From a virus, in the IMG/VR virus record IMGVR_UViG_3300025810_000040, positions 1 to 32,541 of that record: a DNA stretch of 32,541 bases. One strand, 5' to 3'. Below are positions 1-32,541 of the stretch, piece by piece. The notes under the pieces were generated by a model. That model searched no databases, was not told the DNA's origin, and saw nothing but the letters and a program-made list of their open reading frames with translations. Position numbers and translations under genes: made by a program. Each line of letters starts with the position of its first letter. The stretch's first letter is position 1.

Positions 1-549
1 CAACCCGACAAAGACCGAATGGTCAACGTCAACAACAGGAGAGTAAAACAATGGGATTTTTGAATTTAAACAGCGAACGCAAATACCTCCCACGCCTCGA
101 CATGGACCTACGCGCCGGACGGTTCTTCGCCGTCGAGCGCACCCAGAACGCCGCAGGGGAGTGGGAGAGCGAGAAGGTCGAGGTCGAGAAGCCGCGTTTC
201 GTCGCCGACCTCGCCAACTGCGAGATCGGGTGGACCGCTTTTGTCGAAAAGCGTCCCGACTCCGTAATGCGTCACTGCGCCGACGGCATGCCACCGCAAC
301 CAACGCCAGAGCATAAGGCCGCGTTTGGTTTTAATGTCAAAATGGTTGATGGGGATTTTGACGGTTCGCTCCGCAAGTTTTCAAAACAGGGCATCACTAT
401 CGGCAAAGCGTTTGACGACCTCGTTGACGCGTGGCAAGCCCTGCCGGAGTCAAAAGACCCGACGAAATGCCCCGTCGTAGCTGTCACCGGCACGACCCCC
501 GTTAAAGCCGGTCAGTCAACGAATTACGCGCCGAAGTGGGGCATTGTCG
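1..549. repeat. Left copy of the terminal redundancy
   Basis: Matches 31993-32541 at a constant offset of 31,992 with no gaps. I count 11 substitutions, all inside the SSB-like gene and all synonymous; the 50 bp before the start codon are identical. This suggests the contig closes on itself as a circular or permuted genome sampled from a mixed population. A true tandem duplication of the locus is the alternative. Confidence 0.9.
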
Positions 550-674
550 AGTTCGTAGACCGTCCGTCTGAGTTTGACGACCATGTTCCGGCCCGTCGAG
601 ACCTCGCCGCAGAGAAAGCCGCAGAGGAGGCCACACAGGCCGCCGTCGCCGTTGACGACGTAGAGTTCCTCTAA
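51..674 (+). CDS. Probable single-stranded DNA-binding protein
   Basis: This 207-residue protein resembles a phage family usually assigned as SSB-like. It has an N-terminal block with DLRAGRFFAVER, a central GW-type strand, a PVVAVTG strand, and WGIVEFVDRP near the end. The C-terminal 30 residues are Ala/Glu-rich and finish in an acidic-hydrophobic tip (DDVEFL), like the partner-binding tail of bacterial SSBs. It would coat ssDNA during replication and recombination. The ATG lies 9 bases after AGGAG. It is followed by RusA and the primase-helicase, which fits a replication operon, and preceded (through the circular join) by a structured leader. A second, incomplete copy lies at the right end. 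Family assignment rests on pattern recognition, not a search. Confidence 0.65.
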   Translation: MGFLNLNSERKYLPRLDMDLRAGRFFAVERTQNAAGEWESEKVEVEKPRFVADLANCEIGWTAFVEKRPDSVMRHCADGMPPQPTPEHKAAFGFNVKMVDGDFDGSLRKFSKQGITIGKAFDDLVDAWQALPESKDPTKCPVVAVTGTTPVKAGQSTNYAPKWGIVEFVDRPSEFDDHVPARRDLAAEKAAEEATQAAVAVDDVEFL

Positions 675-686
675 ACCCTAACGAAC

Positions 687-733
687 GCCCGACGGCCCTT
701 CCTCCTCTTAGGGCTGTCGGGCTATATTATTTT
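687..733 (+). terminator. Intrinsic terminator or attenuator before rusA
   Basis: GCCCGACGGCCC (687-698) pairs with GGGCTGTCGGGC (711-722) through 12 positions with one G-U pair. A 12-base loop separates the arms and the AT-rich tract TATTATTTT follows. It lies just after the SSB stop. The RusA start codon (TTG, 732) sits at the end of the T-tract, so the hairpin may throttle rather than stop transcription into the replication genes. Confidence 0.75.
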
Positions 734-1121
734 GAATCAGAAACTCATATTAGACGGCGAGCTACCTGCACTAAACGAGATAATCGCGGCGAGTAAGAGC
801 CACTGGTCGCGCTACTCTCGCGTAAAGCGAGGAAATACGCAGATCGTCGCGCTTGAGTGTCGAGCGCAACGGCTCAAGCCCGTTGACGCGCCAGTAGAGG
901 TCACGTTTCGGCATTACAGGCCCAACAAGCGCAAAGACCCCGACAACGTGGCGGGCGGGGCGCAGAAGGCGATTCTGGACGGTCTGGTAAAGGCTAAGAT
1001 ACTCCCAGACGATACAATGCGTTATATTAATTCTCTCCATCACTATTTTGAGATTGACCGCAAAAAACCGAGGATAGAGGTCCAAATCAATGTCACAGAT
1101 CAAGAAGAAGTTCGCGCTTGA
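732..1121 (+). CDS. rusA: RusA-like Holliday junction resolvase
   Basis: The 129 residues match the RusA family in length and layout. There is an N-terminal strand with LPALNE, then the hallmark RKDPDN at 67-72 (catalytic Asp69 and Asp71), QKAILDGL at 78-85 with a conserved Lys and Asp83, and LPDD at 91-94. RusA enzymes cut four-way junctions symmetrically and resolve recombination or replication intermediates before packaging. The start is TTG at 732 with no good Shine-Dalgarno sequence, because the upstream bases belong to a terminator hairpin. The N-terminus is family-like, so a start much further downstream is unlikely. The 3' end overlaps the primase gene by 32 bases. Confidence 0.85.
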   Translation: MNQKLILDGELPALNEIIAASKSHWSRYSRVKRGNTQIVALECRAQRLKPVDAPVEVTFRHYRPNKRKDPDNVAGGAQKAILDGLVKAKILPDDTMRYINSLHHYFEIDRKKPRIEVQINVTDQEEVRA

Positions 1122-3402
1122 ATACGCGGCGCGAGGTTGGCAGGTTTTCCCCTGTCACTTCATAACAACAAACGGCACCTGCTCCTGTGGCGAGGACTGC
1201 GGCAGTGCCGGAAAGCATCCGATGGTCCGAGGTGGTCTAAACGACGCGACGACCGACGAGCAACAGATAAAAGACTGGTGGAGCCAATCGCCTTACGCTA
1301 ATATCGGCATACGTACTGGCGAGGTGTCCGGCATTACAGCGATTGATATTGACCCGCGCCACGATGGAGACGCGACTTGGCGCGAACTGGAGCAGACCGT
1401 CGGCCCGATACCCGACACGCCAACCCAGACGACTGGCGGCAACGGGCAACACATCATCGTCAATTACACGCCCCGCCTCCATTCCCAGAACGATGTCGCG
1501 CAGGGTATCGACGTTAAAAACGACGGCGGTTATATCCTTGCCGAACCGAGCAACCACGCGAGCGGTGGGACGTATGAATGGGAATTGGCCCTACATTACG
1601 ACGACCACGCGCCCGTTGACCTTGCCGAGGCTTGGCCTAATGGCCTCCAGAGGCTCGTCGAGTTACAGCAGGGCAATCGACCCCAATTGACGCGCACGAC
1701 GCGACAGACGGCGGGAGAGGGCCAAATAGAGCGCGAGGCGGGGCAGGTTATCGCCGAGGGATCGCGTAATGCTACGTTGACGAGCATCGCCGGATCGCTA
1801 CGCCGCAGGGGATTGGACGCGGAACAAATCGCCGCGATGTTGCACCAATATAATCAACAGTTTTGCAGTCCAGAACTGGACGCGACAGAGGTGGATCGCA
1901 TCGCGCAGGGCATGATGCGCTACGAACCCGCGCCACCTCTACCCTCAACCATCGACCCCGACCTCGGCGTGACTGCTGAGTCGGCTTCTACGCCGTCCGG
2001 CGGTGGGTATAACGTTGTCGGTCTCCCGATGACCGACGGCGGCAACAGGGACCGTTTGGTGGCACGCTACGGCTCGCAAATACTCTACGTCCCCGAACAG
2101 GGTTGGCATCTCTGGGACGGGGTGCGTTGGCGACTCGACAACGAAACCCGCATCCAAGAAATGGCCCTTGATACGGCGCGAACGATACGCGCAGAGGAGC
2201 GCACCGGCATCGTCGATAAACAAGGCGTTGACATTGCCGAAAAATGGAGCCTGTCGAGCGAGTCGCTTGTGCGCGTACACGCCATGATTAAACTCGCGCA
2301 ATCGCACCCGTCAATCGTCTGCGGCGTTTCCGACCTCGATACGCATCCGTTCTTGTATAACGCCGCGAACACTACGGTCGATCTGCTGACGGGCGAAACG
2401 CTCGACCCCGACCCGACGCACCGGCTGACCCAACGGTCCCGCATGATATACAAACCCGACGCGACTTGTCCGTATTGGTGCGAGTTTGTCGGTCAGATAT
2501 TGCGCGAGGACGAGGCGGTAATTCGCCACCTCCAGAAATACCTCGGGCTCGCGTTGACGGGCGACATGACGAGCGAGGCGATGTTTATCCTCTACGGCGA
2601 AGGGGCCAACGGGAAATCAATCTTGCTTGAAGTCTTGGCGTATCTGATGGGCGATTATCTAAGCACTGCACCGGCCCACACATTCCTGTCCTCATCACGC
2701 AACGAGTCGATCCGCAACGACCTCGCAATGCTACGCGGTGCGCGGTTGGTCACGGTATCGGAAACTAATAAAGGGTCGAGCCTCGACGAGGCTGTAATAA
2801 AGCGCACTGTCTCCGGCGATCAAGAAACGGCGCGGTTCCTCCATAAAGAATATTTCTCTTTTCATCCACAGTATAAAATACTTTTGGCGACAAACAACAA
2901 GCCAGAGATTAAAGGCGGCACTCACGGTACTTGGCGACGACTCCACTTAATAGAGTTTGGCGTAAAGTTTGGCTCGGCAGGTCATCCGGCGGCAGGTAAA
3001 AAGGACGAGATTATCGCACGACTCAAAAGCGAGGCGAGCGGTATCCTTAATTGGCTAATTGAGGGGTATCAACTCTACCGCGCTGAAGGGTTAGAACAAC
3101 CCGACGCGGTGCGGGATTCAACAGCGAGCTACCGCGAAGACCAAGACCCACTAATAGACTTTTTCGGCACTTGTTGCGAGATCGGCAGTGATTACACTGT
3201 AACCACAAGCGACCTGCGCGAGGCTTACAACGCGCACACAGGCGAAGATCGGTCTGCGGTATGGTTCGGTCGGCTCATGTCCGAACACGGATACAAGCCG
3301 GAGTCGGTCGGCGGCAGGGGCAACCGCACCCGCGTATATCGCGGCATCATGTTGAGCGAGGACGGGCAGGCATTGCTCGCCCGTAACGAATACCAATATT
3401 AA
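1090..3402 (+). CDS. Bifunctional prim-pol primase and D5-type helicase
   Basis: A 770-residue replication protein. The N-terminal third is a prim-pol (AEP) domain: an FPC...GKHP region near 20-45, catalytic Asp86 and Asp88 in AIDIDP, and GGNGQH at 116-121 supplying the active-site His. The C-terminal half is a poxvirus D5 / P4 alpha-type superfamily 3 helicase: Walker A GEGANGKS at 503-510, a following VSETNKG segment that would carry Walker B, sensor-like LLATNNKPEI, then GTWRR with the likely arginine finger. The protein would prime and unwind phage DNA. A short Cys-rich cluster (CSCGEDC near residue 32) sits in the primase part and may bind metal. The gene overlaps rusA and is followed by a TubC-N-like gene. 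Confidence 0.9.
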   Translation: MSQIKKKFALEYAARGWQVFPCHFITTNGTCSCGEDCGSAGKHPMVRGGLNDATTDEQQIKDWWSQSPYANIGIRTGEVSGITAIDIDPRHDGDATWRELEQTVGPIPDTPTQTTGGNGQHIIVNYTPRLHSQNDVAQGIDVKNDGGYILAEPSNHASGGTYEWELALHYDDHAPVDLAEAWPNGLQRLVELQQGNRPQLTRTTRQTAGEGQIEREAGQVIAEGSRNATLTSIAGSLRRRGLDAEQIAAMLHQYNQQFCSPELDATEVDRIAQGMMRYEPAPPLPSTIDPDLGVTAESASTPSGGGYNVVGLPMTDGGNRDRLVARYGSQILYVPEQGWHLWDGVRWRLDNETRIQEMALDTARTIRAEERTGIVDKQGVDIAEKWSLSSESLVRVHAMIKLAQSHPSIVCGVSDLDTHPFLYNAANTTVDLLTGETLDPDPTHRLTQRSRMIYKPDATCPYWCEFVGQILREDEAVIRHLQKYLGLALTGDMTSEAMFILYGEGANGKSILLEVLAYLMGDYLSTAPAHTFLSSSRNESIRNDLAMLRGARLVTVSETNKGSSLDEAVIKRTVSGDQETARFLHKEYFSFHPQYKILLATNNKPEIKGGTHGTWRRLHLIEFGVKFGSAGHPAAGKKDEIIARLKSEASGILNWLIEGYQLYRAEGLEQPDAVRDSTASYREDQDPLIDFFGTCCEIGSDYTVTTSDLREAYNAHTGEDRSAVWFGRLMSEHGYKPESVGGRGNRTRVYRGIMLSEDGQALLARNEYQY

Positions 3403-3419
3403 CCGAGGAGATGAGGACG

Positions 3420-3848
3420 ATGGACAACGTATATAAATTTCTGCGCCAACTCGACGCTGTAGGGATCGGTCTTGAGTTAGCTGACGGCGATCAACTGAAG
3501 ATGTCGGGCGGGTCGAATCTAACGCCCGACCAACGCGCCCACATCATAAAAAACAGGGGCGCAGTCATGGCGGCGATCAAGGCCCAACTGGTTTCAATGG
3601 GCGAGATGCTCAACCGCGTCGAACAGGCGACAACGTGGTCAGCATTAGAGCAGATCGTCGCAGAGGGTTGCGAAGCGTGGAAGTCGGGCAAACTTCAGAC
3701 GGCCCACTACGAGCGCGTAACCGTCGCGGCCTGCAATCATGCGCGAGAGATACCGCCCTCGCACTCTATCATCAACAACGCGATAGTTAGAACCGCAGAG
3801 GTCAACGCGCAGGTCGTCGAGGTGTTCGACGGGGAGCGCGTCGCGTGA
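3420..3848 (+). CDS. TubC-N docking-domain-like protein
   Basis: Protein of 142 residues from the ATG at 3420. That start lies 9 bases after the recurrent AACCGAGGAG site (3401-3410); the in-frame ATG at 3411 abuts the site and is too close to be used. Residues about 5-50 match the TubC N-terminal docking pattern: a helix, GIGLELADGDQLKMSGG, LTPDQRAHI and a closing helix. In polyketide/peptide synthases this fold mediates protein-protein docking. In phages and plasmids similar small domains are found beside primase-helicases, where their role is unknown. The remaining 90 residues are helical and unrecognised. Its stop overlaps the GTG start of the next gene (GTGA). A partner role to the primase is inference. 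Confidence 0.6.
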   Translation: MDNVYKFLRQLDAVGIGLELADGDQLKMSGGSNLTPDQRAHIIKNRGAVMAAIKAQLVSMGEMLNRVEQATTWSALEQIVAEGCEAWKSGKLQTAHYERVTVAACNHAREIPPSHSIINNAIVRTAEVNAQVVEVFDGERVA

Positions 3849-4549
3849 CCGCGATAATCACTAAGACCATTTCGCCGCAGGTTCCTGTGCGGAAACCGTC
3901 GCGTGAGTGGTGGGTACGCGTCCATCCCGACCCCGACACGCATATAGAGGCCGGAGTCATTGAGGACAACGGCGCGGTCTATTTTGTTGATCCCGACCTC
4001 CACGACAAACTCGACAGCCATATCGAATACCGTCGGCTGTCATGGGCGATCAATCGGCAGGGGGTCAACTTCCTTTGGTCGGTCCCGCTCAACGCTACGG
4101 ACGACTGGACGCGCACGGCACTGGTTGCGATGGACTACGCGAGGGATGAGTGGATCAAAATCAAGGCGGGTCCATCGGGCTATGAGGTGTTGAGGGCAAC
4201 AGTTGAGCTTACCCCTCCAGAGTGGCCGGACTGGTCTTTGATTGACCTGCTTGAGCACGCCTTTAGGGATCGCATTATATTGCGTAATGGGTATAGGATC
4301 ACCCGCGACCCGATAATGTCCCTTTGTGAGTATTGCGGCTACGCAAAGGCAACCCAACGCCATCATGTCAAATATATCCCAGAGGTCACGCGGTGCGTGT
4401 GTGAGTCATGCCACCGCATAATCCACGGCCTATCTGCGGTTGGCGTAGAGGTCAACTGTGTGGACGGATCGCCGCTCTCGCGTGGCGAGGATTGGGTCGG
4501 CCAACATCCATATAAATGGAAACCAATATACAACGCCGTGCAACGCTAA
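3845..4549 (+). CDS. HNH-like zinc-finger protein
   Basis: Starts at GTG 3845 in a GTGA overlap with the preceding stop; 234 residues. The first 150 are unrecognised. The C-terminal part carries an HNH-type metal framework: C161xxC164, adjacent H173-H174, C186xxCH190 and H194, typical of a zinc-stabilised beta-beta-alpha nuclease fold. It could be a DNA nuclease active in replication or packaging, although phage HNH genes beside terminases are usually shorter and this one is at the end of the replication operon. A structural zinc-binding DNA protein without cleavage activity is the alternative. A strong terminator follows 32 bases downstream, making this the last gene of its transcript. Confidence 0.55.
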   Translation: MTAIITKTISPQVPVRKPSREWWVRVHPDPDTHIEAGVIEDNGAVYFVDPDLHDKLDSHIEYRRLSWAINRQGVNFLWSVPLNATDDWTRTALVAMDYARDEWIKIKAGPSGYEVLRATVELTPPEWPDWSLIDLLEHAFRDRIILRNGYRITRDPIMSLCEYCGYAKATQRHHVKYIPEVTRCVCESCHRIIHGLSAVGVEVNCVDGSPLSRGEDWVGQHPYKWKPIYNAVQR

Positions 4550-4581
4550 ACCATAGATCGCAGGGAGGGACGCGGGACCGG

Positions 4582-4616
4582 TAGCAGGGGTGCAGATTGG
4601 CCCCTGCTATTTTTTT
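4582..4616 (+). terminator. Strong intrinsic terminator of the replication operon
   Basis: TAGCAGGGG (4582-4590) pairs perfectly with CCCCTGCTA (4601-4609) across a 10-base loop and is followed by seven T (4610-4616). Confidence 0.92.
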
Positions 4617-4637
4617 CATCTTTTTTTAAAAAAGGTG

Positions 4638-4666
4638 TTGACAGTCTTGTGGTATGTGATTATTAT
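4638..4666 (+). promoter_or_regulatory. Sigma70-type promoter
   Basis: A perfect -35 TTGACA (4638-4643), a 17-base spacer and a -10 TATTAT (4661-4666). It sits directly after a terminator and upstream of two small rightward genes. The A-rich run and TGTTGACA context are repeated at the 30576 promoter. Confidence 0.85.
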
Positions 4667-4676
4667 TCTATCAGAC

Positions 4677-4694
4677 GTTAGCAATGACGCTAAC
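4677..4694 (+). promoter_or_regulatory. GTTAGC/GCTAAC palindrome in the leader
   Basis: GTTAGC (4677-4682) and GCTAAC (4689-4694) form a perfect inverted repeat near the expected transcription start. A near-identical element (GTTAG/CTAAC) stands at 30615-30632, in each case 39 bases from the first T of TTGACA. It may be an operator for a dimeric repressor or a 5' mRNA hairpin. Confidence 0.6.
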
Positions 4695-4715
4695 GCGAAA
4701 CAAACCGAGGACAGA

Positions 4716-4913
4716 ATGCAAATTATAAAAAGTAAAAAAAACCCAACCGGTCGCGGATACGAGATTACTGCATATAGGGCAGACATTGATCAATTTTATT
4801 TTTTCACACTCCATCGTTACGAGATCAATGGGTGGGCATTGTTGGACGAAATCGGCGACTGTCTGCAAACCTTCCGCACTAAGCGAGCCGCTATGGACTG
4901 GATTTTAGCATAA
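4716..4913 (+). CDS. Small early protein, unknown function
   Basis: A 65-residue protein from ATG 4716, chosen because AACCGAGGA lies just upstream (4703-4711) as in other early genes. A longer frame reaching 4590 would start inside the preceding terminator. The N-terminus is basic (MQIIKSKKNPTGRG), followed by an aromatic stretch (DQFYFFTLHRYEINGW). The end (FRTKRAAMDWILA) looks like a short helix. No membrane segment is apparent. It is the first gene of a two-gene unit with its own promoter, so it is probably an early host-takeover or control protein, but I do not recognise a family. Confidence 0.75.
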   Translation: MQIIKSKKNPTGRGYEITAYRADIDQFYFFTLHRYEINGWALLDEIGDCLQTFRTKRAAMDWILA

Positions 4914-4923
4914 TCACCCAACC

Positions 4924-4948
4924 GGCGGGGGGCATCCGGTCCCCCGCC
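4924..4948 (+). other. Intergenic GC-rich RNA hairpin without U-tract
   Basis: GGCGGGGG (4924-4931) pairs with CCCCCGCC (4941-4948); loop GCATCCGGT. It stands between a stop codon and the next AACCGAGGAG ribosome site. The equivalent position at 30883-30906 holds a hairpin with GGCGAGGGG/CCCCTCGCC, where a G-C pair is replaced by A-U, supporting a functional RNA stem. Lack of a T-run argues against simple termination. Confidence 0.7.
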
Positions 4949-4972
4949 AAACACTAACCGAGGAGAGAAAAA

Positions 4973-5209
4973 ATGGCAATCGAAATCGTTGAAATCAAAT
5001 ATATCGACAAAGAACAGGATTGGGTAAACGAAACAACGCGCTACATCTTCGACGTTGAAGGCAAGGAATATATTATAGCAGATCAAAACGGGGAGTTCAC
5101 GCTTCTTGATTCAGACGGTTGCCCGACTCTAAATAGTCAAGCAGACCAGTATTTATTCAAGGCATTAATGGTCAAACTTTCCAAGATCGTTGATGGCCCA
5201 ACTTTGTAA
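4973..5209 (+). CDS. Small acidic early protein, unknown function
   Basis: A 78-residue protein starting at ATG 4973, 7 bases after AACCGAGGAG (4956-4965). It is moderately acidic (15 Asp/Glu against 7 Lys/Arg). The first 60 residues alternate in a beta-strand manner (AIEIVEIKYI, YIFDVEGKEYIIADQNGEFTLL), suggesting a small beta-rich domain, with a helical end (LFKALMVKLSKIV). No family is recognised. It is the last rightward gene, and a bidirectional terminator begins 9 bases after its stop. Function could be modulation of a host enzyme; that is only inferred from its place in a short promoter-proximal unit. Confidence 0.75.
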   Translation: MAIEIVEIKYIDKEQDWVNETTRYIFDVEGKEYIIADQNGEFTLLDSDGCPTLNSQADQYLFKALMVKLSKIVDGPTL

Positions 5210-5217
5210 GATACAAG

Positions 5218-5254
5218 AAAAAAAAGGGGCCGGAATCGTCCGGCCCCTTTTTTT
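5218..5254. terminator. Bidirectional terminator between converging arms
   Basis: GGGGCCGGA (5226-5234) and TCCGGCCCC (5239-5247) form a perfect 9-bp stem with a 4-base loop. Eight A precede it (5218-5225) and seven T follow (5248-5254), so a U-tract follows the hairpin in either direction. It separates the rightward early arm from the leftward late arm. Confidence 0.93.
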
Positions 5255-5333
5255 ATTTTCTCGGCTTACGTTTTTTCTTTGGCTTGGCTTTCTTCTTCCC
5301 GCCCATTTTGCCGTATCCAATCCCCTTCGGCAT
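5253..5333 (-). CDS. Tiny lysine-rich protein, last late gene
   Basis: A 26-residue frame, MPKGIGYGKM followed by an almost uninterrupted Lys/Arg/Pro tail ending in RKPRK. The ATG (5333) follows AAGGAACGAAGAT, a usable ribosome site, and the stop falls at the edge of the terminator T-tract. Very short Gly/Lys-rich proteins like this occur at the end of late operons in some aquatic phages. Its charge suggests nucleic-acid or membrane binding. Coding is supported by the good ribosome site and compact fit between the phosphoesterase gene and the terminator, but the length makes it uncertain. Confidence 0.6.
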   Translation of the reverse strand: MPKGIGYGKMGGKKKAKPKKKRKPRK

Positions 5334-5348
5334 ATCTTCGTTCCTTTC

Positions 5349-6257
5349 TTATTCCGCTCGTCGCGGCGTGGCTTTATACGTCCAAATGTTGTTGACCTTG
5401 TGGCGCGTCATATCGACAAACCACCCGCCCATCGGACGGGGAGCCTTGCCTGTCTCATGCCACCACCCAGACCCATCTCCGGCGAACTCGTCTTTGTAGG
5501 TCGGTAGCTGAAGGTGGTGCTGAGTCTCGGCATACGTCACGCCGTTTGAGTTGATCCGCTCGCGCCGCATCTCCATAGACCACGCTTCATGGATATGGCC
5601 GGAACAGATTATATCCGCATCGGGTAAAAATGTAGCACGGCGGTTAGTGGCAATAACGCCTTTAGTCACTGGACCGCCACCGCCGGAGCCATGCGTAAAA
5701 TAGATTTTTTTGGTATCACTAATATAACTATTTGAGTGTTGGATATAGCGAAGGAACACCCAACCACTGTATCCCATTCTCTGTATTTCTGAGCCGGTGC
5801 GGAGGTTCAACTCGTTGATCGTCGCGCCGAGCAGATCAAACTCGGTATGACGCAAAATAGAGGTCTCGTGGTTGCCCTCGGCCCAACCCGCGATATAAGG
5901 CGCGTATGGCTCAAGAAACGCCACAGAATCCTCTACAAGCGCGTTGAGGTAGTCCGAGCGTTTATATTGCGGGAGCAGTGCGCTCTTTGATCCTCGTCGA
6001 TCTGACGCGCCCTGCATCGAATCGAACCAGTCGCCCAGAAACAAGGCGCGACCGTTGGCCGCGATCACCTCGTCCAGATGTTTTTTAATTAACTTACGGT
6101 CGGCGTGGGCCGAGTCGAAATGTTGGTCCGACGCGAGCAGAACGGGAACCGTCCATTCTGCGCCCATCGGCGTGAATGAGACCGAGATACACTTATCGCT
6201 CAACCGCTCGACGGTCGGCCCGATGGGTCGGCGTTTTTTTGCCGGTTTAGTTGCCAT
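5349..6257 (-). CDS. Calcineurin-like metallophosphoesterase
   Basis: A 302-residue protein with the full set of metallophosphoesterase motifs in order: SDQHFD (Asp44, His46), GDWFD (75-79), GNHE (128-131), FTHG (His189) and GHIH (220-223). These residues build the two-metal site that hydrolyses phosphomonoesters or phosphodiesters. The HGSGGGGP segment after His189 is distinctive. The substrate is unknown; candidates are nucleotides, RNA ends, cyclic nucleotides or a cell-envelope phosphate. No signal peptide is visible, so it probably acts in the cytoplasm. Its start overlaps the previous gene by 11 bases and it sits among small membrane-protein genes in the lysis-end cluster. Confidence 0.88.
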   Translation of the reverse strand: MATKPAKKRRPIGPTVERLSDKCISVSFTPMGAEWTVPVLLASDQHFDSAHADRKLIKKHLDEVIAANGRALFLGDWFDSMQGASDRRGSKSALLPQYKRSDYLNALVEDSVAFLEPYAPYIAGWAEGNHETSILRHTEFDLLGATINELNLRTGSEIQRMGYSGWVFLRYIQHSNSYISDTKKIYFTHGSGGGGPVTKGVIATNRRATFLPDADIICSGHIHEAWSMEMRRERINSNGVTYAETQHHLQLPTYKDEFAGDGSGWWHETGKAPRPMGGWFVDMTRHKVNNIWTYKATPRRAE

Positions 6258-6480
6258 CGGCCAATCGTTTCGCGTATTCGAGCGCGGCAGTGTAGTTGTC
6301 CAGTTTTCGCTCGACCCGCGTCAGAGATTGGTCTATCGACGCGAGTCTCTCGTCCACCTTCGCTTCTAAGGCCGTCAGACGGTCGCTGTGGGAGATCGTC
6401 GCACTAAACAGCCAACCAATCGCCGCCAAAATGCACCCCGTCAGAACGCTTTGAGAGTCGAATTTCACGCCATCGGCCAA
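6247..6480 (-). CDS. Small membrane protein with coiled coil, holin-like
   Basis: A 77-residue protein. A hydrophobic segment lies at about residues 12-28 (SVLTGCILAAIGWLFSATI), followed by a heptad-patterned stretch (LTALEAKVDERLASIDQSL... to about 65). One membrane helix plus a soluble coiled coil resembles XhlA-type accessory holins, with inverse orientation. The start is TTG 6480; no nearby ATG fits the frame, and GTG 6468 is a poorer alternative. It follows a 52-residue gene by 4 bases and overlaps the phosphoesterase. Assignment to lysis is inferred from topology and position. Confidence 0.6.
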   Translation of the reverse strand: MADGVKFDSQSVLTGCILAAIGWLFSATISHSDRLTALEAKVDERLASIDQSLTRVERKLDNYTAALEYAKRLADGN

Positions 6481-6484
6481 TCAG

Positions 6485-6643
6485 CTAAAACTCAACGATC
6501 TCGCTGATCTCGGTCCCGACTTCTTTGGCGAGATCGGACGAGAGGCCGAGGCCGGATAAAGCCGCCGCGATAATCAATGCGACGACGCGCTTGGTGGCTT
6601 TTTTGGTCGCGATGTCCTCAAGTTTTTTCTTCAAGAAATCCAT
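6485..6643 (-). CDS. 52-residue protein with short hydrophobic segment
   Basis: Starts at ATG 6643 after GGTGATGAG. The sequence begins MDFLKKKLEDIATKKATKRV, continues with a hydrophobic core (VALIIAAALSGLGLS, about 21-35) and ends with an acidic helix (AKEVGTEISEIVEF). The core is short for a bilayer span, so a membrane-associated amphipathic or holin-like role is possible but unproven. It fits tightly between the 93-residue basic protein and the next gene, with spacings of 4 bases on each side, which supports real coding. I do not recognise a family. Confidence 0.65.
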   Translation of the reverse strand: MDFLKKKLEDIATKKATKRVVALIIAAALSGLGLSSDLAKEVGTEISEIVEF

Positions 6644-6647
6644 CTCA

Positions 6648-6929
6648 TCACCATTTGACCTTATTAGCCCAATAAGCCGCCGAGGTCGGCCCTTTGGCTA
6701 TGTTTTTTGCGTGGCGTTTTTTCCACGCCAATCGCCGCGCCCGATACGCTTTAGACTCGCCTTTTTTCTTCGGCGATCCAGAAACGCCCTGCGAGCCGAA
6801 GCGGATAAGTTTCGGCCTCTTGGTCTGCGGGTCTTTTATCAAAACCGCATGGCTTTTCGTTTTGTGCTTTGGCGTTCGCTTCGGTTTGCTGTATCCGGCG
6901 AACCGTTCGCCTCTATAATTTATCGCCAT
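6648..6929 (-). CDS. Basic 93-residue protein, DUF6321-like
   Basis: Strongly basic. Key blocks are YRGERFAGYSKPKRTP, KSHAVLIK, KLIRFGSQGVSGSPKKKGES, then RARRLAWKKRHAKNI and the C-terminal SAAYWANKVKW. The RFG..GV.GSP and AYWANKVKW blocks match a small protein I associate with DUF6321 in phages of aquatic bacteria. Its function is not established. Positive charge and conserved aromatic end suggest nucleic-acid binding, possibly within the virion. Neighbours are small membrane proteins of the late cluster. Confidence 0.65.
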   Translation of the reverse strand: MAINYRGERFAGYSKPKRTPKHKTKSHAVLIKDPQTKRPKLIRFGSQGVSGSPKKKGESKAYRARRLAWKKRHAKNIAKGPTSAAYWANKVKW

Positions 6930-6932
6930 AAT

Positions 6933-7382
6933 TTACTCGCAAACGTGAGTTGTGACTTGTAGGCTTAGAGCGTCGAGTCGTTTCTCAATATACTCAATGC
7001 GCGTATTTTGCACCGCGTCGTCCGGCAGTGCGCCGATGGTCCCTCTCGGCCAGTTGGTCGCAAAATGGGTATTCTCGTCGGTGTCTTTGCGGAGTAACAT
7101 AAGATCAACCTCGTGCCGCGTTTTTGTTTTCTCTAATTCACTTAGTCGGGTGCCGTGCTCTTTGATTGCGGTCTGTTGCTCGGCAACTTCCTCGACCGCC
7201 CTGCTCAACTTCTGCTGTTGCTCAAATATCGCGCTTATCTGGTCCCATCCCAAGTATAGAGCCGTCCCACCTGCCAAGAGCATAATCAACAATATCCCCG
7301 CCTCTTTGGATAGCGTCGATATTGCTCCGGCAGTGTCTAACGGGTCGGAACTATTCGCTTGCTCCGTCGGTTGATTGCTCAT
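6933..7382 (-). CDS. Membrane-anchored coiled-coil protein
   Basis: 149 residues with a polar N-terminus, a transmembrane helix at about 28-46 (AGILLIMLLAGGTALYLGW), then a long coiled-coil region (about 50-100). The topology is that of a bitopic inner-membrane protein with a large soluble domain, compatible with a spanin-like, holin-accessory or superinfection-exclusion protein. There is no lipobox and no nested second frame typical of Rz/Rz1. The start ATG 7382 lies inside the upstream gene, with a 32-base overlap. Lysis involvement is inferred only from position and topology. Confidence 0.6.
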   Translation of the reverse strand: MSNQPTEQANSSDPLDTAGAISTLSKEAGILLIMLLAGGTALYLGWDQISAIFEQQQKLSRAVEEVAEQQTAIKEHGTRLSELEKTKTRHEVDLMLLRKDTDENTHFATNWPRGTIGALPDDAVQNTRIEYIEKRLDALSLQVTTHVCE

Positions 7383-7557
7383 TTTGTTTTAGTCGATATT
7401 TTCCCGTTGCATAATCGAGCGCACCCTGCAACTGACAACATTGCGGATCGTTAGCAACGACAAACTGCGCCCGTTCGCGCAGGGCCGTTTCAATCTCTTT
7501 TATCAACTGCTCGTCGCCTTGTGGGGCTTGCTCAATCTGTTTCGCGTCTTTGCTCAT
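7351..7557 (-). CDS. Small soluble protein, unknown function
   Basis: 68 residues, polar and mostly helical: acidic N-terminal half (GDEQLIKEIETALRERAQ), a central CCQLQGALDYATGKY and a polar tail. It has no membrane segment. It overlaps the following membrane-protein gene by 32 bases, implying translational coupling. The 51-bp gap before it is very AT-rich (TATAAATATAATATAATAAAA on the plus strand) and could hold a weak internal promoter, but no -35 is clear. No family is recognised. Confidence 0.65.
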   Translation of the reverse strand: MSKDAKQIEQAPQGDEQLIKEIETALRERAQFVVANDPQCCQLQGALDYATGKYRLKQNEQSTDGASE

Positions 7558-7608
7558 TACGTCAACCTCGTCTGTAGGGTTATAGGGTATAAATATAATA
7601 TAATAAAA

Positions 7609-8007
7609 TTACGCGGCAGGTGCTTCGCTTGTGCTGTCTACGCCATCCGGCCCACCGGCCCACGGAGCGGTTTCCTCGCGAGGCGCGTTGACGCGTCCGG
7701 CGAGTTGTTGCTCCAAGCCTTCGCGCTGATCAGCGGCCCACTGGTCGAGGTAGGCCACGCACCGGTCCGGTAACGCCGTCATATCGGCGAGAGGCTCAAA
7801 GTCTGCCGCAGTGCAAGCGTCGAGGTCAAGAGAAACCCACGGGTCCGTCGATGCGACTCCGAGGTCGGGGTTGTCGCTATCTTCGCACCGACAGACCACC
7901 ACCACGGCGGTAATGACGTTTTGCTGTACCGACCCGTCGCCAATCTCCATCTCTGGGACGACGCGCAGTCTTTGCGTTATTTCATGCGTATGAATGTACG
8001 ATGCCAT
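7609..8007 (-). CDS. Late conserved protein of unknown function
   Basis: 132 residues. The N-terminal part (THEITQRLRVVPEMEIGDG, then VITAVVVVC) is strand-rich. A middle helix contains CVAYLDQWAADQREGLEQQL and the end is Pro/Ala-rich (REETAPWAGGPDG). This arrangement resembles a small protein often found just after tail-fibre genes. Its function is not known and a chaperone or fibre-associated role is only a guess. The start ATG shares TAATG with the previous stop, so the two genes are translationally linked. Confidence 0.6.
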   Translation of the reverse strand: MASYIHTHEITQRLRVVPEMEIGDGSVQQNVITAVVVVCRCEDSDNPDLGVASTDPWVSLDLDACTAADFEPLADMTALPDRCVAYLDQWAADQREGLEQQLAGRVNAPREETAPWAGGPDGVDSTSEAPAA

Positions 8008-8399
8008 TATCTATTCTCCAGTTCGCTCTTTGCAATTTCTTTCGATGTCTCGTCAGTAGGCGTGCTTGCGATACGCTTTAATGCGCGTCTATAGCGTTCA
8101 ATCACTGCGTTATTATATTTCAAGGCCTCATCAAAAAACACTTTGGCGGACGCATCCGCGTAACCGCTAAAGGTGATTTTGCCGTCATCATTCACACTCA
8201 ACCGTCCAACTTCTTTCTGTGGAGATGAATGATAATTGTCATAAAACACTAATTCATAGTTTTTTGGCGCAAGAGTGTAAGTCTCTAAATTGTTTGGGAT
8301 GGTAATATTGACTGGCGCTGTTGGGGCATTGCTGTATATCCAGACGGAATTGTCTGCCATTTTACCGTCCTCAGCCATCTTCACGCAATCGTCTGCCAT
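8007..8399 (-). CDS. Fibre-linked small protein, possible assembly factor
   Basis: 130 residues from ATG 8399, preceded by AAGGAGAATAGACA, a strong ribosome site. A second possible start (ATG 8360) also has GAGGACGG upstream and repeats the MADxxV opening, so a 117-residue form may be made. The middle is beta-like (SVWIYSNAPTAPVNITIP, YTLAPKNYELVFYDNY) and the C-terminal 50 residues are a helix rich in Lys, Arg and Glu. It follows the fibre gene by 12 bases. Position suggests a fibre-assembly or cap protein, without motif proof. Confidence 0.5.
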   Translation of the reverse strand: MADDCVKMAEDGKMADNSVWIYSNAPTAPVNITIPNNLETYTLAPKNYELVFYDNYHSSPQKEVGRLSVNDDGKITFSGYADASAKVFFDEALKYNNAVIERYRRALKRIASTPTDETSKEIAKSELENR

Positions 8400-8411
8400 T
8401 GTCTATTCTCC

Positions 8412-10940
8412 TTATCTTACGTAATACAGTTCAACTGCGTCTGAAATGTTTTTCATCTTAATCCATCGTGGATTCACTGGTTCACCTGCCTTGACTTGTA
8501 TCTGCCCCAACAATCCAACGAGCCACCATTCATCACGCGACTCACGCGATTGATACGTATTATCCAACGACTCGTCGTAGTCGGGGTTGAGTTTGCGAAC
8601 AGATTGAGTCGATGACGTTGCGCCCTCTGGTGGTGTCCAGTTCGGATCTTTGGCTAATTCATCGCGCTCATATACAGCAAACTCATTGCCATCCTCGTCT
8701 GTGTATGTCCAGACAGTCACATCCTCGCGCAGATAGACACCCCAATCGTCCGTCAGATATTTGTCTGTCCAGTGATTCCACGCTACGTTACCAACCACTG
8801 CGCTGTTTTTGTTGTCGGCCTCTGGTCGCGTAACCCCCATGATGTCATCTGTGTTGTCCGTGTCTGCGTTGTAGTAGCGCACCTTATCGCCATCCAACAC
8901 GATAGCGCGTCCCACCTCTGCCGCTTCTCCAGAAGCTGATTCAAAATACTCTTGATAGTCAGCACCGCTACCGTTCCACGCTCCGTCAGCATACGCAGTG
9001 CCATCGCCCGTAAATCTAAATTCAATATCCGCACCAGCACTGCTGTTAAAACGAGCAAAATCATACGCTGTAGTAGCCGCTCGCGTTGCAGTTAATGTCA
9101 GCATTTGGGCGTTGAATGAGCCGTTCGTGTTGTTAAAACCTGCTGGACCACGATCTGCGTGTGTCGTTACGCCTATATATGCGTGATCACCACCCGTCGA
9201 CGTTTTAGCATACACACGCGCTATCTGATTAGACGTTTCGCCAATAAGCAGATCGCCATCGCTTGTGACGCGCAAACTCTCAGATCCACCATTTGTTATA
9301 GCTATTGTATTTGTGGTGGGCCAATAAATACCTGTGTCGACATCGCCCTTTTCGCATAGTCCGGGAGTTGATGCATTTCGTCCATCAATCGCAATACCAC
9401 CGTTAACGTTTAGTTTATTTGTGCCGTACCCGCTCAACGTGCCAATCAGCAGATTGCCAGACAAGTCGATGCGGGCGCGTTCGGAGCCATTTGAATATAG
9501 TGTCGTGAAATATGTGCCAGTGCTGTTAGTTGCGCCCATCCGCACTTCGCCTGTGCTCGGATTGACCGTCAACTCGCCCTTTGTCTCGTTGCTGTATTGA
9601 ACGCCAAATCCGTCGGATCCACCTAACGGCACTTCGGTTGAAACTCTCAACTGTGGCGAGGACGTGCCTATGCCGACGTTGCCTGTTCTTGTTACAGTCA
9701 ACTTGGTGTTTGCTACATTAAAAGCATCTTGCGTCCCGTAACCGATGCCAAACTCTTGACCCAAAATAGGGATACCTAAATAAAAAGCGTCTGTGGCCGA
9801 TGTAAACGCATCATCAAACTCTAAGAAAATTCCAGCACCGCTGCTTGATGTAAACGTGCTTTTTATCTTGACGCTAACGTCATCGTTGCTCTCAAATTTT
9901 GCTAATCCTTCAGCGGATCCAGATTTTGTTACTTCAAAATTACCTGCGGTCGTGATGCGGGCGCGTTCGGTGTCATTAGTGCAAAGCTTTAAATCATGAT
10001 TTGACCGAGTTCCCAACAGCACTGTATCCGTGCCAGATGCGATAATCTGGTGGATAACGCCGTTGTCATTCTCGGCCAACTGCACAACATCGCCAGATGA
10101 ATTTTTGTGGTGTAGTGTTGTGTAACCTGCGAATGTAGTGGGCGTGTCGGTTCCTATGCTAAAATTACCTGCACCGTCGATCACAACATGATCTGTTAGA
10201 GCAGTTCTTGCACCCCCTCCCGAATTGGAGGTTGAAAAAACCAACTTAGACGCGCCGAAACTACCAGACGCGACCGCTTGTATTCTCGCAGTTACACCTG
10301 CAGAGGCACTGCCACCGTCATTATCGTAAAACTCAACGTCACCAAAAACATCACCATCTGATACCGTTGTGTCACCTGTATCCAACCGAATTGTATCGTT
10401 GACAGTTACCGCACCATTCACATCTAAAGCGGTCGCTGGCGAGGATGTGGATATGCCGACGCGCTGTGAGCTATCGACAACCATAGCCTCAACGCCGCCG
10501 TTTGTTCTAAACGACATTGTGTTGGTGCCATGATTGTATTGGATATTGCCGCTGTAGCGATCTGTGCCTGTAGTGCCGTCAGCAAACGACAGGTACCCTG
10601 TACTCGTGGTCCCGCTAACTATAATAACCGAGGCATTCCCTGCGCCACCGCTTGCCACCCAATTAGGTGTCCCGTCAAAAGCGTAGTCATTTGGGTTAGA
10701 TAGTCTAAAACCCACGGTATTATATGCGCTGTCAACGTACAAGGTGTTGGAGTCAATATTTAGGCCCGGCGCAGTTAATACAAAGTTTGCTGTGTCGTCG
10801 GGATCAACGACCAACTGCTCCAATGCCCAACGGTTCGCGTCTGCCTTCACACGCGAAACGTCAAGCAGGGATTTGCTCGTCGGCTCGCCAACCGTCCAAC
10901 GTTGCCCGAGGCTTCCGTAACTATAGGGATTTGTTGCCAT
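8412..10940 (-). CDS. Tail fibre with Peptidase_G2-like self-cleaving end
   Basis: 842 residues. The first 60 are probably the virion attachment part. The long middle holds repeated beta motifs of the NVGIGTSSPQ, RVGISTSSPATALDV and ERARI type that are common in phage fibres. From about residue 640 a C-terminal domain begins at GSGADYQEYFE and continues through VVGNVAWNHWTDKY, NPDYDES and RDEWWLVGLLGQIQV. This matches the Peptidase_G2 intramolecular-chaperone family (as in phi29-like appendage proteins), which trims itself after trimerisation. The protein would bind the host surface. Domain identity is from remembered pattern; the cleavage point cannot be read with confidence. Confidence 0.8.
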   Translation of the reverse strand: MATNPYSYGSLGQRWTVGEPTSKSLLDVSRVKADANRWALEQLVVDPDDTANFVLTAPGLNIDSNTLYVDSAYNTVGFRLSNPNDYAFDGTPNWVASGGAGNASVIIVSGTTSTGYLSFADGTTGTDRYSGNIQYNHGTNTMSFRTNGGVEAMVVDSSQRVGISTSSPATALDVNGAVTVNDTIRLDTGDTTVSDGDVFGDVEFYDNDGGSASAGVTARIQAVASGSFGASKLVFSTSNSGGGARTALTDHVVIDGAGNFSIGTDTPTTFAGYTTLHHKNSSGDVVQLAENDNGVIHQIIASGTDTVLLGTRSNHDLKLCTNDTERARITTAGNFEVTKSGSAEGLAKFESNDDVSVKIKSTFTSSSGAGIFLEFDDAFTSATDAFYLGIPILGQEFGIGYGTQDAFNVANTKLTVTRTGNVGIGTSSPQLRVSTEVPLGGSDGFGVQYSNETKGELTVNPSTGEVRMGATNSTGTYFTTLYSNGSERARIDLSGNLLIGTLSGYGTNKLNVNGGIAIDGRNASTPGLCEKGDVDTGIYWPTTNTIAITNGGSESLRVTSDGDLLIGETSNQIARVYAKTSTGGDHAYIGVTTHADRGPAGFNNTNGSFNAQMLTLTATRAATTAYDFARFNSSAGADIEFRFTGDGTAYADGAWNGSGADYQEYFESASGEAAEVGRAIVLDGDKVRYYNADTDNTDDIMGVTRPEADNKNSAVVGNVAWNHWTDKYLTDDWGVYLREDVTVWTYTDEDGNEFAVYERDELAKDPNWTPPEGATSSTQSVRKLNPDYDESLDNTYQSRESRDEWWLVGLLGQIQVKAGEPVNPRWIKMKNISDAVELYYVR

Positions 10941-10961
10941 TATTTTTTCTCTTTCTGTTTG

Positions 10962-13646
10962 CTATCCAACATATGATATAGCCGAGTCTGGGTCTAACTC
11001 ATTTACGCGCCCGTTCGGTAGTGTTCCCCAACCAGAGGCGACCCGTTGCTCATCTGTTGCCGCGTCGTAGTCGGGATACCCGGGCGAAACGACGGTCCCC
11101 ACTGGCTTATACCATCGCGGGACAATCTGCGCCTCTATGCGGATGCGCGTGTCGTCTGGGGTCATCTCTTGCACCCCTAACACCACCCACTTTTGCGTCA
11201 GCCGGTAGATATTCGCGCCCGTTGAAAACGTCTGTGCCTTTGTTCCGCACTGCGCCCTGCTGACGGTTATACGCGAGTTGCCCGTATCAACTGCGCTTAT
11301 TTGCATCAACTCGGGAGGACTTGAATTTGACTCTTGCAGGTAAATATAATCATTTACGCGAAAGAGGCCCGCCTCGCCGGTTGTTACGTCAATCTCTGTC
11401 TCTACCGCGTCAACAGCCTCGGCTGTTTCTGTGACCTGTCGCGCTCTCTGGCTCGCTTTAAACTTCGGGTGGTCTAGAAACATAAAGTCGCCCGGTTGAA
11501 CCCGTATACCGTCGTGCATCAACGAAAACGTGAAGCGGTCGCGGGGTTGTGAGAACCAGTCAAGGCAGTGGTCCTTGAATAGTTCGGCGGTTGACTCGTC
11601 GCGTATGAACTGGCTTATATAGCCACCGTCATCAAGGAACGTTCTTTGCCTGTTGCCGCCTAATGCGTTGACAGCCTTGTACGCCTGTTGAGATGCGAAA
11701 GCCAAGTCATTAATGTTTGGCCCGAGGTAATAACTAACAGACGAGAGCGTAGACACCGCGCCGCCATCAACGGCGATCAAGGTCAAAACGGTTTCGCTTA
11801 CAACGGACGCGACTGTATAGAGCTTGTCATTGGCGACATATACCCCCTCGCCAATTACAACGTCGTCCGTCTGAAAGGTCGCAGATGTATCCGTCAACGT
11901 TGCACCCGACTCGTCAGTATTGGCCGTGCCTGTGATTCTAAACTGGCCGCTTGCTATTGTGGCGCGTTGTGGTGCGCCCGTGGCCGGGTGGATTCCGTAG
12001 CGGATAGCGATCTCGTTATAGATGTCGGACGCGTTGACCGGTTCAATCTCAAGATCGTATTGCTGTTGCATGGGGTTGTCGATAGGCCCGACAACGGGCA
12101 TATGATACCCGCCGATAAAAAAATGCTCGGGCGTTCTGTTCTTGTCCATCGCCGCACAATGGAACTTCCCGGCAGTGCTATAGAGCATTAGCCCTGCCTC
12201 AAAACAGAACGAGTCAAGGAACTGGTCGGAGACCTGTTCCCGCATTACAAAGTCAAAATACCAGTCCGTGCGAGAAGATGCCGCCGCTGTAAAAGAGGTT
12301 GAATCAATCTTCGCTTCTTCAAGGTTATTTAGATTCTTCCCGCGAAGCAGTGCCTCTAAAATATAGACGGGGTTTCGCAACACAGACCCACCACTACCAA
12401 CGATCGCAGACCCGTCTTTATAATACTCAAAAGAATCGAGCCACCCCTGCATCGTCTGGTATATTTCCGGCTCTTGCTCAACCAACGACAAAAAGTCGTC
12501 AAACTCAATCTTTATTGATGCCTCCTCAATGCGAGTCTCCGGGTAAGGCCACCGCTGTCTTATTTCTAAATGCAAGTTGGCAATGCTTGACCAGTCCTCA
12601 TAATTAGCCAACGTCAACGGATAGCTTACGTCATTGGCCGCCGTTATGCTTGAAGCTATCGGCGTTACATCTGATACCGTCGTATCGTATAAATACCACT
12701 CATACACGCCCGTGCTTGACTTTATGTAGAGAGAGACGCTTGTCATTGTGCCGATCTTAGGCAATCCAGAAAACCACACGCGCAGGTTGTTGGAGTCTAT
12801 CGAAACGTATGAGGAGTCGCCCGGAGGTATGCAATCGTACCAGTTATTATATCCGTTGCCGGGGAAAGTTCTCGTGGGCCTTGCGAACGTGATGCGCGCC
12901 GGATCGTCAAGCGTTATTACTCTGTCGGTGATTGACGCGTTGACGATCTGCGCGAACTTTTCCGCTTGAGGATACCATTGATAAATATAGTCAGTCGCCA
13001 CAAGCTGATGCTCTGAGGCAATGGCCTTAAGCGCAAACTTGTCGGTCATTCGCGCAGGGGCCAAGCTGACAATATCACCCGCCCGGAGATCGTCCGGTGT
13101 CTCGTTATGGTTTCCGAATGCTTCGGGTATCACCGCGCCGAGTGAATAGGCGAACGGATACGTTACCGGGTCGAGGAGCTTGCTTGGTATCTGTTTTAGT
13201 TCGGCCTTGCTGTCGTCCTTTAGGCGCAACGTCCAGACGTTGCTCCGCGTGTTGTTTCGCTCAATAACGCCGCGAAAGACTTCTATGCGGTCGCTTTCAA
13301 CTTCGGAGCCTGTCGGGAAGATAAAATAAACATATACCTCATCATTGCTAATTACATGCGTGTCCGTTATGGTAGACTCGCCACCCTCGTCGCGTAGGCG
13401 AATGGTAGAGGTAGCAACAGGGCCGAGACCGCCCTGCTCTTTTACGCGCAACATCCCGAGGTCTATCCCTCGCTCGGCTATGATTCCCTCGTAAGTATTC
13501 GACGAGAGCGTGTAGGGCCGCGAGGCCCAACGCTTCGTCGTCGTAGACGCTCCGTATTGGTCGAACGTAGAGACAACCATCCAAACGCCTTTGACCCCAT
13601 CCTTGACGCGCTCGGCCTCTTGGGAGCTTGTTAGCGTTCGCGCCAT
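10962..13646 (-). CDS. Large tail-tip or baseplate hub protein
   Basis: 894 residues starting at ATG 13646, overlapping the previous stop (TAATG). The N-terminal 150 residues read as a phage tail-tip domain (RWASRPYTLSSNTYEGII, STIRLRDEGG, EVFRGVIERNN). The middle contains FVMREQVSDQFLDSFCFEAGLMLY, and the C-terminal third has strand-rich segments (ETEIDVTTGEAGLFRVNDYIYL). Location between the distal-tail protein and the fibre gene fits the hub or central tail-tip protein that triggers DNA release. No lysozyme or peptidase motif is seen. Specific family naming is uncertain. Confidence 0.65.
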   Translation of the reverse strand: MARTLTSSQEAERVKDGVKGVWMVVSTFDQYGASTTTKRWASRPYTLSSNTYEGIIAERGIDLGMLRVKEQGGLGPVATSTIRLRDEGGESTITDTHVISNDEVYVYFIFPTGSEVESDRIEVFRGVIERNNTRSNVWTLRLKDDSKAELKQIPSKLLDPVTYPFAYSLGAVIPEAFGNHNETPDDLRAGDIVSLAPARMTDKFALKAIASEHQLVATDYIYQWYPQAEKFAQIVNASITDRVITLDDPARITFARPTRTFPGNGYNNWYDCIPPGDSSYVSIDSNNLRVWFSGLPKIGTMTSVSLYIKSSTGVYEWYLYDTTVSDVTPIASSITAANDVSYPLTLANYEDWSSIANLHLEIRQRWPYPETRIEEASIKIEFDDFLSLVEQEPEIYQTMQGWLDSFEYYKDGSAIVGSGGSVLRNPVYILEALLRGKNLNNLEEAKIDSTSFTAAASSRTDWYFDFVMREQVSDQFLDSFCFEAGLMLYSTAGKFHCAAMDKNRTPEHFFIGGYHMPVVGPIDNPMQQQYDLEIEPVNASDIYNEIAIRYGIHPATGAPQRATIASGQFRITGTANTDESGATLTDTSATFQTDDVVIGEGVYVANDKLYTVASVVSETVLTLIAVDGGAVSTLSSVSYYLGPNINDLAFASQQAYKAVNALGGNRQRTFLDDGGYISQFIRDESTAELFKDHCLDWFSQPRDRFTFSLMHDGIRVQPGDFMFLDHPKFKASQRARQVTETAEAVDAVETEIDVTTGEAGLFRVNDYIYLQESNSSPPELMQISAVDTGNSRITVSRAQCGTKAQTFSTGANIYRLTQKWVVLGVQEMTPDDTRIRIEAQIVPRWYKPVGTVVSPGYPDYDAATDEQRVASGWGTLPNGRVNELDPDSAISYVG

Positions 13647-14017
13647 TAGGCAACCTCTGCCAGTTGAACCTCAACCGCGTATGAGTCATAATCGACAAGC
13701 CGCGCCCGTTCGATGCCGCCTGTATATTTCACGGTGTAGTTGTCGCCGTTCTCGTCGGTGTATGTCACCTCGGTTGATGCGCCGGAGACGGTCGTATACC
13801 AAAATGTCTTTAGGGTTGTATAGTTGCTCGCGCTCAAACTCTGCCATGCCAATGTCCACCGCTTTAGCTCTCCAGACCCTCGGGTGATTGACGTAATGCG
13901 CCCACCCATCGCTTGCTGTATAGACTGGTCTAAGAACGCGAACGCTTGACCCGGGTAGTCTGGGGCGGGTAGCGTGACGGACGGGTTGGTCCCGTCGTCA
14001 AAGGTTATATCTGCCAT
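13646..14017 (-). CDS. Small distal tail protein
   Basis: 123 residues, almost entirely beta-strand in character (ITFDDGTNPSVTLPAPDY, RWTLAWQSLSASNYTTLKTFW, VTYTDENGDNYTVKYTGG). This is the pattern of a minor tail protein of the distal-tail/phage_min_tail type that sits between the tube and the tip. It follows the tape measure by 3 bases and overlaps the tip protein by a TAATG, the usual gene order in siphoviruses. No enzymatic motif is present. Confidence 0.65.
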   Translation of the reverse strand: MADITFDDGTNPSVTLPAPDYPGQAFAFLDQSIQQAMGGRITSITRGSGELKRWTLAWQSLSASNYTTLKTFWYTTVSGASTEVTYTDENGDNYTVKYTGGIERARLVDYDSYAVEVQLAEVA

Positions 14018-14020
14018 CTA

Positions 14021-17000
14021 TTAAGCCCTTCCACTAGTAAACCCCAATCTTTGCGGCTCATCATAGGAGCGGTCGCTCACAGCTTCTTTGACGGCGTTGT
14101 TGATTGCCTCGCTTAACCCCGACGCGTCAAAGTCGATTAGGTTTGCAACATCCACAGGAACAATCGGAAGATTGTTCAGAACAGCATTTAACCCGGTTGT
14201 AATATTCGGCACCATATCAGCAAAAAGAAAAAAGAAATCTAAGACCGAAGGCGTAGAAAATAGATCGGTTGGTTTTATATCAAGTTTTCTATTCGCTGTA
14301 TATTCTTTTGTGTATGCAATAGCCGCGCCGGGGCCATATTCGTCTGTGACGACGACAGAGTTAAGGCCCTGTTGCCAAAAACTACGGAAGTCATCACCCG
14401 ATGCAATACTAAAAAGGTCTGTTGGATTAATACGTTTCTTATTTGCAATCGCGTTATCTAAGACCTGTGCCGCTACATTATCGGGGCCATGCTCGCCTGT
14501 ATCTGCTCGACCTAAAAGAAATACAGACCAATAGGTAGACCAAATACTTGAGGTCGGAACTATAAACATATCGTCGGGATTTATGCGCTTCTTATTTGCT
14601 CTCGCATTGTCGAGCACTTGAGCCGAGACATTATCTGGACCAACCTCTGGGGTGTCGGCTCGCCCTAAGAGAAACACAGACCAATAGGTAGACCAAATAC
14701 TTGACGTTGGGACTATAAACATATCCTCGGGGTTAATGCGCTTTTTATTGGCCCTAACATTGTCGAGTATTTGAGCCGCTACCGAGTCGGGGCCGGTCTG
14801 CTCTGTGTCAGCCCTTGCAAGCAAGAATCGGGACCAATAAGACGACCAGACGCTTGTTGAGGGAACGTCAAACAGTGACCACGGATAAATGCGAACTTTA
14901 TTTGCTCTAATGTTGTCAGAAAATTGAGACAAGATCGGGGCCACCGGATCAGATAAAACCGGCAGAAGTTCCGCGCTGTAATATGACTCCATATCTTGCT
15001 CTGATGGGAGTTGAACGAGTTGGTTTGGGGTAACCATTGCGGCATTGATTGCCACAGTCGCATTGATCGGGGACACCCCTGCCGTTGTCGTCCCCGTTGT
15101 CGTCGCCGTAGTCCCCCCTGTGGCGGTCGTTGTCGCGGCTGTAGTCGATGCACCCGCACCACCGCCGCCGCCCGTTAGAGCGGCCCCTGCGCGGCCCATG
15201 TACTGTAATTGACGTACGGCCTGTTGGAATCGGTTATACGCGGCGCGTTGCTCGAATACATCGCTCCCTGCGCGGCGAAACTCTTGCGAGAGTTGCGTCC
15301 GTAGTGCGATCTCTTGCGCGTTGATCCGCAGACGGGTCGCGGCTTGCTCTGCCGCGCTTAGTCGGTCCACTGCGGTCGTGGCATCCTCTGCACTGTCTCG
15401 GAGATGGTCGAACGCTTCAGAGGTGTCAAAGAATTGTGTGGCAACCTCGGCAAACGATCCGGTATCCCCGAAGGTTTGCAAGAATATTTTTTCAAACTCA
15501 TCAAACGACCCAAAACTTGCCTCAACTGCCGCCACAAAACGTTGCTCACTATATGCTACACTATCCGCAAAATCTTCTAAGGTACCTCCCACGCCCAACA
15601 CATCAAACTCGGCTAAAATATCAAAGATACGCCGCACCGCATCGGCTTGCGTTTCGGGCAAGTCGTTTACCGCTCCGGTTACATTGCCTATATCAATCGC
15701 ACCTTGATTGAGTAGCGCAAAGAAATCCTCAAACACTGTGAAGATTCTTTGCTGTCCTTGTGCTATATCTTCAAAGAAAAGACTCTCAATAACAGATTGA
15801 GCGGAACGGTCTGCTTGCTCTAATGCTCTGTTTAAATCCTCTAAAGCTCGCCTTGCCTTTTCTCCCGAGTCACTTATGCCGAAAAAAGTGTCAAGCAGTA
15901 AAAACAGCCCGTTGGCTACCGAGGTTATTTGTGCGGCAACATTGCCAGAGGTAAACGCGTCGTATATATCTTGACCCGCATCCGCAAACTCGGCCAACTC
16001 TGGGTTAAATCTACGAATTGCGTCTATGGTCGCATCTATTGCCGCCGCTTCTATCTCTCGGAATGTGCTAACGTTTTTTAAATTTTGCTCAAAACTAAAA
16101 ACGCGCTCGTCAACTGCAAACGACGCGGGGCCAACAAGACTTGGCCCTGTTGCGGTCGGTCTTATTGGGCGCGGCCCCGTTGTAGCTGGTCGGGTTTTTA
16201 ATCCTTCAATAAAGGCCTCTTTAACAAGCTCTGTTTCTGCTTTTACATCTGTGGCAATATCTTTAAAACCCTCACTAACCGTAAACAAAAGCTCGTTAAG
16301 AGCTTCGTCTCTTTGAGCTTGTGCTTGTCCCGCGACTGCTTGCTGTGCTTGCTCCCTTCTCGCCCGACCTCGCCCACCGGGTTCAAACCCGAAAGTCTGC
16401 CCTTCTGGGAAAAGCCCAACTCTTTCAGCGGAGCCATCGGCCAACTCTCTGCGTCGGACGTTAGCCCGGACAGAGCCCTGTCTTTGCTCTGCTTTACTAA
16501 GTTCATCTATCGCGTCAGCTATTCCCAATAAAGCATTCGCAAACGTATTACTCACCCCTGCCGACTCGTCGATCTTACTTACCAACTTGGTCAAACTATT
16601 GGTAATAACTGTCATGGATTGGCTAACAGTCGCAGAGGTTTTCCCAAACTCCGTTCTCACACCCCCCTGTTGGCTCTGTATGGCCTTTACGACCGTCTCG
16701 CTTGTCAATGCCCCCTCTGCGCCCAACGCCCTCAGTTGGCCGATTGAGACCCCTATGCCGTCTGCTATTGCTTGTGCCAAGCGTGGAGTCTGCTCAAGTA
16801 CTGAGTTTAGTTCTTCGCCGCGTAGCGTCCCCGACGCGATGCCCTGCCCTAACTGCATAAGGGCCGCATCGGCGGCTTGTGCCGACGCTCCCGAGATAGT
16901 TATAGCTTGAGAGATGGTTTCCGTAATATCGACAAGCTCGCTCTGGGTTAGCCCTAACTCCTCCGACGAACGGGCAAGGCGCGAGTAAAGGTCAACCGTC

Positions 17001-17455
17001 TGGTCAAACCCTACGCGGCTTTTTTGCGAAACCTCAAAGAGTTGTTGCTGTGCCAAGCCGAGTGCATACGTCGAGTCCGTTACGAGCTTGAGCCTGTTGT
17101 TTATCTGGGTGGATACGTCAAGGAGGTCAAAAAACTGCTTGACGACGATGGAAGTGCCAACAGCGGCAAACGCGCCTTTCAGCGCGGTAAAGTTGCGACC
17201 CATGCCCCCCGTAGCGTCACTGGCCTTTTTCGCCTTCCCTGCGAGCGCGTCAAACTCGCGCCCGGCCTTGTCTGCGCTTCGGCCTGTCTCTTTTAGTTCA
17301 TCCTTAAGACGGTCGAAATTGTCGTCAAGTTTATCGACAGATGTAGCGGTCTCCCGCGCCGACTTTTTAATGTCGTCAAGGGAGCGCGTGATTGCTCGCG
17401 CCCCCTGTTTCGTTCTGTCCTGTAACTCTATCGCAATGCCTGTGGTCGCAACCAT
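14021..17455 (-). CDS. Tail tape measure protein
   Basis: At 1144 residues it is the largest protein here. Residues 1-90 form a coiled-coil entry. About 90-290 match the tape-measure N-terminal domain (VSQKSRVGFDQTVDLYSRLA, GQGIASGTLRGEELNSVLEQ, LRALGAEGALTSETVV). A Gly/Thr/Ala-rich linker lies near 760-795. From about 850 onward come five 51-residue repeats containing (A)NKKRINPxDMF, SSIWSTYWSVFLL and GPDNV. It fixes tail length and is ejected during infection. It follows the frameshifted chaperone by 3 bases, the standard arrangement. Confidence 0.93.
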   Translation of the reverse strand: MVATTGIAIELQDRTKQGARAITRSLDDIKKSARETATSVDKLDDNFDRLKDELKETGRSADKAGREFDALAGKAKKASDATGGMGRNFTALKGAFAAVGTSIVVKQFFDLLDVSTQINNRLKLVTDSTYALGLAQQQLFEVSQKSRVGFDQTVDLYSRLARSSEELGLTQSELVDITETISQAITISGASAQAADAALMQLGQGIASGTLRGEELNSVLEQTPRLAQAIADGIGVSIGQLRALGAEGALTSETVVKAIQSQQGGVRTEFGKTSATVSQSMTVITNSLTKLVSKIDESAGVSNTFANALLGIADAIDELSKAEQRQGSVRANVRRRELADGSAERVGLFPEGQTFGFEPGGRGRARREQAQQAVAGQAQAQRDEALNELLFTVSEGFKDIATDVKAETELVKEAFIEGLKTRPATTGPRPIRPTATGPSLVGPASFAVDERVFSFEQNLKNVSTFREIEAAAIDATIDAIRRFNPELAEFADAGQDIYDAFTSGNVAAQITSVANGLFLLLDTFFGISDSGEKARRALEDLNRALEQADRSAQSVIESLFFEDIAQGQQRIFTVFEDFFALLNQGAIDIGNVTGAVNDLPETQADAVRRIFDILAEFDVLGVGGTLEDFADSVAYSEQRFVAAVEASFGSFDEFEKIFLQTFGDTGSFAEVATQFFDTSEAFDHLRDSAEDATTAVDRLSAAEQAATRLRINAQEIALRTQLSQEFRRAGSDVFEQRAAYNRFQQAVRQLQYMGRAGAALTGGGGGAGASTTAATTTATGGTTATTTGTTTAGVSPINATVAINAAMVTPNQLVQLPSEQDMESYYSAELLPVLSDPVAPILSQFSDNIRANKVRIYPWSLFDVPSTSVWSSYWSRFLLARADTEQTGPDSVAAQILDNVRANKKRINPEDMFIVPTSSIWSTYWSVFLLGRADTPEVGPDNVSAQVLDNARANKKRINPDDMFIVPTSSIWSTYWSVFLLGRADTGEHGPDNVAAQVLDNAIANKKRINPTDLFSIASGDDFRSFWQQGLNSVVVTDEYGPGAAIAYTKEYTANRKLDIKPTDLFSTPSVLDFFFLFADMVPNITTGLNAVLNNLPIVPVDVANLIDFDASGLSEAINNAVKEAVSDRSYDEPQRLGFTSGRA
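14150..14908 (-). repeat. 153-bp tandem repeats in the tape measure gene
   Basis: Units of exactly 153 bp (51 codons) begin near 14908, 14755, 14602, 14449 and 14296. The second and third are nearly identical at DNA level (CCAATAGGTAGACCAAATAC recurs at 14528 and 14681 on the plus strand). The first and last are diverged. The length in frame points to recent unit duplication. Confidence 0.88.
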
Positions 17456-17458
17456 TTT

Positions 17459-18234
17459 TTATCTCTTTGGCTTATTTGCTTTTGTCTTTTCGTTTAACTT
17501 TTTGACCGTAAGGTCAATGTAAACGCGATCAACTGCGGATAATATACGCCAAAAGCGGTCAAAGTCCTCAAGGTCGTCGGGGCCGTATACCCGCGCATAA
17601 TTGACGACCGAATCAAACGGGATGCTCGACGGATACGCGCCCCCCATCCCTGCACTAATATAAGGTCTTCCGGCTGATAGCGCATAAAACGCCTCAAGAA
17701 TCCAAGCATTATCCGAAAAGGGTTGTGGCTTGCTGTCAAGAGCCTTACGAGTTGCGGCTGTTTCTTGGCCGCGTTCGCGCTTTCGCTCTAATCTTTCGGC
17801 GTGTTGCCCCCACTCGATTTGCCACTCGACGACTTCGGAGAGTTTTTTGAGGACTCCTCAACCTCCGTCTGGCGAAAGACCGCTTGCTCTCCGGCAACGG
17901 TCAATATATCCTCGCGGAAGTCTTTAAACTCACTGATTAACTTTAGCGCATTATCTGACGAATAGGGCAACGCTTTGCCCTCGTATTCTACGCCCTCCCA
18001 ATCAACCAGAATCGTCTCAGAGATGCACTTGTTCAGTATCTCGCCCTGCACATCCTCGGGCAATAGCCCACGGTCCCGCAGGTGGCGATGGGGCTTGAGA
18101 AGGGCTTGAAATCTTTTTTGATACGCAGGGTTGCCGAGTCGGGCGACCTTAAGCCGCGTCCCTTCGGCCCAATCAATCCAAACGCCTTCGGCCTCGCCGG
18201 TTTCGTCCGTTCGGTAATGCTTTGCAAAATCCAT
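17459..18234 (-). CDS. Tail assembly chaperone GT, made by -1 frameshift
   Basis: A ribosome slipping at A AAA AAC (17842-17848, minus strand) leaves the chaperone after Asn131 and enters a frame open to 17459, adding 127 residues for a 258-residue fusion. The added part begins LSEVVEWQIEWGQHAERL and includes NAWILEAFYALSAGRPYI, IPFDSVVNYARVYG and a basic end. It has no good start of its own before the slip, and its codon use is like real genes. This matches the lambda G/GT arrangement, where the T domain binds tail tube protein and tape measure to guide tail assembly. It ends 3 bases before the tape measure start. Confidence 0.88.
17788..18234 (-). CDS. Tail assembly chaperone, G form
   Basis: 148 residues. 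It opens MDFAKHYRTDETGEAEGVWIDWAEG, typical of tail chaperones that begin with a short strand pair describing a modified target. It then forms a helical body (LLKPHRHLRDRGLL, ILNKCISETILVDWEG, ALKLISEFKDFREDIL) and ends in a Ser/Lys/Gly tail (KSSSGKSSGGNTPKD) that looks like the unstructured terminus left when no frameshift occurs. Located between the tail tube and tape measure genes, as expected. The start follows AAGAGGTTTTCTT, with a purine-rich ribosome site. Confidence 0.88.
   Translation of the reverse strand: MDFAKHYRTDETGEAEGVWIDWAEGTRLKVARLGNPAYQKRFQALLKPHRHLRDRGLLPEDVQGEILNKCISETILVDWEGVEYEGKALPYSSDNALKLISEFKDFREDILTVAGEQAVFRQTEVEESSKNSPKSSSGKSSGGNTPKD
17842..17848 (-). promoter_or_regulatory. 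A AAA AAC -1 slippery heptamer
   Basis: In the chaperone frame the codons are TCA AAA AAC, giving the X XXY YYZ heptamer A AAA AAC. The -1 frame is open from just upstream through to the tape measure gene and the zero frame ends 54 bases on. Six consecutive A on the minus strand are present. An internal GAGGAG (17853-17858) lies 4 bases upstream and could act as a stimulatory Shine-Dalgarno-like element. Confidence 0.88.
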
Positions 18235-18261
18235 AAGAAAACCTCTTGTGTAGGGTTGGTT

Positions 18262-18294
18262 GGTGGGTGCGCCACCCTACGAAGCGCACCCACC
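18262..18294 (-). other. Perfect hairpin after the tail tube gene
   Basis: GGTGGGTGCGC (18262-18272) and GCGCACCCACC (18284-18294) form an 11-bp perfect stem with an 11-base loop in the 110-bp gap between tail tube and chaperone genes. No T-run follows on the minus strand, so it is more likely a 3' stabiliser or partial attenuator than a full terminator. Confidence 0.75.
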
Positions 18295-18344
18295 TATCCG
18301 GCCAGATTTTTAGGTGTAGGGTCTGGGGTTACTGATTAAACTGC

Positions 18345-19532
18345 TTAGGTCTGGGTGCGAGAGATGACAATCGTTTTCTCTGCGCTACCGGAGCCATGCG
18401 ACCCACCCGGCTCTGCGGCAAAGTCGAATGAGAGCATTACGTCGCCGTCTAGACCGGGGTTAGTTCCCGGCTCCGTCGTGAAGGCGACCTGTGGCAGGTC
18501 GATCAAAAAGCGGTCATCATTGCCCAAGTCGATGGAGAAGGAGAGAGCCTGCTTGGTGAAGTTCTCCCAGTCCGTGTCTAAGGCCCAAGTGTTGTCATCA
18601 AGATAGACCGAGAAAGAACCGGTGACCTCGGGACTACCCTGCGGCATACGCGTCCGCTCAAGCGATCCCAAGCCTTTCGCGGGGCGGTTCGGAATTGAAA
18701 CATTTAGCGACAACTCCATAACATCGTAAGAGACTGCCGTGCCGCCGATCCAGAGCGCACCGAAACCGTCAACCTCGCTCGCCACATCTTCAGAAGCCGC
18801 CGCGTTGACGGTCCCGCTACCGGCCTTTGACGATGCCTGTGCGCGGTCCTTGCCGTCGAACGCTATTGAGGCAGTAATAATGCCGCCGGGCGTTTGATTG
18901 AGCGAGAAGGCATTGAGCCGCGCACCCGTCATAAGGTGATAGCGGTCGGTCAAGTCTTGGTATTGCTGTTGCAAGGAGTAGCTGTGTTCCGTGCTACCCG
19001 ACCAAACATAGGACCCTTCCATCGTGATGGAATCCCCTGCCGCCTCATCGGTTAAGGTCGCACCAGTAACGCCCAAGCTATTAGCGGCAATAGTGGAGAC
19101 CTTAAACCAACCATTGTTCCCTGCGGTCGTGAATCCACTGACGTAAATCCACTGACCTTTGGCAATGTTAGACGCGGTAAAGTCGGTAGACGACGAGGTA
19201 AACACATTGCCGGAATTGACTGCGGCTATATCTGTTGCCGCAGAGACCGACGCGCTCGTTGACCAATCTGCGTCCGAGCGAACAGCCGAGCGCATAAAAT
19301 CGTCGTACGTCTGCGCGGCCAGCTCGAAATCGTAGTTTGCTGTCGGCGAGATGCCGACGCGCTTACTGTCGGCAAGTTGTGCGTCCGAGCGCACCGTCTG
19401 CGAGCGCACTGTCTCCACGCCGTACGCCATCGCGCCGCCCGTAATCGGGAAGGCCTCAAAGTCGTTGGATGGCGTTGTCCCCCAAGTAGACTCTCGCGTA
19501 TAGGAGACTTGTATCTGGTTACTATCTGCCAT
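18345..19532 (-). CDS. Major tail tube protein
   Basis: 395 residues starting at ATG 19532. The N-terminal pattern (QIQVSYTRESTWGTTPSNDFEAFPITG) and the run SKRVGISPTANYDFELAAQTYDDFMRSA are characteristic of long tail-tube proteins of the Phage_tube_2 kind. The middle holds Ala/Ser/Thr-rich beta segments, and the C-terminal part has FSVYLDDN and LPQVAFTTEPGTNPG, with a last strand near SFDFAAEPGG. Subunits stack as hexamers to form the tube. At nearly 400 residues it is larger than compact tubes such as lambda gpV, implying an inserted or Ig-like domain around 90-160. It lies between terminator and chaperone genes as expected. Confidence 0.85.
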   Translation of the reverse strand: MADSNQIQVSYTRESTWGTTPSNDFEAFPITGGAMAYGVETVRSQTVRSDAQLADSKRVGISPTANYDFELAAQTYDDFMRSAVRSDADWSTSASVSAATDIAAVNSGNVFTSSSTDFTASNIAKGQWIYVSGFTTAGNNGWFKVSTIAANSLGVTGATLTDEAAGDSITMEGSYVWSGSTEHSYSLQQQYQDLTDRYHLMTGARLNAFSLNQTPGGIITASIAFDGKDRAQASSKAGSGTVNAAASEDVASEVDGFGALWIGGTAVSYDVMELSLNVSIPNRPAKGLGSLERTRMPQGSPEVTGSFSVYLDDNTWALDTDWENFTKQALSFSIDLGNDDRFLIDLPQVAFTTEPGTNPGLDGDVMLSFDFAAEPGGSHGSGSAEKTIVISRTQT

Positions 19533-19549
19533 TATTTTATCCTCTATTA

Positions 19550-19984
19550 TTACGCCATTAGGTCGTATCTGAACGGCGTGTTAATGTTCACTTGATAATA
19601 CGGGTCGTCTCCCTCGCGCCCAACAGGGACAACGCTTGACGCTTTAAAAACAACGCCACTTATTGTTATACCGCGCAGAGCTGTGCCAACGTCGTCGGCT
19701 ATTGCCAGAGCAGTATTTGCGCCCTCATCGGTTGGCGTAAACACCTGCACTAAAATATTGCCAACCTGTCTCCATCGTCGGTTACTCGTCCCGCCGATAG
19801 ATGCTTGTAGCTGTTCGCCCCCCTGCACCCCAATTCGCGCCCATCCTTGATCGGTTGCAGGGTTAAAGTCGTCTAATGGGTCGAACGGCATATTCGGCCA
19901 CGCTATCGGCACCAAAGGCCGGAGCGTATCCATTTGACCCTTGAAGCGGGTCAAGATCGTGTCATAGGTGTCGGAGAAACTCAT
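19550..19984 (-). CDS. Tail terminator protein
   Basis: 144 residues. It begins SFSDTYDTILTRFKGQMD, then IAWPNMPFDPL, WARIGVQGGEQLQASIGG, RWRQVGNILVQVFTPTDEG and a helical ALAIADDVGTALRG. This is the DUF4128/gpU-like layout, with a helix, 'WPN' loop and central 'G.(I/V)..VQ(V/I)F.P.G.G' strand. It caps the tail tube and joins it to the head. The start ATG overlaps the previous stop (ATGA, 19981-19984). Confidence 0.8.
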   Translation of the reverse strand: MSFSDTYDTILTRFKGQMDTLRPLVPIAWPNMPFDPLDDFNPATDQGWARIGVQGGEQLQASIGGTSNRRWRQVGNILVQVFTPTDEGANTALAIADDVGTALRGITISGVVFKASSVVPVGREGDDPYYQVNINTPFRYDLMA

Positions 19985-20427
19985 AAATCACGCCTTAATG
20001 TTATGGCTTGCTGAACCTCTGCAATAGATATAGCGACCATTCCCTGCGGGGCTTGGTCACTCCATGTGCCTGTTTCAAGGCGATTGATATAAGGCAAGTT
20101 GTTAGTGATCCAAATATCTTGCCCCTCTTGGGCGTTTCTTAGTATCGCCGCCCCTTTAGCCTTAGCACGACCGGCAACGGCTGACTCCTGCCTCCCTTGC
20201 GGTATTTTGTCGGTGTTGGCGTATGAGGTTTCACCAAGCCGGGGCGATGAAAGAGAGACCTGCCAGTTGGCCCGCGCTCGGCCCGTATCGACCGGGGTGC
20301 GGTCTACAATGCGCGAGAGTAGGTCAAGGGCCACCGCTCGCTTGACTTGGTTGGCGTTCTCTTGTGCCGCCTCTAATGCTTCGGCAAGTCCAAGACTAAA
20401 TATTTCAATATTGCGCTCGTTCGACAT
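19981..20427 (-). CDS. HK97 gp10-like tail completion protein
   Basis: 148 residues with the family signature: an N-terminal helix (LAEALEAAQENANQVKRAVALDLLSRIV) leading into DRTPVDTGRARANWQVS, where PVDTGR.R..W is the diagnostic block, and a C-terminal ITNNLPYINRLETGTWSDQAP. Members complete the neck side of the tail. The start shares TAATG with the upstream stop and the stop overlaps the tail terminator start. Confidence 0.88.
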   Translation of the reverse strand: MSNERNIEIFSLGLAEALEAAQENANQVKRAVALDLLSRIVDRTPVDTGRARANWQVSLSSPRLGETSYANTDKIPQGRQESAVAGRAKAKGAAILRNAQEGQDIWITNNLPYINRLETGTWSDQAPQGMVAISIAEVQQAITLRRDL

Positions 20428-20792
20428 TAGGCCCGTGTATGTAGGTAATGTATTACGTCCGTCGCTCCGGCTCTTACCGTCTTGACGGCGATCACTTCCA
20501 ACTTCTTAGAGTCGTCTACGAACTCGTCGCCGGGTTCGGGCGTAAAGTCGCCGTTATCGCCTTTGGCCGCTATGATATATTGCCGGTCTGAGTCCTTGAC
20601 GACAACGCCGTCCCTCTGCGAGTGCGTGAAGTCGTCAAGGATGCCGTAAACGCTTTGGTTCGTCGTTGCGGTAGACTGCACCTTCCACGGCGTAGCTGAG
20701 ACGGGAGTCTGCGTGTCTCTGTTTATGTCGTACGTTGTGCCGAGGTTTTTTATGAGCCTCAAGGCCATGTCTGCCTTTGCCGCTGTATTCAT
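20427..20792 (-). CDS. Head closure (stopper) protein
   Basis: 121 residues. It starts with a helix (MALRLIKNLG), then strands (TYDINRDTQ, WKVQSTATTNQSVYGILDDF), VVVKDSDRQYIIAAKGD, an EPGDEFVDD turn and a final IAVKTVRAGATDVIHYLHTRA strand. This size and strand order fit a small neck stopper placed between connector and tail completion genes. Motif evidence is weak, and gene order carries much of the assignment. Confidence 0.65.
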   Translation of the reverse strand: MNTAAKADMALRLIKNLGTTYDINRDTQTPVSATPWKVQSTATTNQSVYGILDDFTHSQRDGVVVKDSDRQYIIAAKGDNGDFTPEPGDEFVDDSKKLEVIAVKTVRAGATDVIHYLHTRA

Positions 20793-20803
20793 TTAAACGC
20801 CCT

Positions 20804-21310
20804 CTAAGCCCTGTCTAAGTCGCCCGTCATCGCGCCGCGCCATGTTCCCAGACCGCCGAGGATACGCATCAGAATGGGCAAATAAGGCTCTACAGAGGCA
20901 CCAGAGAAATACTCAACGCGCACGGGGCCGACCTGCTCCATTTTAGTATCGCCGCCCCTGTCGTAGTTCTCGTTAAGGGGCTTGCTGATATGTAGTAGGG
21001 CAAGCTCACAGGTCGCTTGTCGGACGCGCTCCGGCACGGAGTTGGTCGCTATTGTGCGGTCCTCGTTATCGGTCGCATCTGACCGCGGCCAACTTAGCGA
21101 CTGTGTTAGGCTGAACACCTCGCCCGTCCACTTAAACATCCCGTCAAGGGTCGTTGTCGCATAACGAAGCGCGCCCTCTTTAACATCAAGTTGCGAGTTC
21201 GGCCAGAGTTGAGGGTCGCTGTGGTTCTCAAAGTACGTTGTAGCGTCGGCCACCGATATATAGCTGTCGGCATTGGGGACGACAGAACCGTCCTCTACAA
21301 TAAGAGCCAT
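20804..21310 (-). CDS. Head-tail adaptor, DnaT-like domain
   Basis: 168 residues opening MALIVEDGSVVPNADSYISV, the typical N-terminus of phage adaptors annotated as 'DnaT-like'. The central DVKEGALRYATTTLDGMFKWTG with LSWPRSD and VPERVRQATCELALLHISKPL matches the helical adaptor body. It would dock under the portal. The start ATG 21310 directly follows the stop of a 57-residue gene. Despite the family label, no replication role is implied. Confidence 0.8.
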   Translation of the reverse strand: MALIVEDGSVVPNADSYISVADATTYFENHSDPQLWPNSQLDVKEGALRYATTTLDGMFKWTGEVFSLTQSLSWPRSDATDNEDRTIATNSVPERVRQATCELALLHISKPLNENYDRGGDTKMEQVGPVRVEYFSGASVEPYLPILMRILGGLGTWRGAMTGDLDRA

Positions 21311-21484
21311 TTATTTATCCTCGTCCGCTTTGCTTTCCGACTTTTTGCCGCGGAGTGAAACCCGCTTTTTTGGCTTGGCTTTTTCTTCGCTGTAGCCTTC
21401 ACCTTTCCAGTATTTTTCCGCATCCGATCCGGCATCAACAACCACCGTCTCGTCACCCTTGTATAGTTCTTTAGTTTCCATCAT
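21311..21484 (-). CDS. Small Lys/Glu-rich protein between coat and connector genes
   Basis: 57 residues beginning at a double ATG (21484 or 21481). Acidic first half (KELYKGDETVVVDAGSDAEKYW) and basic second half (KAKPKKRVSLRGKKSESKADEDK). The stop TAA directly abuts the ATG of the connector gene. Small proteins of this charge pattern recur between coat and connector genes in phages with a similar head module. The function is unknown; a decoration or connector-associated role is possible. Confidence 0.7.
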   Translation of the reverse strand: MMETKELYKGDETVVVDAGSDAEKYWKGEGYSEEKAKPKKRVSLRGKKSESKADEDK

Positions 21485-21498
21485 TGCCCCTAATTTTT

Positions 21499-21533
21499 AG
21501 TGAGGGGCAGAAGTCGCCCCCCTGCCCCTCACT
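21499..21533 (-). other. Perfect hairpin after the major capsid gene
   Basis: AGTGAGGGGCAG (21499-21510) and CTGCCCCTCACT (21522-21533) give a 12-bp perfect stem with an 11-base loop, 26 bp after the capsid stop in the direction of transcription. AAAAATTAG rather than a T-run follows on the minus strand. A likely mRNA 3'-end stabiliser or attenuator that favours coat protein. Confidence 0.8.
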
Positions 21534-21558
21534 GATAAAATTGGCCCAATCCGAGAGA

Positions 21559-22668
21559 TTAGCCCAACACGCGGGTCAACAAGTCGCCCTGTATAACCTT
21601 TGCGCCACAAAGTACGTCAATGCTGATCGTGTCGGTCTTGGTCGAGCCGTCATAATCAAAGACGATACGCAGACCCAAGCCACGGTCGGCAATATACTCA
21701 GCGCGAGCCGCGCCCGAGGGTAGTTCCAAAGGAACAACCGCGTAAGACAGCCCGTTGGGATGTCCGGCGATGTTGATCTGGTGGTCGGTCGTCTCAAACG
21801 TCAGAGCGGCGTTGTCAGCAACAGCGGCACCCAGACCGGTCTCCTCAATCGTGATAGAGGTTGAGCCGTTGGTCGAAAGGACAACGTGCTGTTTGCTGTC
21901 ACCCGCAACCGTAAAGACATCACCGGCAACGATCGTATTGCTACCTGTGTCAACGGTCAAGGTCGTCGCACCTGCGGCAAAACCGGCACCATTATTGATG
22001 AGGTAGCCCGTCGGTCCGTTGGTGTCGTGCGTGGCGATGTTCTGGTCCATGTAGTAATCCATGCCCAGAATACGGCCCATGCTCGCCTCACGGAGTGCAG
22101 AACCATCGTCGCCGCGTTGATCGGCCTGTAAGACCTGCGTGACGTTGCCGAGCATATCCGCTTTCGCTTGGCTGTCGAGTATACACATACGGCCACGCGT
22201 CGGCACCTTGAGGTCGTCGAGTTTCTTGACAACGCCAACCATGTCAGCTAATGAGTCGGGCGGGTCTCCGGCAGTCCCAACAAAGTTGGGAATCTGGGAA
22301 CCCTTACCGAGGATATAGCTGTCGATGCTCTGGGCGATAGCGACAACGGCGGGTTCGAGCAACTGCTGACGGAAGTTTTCGAGGTCGAGCGTCCACTGCT
22401 TTGACGTAACGGCAAAGGTTACGTCAAAATGCTTTTCAAGCGTCAAGTCGCGGCTCGATTCGGTCGCGTCTTGCGTTGTGGTCGTGGTCGTGAACTCTTG
22501 AGCCGTAAAACTCGCGGGGCCACGTACAGCGATTGTGTCGCCGACCTTCGCGCCGCGAAACTCGTCAGCATATCCACGGTTGAATAGATTGGCCGCCACC
22601 AGTTCATTCTCAAGAATCAACAAAGCTTCGCGACCGATAACACTGGGTGTTAGAAACGTATTAGCCAT
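21559..22668 (-). CDS. Major capsid protein, P22 coat type
   Basis: 369 residues starting MANTFLTPSVIGREALLILENE, the characteristic beginning of the P22 gp5-like coat family. Supporting blocks are GAKVGDTIAVRGPASFTAQEF, HFDVTFAVTSKQWTLDLENF (helix before the peptide-binding groove) and the C-terminal ALTFETTDHQINIAGHPNGLSYA. It would adopt the HK97 fold and build the shell with the scaffold gene just upstream. The gene stands alone between two gaps, with a hairpin on its downstream side, fitting high expression. Confidence 0.88.
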   Translation of the reverse strand: MANTFLTPSVIGREALLILENELVAANLFNRGYADEFRGAKVGDTIAVRGPASFTAQEFTTTTTTQDATESSRDLTLEKHFDVTFAVTSKQWTLDLENFRQQLLEPAVVAIAQSIDSYILGKGSQIPNFVGTAGDPPDSLADMVGVVKKLDDLKVPTRGRMCILDSQAKADMLGNVTQVLQADQRGDDGSALREASMGRILGMDYYMDQNIATHDTNGPTGYLINNGAGFAAGATTLTVDTGSNTIVAGDVFTVAGDSKQHVVLSTNGSTSITIEETGLGAAVADNAALTFETTDHQINIAGHPNGLSYAVVPLELPSGAARAEYIADRGLGLRIVFDYDGSTKTDTISIDVLCGAKVIQGDLLTRVLG

Positions 22669-22698
22669 GCTAAAAAATCCCTCTTTTTATTATAGGCA

Positions 22699-23493
22699 TT
22701 AAGCGGGGATTAGTCCCTGCTCTCGTGCCTGTCTGTATTCAGTTAACGACATTGATGAAACCTCATCTGGCGTTAGTTCACGCCGCGCACCACCCTGCTG
22801 AGTCGTGCTATCTGGTGTTGTTCCACCTCCAGAGTGACCATTGGCCTTGAATGCCACCGCGAGGTCTGGGTCGTTTCTGCGCTCTGCTACGAGGTCAGCA
22901 AACCCCATAGGAGTTAAGTCTTGGCCCTTTATTCGCGGCGTTCCTTCGCCGTCAACGATCTCCACAACAACCTTACCATCTTCGTCAGTTCGTGCGCGGA
23001 CTTCGTTCTTGAGTATCGGCATCAAAAGGCGCGGATTTCCTCCGGCCTCTATGATTGCGTTTTGCAACTGGCTGTCAATTAATAAATCTTTGATCTGCTC
23101 CATACGAGCGTCGGCAAGGCTTTGTATGGGCGCGGTCGCCTTTTCGACATTCTCGCGAGCGGATCGTTTGACTGCATCAAGTTCGGCCTTCATCCGAGAA
23201 ATAGCCTCGGATTCCTCGCCTTGTGAGATTTGCATTGACTCCAGTTGGTTTAACGCCTCGGCCAACTCTTGTGGGCTTCGCCCTATTGCAGAGAATTGCT
23301 TAAGGCCTTCCTCTGCTTTAGTCGCCCGGTCTTTGAGTTTGCCGAGCGTGGATTTAAGCCCTTGCACATTTTCCAACGCGTATCCGCTCTCGCCGGACAC
23401 TGACAAAATATAACCACCCGCGTCTGATTCCGCATAATATTCTTTCACGTTATCCGGTATATCTTCAGCAGACTCATATATAGGTTTAAGCAT
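22699..23493 (-). CDS. Scaffolding protein
   Basis: 264 residues from ATG 23493, which follows GAAGGGGATGCA. A TTG nine codons earlier is possible but lacks that site. The N-terminal part reads LKPIYESAEDIPDNVKEYY, typical of phage scaffolds, followed by a long acidic coiled coil (GLKSTLGKLKDRATKAEEGL, ISRMKAELDAVKRSAREN) and a C-terminal segment of low complexity (GHSGGGTTPDSTTQQGG). It would organise coat subunits and leave the prohead. No protease motif is seen. Position immediately before the coat gene supports the call. Confidence 0.8.
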   Translation of the reverse strand: MLKPIYESAEDIPDNVKEYYAESDAGGYILSVSGESGYALENVQGLKSTLGKLKDRATKAEEGLKQFSAIGRSPQELAEALNQLESMQISQGEESEAISRMKAELDAVKRSARENVEKATAPIQSLADARMEQIKDLLIDSQLQNAIIEAGGNPRLLMPILKNEVRARTDEDGKVVVEIVDGEGTPRIKGQDLTPMGFADLVAERRNDPDLAVAFKANGHSGGGTTPDSTTQQGGARRELTPDEVSSMSLTEYRQAREQGLIPA

Positions 23494-23569
23494 TGCATCC
23501 CCTTCGGTAGATACCTGCAACTCGGCAGGGTTTCAAGTGATACGGGCGACTCGCGCCTGTATTATTTTA

Positions 23570-24682
23570 CTACGCCCTCTTTCTTTTTTCAAGGGCTTTT
23601 AGTTGCGGGAGTGTTAAGAGCTTCCCGTTGTTATTAGTGAACTCATTTATTTTTATCTTGTTTCCCCTAAAAAGGGCCGCTCGACTCGGGCCGAGGATTT
23701 GGTCTTGCACCTCTTTAGGTTGTCGCCGGAGCCATTTATTGTAAGTGACATCCGACGGGACTGCACCGTTCATTGAAGCGCGAGCACCGACCGGCGCGTC
23801 AGCCACATCAAGCCCCAACTCGCGGTAGCTTTTTAGGACCGGTGTCATTGTGCACCGGCAATTTATGTGAGCCGGTGGCTGACGGTGCGCCGTGCCGGGC
23901 TTAAAGACTTTACCGTCAAGCCCTCCGCACTCGGGGCAGGTGCGCGTGTCTAATGTCGCCACCCATTTTATGCCCTTTATAATATCGTCGTTCTGGGCGA
24001 AGGTCTCCTGCCGGGCCGCGTTCGAGACGTTGTTTATTGAGGTTCGGACGATGGCCTCGGCCTTGCGGCGCGTCGTGTAGAGGATGCCGTCAGTAAATTT
24101 ATTAGCCCTCGTTCCGCGCACCCTCTGCACCATCTGCCCGACCGTCTGCCCCTCTGCCGCGCCCAGTCTTATAGCGCGTTCGAGTTCCTCCTGTGTTGAG
24201 CGTTGTAGTTTACTAAACCACTCCGTCAACGGGGTGCCCTCTATCGGCGTATTGATAGCGATAGACCGCAACAACTCAGCTGACGGTATGGTTGTATCTA
24301 AGACGACCGGAGAGGCCTCGTCAATTAGATCGGCCACCCAGTCGGCCTCATCCCGCGAAAGTTCTGCCAGTAGCGGAGTCAAGCCTTGCCGGGCTTCCCG
24401 GAACCGTCGCTCGTTTATTGTGCGTAGATACCCAAACAACTTTTTCATTCGCGCCGTCGTCGCCACGCCCGGGTCAACGCCCAACTGCCCAATCTTCTCA
24501 TAGCGTCGAATTAACTGCGCGAGGATATCTTGCTCCATGTCGTCAAGCAGTGCGTTGATCTTTTTGACTTCTGTCCCGCCCAACTGTTGCAAATATGCTT
24601 GATGACGGATAACGCGGTCCATGACCTCCTCGTTGAGCGTCAACGACTCGCCGAGGTCACGGATGTCAACTTGCTTGTTCAA
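23570..24682 (-). CDS. Minor head protein, Mu F-like
   Basis: 370 residues from TTG 24682, in a TTGA overlap with the portal stop and 6 bases after GAGGAG. The first 230 residues are helical. The C-terminal half holds the Mu F head-morphogenesis domain: RRKAEAIVRTSINNVSNAAR, then WVATLDTRTCPECGGLDGKVF and HRQPPAHINCRCTMTPV. The two Cys pairs and HxxCRC form the typical metal-binding core. It is related to SPP1 gp7 and sits in its normal place after the portal. It probably enters the capsid in few copies. Confidence 0.88.
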   Translation of the reverse strand: MNKQVDIRDLGESLTLNEEVMDRVIRHQAYLQQLGGTEVKKINALLDDMEQDILAQLIRRYEKIGQLGVDPGVATTARMKKLFGYLRTINERRFREARQGLTPLLAELSRDEADWVADLIDEASPVVLDTTIPSAELLRSIAINTPIEGTPLTEWFSKLQRSTQEELERAIRLGAAEGQTVGQMVQRVRGTRANKFTDGILYTTRRKAEAIVRTSINNVSNAARQETFAQNDDIIKGIKWVATLDTRTCPECGGLDGKVFKPGTAHRQPPAHINCRCTMTPVLKSYRELGLDVADAPVGARASMNGAVPSDVTYNKWLRRQPKEVQDQILGPSRAALFRGNKIKINEFTNNNGKLLTLPQLKALEKRKRA

Positions 24683-26169
24683 GCAGACTCCTCAACGGTG
24701 TCGGGTTCCTCTATGAAAGCAGTTCCATCCACCATAAACGGGCTTTCTGTTTCAAGTCCCGCCAGTATTTCTTCAACATCGACAGCCTCATGGTATAGCC
24801 CCCTTCGCTTACGCTCGGCCAGATAGGTGCGGCGATCCAATACGCCGAGTTTGTAGTCTTCGCGGATTTCTTCCAATTCGCGGCCTGTCGCCGCACTATA
24901 ACCTAAGTCCTCACTAATGGAGACCGCCGGAGCGTCTAAGTTGCGTCCGGCCCATTCTGCCGACAGTGCGAGGGCTTGCTGTAGTCCGTCCTCTAATAAC
25001 ATAACGTATGCCTCAAGGTCGCTGATCTCGCGGCTTGCTTCTATCGCCAGTTCCGTGGCTGTAGGGTTGCCGCTCTTACGCTCGACCGGAGCCAATGCGA
25101 GGCTTTGCATTTGTTGTTCTAACTGCCGGAGCGCATCGGAACCAACCTTGACGGCGGACCCGTCGGTCTCTATGACCTCGACATCGCTCTGCGGGTCCTT
25201 GTTGCCGAACACTTTATACGGCCCTATCTCGACAGATGCGACATCCTCCTTACTGAATCCGCGAAAAAACAGCATAGGCACACGCGCCACGGATTCGATA
25301 TTGTCTTGGTCGGACTGGTTGCGCCAATGCTTGGCGTTGAGATGCGCCAAGCCTTCAAGGGGTGGCTCGCATTCGAGCAAGCCCTTGCGGTTGGCATAGA
25401 CCGTCACGAGCGGAATCTTGCCGAGCGTGTTGGGGTATTCGGCGACCTGTTCCCACTGCTCCTCCTCCTCGTCGCCCGAGACCCGTTCCCACAATTCGAT
25501 CATGTCCGGCATCCAGACGACAACGTAATGCACCGGACGCGTTGCCCATCGGTTCGTCTGGGATGGCACATCGACAACGTGGCGCACCTGCAACCGCGTT
25601 AGTTGCTCCACACCTCCGACGCGCTCGCCCTGCCAGTTGATCACCGACGGAGGAGAGATACCGACCATATAAGGCCGCAGTTGTAGCTCTTGCTCGTCGG
25701 CCAGTGTCAACTCGCGTCCGAGCATATCCTGCAACTTGGTTGTGTTCGGGTATTCAACGAGGATATGCGTCTTGCCGTAGACGAGCAGGTCTTGCAGTCG
25801 TTCTTTCGCAAACGTCGTAAGATTGCGCCCGGTCAAGTCGACGTTCTGGGCGAGCATCTGGAAAAATATATCCGCGTCCTCGGCCAACTGGACCGGAGCC
25901 GAGAAGGGCCGCGCTGAGTAGGTCGTCACTATATCGCGGTACATGTCATATAGCACCGAATTGGCGAGGCGCGTCTGGTAGCGATCATCCGACTCTTTTG
26001 GATACTGCGGCAGGTATTGCCGTCCCGCATCGCGCATCGCGAGCGTTCCCTGCATAAGTATCTGCGGCAAAGCCCAACGTCGCGCCATGCGTTTATACGC
26101 GGTGTTGGGGGTTGCTACCGTCGCGCTATCTGCCGCCTCGTCGTCGTGTGCGAAGTCGAAATAGTTCAT
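24679..26169 (-). CDS. Portal protein, DUF4055 type
   Basis: 496 residues. Recognised by the N-terminal order RWALPQILMQGTLAMRDAG, LPQYPKESDDRYQTRLANS, YDIVTTYSARPF-like segment and the central DLLVYGKTHILVEYPN, with LTRLQVRHVV and FFRGFSKEDVASVEIGP later. The family is the DUF4055 portal group used by short and long tailed phages. It forms the dodecameric DNA channel. The start ATG follows AGAGGGCAATAA. Acidic C-terminal tail (TVEESA). Confidence 0.85.
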   Translation of the reverse strand: MNYFDFAHDDEAADSATVATPNTAYKRMARRWALPQILMQGTLAMRDAGRQYLPQYPKESDDRYQTRLANSVLYDMYRDIVTTYSARPFSAPVQLAEDADIFFQMLAQNVDLTGRNLTTFAKERLQDLLVYGKTHILVEYPNTTKLQDMLGRELTLADEQELQLRPYMVGISPPSVINWQGERVGGVEQLTRLQVRHVVDVPSQTNRWATRPVHYVVVWMPDMIELWERVSGDEEEEQWEQVAEYPNTLGKIPLVTVYANRKGLLECEPPLEGLAHLNAKHWRNQSDQDNIESVARVPMLFFRGFSKEDVASVEIGPYKVFGNKDPQSDVEVIETDGSAVKVGSDALRQLEQQMQSLALAPVERKSGNPTATELAIEASREISDLEAYVMLLEDGLQQALALSAEWAGRNLDAPAVSISEDLGYSAATGRELEEIREDYKLGVLDRRTYLAERKRRGLYHEAVDVEEILAGLETESPFMVDGTAFIEEPDTVEESA

Positions 26170-26193
26170 TTATTGCCCTCTATAGTATCTAAG

Positions 26194-27528
26194 CTATATC
26201 TCATCTAAATCCCACGAGGAGATTTTTTCCGGTGCGTCTATCGGGTGCTCCGCTACAATATAATAACCCAACGCGTCCGACGCATGGGACAGGCGCGGGT
26301 CGAAGCGTTTGTCTATCTCGCCAGAACCGCCCTCTAATACGCGCACCCCCTCAAGGTCCTTGTGTAGGTTCGGGGCCGCGTCTGGGTTAACATACAAGTT
26401 AATCTCGCCTTCGCCATCAACCAGTCGCGTGTTGACTGCGTTGACGCGTGAACGCTCCGAAGGGTTCGCCCTCGGGACGCGCATATATACGTCATAGTAC
26501 TGCCCAAGCTCCGACTGGACTATATCCCAATCGCTACCCGAAGTCTTGGCCGTCCCTCGCGCCCCGCCGGTTGCGTCCCCATAAATATAGACAATTCCCT
26601 CGTGGTTCGCCCAATCGTTTATGAGTCGCCCACAGACGGCGATGGTGTTGCTGTTGCGCGGTATATGCACCTCGCCAATGACGACCGTCACATCGGCCCC
26701 TGTTGCCGGATCGGGTAACTCTTGGCAGACCACCGCCACCCCCGGCGACACGTTGAAGTCAAAACAAAAAATCAGCGGCTCACGCGGGTTGTATTCGAGG
26801 TCCGTCCGAAGATGGTCCTCGCAATACGCGTAATATGCTTGACCTTGAAAATTTACAAAGCTCGCCTCGTACTCTTGGGCGAATGTCAACGCGTCCATAT
26901 GCCGCCGTGCGGCTTCTATCTCGCCCTCTGGGAGGACTAACGCGCTCACCCAATGATATGACCCCCACTCGCTCTCTGGGCCGTGTGCGAGCATTTGAGC
27001 CTTCGCATATTGGTCCAGATCATAGTAATGGTTTCGGCCCTCTGGAACGCCTGTAAAATCACACCACCCGTTGCGGTCCGACAGGGCCGGACGGATATGC
27101 TCTTGCCAAACCGTCGGTTTCATGTTTGCGTATTCGTCAAGCACCCCACCGTCCCAACCGACCCCCTCAATGCGCTCGGGCTTGTCGAGTCCGAGGACGT
27201 GAATCTCTGCGCCGTTTGCCAGTCGAATAATCAACTCGCTCTCGCTCGGCTCGGTCGCTCGCCATTCGGGCGCGACCAGTGCCTTGAGGTCTGACCAGAA
27301 AATCCGCTTGGCTTGGTCGCGGGTCGGTGCCGCCGCGAAGTAGCGCGGGGTCGGGTAGTCACTCCCGCGCAACGCCCGGTGGATCAGTCGACGCTTGCCT
27401 ATAAGTTCGGTCTTGCCGGAGCGACGGCCACAAGGAAACGTGTTAAAGCGATGAGTGCCGCGATAAGCCTGTATCTGTACATCTATCGGGCGTAGCGGTG
27501 TCCATCGCTTAGGGAGGATTCCCGTCAA
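26194..27528 (-). CDS. terL: Terminase large subunit
   Basis: 444 residues from TTG 27528 in a TTGA overlap with terS. Walker A GRRSGKT at 34-40; Walker B GGVLDEYA at 127-134 with Asp131/Glu132; coupling motif FTGVPEGR near 158-165. The C-terminal RNase H-like nuclease shows FDFN (Asp257), YGDATGG (Asp318) and SHASDALGYYI (Asp418). It pumps DNA into proheads through the portal and cuts the concatemer. Length and order are normal. The packaging strategy cannot be concluded without family comparison. Confidence 0.93.
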   Translation of the reverse strand: MTGILPKRWTPLRPIDVQIQAYRGTHRFNTFPCGRRSGKTELIGKRRLIHRALRGSDYPTPRYFAAAPTRDQAKRIFWSDLKALVAPEWRATEPSESELIIRLANGAEIHVLGLDKPERIEGVGWDGGVLDEYANMKPTVWQEHIRPALSDRNGWCDFTGVPEGRNHYYDLDQYAKAQMLAHGPESEWGSYHWVSALVLPEGEIEAARRHMDALTFAQEYEASFVNFQGQAYYAYCEDHLRTDLEYNPREPLIFCFDFNVSPGVAVVCQELPDPATGADVTVVIGEVHIPRNSNTIAVCGRLINDWANHEGIVYIYGDATGGARGTAKTSGSDWDIVQSELGQYYDVYMRVPRANPSERSRVNAVNTRLVDGEGEINLYVNPDAAPNLHKDLEGVRVLEGGSGEIDKRFDPRLSHASDALGYYIVAEHPIDAPEKISSWDLDEI

Positions 27529-27887
27529 CCGCTCCCGCCCATCTGGTCGTCAATAGCGTCGAGGGCTTTCCGAAACTCTGAAGCGATGTCTGCGCCGGTT
27601 CGCGTCGTTTCTACGCGGTCGGTCTGGTTAAGTCGATTCTTGCCAAGCCAAATCAGCATCGCCGATTTGCCCGACATCGCTGCGTCATATTGCGCCCGAC
27701 GGATTGAAACGTCGCCTTCTGACAGGCCGCGCTCGTATGCCTCGCGCAGGCTTTTCTTCTGCTTAAGGTATTTACCAAACGTCGTGCGGCTCACTTGTAT
27801 TACGTCGGCGATCTCGTCCCACGTACAGCCAAGCCGCGCCAGTGCGCGGACCTGCTCCTCGTCTATTTTTGCGGCCTTTCGTCCCAT
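27525..27887 (-). CDS. terS: Terminase small subunit
   Basis: 120 residues. An N-terminal helix-turn-helix (EEQVRALARLGCTWDEIADVI with VSRTTFGKYL) is followed by a helical oligomerisation region (AYERGLSEGDVSIRRAQYDA, SAMLIWLGKNRLNQTDR). This is the usual small-terminase layout; it recognises the packaging site and recruits the large subunit. It follows the methyltransferase gene closely and its stop overlaps the TTG start of terL. Confidence 0.88.
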   Translation of the reverse strand: MGRKAAKIDEEQVRALARLGCTWDEIADVIQVSRTTFGKYLKQKKSLREAYERGLSEGDVSIRRAQYDAAMSGKSAMLIWLGKNRLNQTDRVETTRTGADIASEFRKALDAIDDQMGGSG

Positions 27888-27893
27888 ACTATT

Positions 27894-29111
27894 CTATGTC
27901 CGTTCGTTTTCTCTTGTTGCCGTCTGGCTCGCGGTCTCTCTGGTCGCCGTCTGGCCGGTGAAATCCTCCCACCGCTTGACGATAACGTCGCAATACTTCG
28001 GGTCAATCTCCATGCCGTAGCATTTGCGTCCGAGTTGCTCGGCGGCGATAAGGGTTGTGCCGGAGCCGAGAAAGGGGTCGTACACTATACCGTTTGACGG
28101 GCAACTGTTGCCAATAGGGATTGAGCAAACTCCAATCGGCTTTTGAGTTGGGTGGAACCTCTCGCTTATATTATCCCTGCTAACATTCCAAACATCAGAC
28201 CCTTTCCTATCGCCAAACCAAAACCCTTTACCACCCCCTACACCTTTCCATCCAAAAAAGCATACTTCAAATTGACTGTGATAATGCGTATGATGTAAAA
28301 TAAACCCCTCTTTCACCCAAATCATCGGGCGGGGTTGCATCATCAATTTATGGTCAAATAATTTCGTGTACATAGGCCAATTAGCTGTTCCACCAAATAA
28401 ATACACACGTCCGTTTTCGTCCAGAACAAGGTCGCAAGCAATAGAAAAAGAAACTGGTATAGCGGCTTGTGTTAAATCACCTTCGATCCTTGCCAGTTTT
28501 TTTCCTTTCTTGTTTGAATGATACGAAACCCCATAAGGTGGATCACTTAGAAGCATATCGGCTTCCTCGCCGTCCATCAACCGCCCCACATCCTCTGCGC
28601 TCGTAGAATCCCCACACAGTAGTCGATGCTCTCCCAACAGCCACAGGTCGCCCGTCTGCGTGATAGGCTCCTCTGGCGGTTCTGGCACCTCGTCGGGGTC
28701 AGTCAAGCCTTCGCCTTGCTCCCCGCCGTCAATACTGTCGGGCAGTTCAAGGTCGTCTATAGATAATATATCGGCCAGATCGGAGTCCATACCCTCTAAG
28801 AGTTGGCCTAATACGTCGGTGTCCCACTCGGCAAGTTCGGCGGTTCGGTTGTCGGCGATGCCGAACGCTTGCGCGTGGGCGGGGTCGAGGTCGGTGACGG
28901 TGACGTTGATTTCATCCCACCCTAACTCCCGCGCCGCTTCAAGCGTTCCGTTTCCGGCAATCACTACGCCACGCGAGTCTACGACGATTGGTTTCTGTTG
29001 CCCAAATACGTCAAGCGAGTCGCGGATCGCCTTAAGGTTTCGCGGCGAGTGCTTGCGAGCATTCGCAGGGTCGTTTTTTAGTTCGGCTATTTTGCGTCGC
29101 TCTACTTTCAA
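27894..29111 (-). CDS. ParB-domain / DNA methyltransferase fusion
   Basis: 405 residues from TTG 29111, in a TTGA overlap with the M15 stop and after AGAGGACGAAG; a GTG at 29132 is a poorer alternative. The N-terminal 115 residues are a ParB-like domain (GQQKPIVV near 37-44 and VIAGNGTLEAAREL near 50-63). The C-terminal half is an adenine-N6 or cytosine-N4 methyltransferase: DPPY at 190-193, HPTQKP at 320-325 and DPFLGSGTT at 345-353. Catalytic before AdoMet motif is the beta-class order. It may protect phage DNA from restriction. The centre is AT-rich compared with its ends. The tail repeats a TATRE motif. Confidence 0.92.
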   Translation of the reverse strand: MKVERRKIAELKNDPANARKHSPRNLKAIRDSLDVFGQQKPIVVDSRGVVIAGNGTLEAARELGWDEINVTVTDLDPAHAQAFGIADNRTAELAEWDTDVLGQLLEGMDSDLADILSIDDLELPDSIDGGEQGEGLTDPDEVPEPPEEPITQTGDLWLLGEHRLLCGDSTSAEDVGRLMDGEEADMLLSDPPYGVSYHSNKKGKKLARIEGDLTQAAIPVSFSIACDLVLDENGRVYLFGGTANWPMYTKLFDHKLMMQPRPMIWVKEGFILHHTHYHSQFEVCFFGWKGVGGGKGFWFGDRKGSDVWNVSRDNISERFHPTQKPIGVCSIPIGNSCPSNGIVYDPFLGSGTTLIAAEQLGRKCYGMEIDPKYCDVIVKRWEDFTGQTATRETASQTATRENERT

Positions 29112-29500
29112 AACTTCGTCCTCTCGTCCCACCGTGCGACGTTTGGCCTCATATCCAGATGTATAAATATATCATACCGACCAATGCCGGTAAAACCAAG
29201 CTCCTCGGCTTTATCGGCGATTAAATCCAATGCCTCCGGCAGTATCGGCTGAGGTAGGTGCGGCGACTTGACCGACGGCACCACATCCGTTGCAAAAATC
29301 ATATGCTGAGATTTAGACGCGCCACCGATTGCATCGTTGTGTTTTGGGGATCGAAAGCCGGAAGTGATCCGAAGTGGAGCTTCCCACCAGTCGCGCAATT
29401 TTTGCAGGTTCTTCATGTGCGCCCAAAAACGCGCATCCGGTGCGAAACCAGACAGCACTTCCTCCCAAGAAAAGTTGGGTATATCCTCTCGTAGTTGCAA
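29108..29500 (-). CDS. Endolysin, peptidase M15 family
   Basis: 130 residues. It contains ITSGFRSPKHNDAIGGAS at 45-62, then SQHMIFATD with zinc ligands His66 and Asp72, and GRYDIFIHLDMRP with the third ligand His114: the M15_3 pattern of zinc D-Ala-D-Ala carboxypeptidase / L-Ala-D-Glu peptidase endolysins. No signal peptide is visible, so it needs a holin. It begins at TTG 29500, 8 bases after AGGAG, and is the first gene of the leftward late arm, far from the small membrane-protein cluster. Confidence 0.88.
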   Translation of the reverse strand: MQLREDIPNFSWEEVLSGFAPDARFWAHMKNLQKLRDWWEAPLRITSGFRSPKHNDAIGGASKSQHMIFATDVVPSVKSPHLPQPILPEALDLIADKAEELGFTGIGRYDIFIHLDMRPNVARWDERTKF

Positions 29501-29523
29501 ACAATTTTCTCCTGTTTACGAAA

Positions 29524-29552
29524 AATATATATAATCAATGAGCGATCCACAA
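29524..29552 (-). promoter_or_regulatory. Weak candidate promoter for the late arm
   Basis: On the minus strand TTGTGG (29547-29552) and TATATT (29524-29529) are separated by 17 bases, close to the endolysin start. The -10 is fair but the -35 matches poorly, so an activator or another site further up may be needed. Confidence 0.3.
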
Positions 29553-29624
29553 GCCCTTATGTAAACCTTTTCACGTGGAACACCTACAAGCCAGATAAGA
29601 AATATTTTCCTACTCAGTGGGTCG

Positions 29625-29963
29625 GTGTACAAGTAAACCGAGTATGTACCAAGTATATTTTTTTTACTCGGTGACCTTAACCCTATTAAGAATAAAGCAC
29701 TTACGAGCCGTGCACAGGTAAACAGGGTAAAAACCGTTGGTTGATTTTTTTTAGAGGAAAAACGCTTTTCTATACACGGGAGAAAAAAGGCGTTTTACTT
29801 GGTGACATTTGCATAAGTCCTATATTCTAAATACACTTAAGGTCACTAAGTAAGCTTTTTTTACTTGTACACAAAAAAGATAAAAGTCTTATAAGTTATT
29901 AAAGAAACAAGAGGTTAAGTGTCACCAAGTAAAATAGGCTATACTTGGTGCTTACTTGGTGAC
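29625..29963. repeat. Iteron-like array, TTACTTGGTGAC consensus
   Basis: Direct copies: 29664 (TTACTCGGTGAC), 29795, 29861 (TTACTTGTACAC), 29942 (partial) and 29952. Inverted copies: 29625 (GTGTACAAGTAA), 29646 (GTACCAAGTA), 29842 (GTCACTAAGTAA) and 29921 (GTCACCAAGTAA). TTTTACTTGGTGACA at 29793 and its exact complement at 29920 form a 15-bp perfect inverted repeat. Variants include TTACTTGTACAC, itself paired with GTGTACAAGTAA. Likely binding sites of a replication initiator or regulator. Confidence 0.75.
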
Positions 29964-30000
29964 CTATGGGTTTATGGCGGTATTATGTAAACTAATCGGG

Positions 30001-30042
30001 TATAAGCTATAGCTTATAGGGTATAGCTTATAGGGTATAGGG
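30001..30042. repeat. 18-bp palindrome plus 14-bp tandem units
   Basis: TATAAGCTATAGCTTATA (30001-30018) is a perfect palindrome. From inside it TATAGCTTATAGGG occurs twice in tandem (30008-30035) and a third, cut unit TATAGGG follows. GGTATTATGTAAAC flanks the block on both sides (29980 and 30048), followed by TAAT or CAAT. Confidence 0.85.
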
Positions 30043-30077
30043 TCTGGTATTATGTAAACCAATTAGGAAAGACTACG

Positions 30078-30140
30078 CCCAAAAAGAACCTTCAAAAGGT
30101 ACAAAAGGGGCTTTTGTAGGTTTTGCAGGTTCTTTTTGGG
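30078..30140. repeat. 63-bp near-perfect palindrome
   Basis: Arms from 30078 and 30140 pair as CCCAAAAAGAACCT/AGGTTCTTTTTGGG (14), CAAAA/TTTTG (5) and TACAAAAG/CTTTTGTA (8), with only a T/C and a GG/GG mismatch between blocks and GGG at the centre: 27 of 30 positions paired. Both strands are open and encode QKEP-x-K-x-TK-xx-FV-x-F-x-GSFW in matching register. It could extrude as a cruciform or form an RNA hairpin. Confidence 0.92.
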
Positions 30141-30164
30141 TAAACCAATTAGGGCAAACAAAAA

Positions 30165-30244
30165 CCGCTCGACCAGTAACCGAGGAGAAACTGGCCGAGC
30201 GGATTGTGCCGGAGTCCAAACCGGCGATACCCGAGGAGAGTATC
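30165..30244 (+). other. Two hairpins presenting ribosome-site loops
   Basis: CCGCTCGACCAGT (30165-30177) pairs with ACTGGCCGAGCGG (30190-30202) with one mismatch, and its 12-base loop is AACCGAGGAGAA. GATAC (30226-30230) pairs with GTATC (30240-30244) and its loop is CCGAGGAGA. Both loops show the GAGGAG used as ribosome site by early genes, yet no ATG follows. Confidence 0.65.
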
Positions 30245-30262
30245 AGGAGGTATAGGGTTAAT

Positions 30263-30502
30263 TTAGGGCCGCTGTAGTGGCCCGTCAACGTCTTTGTGAC
30301 GGTATCCGATAATCGACTCGGGCCGACAGTTTAACGCACTACAGAGCCGCCCAACGGTCCGTAGTGTCGGACTATAGCGACCCGTCAGCATATTCGATAT
30401 TAGGGCCGGATAGGTTCCCGCTCGCTTTGCCAGTTCCCGGTAGCTGTCGATCTCTGCGTCGGCCATCGCCTCGTTTAGTTTTGTTCGGTCAATCATTAGC
30501 AT
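30263..30502 (-). CDS. XRE-family repressor, probably leaderless
   Basis: A 79-residue protein from ATG 30502 (77 from ATG 30496). After MIDRTKLNEAM it has a helix-turn-helix: SYRELAKRAGTYPALISNML, then PTLRTVGRLCSALNCRPESIIGY, the standard XRE/HTH_3 layout of Cro- and CI-like proteins without a C-terminal oligomerisation or cleavage domain. It is transcribed away from the early promoter at 30576. A good -10/-35 pair places transcription start at about 30503, and no ribosome site precedes the ATG, so the mRNA is probably leaderless, as for lambda cI from PRM. A longer upstream frame exists but crosses the promoter region. Confidence 0.85.
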   Translation of the reverse strand: MLMIDRTKLNEAMADAEIDSYRELAKRAGTYPALISNMLTGRYSPTLRTVGRLCSALNCRPESIIGYRHKDVDGPLQRP

Positions 30503-30517
30503 ATATAGTAATATATG
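30500..30517. promoter_or_regulatory. Candidate operator palindrome at the repressor start
   Basis: CATATAT (30500-30506) and ATATATG (30511-30517) form a perfect 7-bp inverted repeat with AGTA between. It covers the repressor start codon and -10, so a dimeric repressor bound here would regulate its own gene. Confidence 0.5.
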
Positions 30518-30538
30518 GAGTGGTGGGTAAAAATGCAA
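30510..30538 (-). promoter_or_regulatory. Repressor promoter
   Basis: On the minus strand TTGCAT (30533-30538), 17 bases and TATATT (30510-30515). The predicted start falls about one base before the repressor ATG at 30502. Confidence 0.6.
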
Positions 30539-30575
30539 TGGCTTAAACTTTTTTTGTTTTCCTTTAAAAAAAGTG

Positions 30576-30603
30576 TTGACAAGGGAAATAAAAGCATTAT
30601 CTT
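30576..30603 (+). promoter_or_regulatory. Rightward early promoter
   Basis: Perfect -35 TTGACA (30576-30581) with a -10-like TATCTT (30598-30603) after 16 bases. Upstream A-run and AGTGTTGACA resemble the 4638 promoter. It diverges from the repressor promoter 38 bp away, as in lambdoid switches. Confidence 0.7.
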
Positions 30604-30614
30604 TATCATTAGAA

Positions 30615-30632
30615 GTTAGCAATAACACTAAC
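30615..30632 (+). promoter_or_regulatory. GTTAG/CTAAC palindrome in the early leader
   Basis: GTTAG (30615-30619) and CTAAC (30628-30632) with CAATAACA between. The element, its distance from the promoter (39 bases) and the following AACCGAGGA ribosome site (65 bases) repeat those at 4677. Confidence 0.55.
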
Positions 30633-30653
30633 GCAAAACGAACCGAGGAAAAA

Positions 30654-30875
30654 ATGGCAACGCCGCAAATCGAAGCAACAATCGAAATTCCAACCATCGA
30701 AACTTTCAACGTTACCGGAAACCACACAAAAGAATACGCCATTGAAATGGCCAAGATCAACAACGAGGAAGACGACTGGACGTACGTCGCCGAGCCGAAA
30801 AACGCCGACGATCCCGAAGGTTTTTGGACGATAAAGATTTTTGACGAAGATGATTTTTTTGTAGGCACAATCTAA
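30654..30875 (+). CDS. Acidic early protein, possible DNA mimic
   Basis: 73 residues from ATG 30654, just after AACCGAGGAA (30641). 17 Asp/Glu against 4 Lys. Segments include NNEEDDWTYVAEP, NADDPEGFWTIKI and the end FDEDDFFVGTI. High acidity combined with early expression recalls Ocr- or Arn-like anti-restriction DNA mimics, though no sequence family is recognised. It is the first gene after the rightward promoter. A frame extending to 30573 would begin in the promoter and is rejected. Confidence 0.75.
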   Translation: MATPQIEATIEIPTIETFNVTGNHTKEYAIEMAKINNEEDDWTYVAEPKNADDPEGFWTIKIFDEDDFFVGTI

Positions 30876-30882
30876 ACCAACC

Positions 30883-30906
30883 GGCGAGGGGTTCCGGCCC
30901 CTCGCC
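30883..30906 (+). other. Intergenic GC-rich RNA hairpin, twin of 4924
   Basis: GGCGAGGGG (30883-30891) and CCCCTCGCC (30898-30906) with TTCCGG loop. Flanked by CCAACC upstream and TAACCGAGGAG downstream, as at 4924-4965. No T-run. Confidence 0.7.
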
Positions 30907-30926
30907 ATAACCGAGGAGAATCACCA

Positions 30927-31160
30927 ATGATAATCAACTATACCTTCGACGACCGCGACGAGAACGGCCCCGACTTAACCGTCGAGGTCGAGATTGAGGC
31001 CGGATACGCCGGAACGCTCGAATGTCCCGCCGTCGATGCCGAGATCGTAATAGGCGATATAACGGACGCAGGCGGAAACCAATACGACGAGGACTATTTT
31101 ACGGCTCAAGAATGGGCCAACATCACAAACGCCGCAGAGGCGGCACTGGAGGCCAATTAA
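30927..31160 (+). CDS. Strongly acidic early protein, possible DNA mimic
   Basis: 77 residues with 19 Asp/Glu and one basic residue (Arg10). It starts at ATG 30927, 8 bases after AACCGAGGAG. The first half is strand-like (INYTFDDRDENGPDLTVEVE, GTLECPAVDAEIVIGDI); the end is helical (FTAQEWANITNAAEAALEAN). Such charge is rare for a folded enzyme and typical of proteins that imitate DNA. It may inhibit restriction, RNA polymerase or a host DNA-binding protein. Its stop overlaps the next start (TAATG). Confidence 0.75.
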   Translation: MIINYTFDDRDENGPDLTVEVEIEAGYAGTLECPAVDAEIVIGDITDAGGNQYDEDYFTAQEWANITNAAEAALEAN

Positions 31161-31438
31161 TGGTAGAGCAAATTATCAAGCTCAGACGCGAAGGGAAAAG
31201 CACCGCAGAAATCGCCAAGACGACGGGTGTGAGCTACTACCGTCAACGTCAAATCTACGACGCGCACAACGTCCCGACTCCGAGCAGATACGGCGCGACG
31301 CGCCGACGGATTCTTGAATTGCTCAACGCGGGGGAAATGAGCCAAAGCGAGATAGCGCGGACGCTTGGCGTATCGCGGCAACTGGTGAGCGAAGTTAAAC
31401 TTCTGGAATTGACAAAAAAAGGTATTGACAGCAATTAG
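31160..31438 (+). CDS. Small double helix-turn-helix regulator
   Basis: 92 residues from ATG 31160, which shares TAATG with the preceding stop. Two HTH-like units are visible: IIKLRREGKSTAEIAKTTGV with YYRQRQIYD, and RILELLNAGEMSQSEIARTLGV with SRQLVSEVKLLEL. The layout is like resolvase-type or MarR-type small DNA binders made of two HTH blocks. It may control the promoter in its own 3' end (31425) or that of the late arm. Its exact family is not recognised. Confidence 0.75.
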   Translation: MVEQIIKLRREGKSTAEIAKTTGVSYYRQRQIYDAHNVPTPSRYGATRRRILELLNAGEMSQSEIARTLGVSRQLVSEVKLLELTKKGIDSN

Positions 31439-31465
31439 TATAAGTGTTAGTTTATTTGATAACAC
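31425..31465 (+). promoter_or_regulatory. Candidate promoter with overlapping operator
   Basis: TTGACA (31425-31430) follows an A-run (AAAAAAAGGTA) as in the other early promoters. The best -10 at 17-base spacing is weak (TAGTTT, 31448). GTGTTA (31444-31449) and TAACAC (31460-31465) make a perfect inverted repeat over it. AACCGAGGAG follows at 31470. Confidence 0.4.
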
Positions 31466-31486
31466 CAACAACCGAGGAGCTTGACA

Positions 31487-31597
31487 ATGAAAACTTACAT
31501 GGACAACGCGAAAGCCTTTCTCGCGGTCGCCATCGGCTACTTAGCCGTCGAATGGTTCGCCGAGGCACTAAGCCATGCGATGGGGGCCGGACTATGA
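31487..31597 (+). CDS. 36-residue membrane peptide
   Basis: Starts at ATG 31487, 7 bases after AACCGAGGAG (31470-31479). A single hydrophobic stretch (AFLAVAIGYLAVEWFAEAL) occupies most of it, after a short polar MKTYMDNAK. Its stop overlaps the next start (ATGA). Placement behind a promoter-like element and a ribosome site used by other early genes supports coding. It may be an early membrane-acting peptide, such as one for exclusion. Too short to classify. Confidence 0.65.
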   Translation: MKTYMDNAKAFLAVAIGYLAVEWFAEALSHAMGAGL

Positions 31598-31803
31598 AAG
31601 TCAAGGACTGCCCGTATTGCACGGACCGCATGTATATCTATATGCGATTAGAGAAATGGATATGCGCCGACCACGCCCGATGCGGCTATACGCTCGACGC
31701 TACGCCGGACGAGATCGCCGCCGCTGTTAATGTCTACAGCAAGCGCGTGCGTCGCGAGGTAACAGCACAGACGGGCAACGTGGCCCCTGCTGTAGAGATA
31801 TAA
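31594..31803 (+). CDS. Zinc-ribbon protein, Lar-like
   Basis: 69 residues from ATG 31594 (ATGA overlap). The opening KVKDCPYC, later CADHARCGYTLDATPDEIAAAVNVYSKR, places four Cys in a zinc-ribbon spacing and ends in a helix, as in restriction-alleviation (Lar-type) proteins. Those modulate host type I restriction or carry out DNA-contact roles in phages. Supports an anti-restriction theme with the acidic proteins upstream. The ribbon spacing is not the textbook one, so confidence is moderate. Confidence 0.6.
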   Translation: MKVKDCPYCTDRMYIYMRLEKWICADHARCGYTLDATPDEIAAAVNVYSKRVRREVTAQTGNVAPAVEI

Positions 31804-31808
31804 ACTAA

Positions 31809-31920
31809 TGGGGCGAGCGGTGGGAATAGCGGAGTGCAGACTGGGGAGTCGAATCACCGCGAAAAACTGCGCGAGCGAATGGGGAGCATTTCGCGACGAC
31901 CGCAGGAGCCGCTCGCCCCA
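31809..31920 (+). ncRNA. Structured RNA candidate before the SSB gene
   Basis: TGGGGCGAGCGG (31809-31820) pairs perfectly with CCGCTCGCCCCA (31909-31920), closing an 88-base interior. Inside, GACT-GGGG-AGTC (31839-31850) forms one hairpin within GCG/CGC and GTG/CAC helices, and GCGAA/TTCGC (31875-31894) another. This is a three-way junction shape. No T-run follows; a purine/CA-rich leader runs to the SSB ribosome site. May be a regulatory leader or a cis-acting ncRNA. Confidence 0.6.
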
Positions 31921-32042
31921 ACCACCAACCAACAACAACCCAATCGCGGCAACGAGAGGAGAGGACCGCGAGCAATAAGACAACAAATCAATCAACCCGA
32001 CAAAGACCGAATGGTCAACGTCAACAACAGGAGAGTAAAACA
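31921..32042 (+). other. Unstructured CA-rich leader of the SSB gene
   Basis: The stretch after the structured RNA is rich in CAA/AAC (CCAACCAACAACAACCC, CAACAAATCAATCAACCC). No promoter or strong stem is seen. It ends with AGGAG nine bases before the start codon. Low-structure leaders favour ribosome access or autogenous SSB binding. Confidence 0.5.
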
Positions 32043-32541
32043 ATGGGATTTTTAAATCTAAACAGCGAACGCAAATACCTCCCACGCCTCGACATGGACC
32101 TACGCGCCGGACGGTTCTTCGCCGTCGAGCGCACCCAGAACGCCGCAGGAGAATGGGAGAGCGAGAAGGTCGAGGTCGAGAAGCCGCGTTTCGTCGCCGA
32201 CCTCGCCAACTGCGAGATCGGGTGGACCGCTTTTGTCGAAAAGCGTCCCGACTCGGTAATGCGTCACTGCGCTGACGGCATGCCACCGCAACCAACGCCA
32301 GAGCATAAGGCCGCGTTTGGTTTTAATGTCAAAATGGTTGATGGGGATTTTGACGGTTCGCTCCGTAAGTTTTCAAAACAGGGCATCACTATCGGCAAAG
32401 CGTTTGACGATCTGGTTGATGCGTGGCAAGCCCTGCCGGAGTCAAAAGACCCGACGAAATGCCCCGTCGTAGCTGTCACCGGCACGACCCCCGTTAAAGC
32501 CGGTCAGTCAACGAATTACGCGCCGAAGTGGGGCATTGTAG
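31993..32541. repeat. Right copy of the terminal redundancy
   Basis: Matches 1-549 with 11 single-base differences (codons TTG/TTA, TTA/CTA, GGG/GGA, GAG/GAA, TCC/TCG, GCC/GCT, CGC/CGT, GAC/GAT, CTC/CTG, GAC/GAT and GTC/GTA). None changes an amino acid. Confidence 0.9.
32043..32541 (+). CDS. SSB-like gene, second copy, cut by the window end
   Basis: Begins at ATG 32043 with the same ribosome site as the copy at 51 and encodes the same first 166 residues through silent changes only. It lacks its 3' end because the window stops here. On a circular map the same gene is completed at 51-674, and the silent differences reflect a related genotype rather than a broken gene. Confidence 0.85.
   Translation, partial: MGFLNLNSERKYLPRLDMDLRAGRFFAVERTQNAAGEWESEKVEVEKPRFVADLANCEIGWTAFVEKRPDSVMRHCADGMPPQPTPEHKAAFGFNVKMVDGDFDGSLRKFSKQGITIGKAFDDLVDAWQALPESKDPTKCPVVAVTGTTPVKAGQSTNYAPKWGIV

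Follow-up and report, generated by a model that had tools for sequence, protein, structure and literature searches.

Four 9 bp iterons in a phage palindrome probably mark an orphan copy of a DUF3987-type replication origin

DUF3987 is a domain of unknown function that is common in mobile elements. Here we report that palindromes made of 9 bp iterons often lie just behind genes that encode it, and that a palindrome of this type in a phage is, to judge from its sequence, probably an orphan copy of a putative DUF3987-type origin. On balance we favor the view, with moderate confidence, that the phage copy is a replication-origin site that acts in trans with a helicase from another element. The phage sequence is the 32,541 nucleotide virus record IMGVR_UViG_3300025810_000040, which was analyzed at its full length and is referred to as the window. 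Its two ends share 547 bp at 98% identity (1-547 versus 31993-32539), so it is probably the near-complete genome of a tailed phage; the shared ends themselves likely mean that the genome is complete or circularly permuted and that strains differing slightly went into its assembly. The capsid protein has weak matches in Acidobacteriota. An earlier note on this DNA had tentatively taken the palindrome for a dispersed, Rickettsia-like element encoding nearly the same peptide on both strands, and had suggested a function in replication or mobility; the replication role is the best reading here.

The palindrome, as the earlier note described it, is real and far beyond chance. Its arms (30078-30107 and 30111-30140, with a 3 nt loop) pair at 27 of 30 positions, whereas the best 30 nt arm pair reached 21/30 when the whole record was dinucleotide-shuffled 20 times and 20/30 when the local region was shuffled 200 times. 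As single-stranded DNA, 30068-30150 folds at -23.7 kcal/mol (z -6.2). The palindrome is composed of four 9 bp iterons, CCTnCAAAA, in a 2+2 inverted arrangement, two on each strand and facing each other (Table 1). This consensus comes from 32 nine-base units in eight palindromes; seven belong to the window lineage, and the eighth is from an unrelated virus, L183. Position 4 alone is free, and its cross-stem pairing is no better than that of shuffled letters; the remaining positions are nearly invariant, and the flanks differ by roughly 14-27%. The constancy of the iterons against their more variable flanks suggests constraint and a function for the element. Base pairing is not conserved at the variable iteron positions. 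As far as the 32 units tell, conservation lies in the 9 bp motif and not in the stem, a pattern that points to recognition of double-stranded DNA by a protein.

These properties also bear on the idea that the palindrome works as an RNA hairpin or transcription terminator. A strong hairpin is indeed predicted (RNA z -5.7). Nevertheless, covariation is absent from the stem, and the wobble-type mismatches of DUF3987-linked arms have no strand bias; on these two results we reject selection for an RNA hairpin. Moreover, no T-run follows the stem, terminator prediction does not list the palindrome, and all Rfam matches are sub-threshold, with none over the curated cut-off. We regard this explanation as very unlikely.

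Table 1. Coordinates of the palindrome, its iterons and associated features in the window
Feature	Position	Strand	Basis
Near-perfect palindrome holding four iterons, 63 bp	30078..30140	.	Arm pairing and ssDNA fold
Iteron 1, CCTTCAAAA	30089..30097	+	Sequence; motif CCTnCAAAA from 32 units
Iteron 2, GGTACAAAA, most divergent of the four	30098..30106	+	Sequence; CCTnCAAAA motif
Iteron 3, CCTACAAAA read on - strand	30112..30120	-	Sequence; CCTnCAAAA motif
Iteron 4, CCTGCAAAA read on - strand	30121..30129	-	Sequence; CCTnCAAAA motif
Direct repeat GTAAACCAATTAGG, left copy flanking the element	30054..30067	+	Single site in palindrome-free L118, L119
Direct repeat GTAAACCAATTAGG, right copy	30140..30153	+	Sequence
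AT-rich tandem repeat (TATAGCTTATAGGG), immediately left of the palindrome	29998..30043	+	Sequence
Phage's own primase-helicase (Prim-Pol, PriCT_1, D5_N, DUF5906; P4-family primase), not DUF3987	1090..3402	+	

The peptides quoted earlier, QKEPSKGTKGAFVGFAGSFW and QKEPAKPTKAPFVPFEGSFW, can be read on the two strands. Because a near-perfect palindrome is its own reverse complement, similar peptides follow on both strands in every frame, so this is no extra observation. Nor does the quoted frame behave as a gene: no plus-strand ORF of at least 60 aa covers the palindrome, and the one minus-strand ORF of at least 60 aa that does (30073-30288) is in another frame. The proposal that coding is kept on both strands also fails when orthologues are compared. 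Phage orthologues, read from their sequences, shift frame and change the peptide (the palindrome center of L117, for example, is one base shorter and gives a different peptide reading), and of the 61 DUF3987-linked palindromes, 22 are outside any sense ORF of 60 codons. Because the frame is lost in orthologues and an ORF is optional, we reject selection for two-strand coding.

Rickettsia palindromic elements are palindromes readable in frame inside ORFs, and the palindrome described here is likewise readable in frame inside some ORFs. The TKxxFVxF-type peptide named in the earlier note does recur, as TKPTKPGFVGFV and variants, in ORFs of Variovorax, Paucibacter, Comamonadaceae and an Acidobacteria MAG, and related palindromes exist in other phages and in bacterial genomes. 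The in-frame bacterial examples, together with empty sites in phage relatives that differ cleanly from filled ones, as anticipated, would fit a mobile coding repeat kept for its capacity on both strands. By contrast with the Rickettsia elements, however, the palindrome is intergenic in the window, its coding is optional elsewhere, and the peptide is lost in the phage orthologues; in bacteria its position is fixed behind one gene family, DUF3987, and its sequence is specific to each element. It is also present in low copy: nine of ten carrier genomes or records hold one and the tenth holds two, and one of 300 Burkholderiales genomes matched, namely the palindrome-selected center genome. These copy counts rule out a dispersed repeat, and the Rickettsia-like reading as a whole appears extremely unlikely. 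Searches of phage records with the element (blastn), and of phage and plasmid records with both peptides and the small ORF described below (tblastn), gave no match.

The link to DUF3987 comes from bacterial genomes and from other viruses. An exact 44-bit pattern occurred at eight sites in seven genomes (six Burkholderiales and one Acidobacteria MAG) in 257 Gb, against about 0.015 estimated by chance assuming even base composition. Several of these sites fall where a small ORF begins (MxWLxRLK...TKPTKPGFVGFV...), immediately behind a large gene that ends in GGRPSxRYxINP and carries DUF3987, often together with Toprim and PriCT_2. Homologues of the small ORF have different palindromes at the same place. 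Nearby ORFs look, by eye, like tyrosine integrases. The small-ORF family (L007, L008, L010, L025-L037) has a conserved, cysteine-bearing C terminus, RDREGDDRRLCLECxHL, and a very variable N terminus that often holds the palindrome; the members tested matched no Pfam family and gave only marginal hits in PHROG.

The association does not depend on having chosen loci by their palindromes. Among 54 DUF3987 genes collected without use of palindromes from Pseudomonadota, Acidobacteriota and virus contigs, 26 had a significant palindrome at -60 to +250 of the stop, compared with 9 of 150 control ends, taken from other open frames at these loci (Fisher p 5.5e-11), counts that are not fully independent because some virus loci are near-duplicates (e.g., L111/L112 and L105/L106/L108/L115). 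Two loci whose palindromes were known, L056 and L090, were excluded from this sample; L083 was retained, and comes from the palindrome-selected genome that also holds L090. The test gave no palindrome for about half of the mixed sample, for which longer spacers or decay may be the reason. Among Burkholderiales, sampled separately, a palindrome lay behind 17 of 28 DUF3987 genes, and a viral scan whose sole criterion was the palindrome gave hits 30-110 nt behind DUF3987 genes in nine loci (L201, L140, L162, L134, L170, L184 and L182/L187/L200, the last three being one lineage).

The arms of 61 DUF3987-linked palindromes have a self-identity of 0.72 at lag 9, compared with 0.19-0.32 at other lags; this set mixes palindrome-chosen and unselected loci, so its period and co-variation figures describe accepted palindromes rather than a random sample. 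The iteron unit varies widely among elements (CCTACAAAA, GCTATTCCT, TGCGACACC, CCGACAAAA and GTGCCAAGT) with the 9 nt period kept, and the gap between the iteron sets is 1-60 nt, often 1-5. In L053, a perfect inverted repeat with 65 nt arms lies beside a palindrome of 9 nt units, 24-176 nt past the DUF3987 stop, and looks like a separate repeat element.

DUF3987 has been predicted, no more, to be a helicase (Kazlauskas et al., PMC5862659). We find that iteron similarity rises with helicase similarity, with Mantel values of 0.58 for the ATPase domain and 0.63 for the C-terminal region; in partial tests the C-terminal region contributes 0.32 beyond the ATPase domain (p 0.0005) and the reverse gives 0.03 (p 0.14), statistics that protect only partially against shared ancestry. 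By this comparison, iteron sequence tracks the C-terminal region more than the ATPase domain. One DUF3987 protein was modeled (mean pLDDT 87), and its ATPase fold is predicted to be MCM-like, with Z up to 17.9 and an rmsd of 3.5 over 267 residues against MCM, and a Foldseek E of 5.6e-05; MCM came first in the PDB structure search, with other helicase families still compatible. The MCM alignments mostly end near residue 444, and at about 477-523 the model has a helix-strand-strand that looks like a winged helix.

To return to the phage, no DUF3987 was found in the window. The palindrome site was compared in six related contigs: two have a tandem pair of copies (L117 and L160, the second copy of L160 being read from the printed sequence), two have one copy (L135, L153) and two have none (L118, L119). 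Since it is absent from the last two, the element is dispensable. Their empty sites read TATTATGTAAACC(A/T)ATTA(A/G)GGCAA, and where the element is present, short repeats surround it. The right GTAAACCAATTAGG copy does not occur as such in L117, L135 and L160, where the right flank is GGATGxGTTAGGGC or similar. The difference may reflect either insertion or precise deletion, because the element is present in most of these contigs and the window has a right flank unlike the rest.

That copy number ranges from zero to two among close relatives, and that short repeats flank the element, might suggest a neutral remnant: part of an origin, acquired when the phage recombined with a DUF3987 element and no longer functional. 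The near invariance of the iterons outside position 4, set against their flanks, suggests constraint instead, and we consider a functionless remnant quite improbable. A rather weightier alternative, although still an unlikely one, is that the site serves the phage's own machinery, as an operator or accessory origin for the repressor, the HTH protein or the P4-family primase-helicase. The palindrome lies in an intergenic control region, beside an HTH repressor and among other repeats; its motif is well kept in window-type phages; and iterons are also used by P4-type and D5-type helicases. However, the palindrome-free L118 and L119 retain a primase about 96-97% identical to that of the window (98% in the last 120 residues), so the phage's own primase is an unlikely reader and we disfavor it. 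In addition, the motif matches a DUF3987-linked palindrome elsewhere: in L083, from Acidobacteriota, a 21-base arm stretch is identical to arms in two relatives of the window and matches the window arms at 18-19 of 21 positions. The CCTnCAAAA-type palindrome also occurs in the unrelated virus L183. The lack of DUF3987 in the window, the unlikelihood of the primase as reader and the arm match to L083 lead us to prefer an orphan copy.

In virus contigs, matches to a one-arm motif mostly lacked a second arm, apart from those already known, and in Acidobacteriota genomes the only exact match was the known G010 site, near matches having no palindrome. Palindromes of the same type lie between two genes of an apparent phage replication/recombination operon in L144 (1992-2023) and L151 (4159-4190), with no DUF3987 within the stretch covered. 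The end of L003, a phage contig with structural genes, falls inside such a palindrome (4556-4599), about 115 nt upstream of an HTH-like gene that precedes a large structural gene. The window has other repeats as well. Several GTCACCAAGTAA- and TTACTTGGTGAC-like repeats in the control region (29620-29985) look like the phage's own operators or iterons; a module at 4611-4718 and 30549-30656, 82-84% identical between the two places, comprises a TTGACA-like promoter box and a leader ending just before a start codon; and the tape measure gene holds a tandem repeat of a 153 bp unit (14424-14729, 80% identical).

We propose that the C-terminal domain of DUF3987 would bind the iterons of its own element, directly 3' of the gene, and that the inverted 2+2 layout would seat two MCM-like helicase rings in opposite directions. 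The opposed rings would then melt the DNA, and replication would start both ways. In the window phage, the orphan copy would serve in trans as a target for the DUF3987 initiator of a second element present in the cell, from which the phage might gain either a borrowed extra origin or a decoy that soaks up the initiator. The AT-rich tandem repeat beside it, which is shorter in L119 and absent in L118, is a possible melting region. More generally, we suggest tentatively, and with considerable doubt, that phages keep origins of DUF3987 satellites, borrowed or as decoys, using or soaking up a competitor's initiator. If this model is true, many DUF3987 elements would gain a predicted origin, the palindrome just behind the gene, and the 9-letter word matched to the last domain of DUF3987 would become a testable protein-DNA recognition code. 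The elements living in the host would then shape the iteron type and whether a phage has 0, 1 or 2 copies, and orphan phage copies would indicate that phages and satellites compete at replication initiation.

The layout of a helicase gene linked to an iteron origin is known from SaPIs and PICIs; for the DUF3987 case, we found no description in open-access text connecting the domain to palindromes or iterons; one E. coli phage genome paper contains mention of both DUF3987 and palindromes. PICMI satellites of Vibrionaceae resemble these elements in having a primase, needed for full copy number, whose model includes DUF3987/DUF5906; the main text mentions neither an origin nor a palindrome (PMC10803314). 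SCCmec Cch2 is similar in that the helicase binds repeats downstream of its own gene through a C-terminal domain, but it is of the D5/Primase_Cterm type, its direct repeats alone mattered for binding, and it has three 5 nt iterons. The closest parallels are in PICIs, where the origin lies directly 3' of the replication initiation gene (PMC6092414), and in SaPI and SCCmec helicases, which read downstream iterons through the C-terminal domain (PMC7581432). Like these systems (PMC6092414, PMC7581432), DUF3987 elements as a group have a helicase-initiator gene followed at once by two sets of short iterons of element-specific sequence, and co-variation points to the C-terminal region as their putative reader. 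The differences are that the helicase family is DUF3987, that the units are 9 bp long and often inside an ORF, and that the two sets form a single palindrome, opposed across a gap of 1-60 nt, whereas those of SaPIs and PICIs flank an AT-rich stretch; the window copy, in addition, has no adjacent DUF3987 helicase, and its AT-rich repeat lies beside the iterons. As the AT-rich region is not between the iteron sets, our claim is that the DUF3987 system would work like SaPIs and PICIs, rather than that it belongs to the PICIs. By that analogy, DUF3987 and its palindrome match the SaPI/PICI design, in which a self-loading helicase is encoded with its iteron origin directly downstream.
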